Shown here: positions 1-64,000 of the stretch, piece by piece
Position numbering within the stretch: the first letter of the stretch is position 1
Layout of the letters: each line of letters starts with the position of its first letter
NCBI GenBank assembly: GCA_017428085.1
Contig: JAFRRP010000019.1
Coordinates: forward strand, 62,001 to 126,000
Length of the DNA stretch: 64,000 bases
Source: Clostridia bacterium
Lineage (GTDB): Bacteria > Bacillota > Clostridia > Oscillospirales > Acutalibacteraceae
Direction of reading: 5' to 3'
The notes under the pieces: generated by a model
Database searches by the model: none
Told to the model about the DNA's origin: nothing
The model's input: the letters and a program-made list of their open reading frames with translations, nothing else
Translations under genes and position numbers: made by a program

Positions 1-1411
1 TGTTCCCACCGCCAAAGCGGGGGACGAAGTCGCCGCGGGCGATATCGTTGGCTTTGTACAGGAAACCGAGATCGTCAGACACCAGATCATGGTGCCCTAC
101 GGCGTCAGCGGTACGCTGTCCTCTGTCGCGGAGGGCGACTACACCGTGGAGCAGACCGTGGCGACCGTGAAAGCGCAGAGCGGGGAATTCCCCATTACCC
201 TGATGCAGAAATGGCCCGTGCGCCGCGGCAGGCCTTATAAAAACAAATTATCCCCCGACGTGCCGCTGATCACCGGCCAGCGGAATATTGACACGCTGTT
301 TCCCATCGCCAAGGGCGGCGTGGCGGCTATTCCCGGCCCCTTCGGCAGCGGCAAGACCGTCACCCAGCACCAGCTGGCCAAATGGTCGGAGGCGGATATT
401 GTCGTCTATATCGGCTGCGGCGAGCGCGGCAACGAGATGACCGACGTACTCAACGAGTTCCCGGAGATCGTGGACCCCAAGACAGGCAAGTCCCTGATGG
501 AGCGTACGGTGCTGATCGCCAACACCTCTGATATGCCCGTGGCGGCCCGTGAGGCCTCCATTTATACCGGCATCACCATCGCAGAATACTTCCGCGATAT
601 GGGGTATTCCGTGGCGTTAATGGCCGATTCCACCTCCCGCTGGGCGGAGGCTCTGCGCGAGATGTCCGGCCGTCTGGAGGAGATGCCCGGCGAGGAGGGC
701 TATCCCGCCTATCTCGGTTCCCGTCTGGCGCAGTTCTACGAGCGCGCCGGGCGCGTCAAGTGCCTTTGCTCCGGCGACAGAGAAGCCAGCCTTTCCGTCA
801 TCGGCGCGGTTTCGCCCCCCGGCGGCGATATTTCGGAGCCGGTCTCGCAGGCGACGCTGCGTATCGTCAAGGTTTTCTGGGGATTGGATTCCCAGTTGGC
901 CTATAAGCGCCATTTCCCGGCTATCAACTGGCTGACCTCCTATTCGCTGTACGCGGAAAACCTCGGCAAGTGGTTCAACGCTAACGTTGCCGAGGACTGG
1001 ACGGAGCTGCGCGGCCGCATCATGGCCATGCTTTCCGAGGAGGCCTCGCTGGAAGAGATCGTCAAGCTGGTGGGCATGGATGCGCTGTCCGCGGGCGACC
1101 GCCTGAAAATGGAGGCGGCCCGTTCCATCCGCGAGGACTTTTTGCAGCAAGATTCCTTTGATGAGGTTGACACCTATGCGTCGCTGAATAAACAGCACAT
1201 GCTGATGCGTTTGGTGCTGGCGTATTATGACAAGGCTCTGGACGCGCTGCAATTGGGCGCTGATATCAATAAGCTTGCTGCGATCCCCATCCGTGAGGAT
1301 ATCGGCAGGTTCAAATATGTTCGTGAAAATGAGACGGAAGTCGAATATGAACGCATCATGGACGCGCTGGAAGAGCAGATCGCGCAGGTGCTGGCGGAGA
1401 GGGAGGACTGA
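1..1411 (+). CDS. atpA: V-type ATP synthase subunit A (5' end outside window)
   Basis: Catalytic nucleotide-binding subunit of the V/A-type ATPase head, which couples ATP synthesis or hydrolysis to H+ or Na+ movement at the membrane. The frame is open from base 2, so the gene is cut by the window edge: 469 residues are visible of about 585-590 expected. Seen: the non-homologous insertion region at the left, a P-loop GPFGSGKT near base 335, and the conserved stretches GCGERGNEM and [12 protein letters not shown]. Stop at 1411 lies 3 bp before subunit B, and a GGAGG site inside the end of this gene serves B. Order A-B-D is usual for clostridial V-ATPase operons. Confidence 0.97.
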
Positions 1412-1414
1412 GTT

Positions 1415-2788
1415 ATGCCCAAAGAATACAGAACTTTACAGGAAGTTGCCGGTCCTTTGCTGCTGGTCCGCGACGTAGAGGGCGTGAAATATGAGGAGCT
1501 GGGCGAGATCGAGTTGGCCAACGGCGAAACGCGCCGCTGCCGCACGTTGGAGATCGACGGCACCAACGCGCTGGTGCAGCTTTTCGATAACGCGCAGGGC
1601 ATCAACCTCGCCACCTCCAAGGTGCGCTTTTTGGGCCGCCAGATGGAGCTGGCGGTCTCCCGCGATATGCTGGGCCGCGTGTTCGACGGTCTGGGCCGTC
1701 CCATTGACGGTGGGCCGGAGATCATTCCCGACAAGCGCATGGACGTGAACGGTTCTCCCATGAACCCCGCCGCGCGCGCCTATCCGCAGGAGTTCATCCA
1801 GACCGGCGTTTCCGCCATCGACGGGCTTAACACGCTGGTGCGCGGGCAGAAGCTTCCCATTTTCTCCGCCTCAGGCCTGCCCCACGCGCAGCTGGCGGCG
1901 CAGATCGCCCGTCAGGCCAAGGTGCGCGGCACGCAGGAGGATTTCGCCGTCGTGTTCGCTGCCATGGGCATCACCTTCGAGGAATCCAACTTCTTCGTGG
2001 AATCTTTCCGCGAGACAGGCGCTATCGACCGTACCGTCATGTTCACCAACCTCGCCAACGACCCCGCCATCGAGCGCATCGCCACCCCGAAGATGGCGCT
2101 GACCGCGGCGGAGTACCTGGCGTTTGACCTCGGTATGCACGTGCTGGTCATCCTGACCGACATCACCAACTACGCGGACGCGCTGCGTGAGATCTCCGCC
2201 GCCCGCAAAGAGGTGCCCGGCCGCCGCGGCTATCCCGGCTATATGTACACCGACCTCGCGGGTATGTACGAGCGCGCGGGCCGTCAGAAGGGTAAGCCCG
2301 GCAGTATCACGATGATCCCGATCCTCTCCATGCCGGAGGACGACAAGACGCACCCGATCCCCGACCTCACCGGCTACATCACGGAAGGCCAGATCATCCT
2401 GTCCCGTGAGCTGTATCGCAAGGGCTGTAACCCGCCAATCGACGTGCTGCCGTCGCTGTCCCGTCTGAAAAACAAGGGCATCGGCGAGGGCCGCACCCGC
2501 AAGGACCACGCCAACACCATGAACCAACTGTTCGCGGCCTACGCCAGAGGCAAGGACGCCAAGGAGCTGATGGTGATCCTCGGCGAAGAGGCTCTGACCG
2601 ATATGGATAAGCTGTACGCCAAATTCGCCGACGAGTTCGAGAAGCACTATATTTCCCAGGGCAATTTTTCCGACCGTTCCATCGAGGATACCCTTGACCT
2701 CGGCTGGAAGCTGCTGAAGATCTTCCCCAGAAGCGAACTGAAGCGGATCCATAACGATCTGCTGGACGAATACTACGATAAATTCTGA
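1415..2788 (+). CDS. atpB: V-type ATP synthase subunit B
   Basis: Non-catalytic nucleotide-binding subunit that alternates with A in the A3B3 head. 457 residues, normal for the family (about 460). The start follows GGAGG at the end of the A gene. It has the hallmark segments [28 protein letters not shown] and ERAGR, and it lacks a canonical Walker A lysine loop, as subunit B does. Translationally close to both neighbours and clearly one operon with them. Confidence 0.97.
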
Positions 2789-2804
2789 TTGAAAGCGTGA
2801 TTTC

Positions 2805-3455
2805 ATGGCTGTAATGCACGTCAACCCCACCCGCATGGAGTTGACCAACCTGAAACGAAAGCTGAATACCGCCCGCCGCGGGCATAAGCTGCTGAAAGAT
2901 AAGCGCGACGAGCTGATGCGCCGGTTCATGGACATGGTGCGTGAAAACAAAGAGCTGCGCCGGAAGGTGGAAGCCAAGGTGATGGACGCCAACGCCCACA
3001 TGGCGGTGGTGCGGTCCGTCATGAGCGATACCGCCATCGAGGCCGCGCTGATGATGCCCATGCAGGAAATGACTGTGGATATTGCGGAAAAAAACGTGAT
3101 GAGCGTGATGATCCCGCAGTATCGTACGGAATACCGTACGGCGGACGATGCGGATATTTTTCCTTACAGTTTCGCTTTTACCTCTACTGATCTGGACGGA
3201 GCCGTGGAAGCGCTTTCCGATATTCTTCCTGATTTAATGAAGCTGGCCGAGATCGAAAAATCCTGTCAGTTGATGGCGGCCGAGATCGAAAAGACCCGCC
3301 GCCGGGTCAACGCCCTGGAGCACGTGATGATCCCCCAGTACGAGGAGACGATCAAGTTCATTGCCATGAAGCTGGAGGAAAACGAGCGCGGCGCCACCAC
3401 CCGCATCATGAAGGTCAAGGACATGATGCTCAAACAGGCCCATCAATATGAATAA
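2805..3455 (+). CDS. atpD: V-type ATP synthase subunit D
   Basis: Central rotor stalk of the V/A-ATPase. 216 residues, the usual length. The N-terminus HVNPTRMELTNLKRKL and the C-terminal ALEHVMIPQYEETIKFI are diagnostic; the protein is mostly long charged helices forming the coiled-coil shaft. It starts 16 bp after subunit B and is the last gene of the operon. A 13-bp hairpin follows. Confidence 0.96.
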   Translation: MAVMHVNPTRMELTNLKRKLNTARRGHKLLKDKRDELMRRFMDMVRENKELRRKVEAKVMDANAHMAVVRSVMSDTAIEAALMMPMQEMTVDIAEKNVMSVMIPQYRTEYRTADDADIFPYSFAFTSTDLDGAVEALSDILPDLMKLAEIEKSCQLMAAEIEKTRRRVNALEHVMIPQYEETIKFIAMKLEENERGATTRIMKVKDMMLKQAHQYE

Positions 3456-3462
3456 ACAACAT

Positions 3463-3490
3463 CACCCTCCGAAAATCTTTTCGGAGGGTG
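3463..3490. terminator. Hairpin between convergent genes
   Basis: Perfect 13-bp inverted repeat (CACCCTCCGAAAA, 2-base spacer, complement) just after the ATPase D stop. There is no clear T-run on either strand. It probably ends both the ATPase operon and the opposing membrane-protein operon. Confidence 0.65.
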
Positions 3491-3514
3491 ACTTCATAAG
3501 TATACGTTTGTCGA

Positions 3515-4885
3515 TCAAGGGGTTGTTGCCGTTGCTTCGCCGTCGAATACGTTGATTTCCACGTTTGTATTACTGGGCAGCAGCAGCCGCAGCGGGATCA
3601 TGCCGCCGGGCAGAAGGGAATACGTCTTTTCATCCACGATCCGGTACCCTGACCATGTGTTATCGATCCACAAATCGTCGGTGATATACACCCGGCAATA
3701 GGGATGATATTCTTCCGTCCGGATGGCGCCCCGCTGCAGCACGTAATCGGTTAGGCTGTCCAACCGGAAATATTCACCCGGCGTGCGTTTCCAATAATCC
3801 CAAGTGCACGAGCTTTCTCGCTGCGTGGTTTCGTCATAAGGTTTTCCATCGGGGAATGAGACAAATGTATACGTGATCTGACCCGGTTCACCGTGGAAAT
3901 ACCGGACGTTTGCATCAGTATCAAATATTTCAAAGCTGAATCCGATCGAGATATGCCGGATCCCTTTCTTCACTTTATAGGGGGCATCCGCCGCGGATTG
4001 TTCTATCGGCTGCGGAAAGAGTTCTTCCAGCGTATCGGCAAAGCAGATATATACATCGTCCATTTCGGTGTAAGACGTTAGTCCGTGTTTTTCCGGCTGT
4101 ATGTTTTTCTTCAATACATACCAAAGGCCGCCGGTCAGCCCGTAGACCAGCGCGGCCACAGCCACAACGGCGCAGACAGCTCTGCCGATCTTCGCTTCCC
4201 GTTTTTTGTTTTTGGCGCGCCTAAAGCGGAATGCCTGCAGCGACAACACGCCGCACAGCAGCGTCAGCGCGATGATCCAGCAGAAATTGACGACGATCAG
4301 CGGGCTTTGCGCCGCCAGCACCTTATAGGTTTTGTCGTAGGCCAGGAACCTTGTCAGATCGCCGGAACACGCTTCCGACAGAAACAGCCCTGCGGAGACG
4401 GAATCGTTGACCTGAAACGGAAGCAGCAGCCCCGCGATCAGCGGCGGAAGCGCCAATCTGCGACGCCAGGCCAGCAGCACAGCAAGCAGCAGCGGCAGTA
4501 AACCCAACGCACAGGTTTCGTCTACAAAGATGTGTCGGCCAAACAGAGGTTCCCAAAAAGGAGAAGGGTAGTATAAAGGTATAAAACTGAAGCTCAATAC
4601 CACCGCGCGAAACAGATTGTATGCCATCATCAACAGGCACAGCGCCAGCACGCAGCGGTCGATCTGGCCGGAGCGCCGGTGCAGCGCGGCAAGGCGTTGG
4701 CCCACCTCCTCCGCGTCCGGCCCCATGGCTTCGTCCGCGTGGACCCCGGCGCTTTCCGCGTCAAAGCCCCGTTCCGCGTAGGCGGCCTTTTTTAAATTGA
4801 TGTGGTCGGTCAGCTCGTCGCAGATCAGTTGCCTGTCTTTTTTGGAAGGCACCTCGTTCAGGACGTTGTCAAGATAATCGCTCAT
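3515..4885 (-). CDS. HAAS-domain multi-pass membrane protein
   Basis: 456 residues. The first ~70 residues are an acidic helical domain (ending near AALHRRSGQ) of the HAAS / permease-prefix type that typically partners PadR regulators. Four hydrophobic helices follow at roughly residues 78-100, 120-155, 190-215 and 230-255, then a ~200-residue soluble, probably extracytoplasmic C-terminal domain with no motif I recognise. Strong ribosome site GGAGG before the ATG at 4885. It starts 12 bp after the PadR gene, so the two are co-transcribed. The role (sensor, envelope-stress target or transport accessory) is inference from the PadR-HAAS pairing. Confidence 0.7.
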   Translation of the reverse strand: MSDYLDNVLNEVPSKKDRQLICDELTDHINLKKAAYAERGFDAESAGVHADEAMGPDAEEVGQRLAALHRRSGQIDRCVLALCLLMMAYNLFRAVVLSFSFIPLYYPSPFWEPLFGRHIFVDETCALGLLPLLLAVLLAWRRRLALPPLIAGLLLPFQVNDSVSAGLFLSEACSGDLTRFLAYDKTYKVLAAQSPLIVVNFCWIIALTLLCGVLSLQAFRFRRAKNKKREAKIGRAVCAVVAVAALVYGLTGGLWYVLKKNIQPEKHGLTSYTEMDDVYICFADTLEELFPQPIEQSAADAPYKVKKGIRHISIGFSFEIFDTDANVRYFHGEPGQITYTFVSFPDGKPYDETTQRESSCTWDYWKRTPGEYFRLDSLTDYVLQRGAIRTEEYHPYCRVYITDDLWIDNTWSGYRIVDEKTYSLLPGGMIPLRLLLPSNTNVEINVFDGEATATTP

Positions 4886-4897
4886 GGCCGTCCTCCG

Positions 4898-5230
4898 TCA
4901 AACGGACTGGTAGTTCAACACCTTCTGCACCGCGTTAGTGTAGACCGTCCATTCCTCTTTCTTTTCGGCCAGTGCCCTCAGCCCCTTTTTGGTGATGTGG
5001 TAGTATTTGCGTTTTCTTCCGTCGTACTCTTCCCAATAGGATTCCAGATAGCGCTCGGCTTCCAGCGCGTGCAGGATGGGGTACAGCGTACCCTCATTCA
5101 TGGAAAACACCGTCTCACTGCGCTGTTCCAGCTCGCGGATGATAACATAACCGTAAAGGTCCTGTTGCTCCAATACGCTCAGCACCAGCGTCGCGCTGGT
5201 CCCTTTCAGCAGCTCCTTGCTGATTTTCAT
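4898..5230 (-). CDS. PadR-family transcriptional regulator
   Basis: 110-residue winged-helix repressor of the PadR N-terminal type: LLKGTSATLVLSVLEQ, GYVIIRELEQR, the wing MNEGTLYPILHALE and the end RKYYHITKKG. An upstream in-frame start at 5290 is possible, but the ATG at 5230 has a GAGGGG site and aligns with family N-termini, so it is preferred. First gene of a two-gene unit with the HAAS membrane protein. Two identical 10-base repeats just upstream are a likely autoregulatory operator. Confidence 0.92.
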   Translation of the reverse strand: MKISKELLKGTSATLVLSVLEQQDLYGYVIIRELEQRSETVFSMNEGTLYPILHALEAERYLESYWEEYDGRKRKYYHITKKGLRALAEKKEEWTVYTNAVQKVLNYQSV

Positions 5231-5255
5231 GCCGACTTTCCCCTCTTTAGAAAAA

Positions 5256-5286
5256 ATACATCGTAAATCAATGCATATACATCGTA
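5256..5286 (-). promoter_or_regulatory. Probable PadR operator, twin direct repeat
   Basis: The 10-mer ATACATCGTA (plus strand) occurs at 5256-5265 and 5277-5286, exactly 21 bp apart, two helical turns, immediately upstream of the PadR ribosome site. Placement and spacing fit a dimeric repressor binding one DNA face. The regulator-site pairing is inferred. Confidence 0.5.
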
Positions 5287-5326
5287 TCACAAGGTGTTGG
5301 CTTTGTCAAGTCTGAGATAAAATAAA

Positions 5327-5361
5327 CCGGCGGAAGGACGGAATTCCGTTCCCTCTGCCGG
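5327..5361 (-). terminator. Rho-independent terminator of the rhamnosidase operon
   Basis: On the minus strand CCGGC...GCCGG closes a long hairpin with the central palindrome ACGGAATTCCGT, followed by TTTATTTTAT. It lies about 25 bp after the rhamnosidase stop. Confidence 0.75.
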
Positions 5362-5386
5362 ATCTGGTTTGTTATTGGGTGCTTCT

Positions 5387-7561
5387 TTATCTTTTGCTTA
5401 CCGTGACGCCTTCCGGTGCGTTGACGCTGACATGTTTTTTGCCGTCGTTGTCTGACGTAATATTCACGGCGATTTCGCCTTGAGCGGTCCAAAGCGTTCC
5501 GTGAACCTCTTTCAGTTCAGGAATGGCGGCGGGGGAGACGGTCACTTTTCCGTAGCCAGGCTCGTCGTTGAAACGCCTGATCCCCAAAATCTCGCTGAAG
5601 AACAGCTCCACGACCGCGCCGAACATCGGGTGGCAGCGGGAGTCGCAGCCGTCCCAGTTTTCCCACAGGGTCGTCGCGCCGTGCTTTTTCATATTGTAGA
5701 AGGAGACCTCGGTCTCGTTGGTCAGCAGCCGAAAGGCCAGCGAGCCGTATCCCTTTTCAAACAAAACTTTATTCAACAGATAGGTGCCGAAAATGCCGGT
5801 GTCCTGCGCGCCCAGCGCCTCGTACCTGGCGACTAGGTTGGCAAGCGTCCGTTCGTCGCCGAGGCCGATATCCAGCGCGTAAGCGTCCGCGCCCTGCACG
5901 CCGCCGCAGTAACTGCCGGTGGCGGGATCGAAATAACGGCGCGTGAGGGCGTCCGCGGAATCCGCCGCCAGCTTTTCATAGACAGCGACGTCTTCGGTAT
6001 GTCCGAGGATCGCGGCGGTCTTCGCCGTGATTTCCGCGCACAGCTTCAGGAAATAGGTGTTGACGAAGGGCTCCGGGAGCTCGTTTTTGTTGTGCGGGGC
6101 GCACCAGTCGCCCAGACACCAGCCGCCCGGCTCCGCGCTGGTGACAAGTCCGTCCTCGCTGTGGCGGACCATGTAGCCGAGGTACGCCTTCATGGAATCG
6201 TAGGAGACCGCCAGCATATCTTTGTCGCCGTAGAACAGGTAATAGCGCCAAGGCAGGATGCAGGCCGCGCCGCCCCAGCCGCCGGGGCCGCCGCCTCCGC
6301 CGTAAAAGGGAGAGGTGTGCTGCACGTGGCCGCCGCGCTTGTCCTGACAGTCCCGGATGTCACGCGTCCATTTGCGGTACAGCTCCCTGGCGTCGAATAC
6401 GCTCATCACCGCGCCGCAGGTCAATTGACCGTCGCCGGTATAACCCAGCCGCTCCCGGTGGGGACAGTCGGAGGGTACACAGCCGTGGACGTTGGCCTGC
6501 TGGGTGCGCACATAGGCGTCGAAGATCCAGTTCAGCGTCTCGTTGTCGCTGTGGAATCGCGACAATTGCGGCAGGTCGGTCTGCACGACCCGATATTCCT
6601 TGATCTCCGCGATGCCGGTCAGCTCGATATACCGCGCCGCGTGCCACGTGAAGTGGGGATAGAACTCCTTTATGCCTGTGTCGGCAAAGACGAACCGGTC
6701 CCTCTGCATCCGGTTGGTGCCGCCGCAGTAGTGGAAGTTCAGGCTGCCGTCCGGATTCAGCTCGTCGGCGTAGCGGGTGACGGCCTCCTCGTTTTTCCGG
6801 ACGCAATCGGGGAATGTGACCACCGCGTAACCGGCGGCCTCCTCGCCGATATCGTAGATCTTCCGGTCCCCGAAGATGTAGATCACTTTCGGCTCGATGG
6901 TACGGACCACCCTGTCCCGCGGAAAATCGGCGGGGCACAGCTTTGCCTCCGGCGCGGGGCGGACCTCCGGCGTCAGCCAGTGTTCGTCGTCGTAATCCGG
7001 CAGGTTCCAGTTTTTTTCGTACAGTACGGCGTCCTGATATTCGCCGTAATAGAGGCTGGATTCCTTGATGAAGCTCCGACGCCATTTCGTGTTGGCGGGA
7101 GCGGAGCAGACCGATGTTTCACTTCCGTCGGCATGCGTAAGAATGAGGCGGAACACCAGCAGATTGTCGCCCCATTTTTGCATACCCTCGTTCTGGCTTT
7201 TGTGCTGGCCGTACCAGCCCGCGCCGATGTGCGCCGCCAGCACGTTTTTGCCGTCGCGCAGCAGGTCCGTCACGTCGTATCCCGCGTAATAGATGCGGTA
7301 GTCCATCTCGTCAAAGATGGGCATATTGATGATGGACAGATCCCGCTTTTCATAGTTGGACATGGGCGGGAAATACCGGTCGTCGCTCAATGACGTTCCG
7401 TTAAGGTACGCTTCAAAGTAACCCAGCGCGGTAATGGCAAGGGACGCCTTTGCCACGTCCCTTGCCTCAAATATCGTTCGTGTCAGGTTGGCGTCTACCT
7501 CCGGGAAGGTCAGCCAATCGCAGCCGGTAAAAGGAGATCTTGCTTCCGGTTCCTGGTACAT
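5387..7561 (-). CDS. Alpha-L-rhamnosidase, GH78
   Basis: Inverting glycosidase that removes terminal L-rhamnose from plant pectins, glycosides or flavonoids. 724 residues: an N-terminal beta-sandwich (about 20-190, containing LGYFEAYLNG), an (alpha/alpha)6 catalytic barrel (about 330-660) with the family signature DCPHRERLGYTGDGQ near residue 365, and a C-terminal beta-sandwich. No signal peptide is visible, so it is likely cytoplasmic and acts on imported oligosaccharides. The start is 4 bp after the upstream GH2 stop, with its ribosome site overlapping that stop, which implies coupled expression. Confidence 0.9.
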   Translation of the reverse strand: MYQEPEARSPFTGCDWLTFPEVDANLTRTIFEARDVAKASLAITALGYFEAYLNGTSLSDDRYFPPMSNYEKRDLSIINMPIFDEMDYRIYYAGYDVTDLLRDGKNVLAAHIGAGWYGQHKSQNEGMQKWGDNLLVFRLILTHADGSETSVCSAPANTKWRRSFIKESSLYYGEYQDAVLYEKNWNLPDYDDEHWLTPEVRPAPEAKLCPADFPRDRVVRTIEPKVIYIFGDRKIYDIGEEAAGYAVVTFPDCVRKNEEAVTRYADELNPDGSLNFHYCGGTNRMQRDRFVFADTGIKEFYPHFTWHAARYIELTGIAEIKEYRVVQTDLPQLSRFHSDNETLNWIFDAYVRTQQANVHGCVPSDCPHRERLGYTGDGQLTCGAVMSVFDARELYRKWTRDIRDCQDKRGGHVQHTSPFYGGGGGPGGWGGAACILPWRYYLFYGDKDMLAVSYDSMKAYLGYMVRHSEDGLVTSAEPGGWCLGDWCAPHNKNELPEPFVNTYFLKLCAEITAKTAAILGHTEDVAVYEKLAADSADALTRRYFDPATGSYCGGVQGADAYALDIGLGDERTLANLVARYEALGAQDTGIFGTYLLNKVLFEKGYGSLAFRLLTNETEVSFYNMKKHGATTLWENWDGCDSRCHPMFGAVVELFFSEILGIRRFNDEPGYGKVTVSPAAIPELKEVHGTLWTAQGEIAVNITSDNDGKKHVSVNAPEGVTVSKR

Positions 7562-7565
7562 ATCC

Positions 7566-10500
7566 TTATCCTTTCAGCGGGATGACCGTAAAGCCGAAGG
7601 AATAGCCCTCCAGCGCGTTTAAGCGGTATTCAGCTCTGGTGTCAGGGCCGCAGCTGGAACTGCCGATGCCCCGTACGTATCCGTCCAGCGTAAGGAAGGT
7701 TGTGTCTGCCTTTTTGATATCCTCCTGATGCTGTGCCTTATCGATCATCTTTTGCGTAAAGTGGTGTACGCTGAAGGCCAGCGTATCGTCCGCGTAGATG
7801 CGCAGCAGGTTGTTGTCGTGATCCGACAGCTCGATCCATTTTACGTCACAGTGCATACCGCTTTCCTGCGGATAGACGTATGGCTCATACATCTCGTCCA
7901 CATCGGCGCTGTATATGCCTACGGGCGCCTGCGCCTTGAAATCGGGCATATTCTCGCTTTCTCCGCGGCCGTAATACACAACGTGGTCAAAGGACTTGTC
8001 AAGCTCCACCGTAACGCCGAAGCGTGGCAGATCCTCACAGGCGTCCTCGCCCACTACAGTCAGCGACGCTTTTGTCTCCATCGCGCCAAGGGAGCTGAAC
8101 AGATAGCTGATCGTAAAGCGATACTTCGTCTTGCGGTTGGATTTCAGATCGTAAACGGCTTCCACTAAAATCTCACCGTCCTCGATGTGGGCGTCAAAGG
8201 TTCTGAGAGATTTCTTCAGATTGTCAATCCCGCATTTCTGCCAAGTCTCAAGCATGCGTGCGTCGTTGTCGATCCACGCGCGGGAAAGGTTGGGCAGGAA
8301 GCCGATCGCTTCTTTGGGGACCACATTGATGATCTCCTTGCCGTTGACAAGATAGGAGATCATGTCTCCGGTGGCGGCGTCGAATACTGCGCTTCCGTTT
8401 TCAAACAGGATCTTAATTTTTCCGCATTCGCTTTCCACGGCGATCTTTTCGCCGATCTCAATGTCGTATTCATACGGTACGTCGTTCAGTGTTACCTGTT
8501 CTACGGCGATCACATGGCCGTCTGTTTTATCCGTATAGATAAAATTGATATGGCAGTCTTTGTCCGGATCATAGTCTTTATGATCGATCTTGACGCATTC
8601 GGCGCCCATGGGAGGCAATGAGAGATCTGCCGTTCCCCGTTCGATCTCTGCGCCGTTTTCAAGCAGGACCCATTCGACGGCGATGTAATCGGAGCTCCTG
8701 AAACGGTTGGTATTCTCAAAACAGTATAGTTTTTCGCCTGCCTGCGATGCGCGGATGGGGCGGTATACGACTTGCATTTCTTTCGCGCCGGTATGAAGGC
8801 TGCGGTCGGCGTACATCAGGCCGTCCACGCAGAAATGGCCGTCGTGCTGCTTTTCGCCGTGGTCGCCGCCGTAGGTGAAGCGGTATTTATACTTCTTATC
8901 TCCGTCGGGATGGTACACGGTGTGGTCCGCCCATTCCCAGATGCAGCCGCCCATGGAGTTGTCCCACTCATAGAACAGATCCCAGTATTCCTCTAAATTG
9001 CCGGGGCCTACGCCCATGGCGTGGCAGTATTCGCAAAGGTAGAAGGGGAATCTGGAGTATTCCCGGCAGACCTTGCCGTCGCGGATGCGTTTGCCCTTCA
9101 TCATGGCCTCGATCTCCTCGGTGGAGGTGTACATCTCGGAGATCACGTCGTAATGGAACCGGCGGGTATGGATGACGCTTTCATAGTGAACGGGAATGGT
9201 CGTTCCGGTGGATTTCAGGAACTGACAGCATTTGTCCTGGCATTTATAACCGCCGGATTCGTTGCCCAGCGACCACATGATGAGGCTGGGGTGGTTGCGG
9301 TCGCGATAGTACATGCGTTTCACGCGGTCCACGTAATGCGTGGCCCATGCCGGGTCTTTACTGATATAACTGATGTCGCCGGCCATTTCCCCGCATCCGT
9401 GGGTCTCAATATCCGCTTCATCGACGATGTACATGCCGTACATGTCCGCCAGCGTGATAAAGAACGGGTCGGGCGGATAGTGGGAGGTGCGTACGGTGTT
9501 TACGTTCAGCGATTTCATTAGCTGAATGTCGCGCTCCATATCGGTCGGAGACATTGCGTACCCCTTGTATAAGTCTGTGTCGTGGTGGTTGACGCCCTTG
9601 CATTTGACAGGCTGGCCGTTGAAATAAAACACCGCGTCTTTGATCTCAATGGTTTTGAAACCGGTCCTGTTTTTGACGGTCATGGAACCGTCGTCTCCGT
9701 TGACGGTGATATACAGATCGTACAATACAGGGAGCTCCGCGTTCCATTCCGTCACGTCAAGCACGCCGAAAGCAAGCGCACTTTCTCCTTTTCCCTGTAC
9801 TTTTTTGATAAGCTTTCCGGAAGCGTCATACAGTTCAGCGGTTACTTCTGCATCCTTGCAGTCCCCGAGAACGGGCAGTATGGTAAGGGAATAGCCGTCT
9901 TTTTGTTTTTCCGTTTTGACGTCGTAATCGTAAAGGAAAGTTTTGCCGTATTCATACAGCAGTACGTCACGGAAAATGCCGTTATCGCGGAACATATCCT
10001 GCGCTTCCAGGAAAGAACCGTTGCACCATTTGAACGAGACGGCCAGAAGCTCGTTGGCGCCCTCGTTCAGCAGAGAGGTGATATCGAATTCAGCGGTGTT
10101 GTGGCTGCCTTCGGAATAGCCGACGAACTTACCGTTAACGTAAAGGGACAGATTGTTGGCCACGCCAAGGAAGGATATGATCTCCCTGTCTGCGATCGTA
10201 TCCAGTTCAAAGATTTTTCTGTAAATGCCGACCGGCATGTCCTCAGGGATCTCAGGGGCAAGCGTTTTGAACTGATAGGGGCAGTTGAGATAGACAGGCT
10301 CCTCAAACCCCAGCCGCTGCCAGTCGGATGGAACCGTTACGGGACTGAACTTGACTTTAATGCTGTCAAGCCTGTCCGGTACGTTTGAGATGGAAGAGTA
10401 AAATTTGAAGTCCCAGTCGCCGGAAAGAACTTTCACCATGTCGGATGAATAACGTTCTTCGATTGCCGATACCTTTTTCAGTTTTTCAGCGTCGGCGTAA

Positions 10501-10586
10501 GGGACGGCATATGCCCTCGGTGTGAGTTTGTTTTTTTCAAATACATTGAAATCATTGTGGAGCTTTTTGTCGATCTGGTATTTCAA
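7566..10586 (-). CDS. GH2 beta-galactosidase (LacZ type, five-domain)
   Basis: Retaining glycosidase of family GH2, about 1006 residues, matching the long LacZ architecture: jelly-roll sugar-binding domain, immunoglobulin-like domains, TIM barrel and C-terminal beta-galactosidase small-chain domain. The acid/base is E443 in WSLGNESGGY and the nucleophile is E519 in LCEYCHAMG, both intact. The TTG at 10586 is preferred because AGAAAGGACG sits 9 bases before it; a GTG at 10628 would add 14 residues. No signal peptide. Transcribed with the rhamnosidase, so the pair probably trims galactose and rhamnose from rhamnogalacturonan-like side chains. Confidence 0.93.
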   Translation of the reverse strand: MKYQIDKKLHNDFNVFEKNKLTPRAYAVPYADAEKLKKVSAIEERYSSDMVKVLSGDWDFKFYSSISNVPDRLDSIKVKFSPVTVPSDWQRLGFEEPVYLNCPYQFKTLAPEIPEDMPVGIYRKIFELDTIADREIISFLGVANNLSLYVNGKFVGYSEGSHNTAEFDITSLLNEGANELLAVSFKWCNGSFLEAQDMFRDNGIFRDVLLYEYGKTFLYDYDVKTEKQKDGYSLTILPVLGDCKDAEVTAELYDASGKLIKKVQGKGESALAFGVLDVTEWNAELPVLYDLYITVNGDDGSMTVKNRTGFKTIEIKDAVFYFNGQPVKCKGVNHHDTDLYKGYAMSPTDMERDIQLMKSLNVNTVRTSHYPPDPFFITLADMYGMYIVDEADIETHGCGEMAGDISYISKDPAWATHYVDRVKRMYYRDRNHPSLIMWSLGNESGGYKCQDKCCQFLKSTGTTIPVHYESVIHTRRFHYDVISEMYTSTEEIEAMMKGKRIRDGKVCREYSRFPFYLCEYCHAMGVGPGNLEEYWDLFYEWDNSMGGCIWEWADHTVYHPDGDKKYKYRFTYGGDHGEKQHDGHFCVDGLMYADRSLHTGAKEMQVVYRPIRASQAGEKLYCFENTNRFRSSDYIAVEWVLLENGAEIERGTADLSLPPMGAECVKIDHKDYDPDKDCHINFIYTDKTDGHVIAVEQVTLNDVPYEYDIEIGEKIAVESECGKIKILFENGSAVFDAATGDMISYLVNGKEIINVVPKEAIGFLPNLSRAWIDNDARMLETWQKCGIDNLKKSLRTFDAHIEDGEILVEAVYDLKSNRKTKYRFTISYLFSSLGAMETKASLTVVGEDACEDLPRFGVTVELDKSFDHVVYYGRGESENMPDFKAQAPVGIYSADVDEMYEPYVYPQESGMHCDVKWIELSDHDNNLLRIYADDTLAFSVHHFTQKMIDKAQHQEDIKKADTTFLTLDGYVRGIGSSSCGPDTRAEYRLNALEGYSFGFTVIPLKG

Positions 10587-10660
10587 AGCAAAACGTCCTT
10601 TCTCTTCTTGTTGCTTATAGCTTATCACATAATTTATTTAAAAACAATAGAAATATATAT

Positions 10661-10689
10661 TTGACAATTACATAATTTTCAGTAATAAT
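10661..10689 (+). promoter_or_regulatory. Vegetative promoter, lipoprotein operon
   Basis: TTGACA, 17-bp spacer, AATAAT in the AT-rich gap between divergent operons. The predicted start is about 15 bases before the lipoprotein ribosome site. Confidence 0.65.
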
Positions 10690-10722
10690 ATAAATAACCT
10701 AATCTGAATGAGGCAAAAAGGT

Positions 10723-11475
10723 ATGAATGTAAAAAAAGTGATTTCTGTTGCCGCCGCGATATTGACGTTGCTTTGCGTTTTCTGCGGCTGCAAAAAAAAG
10801 CCCGGAACGGAAGAAACTCCTTCTCAATACAATTATACTCCTGCGTCGGAATCCACCACACAGGAAGAGGAAACGACGGAATCCGTCCGTGATTTCCAGA
10901 AGGCCTTTATCAAGGATCTTTCCTGGCAGAAAAACTTTACCGTAAAATACGTGTATAATAACGCCGCGCAGGGACTTGAGAACGCGCAGATCCTGGAAAA
11001 ACGCGCCTCTACCGCCTTTTCGGTGGAATATCTTGATACCGGGCTGATCATGTATTACAAGGCCAACGGCGACGATATCGACTCCTATGTGATCGATCCG
11101 TCGGAAAGCGGGCCCTTGCATTCCGTTATCACAGAAAAAAAGATCTCGTCGATTTCCAGCCTATTTATGAAGCTTTCCAATGTTGACGCCACTTTGCCCG
11201 CGCAAAGTAACGTTCTTTATATGTATGATGAGATCATCGCCGGGCGCAATTGTCATAAATATATCCAGCGCGCCTATTCTGACGCCAAACTGACCGAATC
11301 CGTTTACGTATGGATCGATGCGCAGTACGGCTTTGCCATGAAATGCGAGGATTACGACGCGAATGAAACGCTGAAAACAAGCTGGGAAGTAAAGGAATTT
11401 TCCGCCGGCGGTATTACGGCGGATGACGTATATATCGATCTTTCACAGTATCAATTCGCCGAGGAAGTAGGATGA
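10723..11475 (+). CDS. Putative lipoprotein, unknown function
   Basis: 250 residues. Lys-rich N-terminus and hydrophobic helix, then a probable lipobox VFCGC at about residue 22. Next comes a Thr/Glu/Ser-rich linker of about 40 residues and a ~190-residue domain rich in beta-strands and aromatic residues. The end (VYVWIDAQYGFAMKCE) recalls LolA/DUF4412-like folds, but I would not assign a function. The ATG at 10723 is preferred over an in-frame ATG 15 bases earlier because GAGG is well spaced. The stop overlaps the next start by 4 bp. Confidence 0.75.
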   Translation: MNVKKVISVAAAILTLLCVFCGCKKKPGTEETPSQYNYTPASESTTQEEETTESVRDFQKAFIKDLSWQKNFTVKYVYNNAAQGLENAQILEKRASTAFSVEYLDTGLIMYYKANGDDIDSYVIDPSESGPLHSVITEKKISSISSLFMKLSNVDATLPAQSNVLYMYDEIIAGRNCHKYIQRAYSDAKLTESVYVWIDAQYGFAMKCEDYDANETLKTSWEVKEFSAGGITADDVYIDLSQYQFAEEVG

Positions 11476-12041
11476 ACGTTTACGATTTCGACAATACGAT
11501 CTATGACGGAGAAAGTGTGCTGGACCTGTTCTTTTTCTATGTGAAGAAGGACCCGTATTTGATCCGGTACATCCCCAAGGTGTTCTACGCGCTGGCCAAG
11601 TACAAGGCGGGCAAGTTGACCGTGGAGGACGCCATCGCCCGGTATGCCTCCTTCGTGGAGGACTATTTCCGGGGGATCAAGGATTTTCGGGCAGACGCGG
11701 TCGAGTTCTGGGACAAGCACATGAAGAACATCAAGCCATTTTATGCGGAGCTCCGGAAAGAGGACGATATCATCGTCACCGCTTCGCTGGAGTTCTCCAT
11801 GGAGGAGATCTGCCGCCGGCTGGGCGTGAAGCGCTACGTGGGCAGCACCATCGACGAGGCCACAGGCAAGGTCACGCGGCTTTGCATGCGTTCCCGGAAG
11901 GTTCCCGCGTTTCTGGAGGCGTTCCCGGACGCGCATATCGACAATTTTTATACCGATTCCACGAAGAACGACGCGCCGCTGATCGATATGGCGGATCACG
12001 CGTTCCTCGTGAAAGGAAATAAAATCAAACAGATCAAGTGA
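11472..12041 (+). CDS. HAD-superfamily phosphatase (HAD-IB, SerB-like)
   Basis: 189-residue hydrolase. The catalytic motif is DFDNTIYDG at residues 5-13 (nucleophile D5, general acid D7), motif II is the Thr/Ser in IIVTASLEFS, and the motif III-IV segment is FYTDSTKNDAPLI. It carries a helical cap between motifs I and II, as in phosphoserine-phosphatase-like and lipid-phosphate-phosphatase-like members. The exact substrate is unknown. The ATG overlaps the end of the lipoprotein gene, so they are translationally coupled. Confidence 0.87.
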   Translation: MNVYDFDNTIYDGESVLDLFFFYVKKDPYLIRYIPKVFYALAKYKAGKLTVEDAIARYASFVEDYFRGIKDFRADAVEFWDKHMKNIKPFYAELRKEDDIIVTASLEFSMEEICRRLGVKRYVGSTIDEATGKVTRLCMRSRKVPAFLEAFPDAHIDNFYTDSTKNDAPLIDMADHAFLVKGNKIKQIK

Positions 12042-12051
12042 GGTTTTGCGT

Positions 12052-13890
12052 ATGGATCATTTTGAACCTGTCGGTTTTCAGAACGTGGATATCACCGGCG
12101 GCTTTTGGGCGGCAAAACAAAAGCTGAACCGGGACGTGACAATCTACGCCGTCCGGGACCGCTTTGCGGATACCGGCCGTTTTCAGGCGTTCGAATGTAA
12201 CTGGAAAGAAGGGAGCGACGAGCCGAAGCCTCATTTTTTCTGGGATTCTGATATCGCCAAATGGATCGAAAGCGCCTCGTATATCATCGCGCAGCATCCC
12301 GATCCGGAGCTGGAGAAGAATATCGAGGACGTGATCGACTGTATCGAAAAGAACCAGTGCGCGGACGGGTATTTCAACATCTACCATCAGGTGGTGGAGC
12401 CGGAGCTGCGCTTCCGGGATCGCGATCACCACGAGTTGTACTGCCTCGGCCATCTGATCGAGGCGGCGGTGGCGTATTACAATGCCACGGGCCGCGACCG
12501 GTTCCTCAATATCCTCGATAAATACATCGATCTTGTCATCCTCGTGTTTACCGTGGAAAAGTCCGCCGGGTTCGCCACCCCCGGCCATGAGGAGATTGAG
12601 CTGGCGCTGATCAAGCTGTACCGATTGAAAAAAGATCGGAAATATCTCGATCTCGCCATGTTCTTCCTGAACGAGCGCGGCGTCAATCCGGAGATGAATA
12701 TGGAGTGGTGCAAGGGGATGTATCACCAGTCCCACCTGCCTGTACGGGAGCAGCGCACCGCGGAGGGGCACTCCGTCCGGGCGTGCTACCTCTATTCCGG
12801 CATGGCGGACGCCGCTAAAGAGACCGGGGACGAAGCGCTGTTTGCCGCTTGCCGGGATCTGTTCAGGGATATCACCGAACGGAAAATGTATATTTCCGGC
12901 GGCGTCGGCTCCAGCAACAAAGGGGAGGCCTTTACGGTCCCCTACGATCTGCCCAACGATACCGCCTACGCCGAGACCTGCGCCGCCATCGCCCTGTCCT
13001 TTTTCGCGGACAGAATGAAGGAGATCGACCCGGACGCGAAATACGCGGACGTGGTGGAACGGGAGATGTACAACGGCGTGCTGTCGGGCCTTTCATTGGA
13101 CGGCAGATCGTTTTTCTATGAAAATCCGCTGGAGATCAACCTTTCTGATCATACCCGTCACGTCAGCGTGAACGACCATGACCGGCTGCCCATAACCCAG
13201 CGGCTGGAGGTGTTCGGCTGCTCCTGCTGCCCGCCCAACGTCACGCGCTATATCGCCTCTCTCGGCGGCAGCGTTTTTTCCTTGAAGGACGAAAGGATCT
13301 GCGTCCACCAGTTTATGGAGCTGAACGCCTCGGTAAACGGCGCTGAGATCAGCATGGAGACCAATTACCCCAACGACGGCAACATCAGACTGACCGTCGC
13401 CGGGGCAAAAGGAAAAAAGCTGTGCGTGCGCGTGCCTGGCTGGTGCACGGAATTTACGTTCAGTCGGCCTTATACCATGGACCGCGGTTACGCCGTGATC
13501 GACGTGACGGAAGACGCCTTCACGCTGAAGATCGAGTTTGTCATGAAGCCGCAGTTTTTTGCCGCCAGCCCTGCCGTCCGTGCGGACGCGGGCAAAGCCG
13601 CCATGCAGTACGGCCCTGTGGTCTACTGTTTGGAATCGGTGGACAACGGCGGCGAGCTGTTTGATCTGACGGTGGATACCGCCGGCGCGCCGGAGATCGT
13701 CTACGACCCGGATTTCGGCGTTAAAACGTTCACGTTCCCCGCGACCAGAACCGACAAGGAGCGATTTTCCTCCCTGTATCAGCTGGCGAAACCTGTTGCC
13801 GCCGTCCCCGCAATGGCGAAGTTCATCCCGTATTTTGCCTTCGCCAACCGCGGCGAAGCGGATATGACGGTGTGGTTCCGGTATAGATAA
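12052..13890 (+). CDS. GH127 beta-L-arabinofuranosidase
   Basis: 612 residues, an (alpha/alpha)6 barrel plus beta-sandwiches, typical of GH127 (HypBA1 family, about 650). The key CSCC cluster at residues 390-393 (FGCSCCPPNVTRY) matches the Zn-binding and nucleophilic cysteine pair of the family; MYISGGVGSSNKGEAF is the other strongly conserved stretch. Such enzymes remove beta-L-arabinofuranose from hydroxyproline-rich glycoproteins or pectin side chains. The start at 12052 follows GTGAGG; a TTG 6 bases earlier is less likely. No signal peptide. Third gene of the lipoprotein-HAD-GH127 unit. Confidence 0.93.
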   Translation: MDHFEPVGFQNVDITGGFWAAKQKLNRDVTIYAVRDRFADTGRFQAFECNWKEGSDEPKPHFFWDSDIAKWIESASYIIAQHPDPELEKNIEDVIDCIEKNQCADGYFNIYHQVVEPELRFRDRDHHELYCLGHLIEAAVAYYNATGRDRFLNILDKYIDLVILVFTVEKSAGFATPGHEEIELALIKLYRLKKDRKYLDLAMFFLNERGVNPEMNMEWCKGMYHQSHLPVREQRTAEGHSVRACYLYSGMADAAKETGDEALFAACRDLFRDITERKMYISGGVGSSNKGEAFTVPYDLPNDTAYAETCAAIALSFFADRMKEIDPDAKYADVVEREMYNGVLSGLSLDGRSFFYENPLEINLSDHTRHVSVNDHDRLPITQRLEVFGCSCCPPNVTRYIASLGGSVFSLKDERICVHQFMELNASVNGAEISMETNYPNDGNIRLTVAGAKGKKLCVRVPGWCTEFTFSRPYTMDRGYAVIDVTEDAFTLKIEFVMKPQFFAASPAVRADAGKAAMQYGPVVYCLESVDNGGELFDLTVDTAGAPEIVYDPDFGVKTFTFPATRTDKERFSSLYQLAKPVAAVPAMAKFIPYFAFANRGEADMTVWFRYR

Positions 13891-13971
13891 TAGGCATTAG
13901 GCAGCAGAACGCTGCATGGAGCCGTAAACGTGATAAAGTAAACTGTTTCATCTTATCTGCGACAATAGAAA

Positions 13972-14014
13972 AAGACGGAAAGAAGATCGTTCTTCTCTCC
14001 GTCTTGTTTTTTTT
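13972..14014. terminator. Bidirectional rho-independent terminator
   Basis: AAGACGGA/TCCGTCTT and AGAAG/CTTCT stack into one stem with a 6-base loop. It is followed by eight T on the plus strand and TTTTT on the minus strand. It ends both the GH127 operon and gdhA. Confidence 0.9.
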
Positions 14015-14023
14015 GAAAATGGA

Positions 14024-15370
14024 TCAGATCAGACCCTCCGCCAGCATGGCGTCCGCGACCTTCTTGAAGCCCGCCAGGTTTGCGCCTGCCACCAGGTTAT
14101 AACCGAGACCGAATTCCTCCGCTGCGGCGGCGGACACGTCGTGGATATGCTTCATGATGCCGTGCAGCTTCTCGTCCACCTCTTCGGAGGTCCAGGAATA
14201 ACGGATGGAGTTCTGACTCATCTCCAGTGCGGAGACCGCCACGCCACCGGCGTTGACCGCCTTGGAGGGAGCGACCGCCTTGCAGTTTTGCTGCAGATAT
14301 TGCAGCGCATCGTTGGTCGTAGGCATATTGGCGACTTCGATATAATACTGGATACCGTTCGCGACGATCTTTTTCGCTTCGTCCATATTGACGTCGTTCT
14401 GCGTGGCGCTGGGCATCACGATGTCCACTTTTCTTTCCCACGGTTTTTTGCCCGGGAAAAATTCCACGCCGAATTTATCCGCGTAGTCCTGCACCCTGTT
14501 GCGGCGGGAAGCCAGCATTTCCTGCATATAGTGGATCTTTTCTTCGGTGTTTACGCCGTCGGGATCGTAGATGTACCCGTCGGGACCGGACAGGGTAACG
14601 ACCTTCGCGCCCAGCTGCGCCATTTTCTTGGTGACGCCCCAGGCAACGTTACCGAAGCCGGAAACTGCCACTGTCTTGCCCGCAAGGGTGTCGCCGAAGT
14701 GCTTCAGCACCTCTTCCAGATAATAGACCGCGCCGTAGCCTGTGGCCTCGGGACGGATCAGGGAGCCGCCGTATTCCATGCCCTTGCCGGTGAGAACGCC
14801 GTTATCGAAGCTGCTCTTGATCCGTTTATACTGGCCGAACAGATAACCGATCTCTTTGCCGCCCACGCCGATATCGCCGGCGGGTACGTCAACGTTCGGT
14901 CCGATGTATTTATAAAGCTCGGTCATAAAGGCCTGGCAGAACCGCATGATCTCCGCGTCGCTCTTGCCCTTGGGATCGAAGTCGGAGCCGCCCTTGGCGC
15001 CGCCGATGGGAAGGCCGGTCAGGGAGTTTTTGAAGGTCTGCTCAAAGCCCAGGAATTTGATGATGCCGCTGTAAACGGAAGGGTGGAACCGAAGTCCGCC
15101 CTTGTACGGGCCGATGGCATTGTTGAACTGATAGCGGTAGCCGCGGTTTACCTGCACGTTGCCGTTGTCATCCTTCCACGTAACGCGGAAAACGAAGCCG
15201 CGGTCAGGTTCCGCCATACGGCTGAGAATATCGTTCTCTTCATAAGCGGGATTGGCGTCGATCAACGGCTCGATAGAACGGAAGACCTCTTCCACCGTCT
15301 GGATGAACTCGGGTTCGTAGGAGTGCTTGCTCCTGGTTTCCTCGATCACGCGTTCAATGTATTGATTCAT
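14024..15370 (-). CDS. gdhA: NADP-type glutamate dehydrogenase
   Basis: Interconverts 2-oxoglutarate plus ammonia and glutamate. 448 residues, the hexameric short-form length. Seen: GPYKGGLRFHPSV and the active-site lysine loop PIGGAKGGSDFDPKGK in the N-terminal domain, then the Rossmann motif AVSGFGNVAWG. The ATG at 15370 is preferred because GGAGG lies just upstream; the in-frame TTG at 15385 overlaps that ribosome site. Monocistronic, with its own promoter and a terminator shared with the GH127 operon. Confidence 0.96.
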   Translation of the reverse strand: MNQYIERVIEETRSKHSYEPEFIQTVEEVFRSIEPLIDANPAYEENDILSRMAEPDRGFVFRVTWKDDNGNVQVNRGYRYQFNNAIGPYKGGLRFHPSVYSGIIKFLGFEQTFKNSLTGLPIGGAKGGSDFDPKGKSDAEIMRFCQAFMTELYKYIGPNVDVPAGDIGVGGKEIGYLFGQYKRIKSSFDNGVLTGKGMEYGGSLIRPEATGYGAVYYLEEVLKHFGDTLAGKTVAVSGFGNVAWGVTKKMAQLGAKVVTLSGPDGYIYDPDGVNTEEKIHYMQEMLASRRNRVQDYADKFGVEFFPGKKPWERKVDIVMPSATQNDVNMDEAKKIVANGIQYYIEVANMPTTNDALQYLQQNCKAVAPSKAVNAGGVAVSALEMSQNSIRYSWTSEEVDEKLHGIMKHIHDVSAAAAEEFGLGYNLVAGANLAGFKKVADAMLAEGLI

Positions 15371-15450
15371 CTCTGATTCCTCCAAGAGAATAATTGATTT
15401 TTTTTGCGTTTTTTGATGTATGGAGCATATGAAAATGCAATTTAAAACAC

Positions 15451-15479
15451 AGGATACACTTGTTGATCAAAAATGTCAA
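15451..15479 (-). promoter_or_regulatory. Vegetative promoter of gdhA
   Basis: TTGACA, 17 bp, TATCCT on the minus strand, giving an untranslated leader of about 75 bases before the gdhA ATG. Confidence 0.75.
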
Positions 15480-15567
15480 GAACAATCTATGCCGATATTC
15501 ATGAATTGTTCTAATTCCATTCATCATTTTTTTTGTTTTCATTATCCTGAAATGGGAAATCATGAGA

Positions 15568-15590
15568 AACGCTTTTACGGCGTTTTTTTT
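15568..15590 (+). promoter_or_regulatory. Terminator-like hairpin in front of sigG
   Basis: AACGC, 7-base loop, GCGTT, then eight T, about 58 bp upstream of the sigG start. No plus-strand gene precedes it between gdhA and sigG, so it may act as a leader attenuator or a read-through block. The stem is only 5 bp. Confidence 0.35.
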
Positions 15591-15647
15591 GTTTTCCTTT
15601 GTCAATACTGGTAATGTGACGTTTGATGAAGAAAGGGAAAGAAAGCA

Positions 15648-16412
15648 GTGCAATACAGCAAGGTGGAGATCAGTTCCGTCAATACAGCGTCTTTAAAGGT
15701 CCTTTCCGAACAGGAAAACAGGGATTGCCTGAAAGCGGCTGCGGCAGGAGATAAAGAGGCGCGGGAACGGTTGATCACAGGAAATCTGCGTTTGGTATTG
15801 TCTATCGTACAGCGCTTCCGAAGCCGGGATGAAAACGCGGACGATTTGTTTCAGGTGGGTTGTATCGGCCTTATCAAAGCGTGCGACCGCTTCGACGTTT
15901 CATTGGATCTGAAATTCAGCACCTATGCGGTACCGATGATCATTGGGGAGCTTCGTCGCTATTTACGCGACAGCACGCCGATCCGCGTTTCCCGTTCCAT
16001 GAGGGATACGGCCTATCATGCTATGCAGATGAAGGAAGAGCTCATACGGGAAACCGATACGGAACCGACTGCGGGCCTGATCGCAAAGAGAATGGGGCTG
16101 CCTGAACGACAGGTGGTGGCCGCGCTGGAGTCAATCGTGGAACCGATCTCATTATATGAACCCGTTTTTTCCGAAAACGGAGACGCGATCTATGTGGTGG
16201 ATCAGCTGGGAGGCGACGATTCCGAGGCAGACTGGATCGAAGAGATCTCGCTGAAGGAGGAGATCGGAAAGCTTGATCCACGGGAAAAACTGATACTTCA
16301 CAAGCGGTTTATGGAGGGACGGACTCAGACCGAGGTGGCAAAGGAGATCGGCATTTCGCAGGCGCAGATCTCCCGTTTGGAAAAAGAAGCCCTAAAAAAG
16401 ATTAAATCGTGA
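15648..16412 (+). CDS. sigG: RNA polymerase sporulation sigma factor SigG
   Basis: Late forespore sigma factor. 254 residues with region 2 (GNLRLVLSIVQRF, DDLFQVGCIGLIKA, KFSTYAVPMIIGE), region 3 and the region 4 helix-turn-helix (TEVAKEIGISQAQISRLEKEA). The KVEI motif at residues 5-8 is characteristic of SigG and separates it from SigF. The GTG start follows GAAAGGGAAAG. Followed closely by a YlmC-like gene, an order common in Clostridia. Its presence shows the organism can form endospores. Confidence 0.95.
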   Translation: MQYSKVEISSVNTASLKVLSEQENRDCLKAAAAGDKEARERLITGNLRLVLSIVQRFRSRDENADDLFQVGCIGLIKACDRFDVSLDLKFSTYAVPMIIGELRRYLRDSTPIRVSRSMRDTAYHAMQMKEELIRETDTEPTAGLIAKRMGLPERQVVAALESIVEPISLYEPVFSENGDAIYVVDQLGGDDSEADWIEEISLKEEIGKLDPREKLILHKRFMEGRTQTEVAKEIGISQAQISRLEKEALKKIKS

Positions 16413-16448
16413 ATTCATCTCATATATTTTTATGAGGTGATTTTTTTG

Positions 16449-16730
16449 TTGTACTCATTGGAAGAGTTCGGCAGGAAAGATATTATAGACGTGGAAAACG
16501 GCTGCAGGATCGGATTTGTGAGAGATATTGAGTTCGGGGAGGACGGAAAGGCTGATTTTTTGACGGTGGAAAAAACCTCGTCCAAAGCCAACCCGTTCAA
16601 AAAAGGGGAAACTGTCAAGATCAGTTGGAGCGATATCGTGGTGATCGGAAAAGAAACAATCCTGGTAAAAAATACAGACAATCTTCCTTGTGAACCCGTC
16701 AAAAAGACGAGACTCTCCGATTTGTTTTGA
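16449..16730 (+). CDS. YlmC/YmxH-family PRC-barrel sporulation protein
   Basis: About 93 residues, a PRC-barrel-like small protein: LEEFGRKDIIDVENGCRIG and WSDIVVIGKETILV fit the YlmC/YmxH family often found behind sigG. Molecular function is not known. The start is uncertain: adjacent TTG codons at 16446 and 16449 lie 5 and 8 bases after GAGGTGA, with a GTG inside that site at 16437. I chose 16449 for spacing. Probably in the sigG transcript. Confidence 0.85.
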   Translation: MYSLEEFGRKDIIDVENGCRIGFVRDIEFGEDGKADFLTVEKTSSKANPFKKGETVKISWSDIVVIGKETILVKNTDNLPCEPVKKTRLSDLF

Positions 16731-16736
16731 ACGACG

Positions 16737-16762
16737 ATCGTATTTCATATGCTCAATACGAT
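16737..16762 (+). terminator. Possible terminator after sigG-ylmC
   Basis: Perfect 8-bp inverted repeat ATCGTATT / AATACGAT with a 10-base loop, 6 bp after the stop, but without a good T-run. The rest of the gap to 16985 is AT-rich and holds the next promoter. Confidence 0.4.
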
Positions 16763-16889
16763 ATAATTTAGAGCCTTACTATTAAATGTAATAAAAAACC
16801 ATATTATAAAATAAAATCGATTTGATACTTTTTTGCCGTATTTGTCAAAAAAATATCAGATTGATTTTTGTATTTATCAAGATTGTCAA

Positions 16890-16918
16890 TTGAAAAAAAG
16901 AAATAAAAAGACTATACT
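16890..16918 (+). promoter_or_regulatory. Vegetative promoter of the TrpXYZ-type transporter
   Basis: TTGAAA, 17-bp A-rich spacer, TATACT, about 55 bp before the AGGAGGA ribosome site. No T-box or other leader structure is seen between promoter and start. Confidence 0.75.
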
Positions 16919-16985
16919 TTCCTTAATTTGCACAAGAAAAAACTCTTCTGCAAAATTATTCCCATTTTTTCAGGAGGAACAGAAA

Positions 16986-17978
16986 ATGAAAAAGTCAGTC
17001 AAAGTGACAGCGCTGCTGCTTACACTTGTCATGGTCGTTGTTTTTGCCGCCTGCGGCGCCAAAACGAACGACGCCACCGTTACCGACGGCGACAAGGTGT
17101 TCCGCGTCGGCGTCATCCAGCTGCTGGAGCACGACGCTCTGAACGCCAACTATCAGGGTTTTGTGGATAAGCTCAACGAGCTGATGCCCGGTCAAGTCGA
17201 GATCGACTATCAGAACGCGCAGGGCGAGCAGACCAACTGCACGACCATCGTCAATAAGTTCGTTTCCGATGACGTTGATATGATCTTTGCCATCGCCACT
17301 CCCGCCGCTCAGGCCGCTAAAGCAGCCACCAGCGACATCCCGATCCTTATTTCTTCCGTCACCGATCCTAAGGAAGCGGCTCTTGTCGATTCCAATGAGG
17401 TCCCCGGCGGCAACCTGACCGGCACATCCGACCTGAACCCCATCGAACAGCAGAGCGACCTGCTGCTTCAACTGGTGCCCGACGCCAAGACCGTGGGCGT
17501 GTTTTATAACTCCGGCGAAGACAACTCCATTTTCCAGTATAATCTTGCCAAGGCTGCTCTGGAGGCCAAGGGCATTGAAGTACAGGCTTACACTGTTTCC
17601 GACGCCACTCAGCTGGAAACCGTCGCGCAGTCCTCTGTCGGCAAGATCGACGCGGCCTATATCGGTACGGACAACCTGATCGCCAGCTCCATGGGTACCA
17701 TCTCCAAGGTCCTTACCGAAGCGGGTATCCCGATCATCTGCGGCGAAGAGAACATGGTCGTCAACGGCGGCACCGCCACCTACGGACTTAATTATTATAA
17801 CCTTGGCGTCAAAACGGCTGAAATGGCTTACGACGTACTGGTGAACGGCGCTGATACCGCCACCATGGCGATCCAGTATCTGCCCGCCGAAGAGCTTGAT
17901 TTCTCCGTCAATAAGGAGATCCTTGCGCAGCTCAACATCGAGCTTCCCGCCGAGCTGGAGGCCCAGTTGGCCGACTGA
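16986..17978 (+). CDS. ABC transporter substrate-binding lipoprotein (TrpX-like)
   Basis: 330 residues. Signal peptide with lipobox VFAAC (about residue 21), so membrane-anchored outside the cell. The mature part is a two-lobe periplasmic-binding fold of the TrpX/PF04392 family: VFRVGVIQLLEHDALN, ATPAAQAAKAAT, VPGGNLTGTSD, GIPIICGEENMV. Members bind tryptophan or other small nitrogenous compounds; the ligand here is not deducible. The ATG at 16986 has a perfect AGGAGGA site. First gene of a three-gene importer operon. Confidence 0.9.
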   Translation: MKKSVKVTALLLTLVMVVVFAACGAKTNDATVTDGDKVFRVGVIQLLEHDALNANYQGFVDKLNELMPGQVEIDYQNAQGEQTNCTTIVNKFVSDDVDMIFAIATPAAQAAKAATSDIPILISSVTDPKEAALVDSNEVPGGNLTGTSDLNPIEQQSDLLLQLVPDAKTVGVFYNSGEDNSIFQYNLAKAALEAKGIEVQAYTVSDATQLETVAQSSVGKIDAAYIGTDNLIASSMGTISKVLTEAGIPIICGEENMVVNGGTATYGLNYYNLGVKTAEMAYDVLVNGADTATMAIQYLPAEELDFSVNKEILAQLNIELPAELEAQLAD

Positions 17979-18111
17979 TCCGGTGAATAAATCGTAAAAA
18001 AATGATAACGGTCCGTGCGTCCGTTTGTTCAATGGCGTGCGGATCGTTTCATTCTTTCCGGCGGCGAATGATCTCGCTGCCGCAGTTTTGCATCAAGAGA
18101 AGGTAGTTTCA

Positions 18112-19062
18112 ATGGGCGCATTCTTTACCTCACTGGGCAATCAGATCCCCGGCACGCTGGCACAGGGACTTATCTGGGGCGTGATGGCGCTGGGGCTGTA
18201 TCTTTCATTCAAAATACTGGATTTCGCCGATCTTACCGTGGACAGCAGCTTTGCCACCGGCGGCGGTCTGTGCGCGATCCTTATCACGAAAAACGTGAAC
18301 CCGGTCGCCGCGCTGTGCCTTTCGTTTGCCGCGGGCATGTTGGCCGGCGGGATCACGGGGCTTTTGAATACCAGGCTGAAAATCCCTCCCATTCTTGCGG
18401 GAATCCTGACGCAGCTCGGTTTATATTCCGTGAATCTGCATATAATGGGAGGCGGTTTCCGTAACAGCAAGCCCAATATCCCGCTGCTGAAGTTTTCCGA
18501 CGCGTTGATCTTTACTTCGGAGAATGTCAACGGCGCGTATACCACCGATAAGACAAAAACCATTTTGATCTGCACGGTGCTGTGCGCCGCGCTGGTAGCC
18601 GTGATGTACTGGTTCTTCGGTACGGAGCTTGGCAACGCCATCCGCGCCACCGGCAATAATGAGCATATGGCCCGCGCCATGTCCATCAATACAAATTCCA
18701 TGAAGGTGCTGTGCCTGATGCTGTCCAATGGTCTGGTGGCTCTTTCCGGCGCGCTGTTTTCCCAGTATCAGGGCTATGCCGACGTCAACATGGGCCGCGG
18801 CGCCATCGTTATCGGCCTTGCCAGTATCATCATCGGAGAGGTACTGTTGGGGCGGTTCAGCGGGTTTGTGATGCGCTGCACTTCCGCCATCGTAGGGTCC
18901 ATTCTGTATTATTTCATCATCGCCATCGTTATCACCATCGGTCTTTCCACGGACGACCTGAAGCTGTTCAGCGCCGTTGTGGTTGCCATCGCGCTGGCGG
19001 TTCCCGCTTTGAAAAAGAAAAAAGCGAAGCTCGCAAAAGCGCAGTCGGTAAAGGAGGCGTAA
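18112..19062 (+). CDS. ABC transporter permease (BPD_transp_2 family)
   Basis: 316 residues, about 8-9 hydrophobic segments, of the branched-chain-amino-acid/ribose permease family. GIWG-like start QGLIWGVMALGLYLSFKI, the motif DLTVDSSFATGG and the later FGTELGNAIRATGNN are typical of TrpY-like permeases. An open frame continues upstream to 18025, but the ATG at 18112 has AAGG well placed and starts at the first membrane helix. The basic C-terminal tail (KKKKAKLAKAQ) faces the cytoplasm. Confidence 0.9.
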   Translation: MGAFFTSLGNQIPGTLAQGLIWGVMALGLYLSFKILDFADLTVDSSFATGGGLCAILITKNVNPVAALCLSFAAGMLAGGITGLLNTRLKIPPILAGILTQLGLYSVNLHIMGGGFRNSKPNIPLLKFSDALIFTSENVNGAYTTDKTKTILICTVLCAALVAVMYWFFGTELGNAIRATGNNEHMARAMSINTNSMKVLCLMLSNGLVALSGALFSQYQGYADVNMGRGAIVIGLASIIIGEVLLGRFSGFVMRCTSAIVGSILYYFIIAIVITIGLSTDDLKLFSAVVVAIALAVPALKKKKAKLAKAQSVKEA

Positions 19063-19066
19063 CGTC

Positions 19067-19858
19067 ATGCTGAAAGTTTCACATATCACAAAAGTCTTCA
19101 ATGCCGGCACTGTGAATGAAAAAGTTGCCATCGACGACCTGAGTATCACGTTCAACGACGGCGATTTCGTCACCGTGATCGGCGGCAACGGCGCGGGTAA
19201 ATCCACGCTGATGAACCTGATCGCGGGCGTATATCCCATTGATTCCGGTTCCATCATACTTAACGGCGAGGATATCGCCAAACTGCCGGAATTCAAACGC
19301 GCCAAAAAGCTGGGCCGCGTGTTCCAGGACCCCATGATGGGCACGGCAGCCGATATGCAGATCGATGAAAACCTTGCGCTGGCATATCGCCGCGGCAGGG
19401 GCAGAGGCTTGAAATGGGGCGTGACCAAGCGGGAAAAAGAGATGTTCCGCGAGCAGCTGGCGCGGCTGGGCCTTGGGCTGGAGGACCGTATGACCTCCAA
19501 GGTGGGGCTGCTCTCCGGCGGCCAGCGGCAAGCTATCACGCTGCTGATGGCGACGCTGCAGCGCCCGGATATGCTGCTGTTGGACGAACATACCGCCGCG
19601 CTGGACCCGGTTACCGCCAAAAAAGTGCTTGCTCTTTCCGAGGAGCTGATCAACGAAAACAATCTTACCACAATGATGGTAACGCATAATATGAAAGACG
19701 CCATCCGCCACGGTAACCGGCTGATCATGATGAACGCAGGACGGATCATCTTTGACGTATCAGGCGAGCAGAAGCAGAAGCTGACGGTGGACGATCTTAT
19801 GCGTGAATTCGCCAAGGCGGGCGGCGAGGATATGGAAGACCGCGCGCTTCTTTCCTAA
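19067..19858 (+). CDS. ABC transporter ATP-binding protein (TrpZ-like)
   Basis: 263 residues, ATPase of the same importer. Walker A GGNGAGKST, Q-loop in VFQDPMMGT, signature LLSGGQRQA, Walker B MLLLDEHTAALD, switch His in VTHNMKDA. It starts 4 bp after the permease stop, with AAGGAGG inside the permease end. The three genes make a complete system of one lipoprotein, one permease (homodimer) and one ATPase (homodimer). Confidence 0.94.
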   Translation: MLKVSHITKVFNAGTVNEKVAIDDLSITFNDGDFVTVIGGNGAGKSTLMNLIAGVYPIDSGSIILNGEDIAKLPEFKRAKKLGRVFQDPMMGTAADMQIDENLALAYRRGRGRGLKWGVTKREKEMFREQLARLGLGLEDRMTSKVGLLSGGQRQAITLLMATLQRPDMLLLDEHTAALDPVTAKKVLALSEELINENNLTTMMVTHNMKDAIRHGNRLIMMNAGRIIFDVSGEQKQKLTVDDLMREFAKAGGEDMEDRALLS

Positions 19859-19870
19859 ATCAAAAAAAGA

Positions 19871-19906
19871 ACCGGCATTTTTTTGTCGGTGCTTTTTCTT
19901 TTTTCC
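19871..19906 (+). terminator. Rho-independent terminator
   Basis: ACCGGCA / TGTCGGT stem (one G-U pair) with a T-rich loop, followed by GCTTTTTCTTTTTT. It ends the ABC importer operon. Confidence 0.75.
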
Positions 19907-19929
19907 CTCTTTCCCTTGCGTTTCGTACA

Positions 19930-19938
19930 TGTTATAAT
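19930..19938 (+). promoter_or_regulatory. Extended -10 promoter element
   Basis: TGTTATAAT, a perfect TATAAT with an upstream TG, about 38 bp before the small lipoprotein gene. No good -35 is present, which fits an extended -10 promoter. Confidence 0.5.
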
Positions 19939-19975
19939 GATGACTGAAAAGGGATCGATCGGGACGTGAAAAATA

Positions 19976-20317
19976 ATGAAAAGAAAACTGTTTCCAATCC
20001 TGTGTGTTGTTCTGGGGGTGATGCTCTTGGCCGGTTGCGGCGGGCAGAAATATCGGGTGGATTACGTCGGCTGCAAGGACCTGTATGAGAACGCCAAAGA
20101 CTTTTACCGCGCGGGGGAGACCGTGACGGTATACTATCGGTTGCGGATGATCGCCACGGATACCGATTATGCTTTCTTCCTGGACGGGGAACGGCTCAAC
20201 TGTTCCTATGAAGAAGGAAAGGGGTTCGCGATCACCTTCACAATGCCGGAGCGCGACGTAAAGCTGGAATGTCAGTCGCGCAACATCATGGCGTATGCCC
20301 CGGATGCGGAGAACTGA
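19976..20317 (+). CDS. Small putative lipoprotein
   Basis: 113 residues. Signal peptide with lipobox LLAGC at residues 17-21. The remaining ~90 residues are beta-rich and end in FTMPERDVKLECQS, similar in style to the short repeat ends of bacterial surface beta-repeat domains. No function can be assigned. The ribosome site is weak (GGACGTG). Followed after 24 bp by the acetyltransferase gene. Confidence 0.75.
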   Translation: MKRKLFPILCVVLGVMLLAGCGGQKYRVDYVGCKDLYENAKDFYRAGETVTVYYRLRMIATDTDYAFFLDGERLNCSYEEGKGFAITFTMPERDVKLECQSRNIMAYAPDAEN

Positions 20318-20341
20318 AAAAACAGAGGGGAGAGATGAAGC

Positions 20342-20812
20342 GTGAAAATACGAAGAGCCCGTGAAAAGGATATCGGCGCGGTGCTGTGTCTGCTGTCGCA
20401 GGTGTTGGAGATCCATGCCGCCATCCGGCCTGATATCTTTGTCTCCGGCACCACGAAATATACGGAGACGGAGCTGAAGGAGATGTTCCGGGACGATGTC
20501 AACCCCGTTTTTGTCGCTGTCAATAATGCGGACGAAGCAGTCGGCTACGCCTTCTGCCGCCTGCAGGAGCCTCCCTTTACCACCACCATGCGGCCACGGA
20601 AAAGCTTTTTTATCGACGATCTGTGCGTGGATGAAACCTGTCGCGGGCTGCGGATCGGAGAAACACTGTACCGGTTCGTTGTGGAGGAAGCGAAAAAGCG
20701 GGGCTGCGCCGCCGTCACGCTGAACGTGTGGGAGGGCAACGACGCCGCCAAACGCTTTTATGAGAAGATGGGTATGCAGCCCAAAGAAACGCAGATGGAG
20801 TTCATGCTATGA
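20342..20812 (+). CDS. GNAT-family N-acetyltransferase
   Basis: 156 residues of the Gcn5-related fold. The acetyl-CoA loop region is LCVDETCRGLRIGETLYRF (R/Q-x-x-G-x-G/A pattern), followed by VTLNVWEGNDAAKRFYEKMG, the typical motif B end. The acceptor substrate is unknown. GTG start with GAGGGGAGAG upstream. Its stop overlaps the start of the GH20 gene, so both are read from one transcript. Confidence 0.9.
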   Translation: MKIRRAREKDIGAVLCLLSQVLEIHAAIRPDIFVSGTTKYTETELKEMFRDDVNPVFVAVNNADEAVGYAFCRLQEPPFTTTMRPRKSFFIDDLCVDETCRGLRIGETLYRFVVEEAKKRGCAAVTLNVWEGNDAAKRFYEKMGMQPKETQMEFML

Positions 20813-22254
20813 GGCCTTATCTGATCCCCGCGCCCCGCGAGCTCGAATACACCGGCGGAAAAACACTTCTGCGGGACGATTGTCCCGTGACCGTGACGGA
20901 CGCGCCGGCGTTGCCGGGCGAGGCATACACTCTGAAAATCGAACGGGGTTCCGTCTGTATTACCGCTTCGTCGGAGCCGGGGCGCTTTTATGCGAAAAAA
21001 ACGCTGGAACAGATCAAAACGACCTGTCAGGGCGTCTGTGACGACCTTGTGATCCGCGACGCGCCGGTCATGTCTCATCGCGGTTTTTTGATCGACTGCT
21101 GCCGCCATTTCTACGGCGTGGAGGAGTTGAAACGGCTGATCGACGCTGCGGCGAGCTTCAAGCTGAATCGGTTCCATTGGCACCTGACGGACGATCAGGG
21201 CTGGCGGATCGAGATCAAACAATACCCCCTGCTGACGGAGGTCGGCAGTTTCAGGAACAATTCCCGCTTCGGCGGCGTCAACGAGGGAAAGCCGCACGAC
21301 GGATTTTTTACACAGGAACAGATCAGGGAGATCGTGGATTATTGTGCCGAACGGCAGATTGAGGTGATTCCGGAAATTGAAATGCCGGGGCATTTCACCG
21401 CCGCAATCGCTTCCTATCCGTTTCTCGGCTGCACCGGCGAGCGCATGGAGCCGGAGCAGAAGGAGGGGATTTTTCCCAACGTGTTGTGCGTCGGCAACGA
21501 AAAAGCCGTCGCTTTTGTGAAGGACGTCCTGGACGAGGTCTGCGGCCTGTTCCCCGGCAGGTTTGTCCATATCGGCGGCGATGAAGCACCACGGATTCGT
21601 TGGCAATGCTGCGAAAAATGCGCGGCGAAAATGCGGGAACTGGCCTTGGATGATTACGATGCGCTGCAGGGCAGCTTCATCAAGGAGATCGCGTCGTATC
21701 TTCGAAAAATGGGCAAAACGGCGATCACATGGAATGAAAGCCTGAAAGGGGATCGACTTTACCCGGAGGACGTGATCGTGCAGCGATGGATGGACCGTAA
21801 GGGCCTGTGCCGCGGCTTCGCCGAAAAAGGCGGCAAGGTGATCGAGTCGGACTTCTACCACTACTATTTCGACTATCCCTACGGAATGACGCCGCTGAAA
21901 AAGGCCTTTGCTTACGACCCCTTCGCAGGATGCGGCGCGGGCGCAGTAATGGGCGTGGAATGCTGCCTGTGGACGGAGTTCGTCCGCAGCTTTGACGACC
22001 TGTGTGAAAAGCTGTTCCCTCGGCTGCTGGCAACGGCGGAGCGTGGATGGAGCGGCTATCCCACCGGAAGATACGTTGATTTTAAAACGGCGTCTGCCGG
22101 GATGCTCCCGTTGATCGGTGAATACGGTATTGAACCTCTTCCGCCGGACCGCTGGGACCCCGCATTGCCAGCGAGGGCGAAAGAGGTGGTCGTTTTTTTC
22201 AAAGGCTCCCTTGACCCCGGCCTTATCCGTCAGGCGTTCAACAGCCGAAAGTAA
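20809..22254 (+). CDS. GH20 beta-N-acetylhexosaminidase
   Basis: 481 residues. A short N-terminal domain (about 1-85) is followed by the GH20 TIM barrel with FHWHLTDDQGWRIEI and the catalytic pair D258-E259 in HIGGDEAPR, needed for substrate-assisted catalysis through the 2-acetamido group. It releases terminal GlcNAc or GalNAc. No signal peptide is visible, so the enzyme should be cytoplasmic. The ATG overlaps the acetyltransferase stop. An acetyltransferase next to a hexosaminidase may reflect amino-sugar handling, but that is inference. Confidence 0.93.
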   Translation: MRPYLIPAPRELEYTGGKTLLRDDCPVTVTDAPALPGEAYTLKIERGSVCITASSEPGRFYAKKTLEQIKTTCQGVCDDLVIRDAPVMSHRGFLIDCCRHFYGVEELKRLIDAAASFKLNRFHWHLTDDQGWRIEIKQYPLLTEVGSFRNNSRFGGVNEGKPHDGFFTQEQIREIVDYCAERQIEVIPEIEMPGHFTAAIASYPFLGCTGERMEPEQKEGIFPNVLCVGNEKAVAFVKDVLDEVCGLFPGRFVHIGGDEAPRIRWQCCEKCAAKMRELALDDYDALQGSFIKEIASYLRKMGKTAITWNESLKGDRLYPEDVIVQRWMDRKGLCRGFAEKGGKVIESDFYHYYFDYPYGMTPLKKAFAYDPFAGCGAGAVMGVECCLWTEFVRSFDDLCEKLFPRLLATAERGWSGYPTGRYVDFKTASAGMLPLIGEYGIEPLPPDRWDPALPARAKEVVVFFKGSLDPGLIRQAFNSRK

Positions 22255-22263
22255 AATGAAAAG

Positions 22264-22305
22264 CAGCCGTCAGCCCAAATCGGACCGACGGCTGTCGTCT
22301 TTTTT
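22264..22305 (+). terminator. Rho-independent terminator between convergent genes
   Basis: CAGCCGTC / GACGGCTG with a 15-base loop and a run of T at 22298-22305. On the minus strand CTTTTCATTTT follows, so it may also serve the phosphoesterase gene. Confidence 0.8.
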
Positions 22306-22332
22306 GTTTTGCTTAAACCGTGTCAGACGATC

Positions 22333-23550
22333 TTATTTCTTGAAAACAGCGGTGATCTTATTCCACAGATCCTCAAAGAAATCGCCGATCTTTTCAAAGA
22401 AAGCTCTGACTTTCATCAGCGCGGTGTCAGCGGGGCTGTCCGCCATCAGGTCGTTGACAAGGAGGGTATAGGTTTCATATGAAGCAGTGTCGTTTTTGTC
22501 CACCGTGATCACGCGGAAGCCTCTGTGCTCGTCGTTATAGCTGCTGAATGTGATGCCGGCGGAGGAACCCAGATCGATTCCATGATAAGGAACGACGTAG
22601 TTATTGATGTGGTCGTGACCAACAAAGATCGCCTTTACGTCGCCCTGTTCCAGCATGGCGTCCACCTGGGCGTAGCCGGGGGCAAAGGAGGTGTTGGGCG
22701 GGCAGGGCGCTTCGCTGAGCCAGTTGGTCGTTTTATCCACGTCGTCCGGCAGGGTATACCAGGAGCCCGCAAAGCTGACCGCGCCTTCTGTTCCTTCGGG
22801 GACCTCTTTCAGGGCGTCCTTGATCTGCGGCGGGATAATGTGCTGGAACGCGATGGAATTGACGACTTCTCCGCCGTTGGCAGCCTTCAGCTCGTTGGAT
22901 TTCTGCACGTACCATTCCACTTGCTCCGGCAGCACGTAGCCGTAACCGCCGTAGTCCGGGTCGGGATTGTAGTTGCCGGAATCGAAGCACCAGATGTTGT
23001 AGACCACCTTGTCGCTGTCCTTGCTCTCAAAGATCGGCACATTGTAGGTGCCCGCGTTGATGGTGTGGTTGTCGCCCACGGTTTTTTCGGCCACCACGCC
23101 GGCGCAGCCGATGAAACAATCATACGTTTCGTACTGCTCGATCTGCTCCAGCTTGGTGTAGGGGGTATCGTCGTCGTCATGGTTGCCGAAGACCATCGCC
23201 ACCGGGATACCCAACCTCTCAAAGAGATCCATATACTCTTTGATGGCCAGCTTGCCGGCGCTCTTTGTCTTGCAGGAATAGCCCGCGATATTATCGCCGG
23301 ACAGCACGATGAGGTCGGGCTTCGCCTTGGCGACCGCCAGCTTGATGGCGCGTTTGGCGAGGGGGTCAAGCGAGATATCGTCCTGGATGTCAGCCACCTG
23401 CAGGATGGTCAGCTTGCCGTCCTTGTTGAAAGAAACGTGCGCCTTTGCCGGGCGGGAAACGTCCACGTCAGCCGCCAGCGCGGGCGTCAGTAGCATGGCA
23501 GTCATTAAAATGCATAAGATAACAGCCAGTATTTTTTTGATACCGTTCAT
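22333..23550 (-). CDS. Exported metallophosphoesterase
   Basis: 405 residues of the calcineurin-like / purple-acid-phosphatase type. Signal peptide (MNGIKK, hydrophobic core, cleavage after TPALA near residue 27). Metal-site motifs in order: VADIQDD, LSGDNIAG, FGNHDDDD, FQHIIPP and VGHDHINNY. The middle carries an insertion with YNIWCFDSGNY as in secreted members. The C-terminal ~35 residues are amphipathic and rich in Phe/Lys. The start at 23550 has AAAGGAAG; an upstream in-frame start would put extra residues before the signal peptide. It has its own promoter despite following the symporter gene. Confidence 0.9.
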   Translation of the reverse strand: MNGIKKILAVILCILMTAMLLTPALAADVDVSRPAKAHVSFNKDGKLTILQVADIQDDISLDPLAKRAIKLAVAKAKPDLIVLSGDNIAGYSCKTKSAGKLAIKEYMDLFERLGIPVAMVFGNHDDDDTPYTKLEQIEQYETYDCFIGCAGVVAEKTVGDNHTINAGTYNVPIFESKDSDKVVYNIWCFDSGNYNPDPDYGGYGYVLPEQVEWYVQKSNELKAANGGEVVNSIAFQHIIPPQIKDALKEVPEGTEGAVSFAGSWYTLPDDVDKTTNWLSEAPCPPNTSFAPGYAQVDAMLEQGDVKAIFVGHDHINNYVVPYHGIDLGSSAGITFSSYNDEHRGFRVITVDKNDTASYETYTLLVNDLMADSPADTALMKVRAFFEKIGDFFEDLWNKITAVFKK

Positions 23551-23581
23551 AAAATTTACTTCCTTTCCGATTGATAATTGT

Positions 23582-23610
23582 ATTATACGCTGCTTTTTTT
23601 GGAAAATCAA
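23582..23610 (-). promoter_or_regulatory. Vegetative promoter of the metallophosphoesterase
   Basis: TTGATT, 17 bp, TATAAT on the minus strand, about 20 bases before the ribosome site AAAGGAAG. It lies in the 74-bp gap after the symporter gene. Confidence 0.8.
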
Positions 23611-23624
23611 GAGTTACTTTATGC

Positions 23625-25115
23625 TTACTCGCGTTTTTTCAGTTCGCCGAGGATCCTGTCGTACTCCGTCTCATCAATGGTGTATTTCCGCATGAAAACG
23701 AAATAGCCGACGGCCATGAACACCACGGGCAGCACCGCCATCACGCAGCGCAGGGCGAACGTCATGCCGCCGCTGGCACCGGAAAGCACCCCGGCGATGT
23801 AATCCGCTTTATAGGCGGTCGTCCAGACGGCGGGGTCGGAGATGGCAAGGTTTTCCGCTTCGCTGATCCTGTTGGTGATATCGGTCAGGCCGATGGCGAG
23901 GTACACCACCATGATAATGACCTGCTGCAGCGAGCTGGACATCTTCGCCATAAACGGGCGGATGGAGAAGATCAGCGCCTCGTTGCGCTCGCCGGTGGTG
24001 TACTCGTTGTACTCGATGGTGTTGGACAGGCAGATCGCGCCGATCAGATAGAACAGCGAGTAGCCGAGGCCGATGAACAGCGCTTCCGCGCACAGCAGAT
24101 AGAAAGAGACCTTGGAGCTGCCGAAGATCGTGCCGGAGGCGAAAAAGCAAACGTAGCCGACGATGGTCATGGCAAAGGAGATCCTTACGATCTGCGCGCG
24201 TTTGAGCTTTTTGGTCAGCAGGGGATAGATCACGAAGCTCAATCCCGAGGCTGCGCCGTAGAAGATGACAAACAGCGTGGTATAGCTGCCCTCATACCCG
24301 TAGGAGAGATAGATATAGTTGGTGCCGAAGGCGGTCAGCAGCACGCCGCTGAGGTTGACGAACAGCAGAATCACGGCGGTCCACAGCACCTGCTTGTTGT
24401 TGAAGATGATCTTCACCATCTGACGGAAGCCCATACGCTCTTCTTTCGCTTCCGTTTTGGGAATGGGCTTTTCTTTCACGCCGACGCAAACCATTGCCTG
24501 ACAGCCGATAAACGTCAGGCCTATGGCGATGGCCACCACCCGGTAGCCGATGACGGCGCTGTTGCCGATGGCCATGGAGCCGACGGTCAGCACCGGGATC
24601 AGGCCGTTGGCAAGGATCGTGCCAAGACCCGCGAACAGGTTGCTCATGGAGGTGATCACGTCGCGTTCCCGCGGCTCGCTGGTCAGGCTGGGCAGCATGG
24701 ACCAATAGCCGATATCGTTCATCGTGTAGGTGATGTCCCACAGCAGGTACAGCGGGGCGAAAGCCGCCACGAATTTTCCGCCGGTCAAAGGCAGCGTGTA
24801 GATCATGATCAGCACCGCGGCGTTGGTCACCGCGCCGATCAGGATCCACGGTTTGAACTTGCCGAATTTCGAGCGGGTGTTTTCGATGATACCGCCCATG
24901 ATCGGGTCGTTGACGCCGTCCCAGATGCGGCAGATCACCATGATGACGCTTATGGTGGCGAACTGCGCGTCGGTCACTCCTTTGGTGTACAGGATGAACG
25001 TCAGCAGGAAATAGGTGTACAGCGAATACGCCAGATCACGACCGATCCCGCCGAGACTGTATATCCACTTGTTCCGCCCGAAGCCGGTACTTTGAGACAA
25101 TTTCTGTTTGGCCAT
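23625..25115 (-). CDS. GPH-family sugar/cation symporter
   Basis: 496 residues with 12 predicted membrane helices, of the glycoside-pentoside-hexuronide family (MelB/XynP-like MFS). Typical features are the first-helix segment GGIGRDLAYSLYTYFLLTF, the helix 2-3 loop RIWDGVNDPIMGGIIENTRSKFGK split around the conserved D-x-x-x-D-P, and SLTSEPRERDVITSM. It imports a sugar or oligosaccharide with Na+ or H+. AAAGGAG lies 8 bases before the ATG, and the start is 14 bp after the GH2 gene, so import and hydrolysis are co-expressed. Confidence 0.93.
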   Translation of the reverse strand: MAKQKLSQSTGFGRNKWIYSLGGIGRDLAYSLYTYFLLTFILYTKGVTDAQFATISVIMVICRIWDGVNDPIMGGIIENTRSKFGKFKPWILIGAVTNAAVLIMIYTLPLTGGKFVAAFAPLYLLWDITYTMNDIGYWSMLPSLTSEPRERDVITSMSNLFAGLGTILANGLIPVLTVGSMAIGNSAVIGYRVVAIAIGLTFIGCQAMVCVGVKEKPIPKTEAKEERMGFRQMVKIIFNNKQVLWTAVILLFVNLSGVLLTAFGTNYIYLSYGYEGSYTTLFVIFYGAASGLSFVIYPLLTKKLKRAQIVRISFAMTIVGYVCFFASGTIFGSSKVSFYLLCAEALFIGLGYSLFYLIGAICLSNTIEYNEYTTGERNEALIFSIRPFMAKMSSSLQQVIIMVVYLAIGLTDITNRISEAENLAISDPAVWTTAYKADYIAGVLSGASGGMTFALRCVMAVLPVVFMAVGYFVFMRKYTIDETEYDRILGELKKRE

Positions 25116-25129
25116 GGTTGTGTTCTCCT

Positions 25130-28105
25130 TTACAAAATGATGATATCAATCGAAAATGAGAATTCCTTTTCATCAAAATTCCGCCAGGGCTCATCCTTCG
25201 CGAATCCGAGATTGTCCGATCTCATCTTGTAATCGATATTGACGATCGTTTTATCGAGCTCCGTCAGCTCATCATCGTGCGCCGTTTCGATCAGCTGTTC
25301 GTCGGAATAATGCTTTGCGTTGAATACAAATCCGCGTTTGGAGGTGTCGGCGATCACCAGACCTCTGCCTGCGCTGTCCGTCACAGCGGCGATCTTCGTA
25401 CCGAAATGAGCGCCGCATTCCGTGGGATAAACATAGTGCTCGAAGTTATCTCGTACAGTCGTTTGATAGGCGGAGATGCGCTGGCTGCGAAAACGGTCCG
25501 CGTAGGTTTCGGCAGGGCCGTAGCCGATGTACCTCAGATTTTCAAACGCCTTCGTCATGGTAAGCTGTATTCCGAAGCGGGGCAATTGCGGCGCTTTTTC
25601 GTTTACTCTTGCGGAAACGCTTATGTTGATCGTGCCGTCGTTTCGGAAGGTATAAATCGTTTCCGCTTTTACGGCAGGAGGCATGGCGGAAGCGGCAAAC
25701 GACGCCTTTGTTTTGATCACGACGGCATTTTCCGTCGCGCTGAGGAGCTCAGTGAAATATGTTTTCTGCATTGTATGGGAAAACCTGGCCCGTTCCCATT
25801 CTTCCGTTGTTCCGCCGAATTGCCAGCATGGTCTTGAAAGCGGGAATTCCATCGGCTCAAGCAGAAGATCCCGGTTGCTTTGAATGGAGGCAAGTTTTCC
25901 GGAAAGACGGTCGAACACACAGGCATAATGCTCGTTCCGAATCATGATATGCGTCCGTGTTTGGCTTGTTTCCATCGGGGAACGCCGATCGGATAAGTAC
26001 CCGATCGGTTCGTTACGAAGGACGAACTGCGTATGCCCGATCTCATCTCCTTTTTCGGCAAAGGGATTATCCGCGTGGTATTGCAGATATACGTTCAGCG
26101 TGGTGAAGCATAAGGGCTCGTATTCGTCAAACAGGGTAAACTCCCGTTCCTCCTGCGGCGGGATATCCGGGCAGGGGATCGCGCTGCCCGTTTTCAGTTC
26201 GCCGTCCTCTTCCAGCGTCCATATGATATCCGTATCGGATAATGAAGTGAAATACCGTTTATTTTTCACTGTGATCTTTCCGGATTCGTAATTGACGGAA
26301 AACGGCTTGTATGCGTCTTTCATATCCCAAAATCCGGGGCGGGGCGTTCTGTCGGGGTGGACGAGCCCGTCCAGACAGCTGATCCTGTCATTGGGCCAGT
26401 CGCCGAAGTCGCCTCCGTATCGGTATTTCGGTTTTTCCTTCGTGCCTATGTTGACGGCGTGGTCGGCGAATTCCCAGACGCAGCCGCCGCAGTAATTGTC
26501 GTATTGTTCCAATCCGTCCCAATGGAGAGGGATATCGCCCGTGGATTGGGAGGATACGTATTCACAGTAGAAGAAGGGTTTATCGTTCGATTGATCTTCC
26601 AGATACCGTTTTAAATAATCCGTGGAAGCGTACATGCGGCTTTCCACGTCGGAGATATCGCTGAAATCCTTTCCTACCTTTTCGGCGTATTCCAGATGAG
26701 CGTTTTCATAATGGATCAGCGCGTTTTTGTCTCTTTGACGGATATAGCGCGCCATAAACCGGTGGTTTTCGCCGCAGCCGGATTCGTTGCCCAGCGACCA
26801 CATGATGACGCTGACGTGGTTCTTATCGCGTTCATACAGCCTTCTGGCGCGGTCGACGCATGCGGCTTTCCATTCCGGCGCGTCGCACAGGTGAGCCCAA
26901 TAGCTCCAATCCCAATCCCCGAAGTTATAGCCCATTCCGTGGCTTTCCAGGTCCGCTTCGTCGATGACCATAAAGCCCATGCGGTCGCAGAGCTCCAAAA
27001 ACCGGGGATCGTTGGGGTAATGAGACGTGCGGATGGTATTGACGTTGCCTCGCTTCAAAAGCTTCAGCTCTTCCGTCAATTTGGCGTAACTGACGTAATA
27101 TCCCGTTTCCGGATCGGAATCATGGCGGTTGATCCCGCGGAGCTTGATCTTTTTGCCGTTCAAAAGAAGACAGCGATTCCTGATCTCCAAACGCTTCAGC
27201 CCGACGGGGAAGGCGATGTGCTCCGCCCCGCAGTTGACGCGCAGGGTATAAAGCTTCGGCTCTTCCGCGTTCCAAAGTACGGGTTTCCTGATTGGGATGG
27301 TAAATTCTCCGCTGCACTGACCGATATCCGCTATGCTTCCGCCGGGGGAAAAGAGCGTCCAGTTGATCGGCCCTGCGCCTTCCATGACGGGGGATACCGC
27401 AATCTCCGCCGATTTCAGATCGTCGCGAACGAGAGAACGGATCTGGATGTCTTTCAGGTGGTTTTCTTCACGTTCAAGCAGATATACCGGGCGGAAGATG
27501 CCGGACAGACGAAAGAAATCCTGATCCTCCAGATAACTGCCCGTGCAGTGTTTTATCACCAGCACCTCGAACACGTTCAGACCGTTGTTCATGGCTTCGG
27601 TGATCTCAAATTCGGAAGTGCAGTGGCTGACTTCGGAATATCCGAGGAATTTTCCGTTGAGCCAAAGGTAAAAACAAGAAGCGACGCCGTCGAAATCGAT
27701 ATAATACCGCTTGCCGCTTTTCTTTTTTAAGTCCGTTTTTTTTCGGTAAAAACCGCAGGGGATGACGTCCGGCAGATGCGGCGGATCGACGGGGAAAGGA
27801 TAATCCTGATTGATATAATTCGGCGCATCCGTATTCTTCAGTCCCGCCGTTTGCCAGCAGCATGGTACGGGGATCGAGGATTGGCACGTCACGGACGCGG
27901 GAAAGCCCGGCCCGGCAATATCCAATTCCTCCACGTTTTTGAACCAGCGGAATTCCCAATTGCCGCAAAGCGATTCAAAAAACGGAGATAATTCACGGTT
28001 TTTCTCCGACTGGCCGGATTTATCAAACGGAATGAAGTAAGCGCGCGGCGCCTGTGTTCCGACGTGCTGGATCTCCGGCATACGGTAATATCGATCGATC
28101 GTCAT
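25130..28105 (-). CDS. GH2 glycosidase, beta-galactosidase-like
   Basis: 991 residues, full LacZ-type domain set. Acid/base E441 (WSLGNESGCGEN) is present. The nucleophile E515 is in FYCEYVSSQSTGD, where the usual CEY-x-H-A-M-G-N context is lost, so specificity probably differs from LacZ. No signal peptide. It is only about a third of the way to identity with the other GH2 in this window by eye, so it is not a recent duplicate. First gene of an operon with the GPH symporter. Confidence 0.88.
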   Translation of the reverse strand: MTIDRYYRMPEIQHVGTQAPRAYFIPFDKSGQSEKNRELSPFFESLCGNWEFRWFKNVEELDIAGPGFPASVTCQSSIPVPCCWQTAGLKNTDAPNYINQDYPFPVDPPHLPDVIPCGFYRKKTDLKKKSGKRYYIDFDGVASCFYLWLNGKFLGYSEVSHCTSEFEITEAMNNGLNVFEVLVIKHCTGSYLEDQDFFRLSGIFRPVYLLEREENHLKDIQIRSLVRDDLKSAEIAVSPVMEGAGPINWTLFSPGGSIADIGQCSGEFTIPIRKPVLWNAEEPKLYTLRVNCGAEHIAFPVGLKRLEIRNRCLLLNGKKIKLRGINRHDSDPETGYYVSYAKLTEELKLLKRGNVNTIRTSHYPNDPRFLELCDRMGFMVIDEADLESHGMGYNFGDWDWSYWAHLCDAPEWKAACVDRARRLYERDKNHVSVIMWSLGNESGCGENHRFMARYIRQRDKNALIHYENAHLEYAEKVGKDFSDISDVESRMYASTDYLKRYLEDQSNDKPFFYCEYVSSQSTGDIPLHWDGLEQYDNYCGGCVWEFADHAVNIGTKEKPKYRYGGDFGDWPNDRISCLDGLVHPDRTPRPGFWDMKDAYKPFSVNYESGKITVKNKRYFTSLSDTDIIWTLEEDGELKTGSAIPCPDIPPQEEREFTLFDEYEPLCFTTLNVYLQYHADNPFAEKGDEIGHTQFVLRNEPIGYLSDRRSPMETSQTRTHIMIRNEHYACVFDRLSGKLASIQSNRDLLLEPMEFPLSRPCWQFGGTTEEWERARFSHTMQKTYFTELLSATENAVVIKTKASFAASAMPPAVKAETIYTFRNDGTINISVSARVNEKAPQLPRFGIQLTMTKAFENLRYIGYGPAETYADRFRSQRISAYQTTVRDNFEHYVYPTECGAHFGTKIAAVTDSAGRGLVIADTSKRGFVFNAKHYSDEQLIETAHDDELTELDKTIVNIDYKMRSDNLGFAKDEPWRNFDEKEFSFSIDIIIL

Positions 28106-28137
28106 GGGTTGCCCGTCTCTTTCCTGAATTTATAATC

Positions 28138-28166
28138 ATCATATCATATAAAAAAAACAAAGTCCA
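28138..28166 (-). promoter_or_regulatory. Probable promoter of the GH2-symporter operon
   Basis: TGGACT, 17 bp, TATGAT on the minus strand, about 33 bases before the GH2 start. The -35 is imperfect. Confidence 0.5.
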
Positions 28167-28203
28167 TGATATTTTTGTCTTTTTTTACAAAATACTTCTT
28201 TCA

Positions 28204-28219
28204 TTAAGATACTTTTAAG
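28204..28219 (+). promoter_or_regulatory. Candidate response-regulator binding repeat
   Basis: TTAAG occurs at 28204 and again at 28215, exactly 11 bp apart, just upstream of a TATAAC -10-like element at 28235. OmpR/PhoB-family regulators commonly bind direct repeats with this period. Inference from spacing and position only. Confidence 0.35.
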
Positions 28220-28267
28220 GCGCTTCGTTAACAATATAACAGAAACGGATAATACGGAGGAACGGAT

Positions 28268-28948
28268 ATGCAGATTTTGGTCGTTGAAGATGAAAAACGA
28301 TTGGCGGAAGCGTTGGCGCAGATCCTGATCGAAAAAAAATACATGGTGGATATCGCCAACGACGGCCGTGACGGATTGGATTACGGTCTCAGCGGCATAT
28401 ACGACGTGATCATTCTTGACGTGATGCTGCCTAAAATGGACGGCTTTGCCGTGGCGAACGAGCTGCGGAAAAATAAGATCGATACGCCGATCCTGATGCT
28501 GACGGCAAAGGACCAGGTGGCCGATAAGGTGAAGGGCCTCGATTCCGGCGCCGACGATTATATGACAAAGCCCTCTTCTCCGGACGAGCTTCTGGCGCGT
28601 ATCCGCGCGCTGACAAGGCGTCAGGGCGAGGTCGTGATCGACGAAGTATCCTTCGGGGACCTTACCTTGAATCTATCCACCTGCGATCTGTGCTGCGGTA
28701 CGAAGTCCGTTCATCTCAATTTCAAGGAATTTGAGATCATGAAGATCCTGATGCAAAACCCCGGCGCCGTTACGACGAAGGACGACCTGATCGTGAAGGT
28801 GTGGGGCTATGATTCCAATGCCGTTGATAATAACGTAGAAGTTTATATTTCTTTTCTTCGTAAGAAGATCGAGTTCGTTTCCAGCAAAGCTCAGATATCG
28901 TCTCTGCGAAAGATCGGTTACCGGCTTGAGGTAGGTTCGGATGATTAA
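28268..28948 (+). CDS. OmpR/PhoB-family response regulator
   Basis: 226 residues: receiver domain 1-118 with acidic pair E7/D8 (VVEDEK), phospho-acceptor D51 (IILDVMLPKMDGF) and the conserved Lys in DDYMTKPSSP, then a winged-helix DNA-binding domain ending KIGYRLEV. CGGAGG precedes the ATG. Its end overlaps the start of the histidine kinase gene by 8 bp, so they are a coupled two-component pair. The adjacent exported hydrolase and glycosidase are possible targets. Confidence 0.95.
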   Translation: MQILVVEDEKRLAEALAQILIEKKYMVDIANDGRDGLDYGLSGIYDVIILDVMLPKMDGFAVANELRKNKIDTPILMLTAKDQVADKVKGLDSGADDYMTKPSSPDELLARIRALTRRQGEVVIDEVSFGDLTLNLSTCDLCCGTKSVHLNFKEFEIMKILMQNPGAVTTKDDLIVKVWGYDSNAVDNNVEVYISFLRKKIEFVSSKAQISSLRKIGYRLEVGSDD

Positions 28949-30179
28949 AAAACTGAAGCATCGCGTCGTCGCGATCTCCATGGTCCTTGTCAGCGTGGCG
29001 GTGGCGCTGTTCTATCTGATGGGATGCGCCGCCATAGCGCTGATGTGCCGTATGGAAGTACAGAACGTGCTGGAGGACAGCGCGGATGTGAACGCATTCA
29101 ACTTCCTGCCAAGCTTTGACTCCGGTAATATGGAAGGTTACGGTCTTTATTACGGGAATATATGCGTAGTGAATTACAACACGGTCGATAACAGCATCCG
29201 CATCATGGAAGGCAGCAGCGCTTTCCTGAACGACGACCTGCTTGTCAGCGCCGTTCAGGCCTCGCTGAAAGGCAACGAGCCGTTTAATGAATTGATCGAT
29301 CTCGGGCTGTTCTCTTATCGTTCGGAAACGACGTTCGGTTATAATATCGCGTTTACCACAACGGCGCAGTACCGTTCGCAGATGGGAAGCGTGCTGATCG
29401 GCGGCAGCTGCGCGTTTGTGTTAACGGTCTTCGCGCTTTATCTGATCAATCTGTTTATCGCCGGGATCAGCCTGAAACCGGTGCAGCGAACATGGGAACA
29501 GCAACAGAATTTCATTGCCGACGCATCTCATGAGTTGAAGACTCCGTTGACTGTCATTCTGACAAACAGCAATATCCTGATGGCTCATCAGGACGATACT
29601 GTACGGGAACAGCTGAAATGGATCGACAGCACAAATGAAGAAGCGACGCATATGAAGGATCTGGTGGATAAACTGCTGATCCTGGCAAAAACGGATAATA
29701 TGCAAAAAAATAAATTGTTTTCCTCTGTGGAGTTTTCCGATCTGGCGATGCGGCTTGCGCTTCAATTTGAACCCGTCGCGTTTGAAAAAGGCGTTCTGAT
29801 CGAAACGAACATCGAAGACGGGATCCGCATCGAGGGGGACCAGACGGCATTGAATCAGATCGTACATATCCTTCTGGATAACGCCGTCAAATACGCCGGG
29901 ATCGGCGGAAAGGTCGAACTGACGCTCAAGCGCAAGCAGAAATACGTCTATCTTTCCACGCGGAATACGGGCGCGCCTATTCCTCCGGAGGATCTTCCTC
30001 ACGTTTTCGAGCGGTTTTACCGTTCGGATAAGGCCCGTACCAGCGGCAACGGTTATGGGCTCGGCCTTGCCATCTGCAAAAATCTGGCGGATCTGCATAA
30101 AGCCGAGATCGGCGTTACCAGCGATGAAACGGATGGAACGGTCTTTACGGTCAGGTTCAGGTGCGACAGAAAGAAATAA
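28941..30179 (+). CDS. Sensor histidine kinase
   Basis: 412 residues. Membrane helices at about 10-35 and 151-176 enclose a ~115-residue extracytoplasmic sensor. No clear HAMP domain. H-box FIADASHELKTPL with phospho-accepting H197, N-box around NQIVHILLDNAVKYA, and G-boxes RFYRSDKAR and GYGLGLAICKN. HisKA/HATPase_c architecture of the kind paired with OmpR-type regulators. The signal sensed is unknown. Confidence 0.94.
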   Translation: MIKKLKHRVVAISMVLVSVAVALFYLMGCAAIALMCRMEVQNVLEDSADVNAFNFLPSFDSGNMEGYGLYYGNICVVNYNTVDNSIRIMEGSSAFLNDDLLVSAVQASLKGNEPFNELIDLGLFSYRSETTFGYNIAFTTTAQYRSQMGSVLIGGSCAFVLTVFALYLINLFIAGISLKPVQRTWEQQQNFIADASHELKTPLTVILTNSNILMAHQDDTVREQLKWIDSTNEEATHMKDLVDKLLILAKTDNMQKNKLFSSVEFSDLAMRLALQFEPVAFEKGVLIETNIEDGIRIEGDQTALNQIVHILLDNAVKYAGIGGKVELTLKRKQKYVYLSTRNTGAPIPPEDLPHVFERFYRSDKARTSGNGYGLGLAICKNLADLHKAEIGVTSDETDGTVFTVRFRCDRKK

Positions 30180-30195
30180 TCGTTTACGATTATTT
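30174..30195. promoter_or_regulatory. Perfect palindrome abutting a promoter
   Basis: AAATAATCGT, 2-base spacer, ACGATTATTT: a perfect 10-bp inverted repeat that overlaps the kinase stop codon and runs into the -35 of the next promoter. Position suggests an operator for the exported hydrolase gene. It has no G/C-rich stem or T-run, so it is a poor terminator. Confidence 0.45.
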
Positions 30196-30222
30196 GACAT
30201 GATTTTAACAATTGCATGTTAT
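30194..30222 (+). promoter_or_regulatory. Promoter of the exported alpha/beta hydrolase
   Basis: Perfect TTGACA, 17 bp, TGTTAT, ending about 10 bases before the GGAGG ribosome site. The -10 matches 4 of 6. Confidence 0.55.
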
Positions 30223-30244
30223 TTTATTTGACGGAGGGATTTTT

Positions 30245-31171
30245 ATGAAAAAAATATTTGCAGTTTTATTATGCTGCGTCATGCTGATCGGGCTTTGCCT
30301 TCCCGCATTCGCCGCCACGCAGGAAGAACTGCCGTACGCCGACAGCGCTTTTTTTGAATACGGCGAATATACGCTGCATTACCGTGAAAAAAAAGCTGCC
30401 GAACCGGTGGGACAGATCATGATGCTGCACGGGTTTGCGGAGTCCACCTACTGCTGGGAGAACCTTTCGGCGATCTTGGTGGAAAACGGTTATACTTGTG
30501 TGTTGGTGGACCTGCCCGATTTCGGTTATTCTTCCCGTGAGACAAAAGAAACGGAAAAGCTGCCGAGAGATGAGATCATTCATGCGCTGATGACGGAATT
30601 GTCTGACGAACCTTGGTATGTCGCAGGCCATTCCATGGGAGGTTATGTCGCTCTTTCATTAGCGGAGAACTATCCCGAAAGCGTTCGTAACCTGCTGCTT
30701 TACGGGACCTCCGGCAACGACGGCGTACCGGAGATCGCCACACAGATGATGTCCAACGACCTGCTCATCTCCCTGATGGGTTCGTTTATGGAAGTGATGG
30801 GCCGCAATCCTTTGATGGTGCGGCTGCTGCTTGCGCTGGCCATTCAGGATACGGAATACGTGATGCATTATAATACCGACGCCATCATGGCGCCCTTCCG
30901 CATCAAAGGCACCGGCGCAGGCGCTATCTATAATTTTACCATGCTTACGCTGACCGATTATGAAAAGGTGTCGCAGATGCCCCCCATTTTGTTCATGAAC
31001 GGAGATAAGGACAAGGTGATCGCGGATTCAGCTCGAATCAATCTGCGCGCTCATCTGCCGGAAGGCAGTGTCGATCATGTCGTCAATGGAGGAGGGCATA
31101 TGTTCATTGAGAATATGGCGGATGAAGCCGCCCGTGTGACGCTGCAGTTCTTGTCTGGGCTGAACACGTAA
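30245..31171 (+). CDS. Exported alpha/beta-fold hydrolase
   Basis: 308 residues. Cleavable signal peptide (MKKIFAVLLC... cleavage after LPAFA near residue 22). Catalytic triad: Ser in AGHSMGG, Asp in NGDKDKV, His in GGGHMFIEN; the oxyanion region is MMLHGFAEST. A lid insertion lies between the Ser and Asp motifs. Substrate unknown (esterase, lipase or similar). GGAGG precedes the ATG at 30245; the frame is open upstream to 30212 but without a good start. Confidence 0.88.
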   Translation: MKKIFAVLLCCVMLIGLCLPAFAATQEELPYADSAFFEYGEYTLHYREKKAAEPVGQIMMLHGFAESTYCWENLSAILVENGYTCVLVDLPDFGYSSRETKETEKLPRDEIIHALMTELSDEPWYVAGHSMGGYVALSLAENYPESVRNLLLYGTSGNDGVPEIATQMMSNDLLISLMGSFMEVMGRNPLMVRLLLALAIQDTEYVMHYNTDAIMAPFRIKGTGAGAIYNFTMLTLTDYEKVSQMPPILFMNGDKDKVIADSARINLRAHLPEGSVDHVVNGGGHMFIENMADEAARVTLQFLSGLNT

Positions 31172-31195
31172 ACGACCGTAAAGATAAAATCGTTG

Positions 31196-31230
31196 AGAGT
31201 TGGACGAAACAACGTTTGACTCTTTTTTTT
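31196..31230 (+). terminator. Rho-independent terminator
   Basis: AGAGTTGGACG / CGTTTGACTCT stem (three G-U pairs), 6-base loop, then eight T. Confidence 0.8.
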
Positions 31231-31274
31231 GTTGCCACAACGGAAAAATGCTGCCTTCTTCCGTGAAATAACCG

Positions 31275-31303
31275 TTGCAATTATTCCAAAATTTATTTAT
31301 AAT
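31275..31303 (+). promoter_or_regulatory. Vegetative promoter of the exported glycosidase
   Basis: TTGCAA, 17 bp, TATAAT, about 30 bp before the GAGG ribosome site. A dyad ACGGAA...TTCCGT lies at about 31240-31265, just upstream. Confidence 0.75.
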
Positions 31304-31344
31304 ATATGAGGCTGATTTGATTTTATTTGCAGCGAGGAAAAACG

Positions 31345-33882
31345 ATGATAAAGCTTTTGCTCATCTTTTCATTCTTTTTCTCTTCCCTTCGTTACGCGTT
31401 TGTGCCGACGGTGGTGATCGATGCGGCGGAAAGAAAAAGGCCTGTCTCCACCCGCGCCTCCGGATATCTGTACGGTTTGGCTGAATATGACGTTCCAAGC
31501 GTTTTGATGACGGATAGCCTTTCGATCTCATCCGCGGCGCAGAAGGTCACGGATGGGCTGCAGCATCCCACAGGCGATATGGACCACGTTTCGGAAATGC
31601 TGGACAATGCCGACTATCTGATCGTGTATCTGCAGGATTGCTTTCCCACATGGTACTACGCGAATGACGATATTATGAAAGAGAGAAGGGCCGGCTCTTA
31701 TGATTGGCGGGCTTTCCTGACCGATTTGTATTTCCCGATGGTGGAGGAATCCCTGCAAAAGCTCTCTGTCGCGCCGTACGCTGACAGAATCGTGCTGTGT
31801 CTGTTCAATGAGTGCGACAACGGTTCCTGGTTCGGTGAAACGCGATTCAATGAAGACGGCGGCGTTTGGGCAGAATTCAATGAAGCAGGCCGCGACGCTT
31901 TTTTTGAGGCGTGGAAAATGACCTTTGCGCTTGCCCGTTCTCTTGCGCCGGAGCTGAAGATCGGCGGTCCCGGCTATTGTGATTATAATGCGGATAAAGA
32001 GCGTGACTTTCTTCATTTTTGCCGTGAAAACGAATGCCTGCCGGACGTGATGATCTACCATGAACTGGGCGATTTATCCTCTTACATGTGGGAGGATCAT
32101 GTGGCGGAATACAGGGCGATTGAAACAGAATTGGAGATAAGCCCCTTGCCGGTGATCGTTACCGAGTACGGCGCTATGTATGAATGCGGCAATCCTGCGG
32201 CCATGCTGCCTTATATCTGCGCGATCGAACGAAGCGGCGTGTACGGCGATATTGCTTACTGGCGCCTTGCGAACAACCTGAATGATAACGCCGCCGACGA
32301 CAATATGCCAAATTCCTGCTGGTGGCTTTACCGCTGGTACGTCTCCATGGAGGGCGATGTGTTGGGCCAGAAAAAACACGACCTTTTTCACGGAGATTTC
32401 GAGAAGGCTGTCAAATCAGGCAGGGACATGAAATATAAAGATTTCAGTTGTCTTGCTTCACTCAATAAAACGGGGGACAGGCTGGAAGCGATTTGCGGAA
32501 ATTGTTCTCACACCGGCCAGCTTGTTTTTACCCATCTGAAGGAGACAGATCTCGGCGCTGTTGTTCGCGTTCAGATAGAAGAAGTCGTCTATAAGGGATT
32601 ATCCGGCGCTGTGACAAAGCCAATTATTCTGCGTGATGAAAACGTTCGTGTATTCGGCGGCAGGCTGACCGTCAAACTGAAGGACATGAAAGAGGGCAGC
32701 GTGTACCGCGTGACACTTTCTCCGCAGACGGATTATCACGAGGCGGAGGATCAACGTCCGGTCCGTTATGAAGCCGAGCACGGCACGCTGTTGGGCAATG
32801 CCTACACTTATGACAGCGCTTATGCTTCTACCGGTGAAATTGCGGGTATTGTCGGCGGAATGGAAAACGACGGCGACGGTGTGGAGCTGATTGTCAACGC
32901 GCCCCAAAAGGGCGAATATTCCCTTGATATCATCTACGGTAAGCATAACGACGGCGGCTCGCCGGATCGTCGTGTCAGCGGTAAGGCGCTGCTGACCGTC
33001 AATAACGGCGACCCCCTTATCCTTACTTTGCCCAATACCATCAAAAGCGAATACACCAACTGCCTGACGGTTGACGTGACGCTGAAAAAAGGCGGGAACA
33101 GTCTGCGATTTGAGCATCTTGACGGCACCTTTGTGTTGGACAGCGTATTGGCAGCACGACGTCTTGAGCCGTTGGAGCCATCATCCGGCAGCAAACAGAA
33201 AGATACTATACCGATAAAAACCTTGGCATTATTGCCGTATCACGAATACAGCGGCCCCACCGCCACGGCATGGTTGACGGTAGCGCCGGACAACGGATAT
33301 TATACGGTAATTTGCGATACTTCCTGCCTTTCTGTTGACGGCGCTTACGCAGGTGCAGTAAGCGGCGGCATTCGCGTTTATTTGCGCAGAGGATTAAATC
33401 TGTTGACGCTACAAGGAAATAATGCCGCCTGTACCGTTGCTGACGACCGAACGGATCCCTCAAACCGCATCGCTGCACATAATATGACCTTAACCGGTCT
33501 CGCCGCTGACGATAACGGCGTTTTGAAGGGGATCGGGTCCCGTGGAGGCGCAGCGCAGTTTATCTATAATGCCGATTCGTCAGGCGATTACCGCGTCACT
33601 ATCTGTTATTCCAATAACGCGGAAGGCGGATATCATGCCTATAACGTGGACCTGATCGAACAATACTTCACGGTGACGGTCAACGGGCAAAAGAAGCAGG
33701 TAATGTGCCGCAATACATATAGCGAAGAGAACGATTCCACCGTCACATTCAATGTGACGTTACGGGAAGGTGAAAACATTTTCCATCTCGCCAATGATGG
33801 GACCATCCGGTTCAACGGTCAGGAAACGGATGCGCCTCACCTGAAATGGATCACGGTCAACCGGCTGACCTTAACCCGCTAA
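31345..33882 (+). CDS. Secreted clan GH-A glycosidase with carbohydrate-binding domains
   Basis: 845 residues. N-terminal signal sequence (IKLLLIFSFFFSSL). A TIM-barrel domain of about 400 residues has acid/base N-E156 (LCLFNECDNG) and nucleophile E274 (VIVTEYGAMYE), the clan GH-A pattern; it resembles GH39-like enzymes but I cannot fix the family. Two CBM6/CBM35-like beta-sandwiches follow, at roughly 475-610 (starting YEAEHGTLLG) and 705-845 (starting AHNMTLTGLA). No wall anchor is seen, so it is probably released or weakly held at the surface. The GAGG-preceded ATG at 31345 is preferred over an in-frame ATG 18 bases earlier. Confidence 0.8.
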   Translation: MIKLLLIFSFFFSSLRYAFVPTVVIDAAERKRPVSTRASGYLYGLAEYDVPSVLMTDSLSISSAAQKVTDGLQHPTGDMDHVSEMLDNADYLIVYLQDCFPTWYYANDDIMKERRAGSYDWRAFLTDLYFPMVEESLQKLSVAPYADRIVLCLFNECDNGSWFGETRFNEDGGVWAEFNEAGRDAFFEAWKMTFALARSLAPELKIGGPGYCDYNADKERDFLHFCRENECLPDVMIYHELGDLSSYMWEDHVAEYRAIETELEISPLPVIVTEYGAMYECGNPAAMLPYICAIERSGVYGDIAYWRLANNLNDNAADDNMPNSCWWLYRWYVSMEGDVLGQKKHDLFHGDFEKAVKSGRDMKYKDFSCLASLNKTGDRLEAICGNCSHTGQLVFTHLKETDLGAVVRVQIEEVVYKGLSGAVTKPIILRDENVRVFGGRLTVKLKDMKEGSVYRVTLSPQTDYHEAEDQRPVRYEAEHGTLLGNAYTYDSAYASTGEIAGIVGGMENDGDGVELIVNAPQKGEYSLDIIYGKHNDGGSPDRRVSGKALLTVNNGDPLILTLPNTIKSEYTNCLTVDVTLKKGGNSLRFEHLDGTFVLDSVLAARRLEPLEPSSGSKQKDTIPIKTLALLPYHEYSGPTATAWLTVAPDNGYYTVICDTSCLSVDGAYAGAVSGGIRVYLRRGLNLLTLQGNNAACTVADDRTDPSNRIAAHNMTLTGLAADDNGVLKGIGSRGGAAQFIYNADSSGDYRVTICYSNNAEGGYHAYNVDLIEQYFTVTVNGQKKQVMCRNTYSEENDSTVTFNVTLREGENIFHLANDGTIRFNGQETDAPHLKWITVNRLTLTR

Positions 33883-33917
33883 CATTTTTTTGCACAATTT
33901 TTATTACGGTGTTTGAT

Positions 33918-36272
33918 ATGAAAAAACCACTTTCTTTTCCTCCCTTCTCCGGACCGAAAAACCAAGAAAAATTTGCTCCCGCGCTGCAGGCGGAATTGCG
34001 GCGCGCAGGGCTGGACACTTCCGGCCTGCTGTGGTGCTGCAGCGGCGACATGAGCAACGAAGGCGAATTCAAGGACATGTGGCTTTGCTTTGACGCGAAG
34101 GGGTTATATATCGCTTACGGAAAGGCGGTAGTGGGCCGCGCTAAAAAGAAGCGGAAAAAAATAGAAGCCACCTATACGATCGACAGCATTTCATCCATTC
34201 CTCTTGACGATCTATCCTGTCTCGCAACGGAACGTTACGTTTCCACGGGACGCCTGACTGCCGATGAAAACGGTAAGACTGTCAGTCTGGCTCGTTTTTC
34301 CATCGGCAAGCTGCCGGCGTTTGACGACTTTGCCAAGATGTTCAACCATTATAAGGATACCGGTGAGATCAGGCCGCCGGAAGACCACGGACATGGGGAA
34401 CGTACCTGCCGCAAATGCGGGGGGCCATGCCCTCCCGGTATGGACGTTTGCCCCAAATGTACAAGGAACTCCGCCACTGCCGTACGATTGGTGAAGTTTT
34501 TCGGAGGTTACGTGCCGCAGATCGCTTTGATCCTGTTCTTTATGCTGCTCAGCGCCGGCGTTACCGTATTTGTTCCGCAGCTTGGCACCCGTTCTCTGTT
34601 CGATAATGTTCTTGCCAATCCGGACGGCAAAACGGCGGAGGAACTGCTGAAGGCGCTGGCGGTGCTGGTGGGCTCCATCTTCGGCATCCGGCTGTTGAAT
34701 ACGCTGCTCACCGTTGTACAGCAGTACGTCACCGCCACGGTGATGCCGAAGGTGACATATGATATCAAGGTGAAGATCTTTGCCGCCATGCAGCGGCTTT
34801 CCGTCAATTTCTATTCGTCCAAGCAAACAGGCTCCTTAATGGAACGTATCATTCAGGATGCCAACCAGATCTACTGGTTTTTTATCGAGGGGATCCCCAC
34901 GCTGATCATCGAATCCGCCACCGTTATCGGCGTTGTGATCATCATGTTTACAATGAACTGGCGGCTGACGCTCCTTGTGACGGTCGCCGTCCCGCTGATC
35001 GCGTGCGCGCTGTATTTCGGTGATAAGTTTTTCCGCGGGATGCACCATAACAACTTCCTGTTCCGCAGTAAGTTATCCTCCATGGTCAGCGATAATATCA
35101 ACGGTCAGCGCGTCATAAAGGCTTTTGCGAAAGAGGACGAGGAGTACGGCCGCTTTACCGAACTCAATGATAACTACCGCAGGGCGGAACTGAAGCTGGC
35201 GTTGGCGGAGGCGACGCTGATCCCATCCATTGAAATCTCCGTCATCATTCTGTCTGCTCTTATCCTCGGAATGGGCGGCGTTTACGTGATCCAGGGCAAA
35301 ATGACCGCGGGTACTTTGTTGAGTTATATCGTTTATCTGGAGCTTTTGCGCGAACCGCTGCAGTTTCTTTCCTGGACCGCCAACTGGTGGTCCCGCTGCG
35401 CGGACAGCGCCCAACGCGTATTCGAGGTTTGCGACGCCGAGCCGGAGATCACGGAAAAAGAGGACGCCGTTGAATTTGACGATCTTCGCGGAGAGATCGA
35501 GATCAACGAGCTCGACTTTGAATACGAACCCGCCCGTCCCGTTATCAAAAAACTCTCGCTGCATGTAAAAGCAGGGCAGATGCTGGGCATCGTCGGCAAG
35601 ACCGGCGCCGGCAAGACGACTATCGCCAATCTCATCGCGCGTCTTTACGATGCAAAAGGCGGCTGTATCAAAATAGACGGTATCGATGTGCGCGATCTGA
35701 AACTTTCCGAGCTGCGCGGCAATATCGGGCTTGTCTCACAGGATATCTATCTGTTTATCGGCAGTATCGCCGACAATATCCGTTATGCCAAGCCTGACGC
35801 TTCGATGGACAAGGTGATCGCCGCGGCAAAGGCGGCCTTTGCCCACGACTTCATCATGAAGCTCCCGGACGCGTATGAAACGCGTGTCGGCGCGGGAGGC
35901 CAAAAGCTGTCCGGCGGCGAACGGCAGCGCATCTCCATCGCCCGGACGATCATTCAAAACCCGAAGATCCTGATCCTGGATGAAGCCACCGCCGCTATGG
36001 ACACGGAAACGGAGCGGAATATTCAGAATTCCCTTGCCAAGCTGAAAACGGGACGTACCACCGTCGCCATCGCGCACCGTCTTTCCACTCTGCGCGACGC
36101 GGACGAGCTGGCGGTCATCAGCGACGGCACGATTACGGAGCAGGGCGCGTTCCGCGAACTGATCGAAAAGAAGGGCGAGTTCTACCGCCAGTATAAATTG
36201 CAGCAGGAAGCGCTGAAAGCCGTCGGCATCGCCGACGACGTCACGGAAACCCCTCTGTCTGAGGATGATTGA
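33918..36272 (+). CDS. ABC exporter half-subunit with N-terminal PH-like and zinc-ribbon region
   Basis: 784 residues. The first ~160 form a mixed alpha/beta region (GLYIAYGKAVVGRAKKKRKK, then YTIDSISSIPLDD) like a bacterial PH/GRAM fold. A zinc ribbon follows: C164-x2-C167 and C178-x2-C181. Then comes a six-helix exporter domain (about 195-480) and a nucleotide-binding domain with Walker A GKTGAGKTT, signature LSGGERQR and Walker B ILILDEATAAMD. All ATPase motifs are intact. The ribosome site is weak (ACGGTG) and the start could lie slightly elsewhere. Forms a set with the DUF1854 gene and the second ABC subunit; together they probably make a heterodimeric exporter. Confidence 0.87.
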   Translation: MKKPLSFPPFSGPKNQEKFAPALQAELRRAGLDTSGLLWCCSGDMSNEGEFKDMWLCFDAKGLYIAYGKAVVGRAKKKRKKIEATYTIDSISSIPLDDLSCLATERYVSTGRLTADENGKTVSLARFSIGKLPAFDDFAKMFNHYKDTGEIRPPEDHGHGERTCRKCGGPCPPGMDVCPKCTRNSATAVRLVKFFGGYVPQIALILFFMLLSAGVTVFVPQLGTRSLFDNVLANPDGKTAEELLKALAVLVGSIFGIRLLNTLLTVVQQYVTATVMPKVTYDIKVKIFAAMQRLSVNFYSSKQTGSLMERIIQDANQIYWFFIEGIPTLIIESATVIGVVIIMFTMNWRLTLLVTVAVPLIACALYFGDKFFRGMHHNNFLFRSKLSSMVSDNINGQRVIKAFAKEDEEYGRFTELNDNYRRAELKLALAEATLIPSIEISVIILSALILGMGGVYVIQGKMTAGTLLSYIVYLELLREPLQFLSWTANWWSRCADSAQRVFEVCDAEPEITEKEDAVEFDDLRGEIEINELDFEYEPARPVIKKLSLHVKAGQMLGIVGKTGAGKTTIANLIARLYDAKGGCIKIDGIDVRDLKLSELRGNIGLVSQDIYLFIGSIADNIRYAKPDASMDKVIAAAKAAFAHDFIMKLPDAYETRVGAGGQKLSGGERQRISIARTIIQNPKILILDEATAAMDTETERNIQNSLAKLKTGRTTVAIAHRLSTLRDADELAVISDGTITEQGAFRELIEKKGEFYRQYKLQQEALKAVGIADDVTETPLSEDD

Positions 36273-36334
36273 CCGTGTGGACTGTTCGTCAAGATTCAGA
36301 CAGAATAAATGTTGAACTGCAAGGAGAGAATGAT

Positions 36335-36850
36335 ATGACTGTCACCTCTATCACGCCTGAAACTCTCACAACGGATTATCTTGATCCGAAGGTGTGTGAA
36401 TTCTATGAATATAACGGCTGTTTTTTGGGAATGCGATTGAACGGCGAGGAGCACAATCGCGTGATACTGACACGTGCGCTGCCGTTGAACGATCCCGATA
36501 ATTACGTTTGCGTCACAGACGTGGAACGGAAAGAGCTGGGCATTATCGAGCATATCGCCGATTTTTCTGCCGAACAGCAGTCTCTGATCCGTAAGGAGCT
36601 TTCTCAGCGGTATTTCTGCCCCGACATCACGTCCATAACCGCCATCAAAGAAAAGATGGGGCATTTCTATTTTGACGTTAAGGTAGGGGATTATCCCATG
36701 TCCTTTACCATCCGTGACCTTGTTAAAAATATCCGCTGTACGGAAGGCCATGTGATCCTGACCGACGTAGACGGCAACCGCTTTCTGATCTCCGATCTGG
36801 AAAGGATCGACAAAAAAAGCCGTCGTAAGCTGGAACCGTATCTTTATTGA
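36335..36850 (+). CDS. DUF1854-family protein
   Basis: 171 residues, no signal peptide or membrane helix. The segments VCVTDVERKELGIIEHI, YFCPDITSITAIKEKMGHFYFDV and GNRFLISDLERIDKKSRRKLE fit DUF1854, a family known to sit beside paired ABC exporters, in proteobacteria often near cyanophycin synthetase genes. No cyanophycin gene lies in this window. AAGGAGAG precedes the ATG at 36335; the frame extends upstream to the previous stop but that start has no ribosome site. Function unknown; an accessory or regulator of the exporter is likely. Confidence 0.83.
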   Translation: MTVTSITPETLTTDYLDPKVCEFYEYNGCFLGMRLNGEEHNRVILTRALPLNDPDNYVCVTDVERKELGIIEHIADFSAEQQSLIRKELSQRYFCPDITSITAIKEKMGHFYFDVKVGDYPMSFTIRDLVKNIRCTEGHVILTDVDGNRFLISDLERIDKKSRRKLEPYLY

Positions 36851-36937
36851 GTTTTGTGTGTTTAGCTTTGAGTCTTGAGATCGTTTTTTTCGCTTATATA
36901 TTACGACCTTAGGCTTACACTGTGAAAGGAGGCCGTT

Positions 36938-39088
36938 ATGGCCGAACGCGTGACCTACGACCTGACTGCCGACGGGCGGCTGTGCCCGTGTTCGCTGTCT
37001 TTTGAGGACGGCGTTATCACGGCAACGGAGGACGAGAGAGTTGTGCTGACGTTTGACTGCGCCGGCACAAAAGAACTGACGCTGCGCGTGTATGTGGGCT
37101 GCGGCCAGCTGGAGGCCGTTCCCGCAGACGGCGCCGCCGATATGTCGGACTGCACCGTGATCTGCCGGTTTTCCATGAGTAAAACCGAGGAGCTCGGAGA
37201 ATTCGTCAAGGTCGTCAACCATTATCTTTCTACCGGTGAACGGACAAAGCTGTCCCTATCCGATCTGAAGGTGTGTCCCAAATGCGGCAGGCGTTACGCG
37301 CGCGGCATGGATGTGTGCCTGTTCTGCGTGGACAAAGGGTATCTTGCCAAACGCACCGTGTCGCTTGCCAAACCCTACATGAAACAACTGCTGTTCACCG
37401 CCGTGCTGGTAACGATGGCTTCCGCCGCATCCACCTTGGTCCCTGTGTTGAACGGACAGTTGGTTGATAAATACTTTTACGGCGGTCTGAAAAGCGGCGT
37501 CAGCGCAAAAGGCGTATGGCTCACGGTGGCAGCCATCTGCGCCACGCAGATCTTCAGCCAGGCGGTGCGCATCATCAGTCAGAGGCGTTCCAATAAGATC
37601 AGCTGCGGTTTCGCCGCCGATATGCGCGCGATGGTTTATGATAAGATCCAGCGGTTGAGCCTTTCTTCCATGAGCCGTAAAACCGCAGGCGACCTGATGA
37701 AGCGCGTCACCCGCGATACGCAGTTGGTGCGCAGTTTTATCACGGAACAGGGTATTTACGCCATGGAAAAACTCATCATGTTCGTTGCAGTATTTATCAT
37801 CTTGGTGAACATCAGCCCGCTGCTGACTTTCCTTGTCGTCATACCTGTACCCCTGGTGGCGTTTTTGATTTCCCGCTTTTGGAAATATATCCACGTTCGA
37901 TATGAAAAGCAATGGCGGGTGGATTCCCGTTCCAACTCCGTTTTGCATGATATCGTACGCGGTATCCGTGTGGTCAAGACCTTCGGCAGCGAGGAAAGGG
38001 AGATCGCCAAATTTGACAAGACCTGCGCTGAGCTGGCGGACATTTCCACCCGCAACGAGCATTTGTGGGCCGTCACGTTCCCGTTTTTGACGTTCCTGAT
38101 GGGAATAGGGGAGTTCTTCGTGTTGTTCGTGGGCGGCAAGCTTGCCGTCGAGGGAAAAATGACCGCGGGGGAACTGCTGGAATTTACGTTGTTCCTTACC
38201 TATATTTACCAGCCTTTGCGTTGGTTGTCCTCTCTGCCCAGACGTCTGGGCGAGGTACAGACCAGCCTTTTGAAGATATTTGAGGTGATGGATGAACAGC
38301 AGGACGTGCGTGACAGCGAAAGCGCCAAACCGTGCGATCTGGACGGCGACGTGGTTTTTGACAACGTCCGTTTCGGCTACAAGCCCTACGAGCCGGTCCT
38401 TCGTGACATCAATCTGACCGTAAAACAGGGGGAAATGATCGGTTTGGTGGGCCATTCCGGCGCCGGCAAATCCACGCTGATCAATCTCGTCATGCGCCTG
38501 TACGATGTGGATGAGGGTTGCATTTCCGTCAACGGTACCGACATCCGCGATATGGCGCAAAGCGAATACAGGGAAAAGATCGGCGTGGTATTTCAGGAGA
38601 CATTCCTTTTTGCCGGTACCATCTATGATAATATCGCTTACGCCCGTCCGACGGCGACACCGGCGGAGGTCATTGCCGCGGCAAAGGCAGCCAACGCGCA
38701 CGACTTTATCATGAAGACCACGGACGGTTATAATACCGTGGTGGGAGAAAACGGGCATAACCTTTCCGGCGGAGAAAGGCAGCGCGTGTCCATTGCCAGA
38801 GCTATCCTGCGCAACCCGGAGATCCTGATCTTGGATGAGGCCACCAGCGCTCTCGACCCGGAAACCGAGGCTGCCATACAGGACGCGTTGTCACGTCTGA
38901 TCAAAGGACGCACCACCTTTGCCATTGCGCACCGGCTGGCGACTCTTAAAAACGCCGACCGTCTGGTGGTGATCGAAAAGGGACGTATCGCGGAGATCGG
39001 CACCCATCGTGAACTGCTGCTGCGGGACGGTATCTACGCGGGGCTGATCAAGGCGCAGCGCCAGACATCGAAGTTTACACAATCATAA
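36938..39088 (+). CDS. ABC exporter half-subunit with N-terminal zinc ribbon (partner)
   Basis: 716 residues. A ~105-residue N-terminal beta-rich region is followed by a zinc ribbon C113-x2-C116 / C127-x2-C130, with the same spacing and the shared GMDVC segment as the partner at 33918-36272. Exporter domain (about 145-430), then a nucleotide-binding domain with GHSGAGKST, LSGGERQR and ILILDEATSALD, all consensus. Strong site AAAGGAGG before the ATG. The domain order matches the first subunit, so the pair arose by an old duplication. Confidence 0.9.
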   Translation: MAERVTYDLTADGRLCPCSLSFEDGVITATEDERVVLTFDCAGTKELTLRVYVGCGQLEAVPADGAADMSDCTVICRFSMSKTEELGEFVKVVNHYLSTGERTKLSLSDLKVCPKCGRRYARGMDVCLFCVDKGYLAKRTVSLAKPYMKQLLFTAVLVTMASAASTLVPVLNGQLVDKYFYGGLKSGVSAKGVWLTVAAICATQIFSQAVRIISQRRSNKISCGFAADMRAMVYDKIQRLSLSSMSRKTAGDLMKRVTRDTQLVRSFITEQGIYAMEKLIMFVAVFIILVNISPLLTFLVVIPVPLVAFLISRFWKYIHVRYEKQWRVDSRSNSVLHDIVRGIRVVKTFGSEEREIAKFDKTCAELADISTRNEHLWAVTFPFLTFLMGIGEFFVLFVGGKLAVEGKMTAGELLEFTLFLTYIYQPLRWLSSLPRRLGEVQTSLLKIFEVMDEQQDVRDSESAKPCDLDGDVVFDNVRFGYKPYEPVLRDINLTVKQGEMIGLVGHSGAGKSTLINLVMRLYDVDEGCISVNGTDIRDMAQSEYREKIGVVFQETFLFAGTIYDNIAYARPTATPAEVIAAAKAANAHDFIMKTTDGYNTVVGENGHNLSGGERQRVSIARAILRNPEILILDEATSALDPETEAAIQDALSRLIKGRTTFAIAHRLATLKNADRLVVIEKGRIAEIGTHRELLLRDGIYAGLIKAQRQTSKFTQS

Positions 39089-39108
39089 AAAAATTCGTTC
39101 AATAAAAA

Positions 39109-39139
39109 TTGCCGCGTTTCCGGTTCGGGAGCGCGGCAA
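39109..39139 (-). terminator. Terminator of the PHP operon
   Basis: TTGCCGCG / CGCGGCAA with a 15-base loop. On the minus strand it is followed by TTTTTATTG. It may also help stop the ABC transcript coming from the other side. Confidence 0.75.
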
Positions 39140-39154
39140 AGCTTATATTGTGAT

Positions 39155-39853
39155 TTATGGGATCTCTTTTGAAGGGAAGTCGTAACTGCATTTCAGGGAA
39201 TATCGTTTTTCCCGCAGCACGGACATGAATTCAGCCATCGTATGTATCTGCCGGTCAGTGACGATGCCGCCCCGGGCAAGATCCTGCGGCTGGTGGAAAT
39301 CAGAGCCGGAAAGCATGGGCAGATGATACTTTTTCGCCCATTGAAAAGCGATCTCACAGCGTGAATCATGTCGTTCGTTTCCGTTAAATACCTCGATCCC
39401 GTCGAGATCATCGGGCCGGACGATCTGCATCCGGTTGCGGAAGGGATGCGCCTGAAACACGATCAGTTCATCCGCCGCGCCGCTTTCACGGAACGCCTCG
39501 TAGCTTTCCATATAGCATAAAAACGGATGAGCGCGCAGATATGCTTCGTCAACGCCGTAAACGAGATAATCGTTGTCATTTTCCTTCTCAAAGCGCAGCT
39601 CAAGTCCGTACATCACGGCGAAGGAATCGTCTTCCATCTCCTTGGCGGCGAAGTAACCTGCCATATGGTGCTCGATCATATCCTCCCATCGCGTCAGTCC
39701 GGCTTTGTCAAAGGTGTAGCTGTTGAAATGGTCGGTGACGACGATCCCGGAATAACCTGCGTCCTTATACATTTTTGCGGCTTCTGCGCCCCTGACTTTT
39801 CCGCAGCGGCTGCTTTCATCAGTGTGGCAGTGGGTCTCATACAGATACTGCAT
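39155..39853 (-). CDS. PHP-domain metal-dependent phosphoesterase (short)
   Basis: 232 residues. PHP metal-site motifs in order: ETHCHTDESSRCG, VVTDHFNS, the Glu in MYGLELRFE, FQAHPFRN and SGSDFHQP. This is the set expected for trinuclear-metal phosphoesterases such as histidinol-phosphatase or PolX-like nucleases. No DNA-binding or other extra domain. Substrate unknown. GAGG lies before the ATG at 39853. Last of a four-gene minus-strand unit, 13 bp after another PHP gene. Confidence 0.87.
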   Translation of the reverse strand: MQYLYETHCHTDESSRCGKVRGAEAAKMYKDAGYSGIVVTDHFNSYTFDKAGLTRWEDMIEHHMAGYFAAKEMEDDSFAVMYGLELRFEKENDNDYLVYGVDEAYLRAHPFLCYMESYEAFRESGAADELIVFQAHPFRNRMQIVRPDDLDGIEVFNGNERHDSRCEIAFQWAKKYHLPMLSGSDFHQPQDLARGGIVTDRQIHTMAEFMSVLREKRYSLKCSYDFPSKEIP

Positions 39854-39866
39854 GTTTACGTCCTCG

Positions 39867-40892
39867 TTATTCCCTGAATAGGTTTTCGTTGGTAAAGTCG
39901 ATGCCGAGTGTATCGACAAAATACGCGTTGGTGTCGGCAGTCATGCCGTTTTCATCAAACACGGTCACGCGGAAATAGATATCGTTCGGATCGACGCTGA
40001 ATTTTATTTCGGTAAGATATTCCACGCCTTCCTCGGCGGCATAAACGGCGCGCAGACGCCGTCCGCCTCTTGTCAACACCACTTTGACCGCTTTTTCACA
40101 CTCGATATGTACGGAGCCGTCCTCCGTATCCAGCCACAGGGCGTTGATCACCGGCCCGCGGGAGGCGTAAAAATCACCATGGAACAGCGCGTCCGTCACG
40201 TCACGGTAGGCGAGAGACTTCGCTTTTATCATGGTCCAACCGCCGAAGGAATCCCAATGGCAGGTGCCGGGACGGCGGTTGTGGTTGTCGTCTGTGGCGA
40301 TCACAAACAAACGCTTGCCCGCGCGGAGCTGGTCGTCGTAGATATCGGGGTTGTACTCATTGTAGCCGTCCACCGCGCTGGACCAGTTGAAGATCTCCAT
40401 GGCGTGCATATCGCGGTAACCCATGTAGTCGCGGTATTCCTCCAGCGACCAGCAGGGATGGTTATGCGTCACAAAAAAACCGTTGTCGCGTCCGGCTTGG
40501 ATCATTCCGTTTACTCCGAAAGGGGAGTATTCCGCTTTCCAAGCGGCGTATTGGCCGTCTCCCTTTACCTTATCGGGGTATTGCATGGGATGCAGCGTTC
40601 TGTCGGGATCTCCTGCGATAAAACAGATATCGCAGCATTTGTTTCTGAACCGGCTTTTTCCTGTTTCGTCGGCGGAATCCTCCACGCCGTTCAAAGCAAG
40701 AAAACGTTCGTCCGACAGCTCGTTATGGGTCACGAACCGGTTGTGGTCCGTAAAAGCGATGACAGAATATCCGTGCGTCTGATACAGCTCTTTCATCTGT
40801 TCCGGGGTCAGTTCTCCGTCGGAGACGGTGGAGTGGCTGTGCAGGTTGGCCTTGTACCAATGACCTTGATTGGAAATGAGATATTTTTTCAT
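39867..40892 (-). CDS. PHP-domain protein with C-terminal beta domain
   Basis: 341 residues. PHP motifs NLHSHSTVSDGELT, AFTDHNRF, VTHNHPCW and ATDDNHNRR occupy about 1-235. The final ~100 residues form a beta-rich domain (VKVVLTRGGRRLRAVY, DIYFRVTVFDENG) as found in PHP proteins that act on sugars or glycoconjugates. It has no signal peptide. AGAAAGG precedes the start. Expressed with a second PHP protein, so the two may hydrolyse different phosphates of one compound. The substrate is not deducible. Confidence 0.85.
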   Translation of the reverse strand: MKKYLISNQGHWYKANLHSHSTVSDGELTPEQMKELYQTHGYSVIAFTDHNRFVTHNELSDERFLALNGVEDSADETGKSRFRNKCCDICFIAGDPDRTLHPMQYPDKVKGDGQYAAWKAEYSPFGVNGMIQAGRDNGFFVTHNHPCWSLEEYRDYMGYRDMHAMEIFNWSSAVDGYNEYNPDIYDDQLRAGKRLFVIATDDNHNRRPGTCHWDSFGGWTMIKAKSLAYRDVTDALFHGDFYASRGPVINALWLDTEDGSVHIECEKAVKVVLTRGGRRLRAVYAAEEGVEYLTEIKFSVDPNDIYFRVTVFDENGMTADTNAYFVDTLGIDFTNENLFRE

Positions 40893-40935
40893 AAAAACGC
40901 CTTTCTGTTATAAGTTGGGTGTCCTGCCGCAAGCG

Positions 40936-43047
40936 CTATTCTGTGATCAGTCCGTAAAATCTCCCGATCCAATAGGGCAGCAGGAAGATCGTGGGCTCCT
41001 GTACGCGGCCGGTTTGGCCGCTGTCCAGATGGAACGCGCCGCCGTCGGGACGGCAAAGGTTGCGCTCGTCGTAGGGGAGCGGCGATAGGATCTGAGGCGG
41101 CTCGCTCCACGCCTCCTGCTCGGTATCGTACACGATATCCCGGCGCAGGGAATTATGTTCTTCCTCGTTCGTCATGTCATACGGCATCTCCCGCAGGGAA
41201 CGCACCCCCTCCGCCAGATCGTCGTCCAGGCCGGTAAATGCTGCGTGAATGAAACAGAACATGGGCTGTCGTTCCACCCTCTCATATTGCCAATGATCCT
41301 CCAGACCGCACAGGTACAGCGCGCGCAAGGCGGGCTTGTCCTCAAGACGCAGCAGCGTAAAGGCGGCAAGAAAACCGAGGTTGTCGTCGATATGGCAGCC
41401 GTGAGCGTCACGCACCTTGTGCTGCATCGCGTTCAGCGGATAACGGTGATCCTTCACAAACGCCTCATAAAGCGCTTCATATTTCTTTGCGCCGTCATCA
41501 TCCGCAATATGCCGACACACCTTGAGGAAGGCCAGCAGCTCCAGTGAATTGATGCCCCTTTCAAAGAACCACTTGTCGTCATAGTTCAGCAGCATAGGGT
41601 CCCAGTTGGCCCACGTGGTCGGCAGGCCGTCATGGTCCACAAGACGGTAATGATGCGCGACGATATGATCTATGATGCCGCAAAGCGCCTGCCTGATCGC
41701 TTCCTTCTCTTCCTCATCGGCGCACAGATCGTAATACAGCGACATACCGAAAAAGTGCCCGGTCATCTCGTCGCTGGAGGTCTCGCATTTCCACTCGCAG
41801 GTACCGTCGTCGGTCCTGATCCACTCCCTGTTGCCGTTGCCGAAACCGGGGTCGCCTTCATAACGGACCGCCCGCGCCGTAAAACCGGGGATGCCGGTTA
41901 TCCTTGTCAGCAGCAGCATGGCGTTCAGACCTCGCCGCGCCTTTTCCAACGCTTCCCGTTCGCCTGTCACGGCATAGCGAAGGCTTTCCGCCGCCACGTA
42001 GTAGCCTGTCCACAGCCCGTCGTTATCGGAGATGGTGGGCACGGCGTCCTTCAGCTCGCCGGTAGAGGTGTAGCCGTTGGAGATAAAACCCCGGCGGATA
42101 TGGTGCCGTTCAATGATCTCTTCGTAATACTTCGCTTTGTCGGCAAAGGTCGTCGAAAATGCCTCGATCACGGCAAGGCCTTTATCCGTTGCGGCGTATA
42201 TTCTTGTGCCGCCTTGGCATTGAATGACGTCGTTCACTTTATTGTCCGGTACCCAGCGCTGCGCGGAAAAATACTTCATGCCTCCGTTTGTCTGCCGTAT
42301 CACGCCAACGTCGGAGGCGAAGCATTTGATCCCATCTTCCGTACTGATTTGATAAACCGGGTTTTGGGGCAGCGTATGGATGATCTCCGGTGTCAGCCAC
42401 AGGTCTTTGTTGTCATGGATCAGCACGCCGTTGTCGGTGCCCAGCCACAGATAGCCGAGCTCGTCGATCACCGCGCAGTGGACTGTGGTTGCCGGGTAGT
42501 CGCTGAATTGGGGCAGGATGTTTTTCCACTCCTGTCGTTTGCCGTGGATCACACTGAGGTTGTGTTCTGTCGCCACATAGAAATTGTCGTCGGAAACCGC
42601 CATGCAGCGGCCCTTGCCGCCCTCGGTAAAGCGCGTCAGCGTATCGTTTGTAAAGGCTGCGTCGGTTTTGTTCAGGCGGTTCTCCGTCAGCACCCAGTAA
42701 TCGGCCCCGCGTTTTGCGATATCGATGATCGGTTCCCCGAAATCACGCAGCATCCTGACTTCGTCGCCCTCCAGACGGAACAGCTCATTTCCGCTGGCAG
42801 CCAGCAGAGCGCCGTCCAATTCCCGCAACAGGGAAACGGGCTTGTCCGACAGCGTCTCGCCGATTTCGGTAAATGTTTCGTCGGCAAAACGAAAAAGGCC
42901 CGCCCGCGTGCCGGCATAGAGCTCGCCTCCATGCAGCCGCAGACAGGTAATAGCACTGTTTTTCAGCCCGTTCTCACGGTAAAATGTCCTTTTAAATTGA
43001 ACAAAGGGCTTTTGCTGATAGCATCCGTTTGTGGAACTTCCTTTCAT
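40936..43047 (-). CDS. Beta-propeller / alpha-toroid two-domain protein, unknown function
   Basis: 703 residues. The N-terminal half (about 30-310) carries repeats of the sensor-propeller type: LHGGELYAGTRAGLFRF, YLWLGTDNGVLIHDN and TRIYAATDKGLAVIE. The C-terminal half is helical, with Trp-rich and acidic stretches (SDNDGLWTGYYVAAESLRYA, CHIDDNLGFLAAFTLLRL) like an (alpha/alpha) toroid of glycan-active enzymes. No signal peptide and no membrane helix, so it is cytoplasmic, unlike most propeller sensors. The ATG at 43047 has GGGGAAAG; an upstream ATG at 43107 overlaps the previous gene. Between a small basic protein and two PHP phosphoesterases. I do not recognise a characterised homologue. 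Confidence 0.75.
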   Translation of the reverse strand: MKGSSTNGCYQQKPFVQFKRTFYRENGLKNSAITCLRLHGGELYAGTRAGLFRFADETFTEIGETLSDKPVSLLRELDGALLAASGNELFRLEGDEVRMLRDFGEPIIDIAKRGADYWVLTENRLNKTDAAFTNDTLTRFTEGGKGRCMAVSDDNFYVATEHNLSVIHGKRQEWKNILPQFSDYPATTVHCAVIDELGYLWLGTDNGVLIHDNKDLWLTPEIIHTLPQNPVYQISTEDGIKCFASDVGVIRQTNGGMKYFSAQRWVPDNKVNDVIQCQGGTRIYAATDKGLAVIEAFSTTFADKAKYYEEIIERHHIRRGFISNGYTSTGELKDAVPTISDNDGLWTGYYVAAESLRYAVTGEREALEKARRGLNAMLLLTRITGIPGFTARAVRYEGDPGFGNGNREWIRTDDGTCEWKCETSSDEMTGHFFGMSLYYDLCADEEEKEAIRQALCGIIDHIVAHHYRLVDHDGLPTTWANWDPMLLNYDDKWFFERGINSLELLAFLKVCRHIADDDGAKKYEALYEAFVKDHRYPLNAMQHKVRDAHGCHIDDNLGFLAAFTLLRLEDKPALRALYLCGLEDHWQYERVERQPMFCFIHAAFTGLDDDLAEGVRSLREMPYDMTNEEEHNSLRRDIVYDTEQEAWSEPPQILSPLPYDERNLCRPDGGAFHLDSGQTGRVQEPTIFLLPYWIGRFYGLITE

Positions 43048-43066
43048 ATTCTTTCCCCGTTTTTTT

Positions 43067-43375
43067 TCAGATATAATACTGGTTGTAATCCTCGATGTCA
43101 AAGACATACAGCTTGAATTTTTTATCGTTTTTCGCCTCTTTGAATTTGCCTGTCACGCGGATCATCTTGTTGGTGGTCTTCAGCTCAAAATCCACGTGCT
43201 CGTAGTGCAGCGCCTCCGCCACGTCCGGCGTGCGGACAAAAAGACGCGGTTCGCCGTCATCGTCCTTGTGAAGCGTAAAATTGATGGCCGTCACTTCCAC
43301 GCCGTTGGCGGAAAGGGAAACGAATTTTTCCGTTGTGGGCTTTTTCTTTTTTTTATCTTTCTTTTTCCCGAACAT
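43067..43375 (-). CDS. Small basic-tailed beta protein, unknown
   Basis: 102 residues. The N-terminus is a lysine tract (about residues 4-12) followed by a beta-rich domain with alternating hydrophobic strands (VEVTAINFTLH, FKLYVFDIEDYNQY). It could be an OB-like or PH-like fold; no family recognised. It has its own promoter overlapping the end of spoIIID and leads directly (19 bp) into the propeller/toroid gene, so it is likely the first gene of that operon. Could bind RNA, DNA or acidic lipid through the lysine tail, which is inference. Confidence 0.7.
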   Translation of the reverse strand: MFGKKKDKKKKKPTTEKFVSLSANGVEVTAINFTLHKDDDGEPRLFVRTPDVAEALHYEHVDFELKTTNKMIRVTGKFKEAKNDKKFKLYVFDIEDYNQYYI

Positions 43376-43406
43376 CCTGCGCCGTCCTTAAAGATTTGAT
43401 GTTTTC

Positions 43407-43435
43407 AAGATAGCATATTATAAGCAAAAAGTCAA
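43407..43435 (-). promoter_or_regulatory. Vegetative promoter of the propeller/PHP operon
   Basis: TTGACT, 17 bp, TATCTT on the minus strand. Its -35 overlaps the last bases of spoIIID. Confidence 0.75.
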
Positions 43436-43710
43436 TTTTTTTGACGAGGCGGAAAAGTATTATTTTGATTTCTTCTAAATTTCGCTTTGGTGGCGTTGCC
43501 GCCGCGGATGTGACGTTCCGATTTGTTCAGGTCAAGTACTTTACGCACCTCCCCGTAAAGTCCCGGCGAGGTGTGCCGCAGCCGTTCCGTTACGTCCGTA
43601 TGTACAGTGCTTTTGGAAATACCGAAGGCTTTTGCGGTATCCCGCACGGTTGCCGCGTGATCCACGATGTATTTTCCCAACGTCTCCGCACGTTCGGCGG
43701 TATCGATCAT
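43432..43710 (-). CDS. spoIIID: Sporulation transcription factor SpoIIID
   Basis: 92 residues. Helix-turn-helix regulator of mother-cell gene expression after SigE. The core RAETLGKYIVDHAATVRDTA, FGISKSTVHTDVTERL and KSERHIRGGNATKAK align with B. subtilis SpoIIID. The ATG at 43710 follows AGAGGAGA; in-frame starts further upstream would add residues absent from the family. A SigE-like promoter lies just upstream. With SigG this confirms an endospore-forming lineage. Confidence 0.95.
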   Translation of the reverse strand: MIDTAERAETLGKYIVDHAATVRDTAKAFGISKSTVHTDVTERLRHTSPGLYGEVRKVLDLNKSERHIRGGNATKAKFRRNQNNTFPPRQKN

Positions 43711-43742
43711 AACCGTTTCTCCTCTCATAACTGGTCTGTAAC

Positions 43743-43772
43743 AGTATATGAGAAAGGGATAAATGATAATAC
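43743..43772 (-). promoter_or_regulatory. Probable SigE promoter of spoIIID
   Basis: GTATTAT, 15 bp, CATATACT on the minus strand. It resembles the SigE -35/-10 pattern and fits the known SigE control of spoIIID in B. subtilis. The predicted leader is about 25 bases. Confidence 0.5.
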
Positions 43773-43910
43773 CAGCAATATCACAATTTGATGTGCCTAC
43801 TATATGCAACCGCAAAAAATACAGCGCGATGCAACCGGGGAAAGGGAAGCAGCGCGACAATATTTGCGAGGAGCAATGCAGCGGTGTGAGCGAGAGGAGA
43901 TTTTATATAT

Positions 43911-43947
43911 AAAAAAATCGCCGCAAGCGATACAAAGCTTGCGACGA
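43911..43947 (-). terminator. Rho-independent terminator of tRNA-Pro
   Basis: TCGTCGCAAGC / GCTTGCGGCGA (one G-U pair) with an 8-base loop, then seven T on the minus strand, 2 bp after the tRNA. Bases 43773-43910, between this and spoIIID, hold nothing I can identify. Confidence 0.9.
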
Positions 43948-43949
43948 CA

Positions 43950-44025
43950 TGGTCCGAGTGGCGAGACTTGAACTCACGGCCTCTTGACCCCCAGTCAAGC
44001 GCGCTCCCAACTGCGCCACACCCGG
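43950..44025 (-). tRNA. tRNA-Pro(GGG)
   Basis: 76 nt. Acceptor CCGGGTG pairs with CACTCGG (one G-T pair), D-arm GCGC...GCGC, anticodon stem CTTGA/TCAAG enclosing the loop CTGGGGG with anticodon GGG, and T-loop GTTCAAGTC. The 3' CCA is encoded. It reads CCC/CCU proline codons. Confidence 0.95.
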
Positions 44026-44126
44026 TTATTCGGAACGTCACATATATTAACACATTATATTTAAAAATGCAAGTGTTTTTTTGTTTTTTTTACGTCCCGA
44101 AGAAAAACGATGAGTAAATTGGATTT

Positions 44127-44822
44127 TTACAGCTTTGCCAGTATCTCCGGATGCAGCTCCAGATCGTACCGTTTATAGCCGTCGTTGGCGTCAAAGAACC
44201 AGCAGCGAGCGTCCGGACAGATCGACGCGTGCAGGATATACCGATTATCGTCTATAAAGCAGATCGCCGCCTCGTTTTCACAGGCGATGGCAGATATGTT
44301 TCTTGTTTTGACGGCCTCGTTGAAGCTTTGCCAGCTGCCGAACTCGTAGTGAGGGCAGTTGCAGTAGGGAAGCAGCCCCATGGCCTGCTCGAACACGAAG
44401 GCGTTTTCCGGCCCGCAGTCGTCGTACCCCTCTTGAAACCAGCACATGGAGCCGGAGGAAGCGCCGAACAGTACCTTACCCTGCTCATAGGCCTCTTTCA
44501 GATATCTGTCCGCGCCGGTCTTGCGCCATGTGCGGACTGCGAAGCCGAGATTGCCCCCCGGCACGTTGATGACGTCGGCGGTACGGATCTTTTGCGCGAT
44601 GATATCCTCCGTCATGTAAGCGTGGGTCAGGAACAGCACGTCCACTTCGCAACCCAGGTTGGCAAAGCGTGACAGCATATCGTTGCCGTGGTTGTCAAAT
44701 CCGGTGGTGGGGATCAGCAGAAAACTCGGTTTTTCCTTCCCGCTGACTTCAATGACGTGACGGACCAGCAAGTCGGCGTCCTTGCCGTCAAAGCCGCCGC
44801 CGATGGCGATGATTTTACCCAA
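44127..44822 (-). CDS. Peptidase E-like serine hydrolase (S51, class I GATase fold)
   Basis: 231 residues. Family S51 motifs: start GKIIAIGGGFDG, nucleophile elbow FGASSGSMCWF with the catalytic Ser, and VPGGNLGFAVRTW. Peptidase E enzymes cleave Asp-X dipeptides; related members act on cyanophycin fragments or alpha-aspartyl peptides, so the exact substrate is open. The TTG at 44822 is preferred because AAAGGAG lies 8 bases upstream; a GTG at 44831 overlaps that site. Stands alone between the tRNA and the iol operon. Confidence 0.87.
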   Translation of the reverse strand: MGKIIAIGGGFDGKDADLLVRHVIEVSGKEKPSFLLIPTTGFDNHGNDMLSRFANLGCEVDVLFLTHAYMTEDIIAQKIRTADVINVPGGNLGFAVRTWRKTGADRYLKEAYEQGKVLFGASSGSMCWFQEGYDDCGPENAFVFEQAMGLLPYCNCPHYEFGSWQSFNEAVKTRNISAIACENEAAICFIDDNRYILHASICPDARCWFFDANDGYKRYDLELHPEILAKL

Positions 44823-44910
44823 AACGATCACTCCTTTACCGGTATCATAGCAAATAAACCGGGATGAAACAATATGAAATGTAAAATTTTATAAAAAAAA
44901 TAAATAAATA

Positions 44911-44939
44911 TTGAACATCATAAATGATTGAGATATAAT
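44911..44939 (+). promoter_or_regulatory. Vegetative promoter of the iol operon with dyad in spacer
   Basis: TTGAAC, 17 bp, TATAAT. The spacer contains ATCAT-AA-ATGAT, a perfect 5-bp inverted repeat placed between -35 and -10, where a repressor would block polymerase. No IolR-type gene is in the window. Confidence 0.75.
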
Positions 44940-44969
44940 TATATAAATAAAACATAAAGGGGCGCGGTT

Positions 44970-45806
44970 ATGTCTCTTGTAACGATGAAAAACCTTCTGC
45001 AGCGGGCGGAAGAAAACAACTGCGCGGTCGGCGCTTTCAGCGTCGGCAACATGGAAATGGTAATGGGCGCTGTCAAAGCGGCGGAAGAGCTGCGCACCCC
45101 CATTGTTCTGCAGATCGCGGAAAAACGTCTGCAGAACTCACCGCTTACGCTGATGGGGCCCATGATGGTCAACGCCGCCAAACATGCCGGCGTCGATATT
45201 GCCGTTCATCTTGATCACGGTCTGACGAAACGCTGCGTAGCGGAGGCGCTTTCTTACGGTTTTACCTCCGTCATGCTGGACCGATCATTGCTGCCTTTTG
45301 AGGAAAACGTGAAACAAACGAAAGAGATCGTACAGATGGCCTCCGCAACGCAAGCCACCGTGGAAGCGGAGCTGGGCGTCGTGGGCGGCAACGAGGGCGA
45401 TACGGAAGAACATAAGATCACCTGTACCGACCCCGCCATGGCAAGGGATTTTTGCGAACGTACCGGCATCGATGCTCTGGCGGTTGCCATCGGCAACGCC
45501 CACGGCAATTATCCCGTCTCGCCGGAGCTGCGTTTTGACGTTTTGGAAGAAATATATCATACGGTTGATATCCCGCTGGTGCTGCACGGCGGCACGGGCA
45601 TTTCGGACGAGCAATTCCGCCGGGCGATTTCTCTCGGCATCCGCAAAATCAACATTGCCACCGCCAGCTTTGACCGGCTGGCGCAGGCGGCGCAGCATTA
45701 TTGCGACGGATGTAACAAGCCGGATTATTTTACGCTTTCATCCGAAATGGTGAAAGGCGTATATGAAAACGTGATAAAACATATTTTGGTTTTCAATAAT
45801 CGATAA
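44970..45806 (+). CDS. iolJ: Class II aldolase, probable 6-phospho-5-dehydro-2-deoxy-D-gluconate aldolase
   Basis: 278 residues, class II fructose-bisphosphate-aldolase fold. Zn-binding His in AVHLDHG, GNAHGNY and LVLHGGTGI; the glycine-rich phosphate loop is GGTGIS. First gene of the inositol operon, so it most likely cleaves DKGP to dihydroxyacetone phosphate and malonate semialdehyde rather than acting in glycolysis; this is inferred from context. GGGGCG precedes the ATG. The gap of 71 bp to iolC is the widest within the core cluster before iolE. Confidence 0.88.
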   Translation: MSLVTMKNLLQRAEENNCAVGAFSVGNMEMVMGAVKAAEELRTPIVLQIAEKRLQNSPLTLMGPMMVNAAKHAGVDIAVHLDHGLTKRCVAEALSYGFTSVMLDRSLLPFEENVKQTKEIVQMASATQATVEAELGVVGGNEGDTEEHKITCTDPAMARDFCERTGIDALAVAIGNAHGNYPVSPELRFDVLEEIYHTVDIPLVLHGGTGISDEQFRRAISLGIRKINIATASFDRLAQAAQHYCDGCNKPDYFTLSSEMVKGVYENVIKHILVFNNR

Positions 45807-45877
45807 TCAAAAAATGCACCGATAAAAGAATATCAATCGACTGACGACTGATAATAACGATTATAACGGAGGTAACT

Positions 45878-46894
45878 ATGCAGTACATTGAATTTGACAA
45901 ATCCAAAAAGTACGACCTGATCCTCGTGGGCCGCGTGGCGGTGGATTTCAACCCCGTGGACTATTACTGCCCGCTGAACGAATCCACCACCTTCAAGCGC
46001 TATCTGGGCGGCTCTCCCGCCAATATCGCGGTGGGCCTGGCGCGCCTGGGCAAAAAGTGCGGCTTCTGCGCGCGCGTGTCCGACGACCAGTTCGGCACCT
46101 TCGTGACCGATTTCTTTGCCAACGAGGGCATTGACACGTCTCACATCGTCCGCTGCAAAAACGGCGAAAAGATCGGCCTGACCTTCACCGAGATCAAGAG
46201 CGAGACGGAATCCAGCATCGTCATGTACCGCAATGAGGCGGCCGACCTGAAGCTGGAATGCGCCGATATCGACGAGGAATACATCAAGCAGGGCGCGGCC
46301 GTGCTGATCTCCGGCGTGGCGCTGGCGGAAAGTCCCAGCCGTGAGGCGTCCCTCAAGGCCATGCAGCTGGCGAAAAAGAACGGCATCCCGGTCATCTTCG
46401 TGCTGGATTACCGCGCCTACAACTGGAAGAACAACGACGAGATCGCGGTCTACTATTCGCTGGTCGCCGACAACGCCGATATGATCATTGGCTCCCGCCC
46501 CGAATACGACCTCGCCGAGGGCCTGCTGGGCCTCGACGGCACCGACAAGGCCTCCGCCGCCTACTGGTTCGGCAAGGGCGCGAAGATCGTCATCGTCACC
46601 CACGGCAAGGAGGGCTCTACCGCCTACACCTGCGACGGGCAGGATTTCTCGATCAGGCCTTTCCCGGTGAAGCTGCTCAAGTCCTTTGGCGGCGGCGACG
46701 GCTACACCTCTGCGTTCCTGTACAGCCTGTTCGAGGGCAAGGAGATCATCGACTGTCTGGAGTTCGGCTCCGCTTCCGCCGCCATGCTGGTGGCCAGCCA
46801 CGCCTGCTCTCAGGATATGCCCAACGTGCAGCAGGTTAAGGACTTTATCGCCGCTGAAAAGGCCGAATACGGCGAGATGGTCGCGAGGGTATAA
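45878..46894 (+). CDS. iolC: 5-dehydro-2-deoxygluconokinase
   Basis: 338 residues, PfkB/ribokinase family. N-terminal signature FKRYLGGSPANIAVGLARLG and C-terminal catalytic motif SFGGGDGYTSAF with the conserved Asp base. Phosphorylates 5-dehydro-2-deoxy-D-gluconate in myo-inositol breakdown. CGGAGG lies before the ATG. The stop is 2 bp before iolB. Confidence 0.94.
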   Translation: MQYIEFDKSKKYDLILVGRVAVDFNPVDYYCPLNESTTFKRYLGGSPANIAVGLARLGKKCGFCARVSDDQFGTFVTDFFANEGIDTSHIVRCKNGEKIGLTFTEIKSETESSIVMYRNEAADLKLECADIDEEYIKQGAAVLISGVALAESPSREASLKAMQLAKKNGIPVIFVLDYRAYNWKNNDEIAVYYSLVADNADMIIGSRPEYDLAEGLLGLDGTDKASAAYWFGKGAKIVIVTHGKEGSTAYTCDGQDFSIRPFPVKLLKSFGGGDGYTSAFLYSLFEGKEIIDCLEFGSASAAMLVASHACSQDMPNVQQVKDFIAAEKAEYGEMVARV

Positions 46895-46896
46895 CC

Positions 46897-47667
46897 ATGC
46901 TGGATTACCTGAAATTCGATGAGAACAACGTGAAGACCGTCTGCGAGATGGGCGGTTTCCACGCCGATATGAATATGAACATCTGGGTACGCATCCTGCA
47001 ACCGGGGCAGAAGCTGGAATTCTGTTCCGACACGCTGGAGACCGCCGTGCTGCTGCTGGCGGGGCGCGTCAAATTCCGCTGGGGCGACCGTGTCGAGGAC
47101 TGCGCCCGGGAAAATCCGTTTGACCTCAAGCCGTGGACGCTGCACGTGAGCCGCAACAGCCCCTTTGCGGTGGAGGCCGTTGCGGAGAGCCGGATCATCA
47201 TCCAGCAGACCGACAATGAGAAAGAGTGGGAGCCACGCTTTTACACGCCGGAAAACTGCCTGTATCAGGAGTTCGGCAAGGGCCAGTGGGGCGGCACGGG
47301 TCACCGCGTGGTCTCCACCATGTTCGACCCGGACAACGAACCGGATTCCAACATGGTGCTGGGAGAGGTCTTCACCAAGGCCGGCAAGTGGAGCAGCTAT
47401 CCGCCGCACCACCACCCCCAGCCTGAGGTCTACTACTACGAGTTCGACAAGCCGCAGGGCTTCGGCGCGTGCTATAACGGCGACGACGTTTATAAGACCG
47501 CGGACGGGTCCGCCTGCTATATCGAACCCGGCAAGGACCACCAGCAGGCCGCCGCCCCCGGCTACGAGATGTACTACGTCTGGATGATCCGCCATATCGA
47601 CGGAGACCCGTGGTACAAGACCACCCGCTTCGTCAGCCCGGAGCATGAGTGGCTGGTGGGACAGTAA
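46897..47667 (+). CDS. iolB: 5-deoxy-glucuronate isomerase
   Basis: 256 residues of the KduI/IolB bicupin family. Metal-binding cluster [16 protein letters not shown] in the second half and RHIDGDPW near the end. Converts 5-deoxy-D-glucuronate to 5-dehydro-2-deoxy-D-gluconate, the kinase substrate. Between iolC and iolD. Confidence 0.95.
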
Positions 47668-47719
47668 ACGATCGCAATCATCATATATCAACAGAGAAAA
47701 TGAGATAGGAGGAAGTCTT

Positions 47720-49639
47720 ATGCCCATTATGACCACAGGACAGGCCATCGTAAAATTTCTTGACAACCAGTACGTCTCCTTCGACGGGAAGGAGACCAAG
47801 TTCGTGGAGGGGATCTTCACCGTGTTCGGTCACGGGATCGTCTGCGGTCTCGGTCAGGCGCTGGACGAGGACCCCGGCCAACTGAAGGTATTTCAGGGGA
47901 AGAACGAACAGGGGATGGCCCATGTTGCCACGTCCTTTGCCAAGCAGAACAACCGCCGAAAGATCATCGCTTGTTCCTCATCCATCGGCCCCGGCGCCGC
48001 CAACATGGTCACCGCCGCCGCTACCGCTACGGTCAACAACGTGCCGCTGCTGCTGTTCCCGGCGGATTCCTTTTCCACCCGGCAGCCGGACCCCGTGCTG
48101 CAGCAGTTCGAGCAGCCTTATTCACTGACCGTCACCACCAACGACGCCTATAAGCCCGTATGCCGCTACTGGGACCGTGTCGCCCGTCCGGAGCAGGTCA
48201 TGAGCGCCCTGCTCAACGCCATGCGCGCGCTCACTGATACCGCCAACTGCGGCGCGGTATGTATTTCGCTGTGTCAGGACGTGGAGGGCGAGAGCTACGA
48301 CTTCCCGGAACGCTTCTTCCAAAAGCGCGTCCATAAGTTCACGCGCATCACCCCGGACGCGGACGAGCTCACCGATATCGCTGCTATCATCGCTGGCGCG
48401 AAAAAGCCCCTGCTGATCGCCGGCGGCGGCGTGCGCTATTCCGAGGCGGGCGAGGCCGTGGAGGCCTTTGCCGAGAGGTTCAACATCCCGTTTGCGGAGA
48501 CTCAGTCCGGCAAGTCCGCCGTGCTGTCCTCCCATCCGTATAATCTCGGCGGCGTGGGCGTCACCGGCAATCTGGCCGCCAACACCATCGCCAAGGAAGC
48601 GGACGTCGTCATCGGCGTGGGCACCCGCTTCTCCGACTTCACCACCGCGTCCAAGTCCCTGTTCCGCGACGACGTGAAGGTGGTCACGATCAACACCGAC
48701 CGCTTCGACGCCTACAAGCTGGACGCCGTCAAGTGCGTCGCCGACGCCAAAAAGGCTGTCGCTGCCCTGTCGGACGCGCTGGCCGCCAAGGGCTACAGGG
48801 CCGCCTATACAACGGAGATCGCCGACGCCAAGGCCGCGTGGGACGCCGAGATGAAGCGCCTCGCCGACTATGCCTATGGCGAAAGCTTTGAACCGCTGAT
48901 CAAGGCCCGGTATGAGGCTACGATCCCGGAGTTCGTCAAGCTCTACGGCAGCGCCCTGACCCAGACGCAGGCGCTGGCCTACATCCGCGCGCATATCGCG
49001 CCGGACGCCATCGCCGTGGCCGCCGCGGGCTCGCTGCCCGGCTGCATGCAGCGCATGTGGACCGCCGACGTGCGTGACACCTACAATATGGAATACGGCT
49101 ATTCCTGCATGGGCTACGAGATCGCCGGCGCACTCGGCTCCAAGCTGGCCGAGCCCGACAGGGAAGTCTACGCCTTCTGCGGCGACGGCAGCTATCTGAT
49201 GCTCCACTCGGAGCTGGTCACCTCTATTCAGGAGGGCAAAAAGATCAACGTGCTGCTGTTCGACAACGCGGGCTTCGGCTGCATCAACAACCTGCAGATG
49301 GGCAACGGCATCGGCAACCTTGCCACGGAGTTCCGCAAGCGCGACGAAAACGGCCAACTGCTGGGCGATATCCTCCCCATCGACTTCGCCATGTGCGCCG
49401 CGGGCTACGGCTGCAAGACCTATCAGGTGAGAACGATGGAGGATCTGGCCTTCGCGCTGGAAGACAGCAAAAAGCAGACCGTCTCCACGCTGCTTGATAT
49501 CAAGGTACTGCCCAAGACAATGACCGACGGCTACGGCGCGTGGTGGCACGTGGGCATCGCCTCCACCTCCTCCAAGGAATCCGTGCGGGAGGCCTACAAC
49601 GAAAAAGCAAAAAATCTCAGTAAAGCGAGGAAATACTGA
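47720..49639 (+). CDS. iolD: 3D-(3,5/4)-trihydroxycyclohexane-1,2-dione hydrolase
   Basis: 639 residues, thiamine-diphosphate enzyme that opens the inositol-derived ring. Acetolactate-synthase-like three-domain layout, with the TPP motif [18 protein letters not shown] to NAGFGCINN near the C-terminus. TAGGAGGA precedes the ATG at 47720; the longer open frame upstream overlaps iolB and lacks a site. The stop is 1 bp before iolE. Confidence 0.95.
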
Positions 49640-49640
49640 T

Positions 49641-50534
49641 ATGCTGGACAAGAACAAAGTAAAACTCGGAATCGCCCCTATCGGGTGGACCAACGACGAC
49701 ATGCCGGACCTCGGCGCGGAGAACACCTTTGAGCAGTGCGTTTCTGAAATGGCGCTGGCGGGCTTCACCGGCTGTGAGGTGGGCAACAAGTACCCCAAGG
49801 ACACGACGGTGCTGAAAAAGGCACTGGACCTGCGCGGCATGCAGATCTGCAACGCCTGGTTCTCCTCCTTCCTGATCACCAAGCCCTACGAGGAAGTGGA
49901 GGCGGACTTCATCAAGCACGCCACCTTCCTGAAAGAGATGGGCGCGAAGGTGGTCGGCATCTCCGAGCAGAGCTATTCCATCCAGGGCACGGACAAGCCG
50001 ATCTTTGAGGCGAAATATGTGATGAACGACGAGGAATGGGACGTGTTCTGCAAGGGGCTCAACCGTCTGGGCAAGACTGCTAATGAGTTAGGGATCGCCC
50101 TGACGTTGCATCACCACATGGGCACCGTCGTGCAGACAGAGGCCGAGATCGACCGCATGATGGAAAACACCGATCCGGAGCTGTTCAGCCTGCTGTTTGA
50201 CTCCGGCCATCTGGCCTACTGCGGCGAGGACTACATGTCCGTGCTGAAAAAGTACGCCAAGCGTATCAAACACGTCCACCTGAAGGATATCCGCCCCGAC
50301 GTGATCGCGAAAGTCAAGGCGGAGCATCTGAGCTTCCTGCAGGGCGTGCGGCTGGGCACCTTCACGGTCCCCGGCGACGGCGCGATCGACTTCGCCCCCA
50401 TTTTCGACGTGCTGGAGCAGACCGGCTATGAGGGTTACGTCCTCGTGGAAGCCGAACAGGACCCCGCGATCGCCAATCCGTTTGAATACGCGCTGAAAGC
50501 GCGGAAGTATATCAAGGAAAAGGCGGGGCTTTGA
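49641..50534 (+). CDS. iolE: Inosose dehydratase
   Basis: 297 residues, xylose-isomerase-like TIM barrel. Metal-binding segments [32 protein letters not shown] and [11 protein letters not shown]. Dehydrates scyllo-inosose to the dione used by IolD. Its ribosome site GCGAGGAAA is in the end of iolD. Three bases after the stop begins a paired-hairpin repeat element. Confidence 0.95.
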
Positions 50535-50537
50535 TCC

Positions 50538-50656
50538 AGTAGCGCGGCACCTAAGTGCAGCAATGAGGGAAAGCAACTAATAAATTGGAAAATCATTTCT
50601 GTTTCAGGAAGAAAACAATCACATAAGTCAATGCGGCACTAAGGTGCCGCGCTACC
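50538..50656. repeat. Paired-hairpin (REP/BIME-like) intergenic element 1
   Basis: Two 24-bp units in opposite orientation: 50538-50561 (AGTAGCGCGGCAC, loop CTAA, GTGCAGC) and 50633-50656 (GCGGCAC, loop TAAG, GTGCCGCGCTACC). Each folds into a 7-bp hairpin, the first with one mismatch, and the two can also pair with each other over the 71-bp core. Starts 3 bp after the iolE stop and ends 14 bp before the iolA ribosome site. Confidence 0.85.
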
Positions 50657-50684
50657 GCAGTAATATATGAAAGGAAACAGCATT

Positions 50685-52190
50685 ATGGCAGAAAAACTGA
50701 AGTATTTTTGCAACGGTCAGTACGTGGAATCCAAGACGGAAAAGTACTACGACCTGCACAACCCCTCCACCGGTGAAGTGACCGGCTACGCGCCCTGCTG
50801 CACCGCGGACGAAGTCAATGCCGCCATCGCGGCCGCCAAGGCTGCCTATCCGGGATGGAGCTCCACCCCCGCCATCAAGCGTTCTCAGATCCTCTATAAA
50901 GTGCGCGAGTTGCTGATCGAGCACATGGAGGAACTGACCTACCTCGTTGCCGAGGAAAACGGCAAATGCTGGGCGGAGGCCGAGGGCGACGTGCTCAAGG
51001 CCAAAGAAGGTACGGAGCTGGCCTGTCAGGTGCCGTCCCTGATGATGGGCGAGAGCACCATGGACGCCTCCCGCGGGTACGATACCGTCAAATACCGCGA
51101 GTCCATGGGCGTGTTCGCGGGCATCGTACCGGTGAACTTCCCGGCCATGATCCCCTTCGGCTGGATGACGCCCGTGTGCATCGCCTGCGGCAACACGATG
51201 GTGCTGAAAGCGGCGTCCCTGACCCCCCGCACGGCGCTTCGCATCGCCGAGCTGTATAAAGAGGCCGGCGTGCCGGACGGCGTCGTCAACGTGGTGACCT
51301 GCTCCAGAAACGAGATCGACGTGATCCTCGACCATCCTGATGTCAAGGGCATCACCTTCGTGGGCTCCACTCCCGTGGGCAAGAAGATCTACGAAAAGGC
51401 CGCCCGTTCCGGCAAGCGCGTCCAGTGCCTGTGCCAGGCCAAGAATCACGCCCTCGTCATGAGCGATACTCCCATCGAGCGCACCGTGGCGGGCGTCATC
51501 AACTCCGCCTTCGGCTGCGCGGGCCAGCGGTGCATGGCGCTGTCCTGCTGTGTGGTGGAGGACGCCATCGCGGATCGGTTCGTCGAAGAGCTGGTCAAGC
51601 AGGCAAGCCAGATCAAGGTAGGCCCCGCCTACGACAAGACCAGTAAGCTGGGCCCGATCACCTATGAAAAGCATTATCACGAGGTCATCGCCGATATCGA
51701 CAAGGGCGTGCGTGAGGGCGCAAAGCTGGTGCTGGACGGCCGCAACTGCAAGGTGGAAGGCTTTGATAACGGCTACTACGTCGGTCCCACGATCTTCGAC
51801 CACGTGGAAGAGGATATGACCATCGGCAGAGACGAGGTCTTCGGCCCGGTGCTGTCCATCAAACGCTGCAGGGACTTCAAAGAGGGCCTTGCCAAGATGA
51901 ACGCCAACCCCTACGCCAACGGCTCGGTCATCTTCACCCAGAACGGCTACTTTGCCCGTGAGTTCGTACGCCATACGCACGGCGGCATGGTCGGCGTCAA
52001 CGTGGGCATCCCGGTGCCGATCGGCTTCTTTCCGTTCGCCGGGCATAAGGACAGCTTCTTCGGCGACCTCCACTGCCTCGGAAAGGACGCCTATCGCTTC
52101 TTCACCGAAAGCAAATGCGTGACGACACGGTGGTTTGACGAGGAAGAAAAGACGAATACGAACGTCACTACCTGGGACGGAACGATCTGA
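50685..52190 (+). CDS. iolA: Methylmalonate/malonate-semialdehyde dehydrogenase (CoA-acylating)
   Basis: 501 residues, aldehyde-dehydrogenase superfamily. Catalytic Cys at residue 283 in GQRCMALSCC; cofactor loop GSTPVGKKIY. In this operon it converts malonate semialdehyde to acetyl-CoA with CO2 release, making NADH. AAAGGAAAC precedes the ATG at 50685; an ATG 18 bases earlier lies within that site. Flanked on both sides by paired-hairpin elements. Confidence 0.94.
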   Translation: MAEKLKYFCNGQYVESKTEKYYDLHNPSTGEVTGYAPCCTADEVNAAIAAAKAAYPGWSSTPAIKRSQILYKVRELLIEHMEELTYLVAEENGKCWAEAEGDVLKAKEGTELACQVPSLMMGESTMDASRGYDTVKYRESMGVFAGIVPVNFPAMIPFGWMTPVCIACGNTMVLKAASLTPRTALRIAELYKEAGVPDGVVNVVTCSRNEIDVILDHPDVKGITFVGSTPVGKKIYEKAARSGKRVQCLCQAKNHALVMSDTPIERTVAGVINSAFGCAGQRCMALSCCVVEDAIADRFVEELVKQASQIKVGPAYDKTSKLGPITYEKHYHEVIADIDKGVREGAKLVLDGRNCKVEGFDNGYYVGPTIFDHVEEDMTIGRDEVFGPVLSIKRCRDFKEGLAKMNANPYANGSVIFTQNGYFAREFVRHTHGGMVGVNVGIPVPIGFFPFAGHKDSFFGDLHCLGKDAYRFFTESKCVTTRWFDEEEKTNTNVTTWDGTI

Positions 52191-52193
52191 TGC

Positions 52194-52282
52194 GGTAGCG
52201 CGGCACCTCTGTGCCGCTCTTCGCATTATCTATCATTAAAAAATTAAATTTGTTAATAGCGGCACTGAGGTGCCGCGCTACC
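52194..52282. repeat. Paired-hairpin (REP/BIME-like) intergenic element 2
   Basis: Two opposed 24-bp units, 52194-52217 (GGTAGCGCGGCAC, loop CTCT, GTGCCGC) and 52259-52282 (GCGGCAC, loop TGAG, GTGCCGCGCTACC), around a 41-bp AT-rich core. Outside the 4-base loops the two arms are perfect inverted copies. Begins 3 bp after the iolA stop, as element 1 does after iolE. Confidence 0.88.
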
Positions 52283-52303
52283 GAAAAAGAAAGGAATTAA
52301 CGC

Positions 52304-53314
52304 ATGTTAAACATCGGTATTATTGGCGCCGGAAGAATCGGCAAAGTGCATCTGGAATCCATTTCCTATCACGTCAAAAACGCGACCGTCAAGGCGGTGG
52401 CCGATCCCTTTATGAATGACGAAACCAAGGCTTTTATTGAGAGCTTCGGCGTCAAGGACATTTACACGGATTATAAGAAGATCCTCGAAGATAATGACAT
52501 CGACGCGGTGCTGGTCTGTTCCTCCACGGATACCCACGCCGCCATCTCCATCGAGGCGATCGAGGCGGGTAAGCACGTATTCTGCGAAAAGCCCGTGGAT
52601 CACTCCGTGGAAAAGATCCAGGCTGTTGCCGACGCTCTCGCCAAGCACCCCGGCACGAAGTTCCAGGTGGGTTTCAACCGCCGTTTCGACCACAACTTCG
52701 CCGCGGTCCGAAAGGCCTACGACGCGGGCAAGATCGGCGAGGCCCATATCCTGAAGATCACCTCCCGCGATCCCGAGCCGCCCAACCCCAAGTACATCGC
52801 CGTTTCCGGCGGCATCTTCCTGGATATGACCATCCACGATTTCGATATGGCATGCTTCCTGACCAACTCCGACGTGGAGGAGATCTATGTCAACTCCGCC
52901 GTGCTGGTGGACCCTGCCATTGGCGAGCAGGGCGACGTGGACACCGCCATCATCACCATGAAGATGAGCAACGGGGCTCTTGCGGTGATCGACAACTCCC
53001 GCCGCGCGGCCTACGGCTATGACCAGAGAGCCGAGCTGTTCGGCTCCAAGGGGATGGTGGCCACTGCCAACGACACGCTTTCCACCGCGGTCATCGCCGA
53101 TGAGAACGGCGTGACCGGTGAGAAGCCGCTGTTCTTCTTCCTGGAGAGGTACATGGAATCCTTCAGCGAGGAAATGCGCCAGTTCGTGAACGCCTGTGAG
53201 AACGATACGGAGGTGCCCGTGGGTATCCACGCCGGTATGCAGTCCGTCAAGATCGGTCTCGCCGCGAAGAAATCCGTCGCGGAGCACAGACCCGTCCTGC
53301 TGTCCGAGATCTGA
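52304..53314 (+). CDS. iolG: Inositol 2-dehydrogenase
   Basis: 336 residues, Gfo/Idh/MocA family. Rossmann motif IGAGRIGKVH at residues 6-15; catalytic Lys in FCEKPVDHS and the Asp/His pair in DMTIHDFDMA. Oxidises myo-inositol to scyllo-inosose with NAD+, the entry step of the pathway, yet it is the last gene of the operon. AAAGGAATT precedes the ATG. Confidence 0.94.
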   Translation: MLNIGIIGAGRIGKVHLESISYHVKNATVKAVADPFMNDETKAFIESFGVKDIYTDYKKILEDNDIDAVLVCSSTDTHAAISIEAIEAGKHVFCEKPVDHSVEKIQAVADALAKHPGTKFQVGFNRRFDHNFAAVRKAYDAGKIGEAHILKITSRDPEPPNPKYIAVSGGIFLDMTIHDFDMACFLTNSDVEEIYVNSAVLVDPAIGEQGDVDTAIITMKMSNGALAVIDNSRRAAYGYDQRAELFGSKGMVATANDTLSTAVIADENGVTGEKPLFFFLERYMESFSEEMRQFVNACENDTEVPVGIHAGMQSVKIGLAAKKSVAEHRPVLLSEI

Positions 53315-53323
53315 TTTCATTTT

Positions 53324-53509
53324 AGATCTTAGAGTTCAGTTCTTTGATCTTAGCGTTTATTTCTTGGATCTTATTGCGTGTTTTCTGAAAACGAGCCGAT
53401 CTATTTTCATAGTAACGTATAAAGGATCCCCCGACAGATCACCGTCTGCCGGGGGAGCATACTGTTCTGATACTAAGATCTATGATCTAAAAACTAAGAA
53501 CTGAGATCT
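53324..53509. repeat. Imperfect inverted-repeat element between convergent operons
   Basis: The left arm (53324-53353) carries AGATCTTAG...GATCTTAG and the right arm (about 53473-53509) carries CTAAGATC...GAGATCT, an imperfect inversion. The centre holds a G/C-rich hairpin. Fills most of the gap between iolG and the oxidoreductase operon and looks like a decayed small palindromic element. Confidence 0.4.
53428..53455. terminator. G/C-rich hairpin between convergent operons
   Basis: CCCCCG-A-CAGA, 6-base loop, TCTG-C-CGGGGG: 10 paired bases with one internal mismatch. No T-run on either strand. Likely ends both the iol and the oxidoreductase transcripts. Confidence 0.6.
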
Positions 53510-53520
53510 GATAACGTGAG

Positions 53521-54057
53521 TTACGCCTCGTACCCGTAGCCCAGTTGAATCGCCTTCACGTTCAGCTCCAGCAGGTCGGCATGCTTGGCGGAGATGACCT
53601 TTTTCATCGCGTCCTCCAGCCCATCCATCTTGATAGCATCGCTCACCTTGATGAATTGGCCCATCATGACCATGTTGGCAAGAGTCGGCGCGCCCATGTC
53701 CGCCGCCAGCTTCGTGGCGGGGAGATAGCAAACCCTTACGTCTGTTCGCTCCACCTTGCGCTCGATCAGCGTGGAATCCACCAAAATCGTGCCGCCTGGC
53801 TTGACGGCGCCCTCATATTTGTCAAGAGAAGGCAGGTTCATGGCGATCAGCACGTCGGGCTCCGAAACGATGGGGGAGCCCACCGGCTCATCGCTAAGGA
53901 TCACACTGCAGTTGGCGGTGCCGCCGCGCATTTCGGGACCGTAGCTGGGCAGCCAGCTCAGCTCGCGGCCTTCAAACAGGCCCTTATAGGCGATGCACTT
54001 GCCGGCAAACAAAACGCCCTGCCCGCCGAATCCGGCGATCAATAATTCTGTCGTCAT
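53521..54057 (-). CDS. 2-oxoacid:ferredoxin oxidoreductase, gamma subunit
   Basis: 178 residues, catalytic-domain (POR gamma) type. FGGQGVLFAGKCIAY and SYGPEMRGGTANC are diagnostic. Works with the alpha, beta and delta subunits encoded just upstream to oxidise a 2-oxoacid to acyl-CoA, CO2 and reduced ferredoxin. Last gene of the operon, 1 bp after beta. Confidence 0.94.
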   Translation of the reverse strand: MTTELLIAGFGGQGVLFAGKCIAYKGLFEGRELSWLPSYGPEMRGGTANCSVILSDEPVGSPIVSEPDVLIAMNLPSLDKYEGAVKPGGTILVDSTLIERKVERTDVRVCYLPATKLAADMGAPTLANMVMMGQFIKVSDAIKMDGLEDAMKKVISAKHADLLELNVKAIQLGYGYEA

Positions 54058-54058
54058 C

Positions 54059-54808
54059 TTATTCCGCCTCCTTTGCGCTTCTGTCCTTGTAGACGCCGAG
54101 GGGATAGTAGGGGATCATCTTTTCCTCCACCCACTGCAGGGCCTTGTCCGGCGTCATCCCCCAGTTGGTGGGGCAGGAGGAAACCACTTCGATCAGGGAG
54201 AAGCCCTTTTTGTCGATCTGGTTCCGGAAGCCCTTCAGGATGGCCTTGCCCGCCTGCTTCACGTTTTTCACGTTGTTTACGGCAACTCTGGCGATGTACT
54301 CCGGCCCGTCCAGTTGGGACAGCATCTCGCACACGCGGATGGGATAACCGGCGGTGGCCACGTCTCTGCCGTAGGGGCTGGTCTGCGTCACCTGTCCCGG
54401 CAGGGAGGTCGGGGCCATCTGGCCGCCCGTCATGCCGTAGATGGCGTTATTGACAAAGATGACCGTGATGTTCTCGTTGCGAGTCGCGGCGTGGACGGTC
54501 TCCGCCATGCCGATGGAGGCGAGATCCCCGTCGCCCTGATAGCTGAAGATGATATTGTCCGGCAGGGCTCTTTTCAGACCGGTCGCCACGGCGGGCGCAC
54601 GCCCGTGGGCGGCCTCCACCATGTCGCAGGCAAAGTAGTTATAGGCCATGACCGCGCAGCCGACGGGGGCTACGCCGATGGTCTCGCCCTCAATGCCGAG
54701 GCTGTCGATGGCCTCGGCCACCAGACGGTGGATGATGCCATGGGTGCAGCCGGGGCAATAATGCAGCGGCGCGTCCGTTAAACTGTGTGGTTTCTGAAAT
54801 ACTACCAT
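54059..54808 (-). CDS. 2-oxoacid:ferredoxin oxidoreductase, beta (TPP) subunit
   Basis: 249 residues. Thiamine-diphosphate motif GDGDLASIG followed by NNAIYGMTGGQ, and a near-N-terminal CPGC loop that helps hold the cofactor region. Most like the VOR/KOR class. The start overlaps the alpha stop by 1 bp. Confidence 0.94.
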   Translation of the reverse strand: MVVFQKPHSLTDAPLHYCPGCTHGIIHRLVAEAIDSLGIEGETIGVAPVGCAVMAYNYFACDMVEAAHGRAPAVATGLKRALPDNIIFSYQGDGDLASIGMAETVHAATRNENITVIFVNNAIYGMTGGQMAPTSLPGQVTQTSPYGRDVATAGYPIRVCEMLSQLDGPEYIARVAVNNVKNVKQAGKAILKGFRNQIDKKGFSLIEVVSSCPTNWGMTPDKALQWVEEKMIPYYPLGVYKDRSAKEAE

Positions 54809-55869
54809 TATTCGTTACCTCCCGCCGATTTTCTGATGGCGTCCAGCACCTGATCCGGCGACGGGATGATGCCGCCGCACCGGCTGACAAGCGATACGGG
54901 CTTTTTGCATTCGGACGCCAGCTTCACGTCCTCGATCATCTGGCCCATGGAGAGTTCCACGCTGATGAACGCCTTTACCTTATCGGCTGCGGCAGCGATA
55001 GGGGCTTTGGGGAAGGGCCAAATGGTGATGGGACGGATGAGCCCCGCCTTGATTCCCTCTTTACGGGCGGCGTTGACGGCGTTGCGGCTCACTCTGGCCG
55101 CGATGCCGAAGGCCACTACGGCGATCTCTGCGTCGTCCATCAGGTACTCTTCCCAGCGCGTCTCATTGGCTTCCACTTCTTTATATCTCTCGTAGCGCGC
55201 CAGATTGGTCTGTTCCAGTTCCTCCGGTTGTAAATACAGGGAGTTGATGATATTGTGGGGGCGTTGCATTTTCGTTCCGGTGACGGCCCAGGGCTTATCT
55301 ACTGTGTGGCAGCTGGGCTCCGGCAGCGATACGGGTTCCATCATCTGGCCCATGGTGCCGTCCGCCAACAGCATGGCGGGCATGCGGTATTTGTCGGCCA
55401 GGTCGAAGGCCAGTGCCGTCAGGTCTGCCATCTCCTGCACGGAGGAGGGCGTCAGCACGATCAGGTGATAGTCGCCGTGTCCGCCGCCCTTGGTGGCCTG
55501 GAAATAGTCGCTCTGGCTGGGCTGGATGGAACCGAGCCCCGGTCCGCCGCGCTGCACGTTGACGATCAGCGCCGGCAGGTCCGCGCCAGCGATGTAGGAG
55601 ATGCCCTCCTGCTTCAATGAGACGCCCGGGCTGGAGGAGGAGGTCATGACGCGTTTGCCGGTACCGGCTACGCCGTAGACCATGTTGATGGCCGCGATCT
55701 CGCTTTCCGCCTGCAAAAACACGCCGCCGATCTTGGGCATGCGTTTGGCCATGTAGGCGGCCAGCTCCGTCTGGGGGGTGATCGGGTAGCCGAAGTAATG
55801 CAGGCAGCCCGCCCGGATGGCGGCCTCCGCAATGGCTTCGTTGCCCTTCATCAATACTTTTTCTGCCAT
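54808..55869 (-). CDS. 2-oxoacid:ferredoxin oxidoreductase, alpha subunit (VorB/KorA type)
   Basis: 353 residues, pyrimidine-binding domain plus C-terminal domain of the POR alpha family: GNEAIAEAAIRAGCLHYFGY, SSSPGVSLKQEG and GPGLGSIQPSQSDYFQ. Members of this VorB/KorA group use branched-chain 2-oxoacids or 2-oxoglutarate; the sequence alone does not decide. Starts 9 bp after the ferredoxin subunit gene. Confidence 0.93.
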   Translation of the reverse strand: MAEKVLMKGNEAIAEAAIRAGCLHYFGYPITPQTELAAYMAKRMPKIGGVFLQAESEIAAINMVYGVAGTGKRVMTSSSSPGVSLKQEGISYIAGADLPALIVNVQRGGPGLGSIQPSQSDYFQATKGGGHGDYHLIVLTPSSVQEMADLTALAFDLADKYRMPAMLLADGTMGQMMEPVSLPEPSCHTVDKPWAVTGTKMQRPHNIINSLYLQPEELEQTNLARYERYKEVEANETRWEEYLMDDAEIAVVAFGIAARVSRNAVNAARKEGIKAGLIRPITIWPFPKAPIAAAADKVKAFISVELSMGQMIEDVKLASECKKPVSLVSRCGGIIPSPDQVLDAIRKSAGGNE

Positions 55870-55878
55870 ACTCTCACC

Positions 55879-56085
55879 TCATTTTTCAACCGTGATCACG
55901 CAGTCCGGGCACATGGTAGCGCAGAACGCGCAGCCGATGCACTGGGATATGTCCGTTATCTCGGCGGGGAAATGCCCTTTTTTGTTGATCTTGTCCTTTG
56001 CGAGGACCAGCAGATGCCTGGGACAGGCCTCCACACACAGCCCGCAGCCCTTGCAGACGTCCGTCGCAAACGTCACTTTTGCCAT
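55879..56085 (-). CDS. 2-oxoacid:ferredoxin oxidoreductase, delta (ferredoxin) subunit
   Basis: 68 residues with two [4Fe-4S] motifs, CKGCGLCVEACP and CIGCAFCATMCP. Carries electrons from the TPP subunit to free ferredoxin. Precedes alpha, giving the order delta-alpha-beta-gamma usual for this class. Confidence 0.95.
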   Translation of the reverse strand: MAKVTFATDVCKGCGLCVEACPRHLLVLAKDKINKKGHFPAEITDISQCIGCAFCATMCPDCVITVEK

Positions 56086-56135
56086 AAAAACACCTCTTTA
56101 ATCAGTTTTGAGTTTTAAGAAAAAGAAATACTTCG

Positions 56136-56786
56136 CTAATATATTTTCTTTTGCAAATGCAATGGAAATACTTTTTTACATACAACGTCTTCCGCAATGC
56201 GTTCGTCAACGGAAGTGAACGCCAAAGACAGGCCGCACAGGTCGCATAATTCCTCTGTTTTGCCAAAGGTGACAACGACATCCGCCGGGGTGGTCTCCGC
56301 GCCAAGGTTGGAGTTATTGACGATCCCGGTAAAGTGCAATCCGGCTGCGGCCTCGATTTCCCGCATGACTTCCAGCGCGTCCTGTGCCGTCTGCGTCAGG
56401 GGCCGATAGAAGTTTACCACATAGAACAGGTCGAAGTCGTTTTCCTCCCGGATATAGGGGGCGAAACGCCCCAACGCATAGGCGCCACGGTCGTCTCCTC
56501 CGATATCCATGATGACATAACGGTCCTTTCGCTGAACCAACCCGTAAACGTTACTGGGCAGGGAAGGCAGGTCCACGTTGGAATTGGCAAACGGAAGGGC
56601 GATCAGCTCAATCCCGGCTTCCGCCAGTTCTGTTTCGCTGTCCTTGCTGCGGAAATAGGGATTGACGATATCAAGGTCGGCGACGGCCACCTGTTTTCCC
56701 TGTCTTTTCAACGCAAAGGCAAAGTTGACCGCGATATTCGTTTTGCCGCTGCCGTAATGGCCGCAAAAAAGATTGATACGTTTCAA
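56136..56786 (-). CDS. MinD/CobQ-like P-loop ATPase
   Basis: 216 residues. Deviant-free Walker A GHYGSGKTN near the N-terminus, switch DLDIVNPYFRSKD and Walker B-like VIMDIGGDDRGA. SIMIBI-class ATPase. It lies between an amidase gene and the oxidoreductase, a position that suggests a role in cofactor/cluster maturation or in controlling the complex, but no function is established from the sequence. 16 bp after the amidase. Confidence 0.85.
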   Translation of the reverse strand: MKRINLFCGHYGSGKTNIAVNFAFALKRQGKQVAVADLDIVNPYFRSKDSETELAEAGIELIALPFANSNVDLPSLPSNVYGLVQRKDRYVIMDIGGDDRGAYALGRFAPYIREENDFDLFYVVNFYRPLTQTAQDALEVMREIEAAAGLHFTGIVNNSNLGAETTPADVVVTFGKTEELCDLCGLSLAFTSVDERIAEDVVCKKVFPLHLQKKIY

Positions 56787-56802
56787 TTCTCAATATAATA
56801 AA

Positions 56803-57582
56803 TCAATAAATATCCGTTCTTCTGTCGCCGAAAACATTAAACCGTTCCCGTAAGAGGGGAAGACCGGAAAGGTCGATCTCAGCGTCCAGCATACATTCGT
56901 TTCCGTCGGCAATAGCCAGCGTTTTCCCTGTGGGGGAAAAAACGCATGAACCGCCGCCGAAGCTGATCCCGGGCGCTTCTCCGCAGCCGTTGCACACGCA
57001 TACGAAGCACTGGTTTTCTATGGCGCGCGCATTGGCGAGGATATGAAGATGCTCCAATCTCTGTGCGGGCCACTGTGCCACTAAAAACAATACATCCAGT
57101 CCTTTAACTGCCATTGCTCTCGTCAGCTCCGGGAATCTGACGTCATAACAGATCTCTATGCCGCAGTTTACGCCGTCAAACTGAAACAAACCTAAATGAT
57201 CGCCCGGCGTAAACCACCTGTTTTCACCCATAACGGAAAACAAATGAGTTTTATCATACCGGCCTACAGTGTTGCCGGTCCTGTCGAAGGCGTAGCAGGC
57301 GTTGAACAGACGGTTACTGCGGCGCTCCGTGACGCTGCCCGCCAATACGTTGACGTTCTTTTCCGCGGAGAAAATGGCGCACAGCGTCCTGGTGCGGGAA
57401 GCATAATCGTCCGCCGTCTCATAAAGGTTTTCCCTAGGGAAAAAGCCCGTATTCCAAAGCTCCGGCAGCACGATCACGTCCGGTTCGCCGGCAGCAGCCT
57501 GCTCCAACAGGTCCGCGGCCCTGCGGAAGTTATCTTCAGGCGTGCCAAACGACGCCGCCATTTGTATCAATGAAATCTTCAT
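56803..57582 (-). CDS. Carbon-nitrogen hydrolase, probable omega-amidase
   Basis: 259 residues, nitrilase superfamily. Triad E41 (VLPELWNTGF), K111 (RYDKTHLF) and C145 (EICYDVRFPEL). Closest in style to omega-amidases, which hydrolyse 2-oxoglutaramate or 2-oxosuccinamate to the 2-oxoacid plus ammonia. Next to a 2-oxoacid:ferredoxin oxidoreductase this makes sense as a 2-oxoacid supply, but that link is inference. 5 bp after the ligase gene. Confidence 0.87.
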   Translation of the reverse strand: MKISLIQMAASFGTPEDNFRRAADLLEQAAAGEPDVIVLPELWNTGFFPRENLYETADDYASRTRTLCAIFSAEKNVNVLAGSVTERRSNRLFNACYAFDRTGNTVGRYDKTHLFSVMGENRWFTPGDHLGLFQFDGVNCGIEICYDVRFPELTRAMAVKGLDVLFLVAQWPAQRLEHLHILANARAIENQCFVCVCNGCGEAPGISFGGGSCVFSPTGKTLAIADGNECMLDAEIDLSGLPLLRERFNVFGDRRTDIY

Positions 57583-57587
57583 TTCTC

Positions 57588-59852
57588 TTATAACTTATTC
57601 CTCTGTATCTTTCCGCTGATGGTTTTGGGAAGCTCGTCCCGGAAGACCACCACGCGCGGGTATTTATAGGGCGCCGTATGCGTCTTGACGTAGTTCTGGA
57701 TCTCTTTTTTCAGTTCCTCGGTGGGCTTGGTACCCTTGGTCAAAACGACGCTGGCTTTTACGATCTGTCCGCGCACCTCGTCCGGTACGGCGGAAACACC
57801 GCATTCCAGCACGTAGGGCAGCTCCATGATGACGCTTTCGATCTCGAACGGTCCTATGCGGTAGCCGGAGGACTTGATCACGTCGTCCACGCGGCCCACA
57901 TACCAGATAAAGCCGTCCTCATCCCGCCAGGCGGTATCGCCGGTGTGGTAATAGCCGTCGTGCCAGGCTTCCTTTGTTTTTTCCTCGTCCCGGTAATATC
58001 CCTTGAACAGGCCGCAGGGGATCTTGTCGCTGGTCTTCACCACGATCTCTCCGGTTTCGCCGTCTGGCACGGAGTTGCCGTTTTCGTCCACGATATCCAC
58101 GTCGTACAGGGGAGTGGGCTTGCCCATGCTGCCCAGCTTATGGGTGTCGCCCATCAGGTTGGCGATGACAAGCGTCAGTTCGGTCTGGCCAAAGCCCTCC
58201 ATGATCCGCAGGCCAGTAGCCTTTTCGAACTGGCGGTAGACTTCGGGGTTCAGCGCCTCGCCGGCGGTGGTCATATGCTTCACGGAGGAGAAGTCGTACT
58301 TGGAGATATCCTCTTTGATGAGCATCCGCAGAATAGTGGGCGGAGCGCAGAACGTGGTGATCTGGTATTTGGCGAACATCGGCAGGATATCCGCCGCGTT
58401 AAACCGGTCGAAATCGTAGGTAAAAACAGCGCCTTCGCACAGCCATTGGCCGTAGATCTTTCCCCACAACGCCTTTCCCCAGCCGGTATCGGAGATGGTG
58501 AAGTGCAGGCCGTTATCGGAAACGCCGTGCCAGTATTTGGCAGTGATGTAATGACCCAGCGGGTATTTGTAGCTGTGGGTGGCGATCTTCGGGTAGCCGG
58601 TGGTGCCGGAAGAGAAGAACATCAGACTGGCGTCGTCGCCGCAGGGCGTGTATTCCGAACGGTAGAAATGGGCGCTGAACATAGGCTGCTCGCCGTCGAA
58701 GTCATGCCAGCCCTCACGTTTGCCTCCCACAAGGATCTTCGTTATGGCGCCGGGGCAGTTTTCCATGCCGATCTCCGCCTGATGCGCCACGTCGCCGTCT
58801 GCGGTGCAAAGGATGGCGCTGACGCCTGCGGCATTGAAACGGTACTCGAAATCGTGGGCCTGCAGCTGATGGGTGGCCGGAATGGCGACAGCCCCTAACT
58901 TGTGGAGCCCCACCAGAGCGAACCAAAACTGATAATGGCGCTTGAGCACAAGCATCACCCGGTCGCCCTGCTGAATACCGAGGGATTTGAAGTAGTTGGC
59001 GGCCTGATTGGAGGCGCGCTTTATATCGTTGAAGGTAAAGCGGCGCTCTACCTTGTTTTTATCCACGTGGATCATGGCCAGCTTGTCCGGGCTGCGGTTG
59101 GCGATGGCGTCCACCACGTCGAAACCGAAGTTGAACTGATCCTCGTTGACGAACTCGATTTTCTTCAGCAGGCCGTTTTCGTCCTCATAGGTGTTGATAA
59201 AGCTGTCACACACCATCTTCCGGTGGCCGGGATGGGGCATGACCAGCGTCTCGCGGATGGTCTCTTCCTTTTCATCCTCGCCGGGCAGGATAATGGCGCA
59301 AAAGACACAGTCCGCGCCGTCCACGGCGATCATGCCGTGGGGCGTGGAGGAGTTGTAGTAAATGCTGTCGCCTTCATGAAGCACCTCTTTATTGGTGCCC
59401 ACCTGAACCAGCAGAGAACCCTTCAGGATCAGGTCGAATTCCTGCCCGCTGTGGCGCGTCAAGTGGATCGGCTTGTTCTGCAGCTCTTCGGAGTAGTCGT
59501 ATTTCACCCAGTAGGGCTCGGCTATTTTTTTCTTGAACAGGGGAGCAAGGTTTTCGATGGTGATGCCTTCTTCTTTTGCGGTCTGCTGTCCCTCGCCCTT
59601 GCGGGTGACTGTGTAAGAAGACAGACGGGCGCTGCTGCCTTCCAGCAGCTCCGTGATGCTGATATCAAAGGCCAGGGCGCACTTATGGATAAACGTAAAG
59701 GGCAGGTCGACGGAGCCGCTTTCGTAAGCGACGTATTCCTCCGGCGTGACTTCGGTCAAAGTGGCCATCGTGGCCTCGTCGTAGCCCATGATCTCGCGCA
59801 TTTCACGGATACGGAAAGCGATCTCGGAGATCCTTGCATTGGCAGTCGTCAT
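57588..59852 (-). CDS. XRE-cupin-acyl-CoA ligase fusion
   Basis: 754 residues in three parts. Residues 5-70: XRE-type helix-turn-helix (IREMREIMGYDEATMATLTE). About 105-185: cupin (RHSGQEFDLILKGSLLVQVG, STPHGMIAV). About 225-754: AMP-forming acyl-CoA synthetase with adenylation loop SSGTTGYPK near residue 413, GFGQTE, YHTGDTAWRDEDGF and the C-terminal catalytic Lys in KTISGKIQRNKL. The family also exists elsewhere; the acid activated is unknown. GGAGG precedes the ATG at 59852. First gene downstream of a T-box leader and head of the six-gene 2-oxoacid unit. Whether the HTH still binds DNA is open. Confidence 0.9.
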   Translation of the reverse strand: MTTANARISEIAFRIREMREIMGYDEATMATLTEVTPEEYVAYESGSVDLPFTFIHKCALAFDISITELLEGSSARLSSYTVTRKGEGQQTAKEEGITIENLAPLFKKKIAEPYWVKYDYSEELQNKPIHLTRHSGQEFDLILKGSLLVQVGTNKEVLHEGDSIYYNSSTPHGMIAVDGADCVFCAIILPGEDEKEETIRETLVMPHPGHRKMVCDSFINTYEDENGLLKKIEFVNEDQFNFGFDVVDAIANRSPDKLAMIHVDKNKVERRFTFNDIKRASNQAANYFKSLGIQQGDRVMLVLKRHYQFWFALVGLHKLGAVAIPATHQLQAHDFEYRFNAAGVSAILCTADGDVAHQAEIGMENCPGAITKILVGGKREGWHDFDGEQPMFSAHFYRSEYTPCGDDASLMFFSSGTTGYPKIATHSYKYPLGHYITAKYWHGVSDNGLHFTISDTGWGKALWGKIYGQWLCEGAVFTYDFDRFNAADILPMFAKYQITTFCAPPTILRMLIKEDISKYDFSSVKHMTTAGEALNPEVYRQFEKATGLRIMEGFGQTELTLVIANLMGDTHKLGSMGKPTPLYDVDIVDENGNSVPDGETGEIVVKTSDKIPCGLFKGYYRDEEKTKEAWHDGYYHTGDTAWRDEDGFIWYVGRVDDVIKSSGYRIGPFEIESVIMELPYVLECGVSAVPDEVRGQIVKASVVLTKGTKPTEELKKEIQNYVKTHTAPYKYPRVVVFRDELPKTISGKIQRNKL

Positions 59853-59884
59853 AGAATAAACCTCCATTCGTTTGGGAAAATCAA

Positions 59885-60002
59885 TTCGGAATTCGGAGTT
59901 CGATCTGCATCAGCTGACAGAGATAAAATAGGGAGACAGGGAAATCTGTGCAAAATTGACCGTGTAACGTCAATTTTTAAGATCATATCTCCGCACTCCG
60001 AA
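59885..60002. repeat. 118-bp element with imperfect 14-bp terminal inverted repeats
   Basis: Ends TTCGGAATTCGGAG (59885-59898) and CTCCGCACTCCGAA (59989-60002): 12 of 14 bases match as an inversion. Inside is a perfect 9-bp palindrome AAAATTGAC / GTCAATTTT (59952-59977). It sits between the T-box terminator and the ligase ribosome site, so it is part of the read-through mRNA. MITE-like in form; no coding capacity. Confidence 0.55.
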
Positions 60003-60004
60003 CT

Positions 60005-60264
60005 AAAAAACGCCCGTCTCAATTACTTGAGACGAACGTCATTTGTCCGCGGTACCACTCAAATTGCGCTTGCGCGCCCCTCAGGTTCTTACAAACCTTA
60101 TGCTTTAACGCAGCATTACGGGAACCGCCTACTGATATAAAATACTTTCGGAGCTCCGGTTCGGAAGGGATGGGAACTGAAACGCTCTTTCGCCGGGATC
60201 TCACCCTTCCCGGCTCTCTGGAGAAGACCTCGTTTCTTCCGTCTTCGTCACAACCTTTGGTCAT
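60005..60264 (-). promoter_or_regulatory. T-box riboswitch leader
   Basis: tRNA-sensing leader upstream of the XRE-cupin-ligase gene. Conserved AGAGAG and GGGTGAGA apical Stem I elements are followed by the T-box GAGTGGTACCGCGG at 60047-60060, and then a terminator (ACGTTCGTCTC / GAGACGGGCGT, loop AAGTAATT) with six T at 60005-60010. Uncharged tRNA should favour the antiterminator. The specifier loop contains AGTTCCCAT after the helix GAAACG/CGTTTC; CCC (Pro) followed by A fits best, with TTC (Phe) and TCC (Ser) as alternatives. Confidence 0.9.
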
Positions 60265-60271
60265 TGATGTT

Positions 60272-60300
60272 ATGATATCAGCAAAGTCGTGGATTGTCAA
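60272..60300 (-). promoter_or_regulatory. Promoter of the T-box leader
   Basis: Perfect TTGACA, 17 bp, TATCAT on the minus strand, placing the start about 8 bases downstream, right at the 5' end of the T-box. Bases 60301-60392, between this and the fusion gene, are AT-rich, with no clear terminator seen. Confidence 0.85.
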
Positions 60301-60392
60301 CTGTTTATTAAATCCGATTGATGAAAGATATTATCGAATCAATAAATAAAACTAATTGATCGTGATCGAATGAAATAACAAAATTCGCCGCC

Positions 60393-62846
60393 TTACAGCC
60401 CCAGTTTTTTCAAGGATTCCTCTCGCATTTTGTATTTTAAAATCTTACCGGCGGCGTTCATGGGAAAGTCGGGGGTGAAGATGAAATATCTTGGTACCTT
60501 ATGGCGGGCGATATGCGCGTTGCCGAACTCGCGCATCTCGTTCTCGTCGGAGGTTTCTCCCTCTTTCAGAATGATCCACGCGCAGGCTTCTTCTCCGTAG
60601 CGCTTGTCCGGCACGCCCACCACCTGCACGTCGCGCACCTTTTTGTGCGTCAGGTAAAATTCCTCGATCTCGCGGGGGTACAGGTTCTCGCCGCCGCGGA
60701 TGATCATATCCTTAAGCCGCCCGGTGACTTTATAATATCCCTCCTGCGTGCGGCAGCAGATGTCGCCGCTGTGAAGCCAACCCTCCTTGTCGATGGCGGC
60801 GGCGGTGGCGTGGGGCATTTTGTAGTAGCCCTTCATGATGTTGAAGCCCCGGGCCACGAACTCGCCGTTTGCGCCGTCGGGCAGATCCTCGCCCGTCTCG
60901 GGGTCGATGATCTTGCACTCCACGTTGGGGAAAGCGCTGCCAACGGTCTCCACCCGCAGGTCCTCCGGCTCGTTGACCTCGCCCATCGTACAGCCGGGGG
61001 AGGATTCCGTCTGTCCGTACACGCTTAAGATCTCCCGCATGTTCATTTCGACTGCGGCCCGGCGCATAAGATCAGGCGGGCAGTTGGCGCCCGCCATGAT
61101 GCCGGTGCGCATATGGCTGAAATCGGTCTTGGCGAAATCCTCATGCGCGAACATGGCGATGAACATAGTCGGCACGCCGTTGAAGCAGGTGATCTTCTCC
61201 TCGTTGATGCAGGCAAGGGACGATTTGGGGGAGAAATACGGCAGCGGGCAGATGGTGCCGCCGTGCGTCATCATGCTGGTCATGGAAAGCACCATGCCGA
61301 AGCAGTGGAACATGGGCACCTGGATCATCATGCGGTCCGCGGTGGAAAGGTCCATGCGGTCGCCGATGACCTTGCCGTTGTTGACGATATTCCGGTGCGT
61401 AAGCATCACGCCTTTGGGAAAGCCGGTGGTGCCGCTGGTGTACTGCATATTGCACACGTCGTCGGGTTTTACCATGGCGGCGCGGCGGCGCACTTCCTGT
61501 ACCGGAACCAGAGAAGCGCGATCCATAAATTCCTCAAACGTCAGGCAGCCGTCCATGCGGAAGCCCACGGTGACCACATTTCGCAGGAAGGGCAGCGCCT
61601 TGGAATACAGCGGCTGTCCGGGCTGAAGGTCTTTCAGCTCCGGGCAAAGCTCTTCCATGATCTCTTTATAGTCGGAATCCTTGCAGCTTTCGATCATCAC
61701 CAGCGTATGGGTATCCGACTGGCGCAGCAGATATTCCGCCTCGTGGATCTTGTAGGCGGTGTTGACGGTCACCAGTACCGCGCCGATCTTTACCGTGGCC
61801 CAGAAGGTCAGGAACCACTCCGGTACGTTGGTGGCCCAGATGGCCACATGGTGACCGGGCTTGACGCCCAATGAGATCAGCGCCGCCGCTGCGGCGTCCA
61901 CGTCCTTACGGAATTGGGAGTACGTGCGCTTGTAATCCGGCGCGGAATAGCGGATGGCCCACTGATCGGGGAAGGTTTCCGCCATTACATCCAGCACCTC
62001 GGAAAAGGTCTTGTCGATCACTTCATACTTGGGCCATACGAAGCTGCCGGAACCGGCCCGGTTGCGATACAATCCCTGCGTCGGCGTCTGGGAACGGTCT
62101 ACGCCCGCCAGGTAGCTGTTGAAATGCGTCAGCACGATATCCGGATCGGATATATCGTCGTTATGATCCACGCAGACGAAGCCCTCATAATTCAGGGAAC
62201 GCAGCGCGTCAAGATATTCCTGTACAGGAAGCTCGCCCTCGCCGATCAGCACGTCGGTATCGTCCTTCCGGTCGCCCAGCCGCACGTACCTGATATAAGC
62301 GCCCAGCGTGCGGATAGTGTCCTCCGCGCTCTCCTTGGCGGAAAAGAAAGTCTCGCGTACGTTCCACGCGGCGCCAAGAGAGGCGGAAGCGAAATAATTG
62401 ATGATATCCAGCACGTTCTGCGTATCGGCCAGACAGCGTTCCGTTTCAAACAGAAGCGAAACGTCCTCCGCCTCCGCTTTTTTGATGGCCGGCAGCAGCG
62501 CGTCGGCAAGCGCTTGCGGTTCATGCTTTTCATTTATTCTGACAATGACGTTTTCCACGCCGGCCATGGCGGCGGCGTCAACGTATCGCGTGAGCAATTC
62601 GGAGGAAACGTCGCATTGATCAAGAAATCCCGGCACGGTAAGGGCGGCAACGGTCAGGCCGCGGTTGTGCAGCTTGCGCTTGGCGTCCGGCACGTTGCCG
62701 CGGATCAGGATGCTGTCCTTTTGCGTCTTGCGTTCCGTCAGGGCGTCATACAACTCAAATCCGGCGTAACTGTAATCATATGCTGTTTTGCAGAGGTCCA
62801 GGAATGAGCCCCGTTTGACCTCGCTTGTCGAAAAAGCTAATTTCAT
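60393..62846 (-). CDS. TIM-barrel (sugar isomerase-like) / acyl-CoA ligase fusion
   Basis: 817 residues. Residues 1-255: AP-endonuclease-2 / xylose-isomerase-like TIM barrel (MKLAFSTSEVKRGSFLDL, VSLLFETERCLADT, GFVCVDHNDDISD). Residues 285-817: AMP-forming acyl-CoA synthetase with adenylation loop YTSGTTGFPKG near 467, SVYGQTESSPG, LHSGDICCR and the C-terminal NAAGKILKYKMRE with the catalytic Lys. Fusion of an isomerase-type barrel to a ligase is unusual. Its ATG overlaps the stop of the LeuA-like gene by 1 bp, so the two are coupled. No promoter of its own was seen; substrate unknown. Confidence 0.87.
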   Translation of the reverse strand: MKLAFSTSEVKRGSFLDLCKTAYDYSYAGFELYDALTERKTQKDSILIRGNVPDAKRKLHNRGLTVAALTVPGFLDQCDVSSELLTRYVDAAAMAGVENVIVRINEKHEPQALADALLPAIKKAEAEDVSLLFETERCLADTQNVLDIINYFASASLGAAWNVRETFFSAKESAEDTIRTLGAYIRYVRLGDRKDDTDVLIGEGELPVQEYLDALRSLNYEGFVCVDHNDDISDPDIVLTHFNSYLAGVDRSQTPTQGLYRNRAGSGSFVWPKYEVIDKTFSEVLDVMAETFPDQWAIRYSAPDYKRTYSQFRKDVDAAAAALISLGVKPGHHVAIWATNVPEWFLTFWATVKIGAVLVTVNTAYKIHEAEYLLRQSDTHTLVMIESCKDSDYKEIMEELCPELKDLQPGQPLYSKALPFLRNVVTVGFRMDGCLTFEEFMDRASLVPVQEVRRRAAMVKPDDVCNMQYTSGTTGFPKGVMLTHRNIVNNGKVIGDRMDLSTADRMMIQVPMFHCFGMVLSMTSMMTHGGTICPLPYFSPKSSLACINEEKITCFNGVPTMFIAMFAHEDFAKTDFSHMRTGIMAGANCPPDLMRRAAVEMNMREILSVYGQTESSPGCTMGEVNEPEDLRVETVGSAFPNVECKIIDPETGEDLPDGANGEFVARGFNIMKGYYKMPHATAAAIDKEGWLHSGDICCRTQEGYYKVTGRLKDMIIRGGENLYPREIEEFYLTHKKVRDVQVVGVPDKRYGEEACAWIILKEGETSDENEMREFGNAHIARHKVPRYFIFTPDFPMNAAGKILKYKMREESLKKLGL

Positions 62847-64000
62847 CAGCCGTTCTCCTCAAAGACGATCTTGTTCAGCGCGTTGAGATACGCCCGGATA
62901 CTGGCGCCCACGATATCCGTGGAGATGCCGTTGCCGGAATACAGTTTTCCACTGTTGCGCAGCTTTACAAGGGCGGCGCCCAACGCTTCCTTACCCTCGG
63001 TAACGGCCTGGATCTGGAAGTCGTCCAGCTCGAAATGGCAGCCCACCGCCTGCTCAATAGCGCGGAAAGAGGCGTCGATTGGGCCGTCGCCGTCGCTGAC
63101 GCCGGATAAGACCTGCCCGTCGCGCAGCAGCGTCACATGGGCGAGGGAAGCGGTCTTGTTGCCGCAGTTGGCAAGGTAGCTTTCCAAATGATAGGCGGAG
63201 GGGGCCTGCATGGCGTAACTGGCGATCAGCGCCTCCAGCTCTCGCTTCCCCACGGTGCTCTTGCGTTCACACACCTGTTTCACGGCCTTCAGAACCTTTC
63301 CCAGGTCCTCTTCCGTCAGCTCATAGCCAAGCTTCTGGGCGGCAAGGGAAACATCTGCGATCGTGCTGTCTTCGTCCAGATACACTGTCTCCCCGTCGTT
63401 AGCGTCCGTTGTGGGCTGCAGCGATGCGGCGTCCAGTCGGTTCAGCATGGAGGCGATATCGGAATGGATATGCAGGGAATCGAGAGCGCAGGCAGCTCCC
63501 AGCTCTTCGCCCTTATTTTTCAGCAGTTTTGATACGTTGTCCGTAGCAAGGCCGCCGCCGGGTGTGCAGGCGCATTTCAACCCGTCCGCGCCGGAACGAA
63601 CGGCAGCGACGGCGTTGGCGGAAGCGAGAGACAGGGCGTCGGAGCATCTGACGTATACGGGTACCGAGACGCTCTGTTTTACCATAGACACCAGATTGCC
63701 GAAATCCTCCGGCAGCAGGCAGCCGTCATCATCGCAAAGACATACGGAGGAAGCGCCTTCCGTCTGCGCGGCTTTACAGATGGACGTAAGGAATTCGGGA
63801 TCGGCTCGCGTGGCGTCCAGCGCGGCAAACTCCACGACGGGGCAAAGCGCCTTTGCGGCGGCAATCAGCTCCGTCGCTTTTTTCAGCATGGCTTTATCTT
63901 TCAGATGATAGGTGTATTCCATTTTCAGCGTGGAGACAGGAAGCTCAACGATCAGGCAGGGGCGGGAGGCGCCGCTGACGCACTGCCACGCCTCATCGAC
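62846..64000 (-). CDS. LeuA-like protein lacking metal-binding histidines (5' end outside window)
   Basis: 384 residues visible; the frame stays open to the window edge. The visible part matches the second half of a 2-isopropylmalate / homocitrate synthase barrel plus the C-terminal LeuA dimer (regulatory) domain, with GNGISTDIVGASIRAYLNAL at its end. The segment that should read H-x-H-N-D-x-G is RCSDALSLASANA, and the usual ERAGN motif is replaced by CTPGGGLATD. The metal-site residues are therefore missing and classic activity is unlikely. Upstream of, and coupled to, the TIM-barrel/ligase fusion gene. Confidence 0.83.
   Translation of the reverse strand, partial: VDEAWQCVSGASRPCLIVELPVSTLKMEYTYHLKDKAMLKKATELIAAAKALCPVVEFAALDATRADPEFLTSICKAAQTEGASSVCLCDDDGCLLPEDFGNLVSMVKQSVSVPVYVRCSDALSLASANAVAAVRSGADGLKCACTPGGGLATDNVSKLLKNKGEELGAACALDSLHIHSDIASMLNRLDAASLQPTTDANDGETVYLDEDSTIADVSLAAQKLGYELTEEDLGKVLKAVKQVCERKSTVGKRELEALIASYAMQAPSAYHLESYLANCGNKTASLAHVTLLRDGQVLSGVSDGDGPIDASFRAIEQAVGCHFELDDFQIQAVTEGKEALGAALVKLRNSGKLYSGNGISTDIVGASIRAYLNALNKIVFEENG

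Follow-up and report, generated by a model that had tools for sequence, protein, structure and literature searches.

T-box leaders switch on with uncharged tRNA (PMC7583486). The leader described here lies in a window of 64,000 nucleotides, the whole stretch of DNA that was analysed, and shares with the transcriptional T-boxes of Rfam family RF00230 (ileS/ilv class) the K-turn region, the AGAG distal element, a specifier one base from the basal helix, Stem III, the UGGN bulge, and the antiterminator and competing terminator. Unlike the known T-boxes of this family, it is predicted to govern genes for branched-chain fatty-acid activation and a 2-oxoacid:ferredoxin oxidoreductase, and it is without a recognisable AGUA/GAA loop E, a compensating four-base-pair helix flanking the codon instead.

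The requirement of rumen bacteria for isobutyrate and 2-methylbutyrate, from which valine and isoleucine are built, has been known since the 1960s. Conversion of isobutyrate to valine and of 2-methylbutyrate to isoleucine in the rumen is credited to Allison and Peel (1971) and Robinson and Allison (1969) in PMC7356843, and a route from branched fatty acids to amino acids is described in methanogens (PMC10658910). With this reductive carboxylation route (Allison and co-workers; PMC7356843, PMC10658910), the pathway predicted here has in common the steps of activation, carboxylation and transamination, and the habitats. It differs in that a specific gene set, tRNA-based regulation and separate ligases for isoleucine and valine are proposed.

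The enzymes also have described counterparts. The AMP-forming ligase domain is common to the window protein, Macs of Methanosarcina acetivorans (3ETC) and S. aureus MbcS, and the window ligase further shares with 3ETC a Gly at position 464 and the tryptophan called Trp259, but it adds an N-terminal XRE-cupin part to what is present in 3ETC and MbcS. The oxidoreductase resembles the VorABCD-type 2-ketoisovalerate:ferredoxin oxidoreductase in having alpha, beta, gamma and ferredoxin subunits together and a match to the VorB model above cut-off, but is predicted to be carboxylating, and its beta subunit fell below the cut-offs of the named families. The T-box family and the pathway are each already known, and what would be new, judged against the open-access literature, is their combination. 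No T-box on a pathway from branched fatty acids to amino acids was found described in that literature, which is weak evidence of novelty as most subscription journals lie outside its scope.

The T-box leader and its structure

The preliminary description of this DNA had proposed a complete T-box with its own promoter. All of the elements listed below are on the minus strand.

60272–60300 (−): sigma-70-type promoter, TTGACA-17-TATCAT, with 11 of 12 consensus positions and a TG preceding the second hexamer (identified by consensus match only)
60025–60260 (−): T-box leader, Stem I to antiterminator (RF00230; Stem I covariation in 35 homologues)
60158–60255 (−): Stem I, as aligned with 34 homologues (alignment, covariation)
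60169–60171 (−): specifier codon AUC (Ile), one base 5′ of the basal helix GAAG/CUUC
60047–60060 (−): T-box bulge and antiterminator core, GAGUGGUACCGCGG (sequence, RF00230 alignment); the UGGU would pair with a tRNA ending in ACCA
60009–60040 (−): intrinsic terminator, 14 pairs and a T run, which excludes the antiterminator (fold −21 kcal/mol, z −7.3)

In a covariance-model search, RF00230 matched positions 60260–60025 over model positions 1–219 with 78.3 bits (E = 2.4e-16). This score falls short of the gathering score of 93, as do those of five of the seven T-boxes that the RF00230 search found in the whole genome, and the homologous leader before the same gene in relatives reached up to 116 bits (G001:C110:9220-9450). 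A UGGN bulge and an antiterminator competing with a terminator are present in the window leader. Together with the near-consensus promoter and the intrinsic terminator, these features confirmed that the leader is a real T-box, predicted to act on transcription, as had been proposed.

RNAalifold gave a consensus of only three pairs for Stem I, owing to its variable middle, and single-sequence folding of Stem I was uninformative, being no better than shuffles. The Stem I structure was therefore named and its pairs counted. Across the 35 sequences, 87.1% of cells were paired in the named structure compared with 73.2% in column shuffles, none of 500 of which was as high, and at best 61% were paired when the structure was slid along the alignment. 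The basal helix beside the specifier was paired in 100% of cells of the 35 aligned Stem I sequences, with compensatory changes. The loop E (S-turn) signature beside the codon was nearly absent from the ligase leaders (GAA in 0 of 52, AGUA in 2 of 52); in its place the codon is flanked by the four-base-pair helix, which also showed compensatory changes and was 92% paired in the isoleucine class. Loop E (AGUA with GAA) is usual but not universal, so its lack was treated as a variant trait and the motif was not taken as defining a T-box. The unusual specifier loop may explain the sub-threshold Rfam score.

Between the terminator and the ligase gene lie approximately 140 bases of additional leader. 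This stretch contains an inverted repeat, TTCGGAGTGCGGAG ... CTCCGAATTCCGAA, at 59884–60005 of the window. Origin of the repeat from a MITE or other mobile element was ruled out, as the genome contains only one copy of this stretch.

Reading of the specifier codon

The specifier was read from the structure as three bases followed by one base and then by the 3′ side of the helix closing the specifier loop, the frame ('+0') that is also the first choice of TBDB (PMC7778990). Scoring by script favoured a GA motif and complementary helices and ignored codon identity. By this rule the specifier of the window T-box is AUC, and the leader is predicted to be isoleucine-specific. As a control, the same position read AAC before asnS, ACC before thrS and GCC before alaS of this genome, and in the Rfam alignment the codon was UUC for pheT and UGG for the gene of a trpX-like binding protein; the cognate amino acid was thus read at all five of the other T-boxes of the genome.

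In related genomes, each of the 62 leaders decoded before homologous ligases and leuA genes carried a branched-chain codon at the specifier, either AUC (Ile), GUA or GUC (Val), or CUC (Leu). The codon followed the gene context, with Ile or Val before ligases and Leu before the leuA operon. In the 80 species loci, 119 of 121 decoded T-boxes read Ile, Val or Leu, and the two odd reads (AAC in L108 and UUU in L118) each came from the second unit of a tandem, poorly parsed by the script. The base after the codon was C in 15 of 33 Ile-type leaders, a position more often taken by a purine.

Among the 30 of 37 tRNA loci that were typed in the draft assembly, tRNA-Ile(GAU) was absent. A tRNA-Val(UAC), which would serve a Val-T-box paralogue of the ligase, is present in the genome. 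The Trp-codon (UGG) T-box of the same genome (G000:C76) precedes a trpX-like ABC transporter binding protein gene (L092:4774-5835).

The operon and its acyl-CoA ligase

The genes downstream of the leader, all on the minus strand, are as follows.

57588–59852 (−): XRE-cupin-acyl-CoA ligase (AMP-forming), Ile type (profile matches; Gly464 is numbered from ATG 59867)
56803–57582 (−): carbon-nitrogen hydrolase (profile match), in only some homologous operons
56136–56786 (−): ParA/CbiA-type P-loop NTPase (profile match), nearly always in homologous operons
55879–56085 (−): 68-aa ferredoxin-type delta subunit (2-oxoacid oxidoreductase delta families, below cut-offs)
54808–55869 (−): VorB-like alpha subunit, 3-methyl-2-oxobutanoate oxidoreductase family (NF005507, 559 bits, cut-off 399)
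54059–54808 (−): TPP-binding beta subunit (TIGR02177 and relatives, below cut-offs)
53521–54057 (−): gamma subunit (TIGR02175, 81.9 bits, cut-off 81.1)

These domain and subunit matches bear out the earlier report that the operon behind the T-box encodes an XRE-cupin-acyl-CoA ligase together with a ferredoxin-linked 2-oxoacid oxidoreductase; the XRE HTH match falls slightly under the Pfam cut-off. ATG 59852 was preferred as the start of the ligase because the GGAGG at 59865–59861 overlaps ATG 59867. The acyl-CoA step of the operon is represented by the AMP-forming ligase domains (PF00501/PF13193) alone, and profile search found no energy-conserving ADP-forming synthetase or Ptb-Buk in the operon. 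The NTPase is a candidate Fe-S assembly factor or carrier. A second VorB-like gene is located outside the operon (G000:C12:21941-22999; 433 bits, above cut-off).

The best PDB relative of the ligase was 3ETC (640 bits over 532 residues), a Methanosarcina enzyme that prefers 2-methylbutyrate (PMC10455477). The best NCBIfam relative was MbcS (431 bits, against an equivalog cut-off of 850), which is selective for 2-methylbutyrate and isobutyrate and poor on isovalerate (PMC10026030). These two acids have the skeletons of isoleucine and valine, not of leucine, in agreement with the codons found before the ligases. By this resemblance, the window ligase is predicted to use the same branched substrates.

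Residue 464, in the motif SDTGW[G/A]K, was Gly in 29 of 29 Ile and Ala in 17 of 17 Val ligases (46 of 46 in the discovery set). Codon and residue 464 also agreed in 105 of 107 loci outside the discovery set, a count from which 3 of the 80 species loci were removed as duplicates of the first set. As the loci share descent, neither this count nor that of the discovery set represents independent events. The exceptions, L154 and L175, have an Ile T-box yet Ala at 464; the operon of L175 shows a single ligase, which might be dual-specific. Column 464 was the one clear ligase-domain column to split Val from Ile types in both contrasts. A second flagged column, 259, varies strongly and lies close to the edge of the domain; further flagged columns are in the XRE-cupin part. 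The equivalent residue is Gly in 3ETC, Ala in 4-hydroxybutyrate ligase and Val in acetyl-CoA synthetase, the last of which we take to be Val310 of Salmonella Acs, lining the acetate pocket. Placing the codon labels on a maximum-likelihood tree built from 55 ligases took 8 changes compared with 23.7 for shuffled labels, and Val-type ligases formed two separate, well-supported groups, one of which is nested beside the Ile group.

Predicted pathway and its distribution

The leader is very probably a transcriptional isoleucine T-box, placed on an operon for building isoleucine out of scavenged branched-chain fatty acids, to which the Val-T-box paralogue would add valine. Uncharged tRNA-Ile would pair with both the AUC of Stem I and the UGGU bulge, whereupon the antiterminator would form and the operon be transcribed. 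The AMP-forming ligase would convert 2-methylbutyrate to 2-methylbutyryl-CoA and the Val-T-box paralogue isobutyrate to isobutyryl-CoA, the VorBAC-ferredoxin complex would form the 2-oxo acid from the CoA ester and CO2 by reductive carboxylation, and an aminotransferase would yield the finished amino acid. We infer the tRNA response, the substrates, the carboxylating direction and the roles of the XRE-cupin part, NTPase and hydrolase.

In relatives from the genus, family and order, most genes closely homologous to the fused ligase have a T-box before them; none was detectable before some homologues, 14 in the species loci and several remote ones among the relatives. A frequent gene order, seen in many species, is Ile T-box, ligase A, Val T-box, ligase B, NTPase, ferredoxin, VorB, VorA and VorC. 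In this genome the Ile unit keeps the oxidoreductase and the Val unit is located elsewhere; the only close paralogue of the ligase is on contig C29, with a T-box directly before it. All 16 genomes with two decoded T-box ligases had one Ile and one Val leader. Most of the named loci belong to genomes from the rumen or gut. Distant homologues (G050:C97, G036:C27, G045:C2 and others) matched the full fusion with an internal stop codon; the XRE-cupin part and the ligase may be separate neighbours there, and the fusion derived.

No match to ilvC or ilvD above cut-off was found in this genome, which is 95.7% complete and has one gene of the branched-chain-aminotransferase type (PF01063). Among 147 genomes of the order, each at least 90% complete, ilvC was present in 9 of 50 with the fused ligase and in 67 of 97 without it (p = 3.4e-9, Fisher test). 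Counted by genus, the level at which phylogeny was handled, the Fisher test gave p = 1.4e-6. In a smaller sample, comparison of the T-box ligase with ilvC gave p = 0.0009, and ilvD showed no significant association. The fused ligase and ilvC thus largely exclude each other across the order, 9 of 50 genomes keeping both. Apart from these exceptions, the order-wide anticorrelation and the missing ilvC and ilvD matches here are consistent with replacement of the acetohydroxy acid route by the route of the operon.

VOR-type enzymes are reversible and are usually described as oxidative. The synthesis direction is supported by the switch on uncharged tRNA, the AMP-forming ligase, the substrates of the ligase relatives and the lack of ilvC and ilvD, and on the same grounds the 'oxidation operon' of the preliminary description was probably assigned the wrong direction. 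Read as biosynthetic, the operon places the T-box on amino-acid biosynthesis after all, and the surprise of a catabolic target outside synthetases, biosynthesis and transport falls away, to be replaced by a different one.

We consider improbable an oxidative, Stickland-like operon, in which the oxidoreductase would convert amino-acid-derived branched 2-oxo acids to acyl-CoA with reduction of ferredoxin, the ligase would handle the acids and the T-box would be a flux sensor. The wide annotation of VOR/KOR families as oxidative and the ferredoxin gene in the operon would suit it, but the T-box would then induce catabolism during starvation for the very amino acid being destroyed, and an AMP-forming ligase spends ATP. 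To conserve energy, the operon would have to include an ADP-forming synthetase or a phosphotransacylase-kinase pair, neither of which was seen in it, and the anticorrelation with ilvC is unexpected for catabolism. Supply of branched membrane-lipid primers, with the ligase making acyl-CoA for FabH as MbcS does in S. aureus and the oxidoreductase providing the same CoA esters from 2-oxo acids, is very unlikely: the best NCBIfam match has such a role, but a sensor of tRNA responds to charging and not to the demand for lipids, and Ile/Val-split ligases beside a VOR set in ilvC-less genomes better fit amino-acid supply. The proline-specific T-box first suggested is almost certainly wrong. The tRNA-Pro(GGG) gene mentioned with it does lie at 43950–44025. 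CCC does occur twice beside the specifier in the window, but alignment of related leaders showed CCC in only 12 and 15 of 33 Ile-type leaders at the two possible places and no proline codon there in Val-type leaders, and the covarying basal helix places AUC in the codon position.

Within the biosynthetic reading of the operon, it appears likely that Clostridia of the rumen and gut in which the acetohydroxy acid route was lost share a widespread regulon not described before, with two paralogous branched-acid ligases, each under its own T-box. The leader codon and one acyl-pocket residue would have switched together more than once in its evolution, so that the RNA leader names the substrate. Such a regulon, found in dozens of uncultured gut and rumen lineages, would supply a concrete gene set behind the long-known nutrient need, a regulator of known logic and a substrate assignment for the two paralogues. 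It would also be a genomic marker for organisms dependent on the branched-chain acids of their neighbours, with relevance to culturing and to the feeding of isoacids to livestock, and the T-box could serve as annotation, its codon indicating which branched acid an unassigned ligase should use.

Upstream of the leader, at 60393–64000 (−) of the window, is an operon with a LeuA-like gene, truncated where the window ends, and a TIM-barrel/fatty-acid-CoA ligase fusion. No T-box was detected for this pair in this genome, and in the relatives L041, L048, L051, L054, L057, L059 and L076 the pair has its own Leu (CUC) T-box. The TIM-barrel/ligase fusion might serve the leucine or isovalerate branch.
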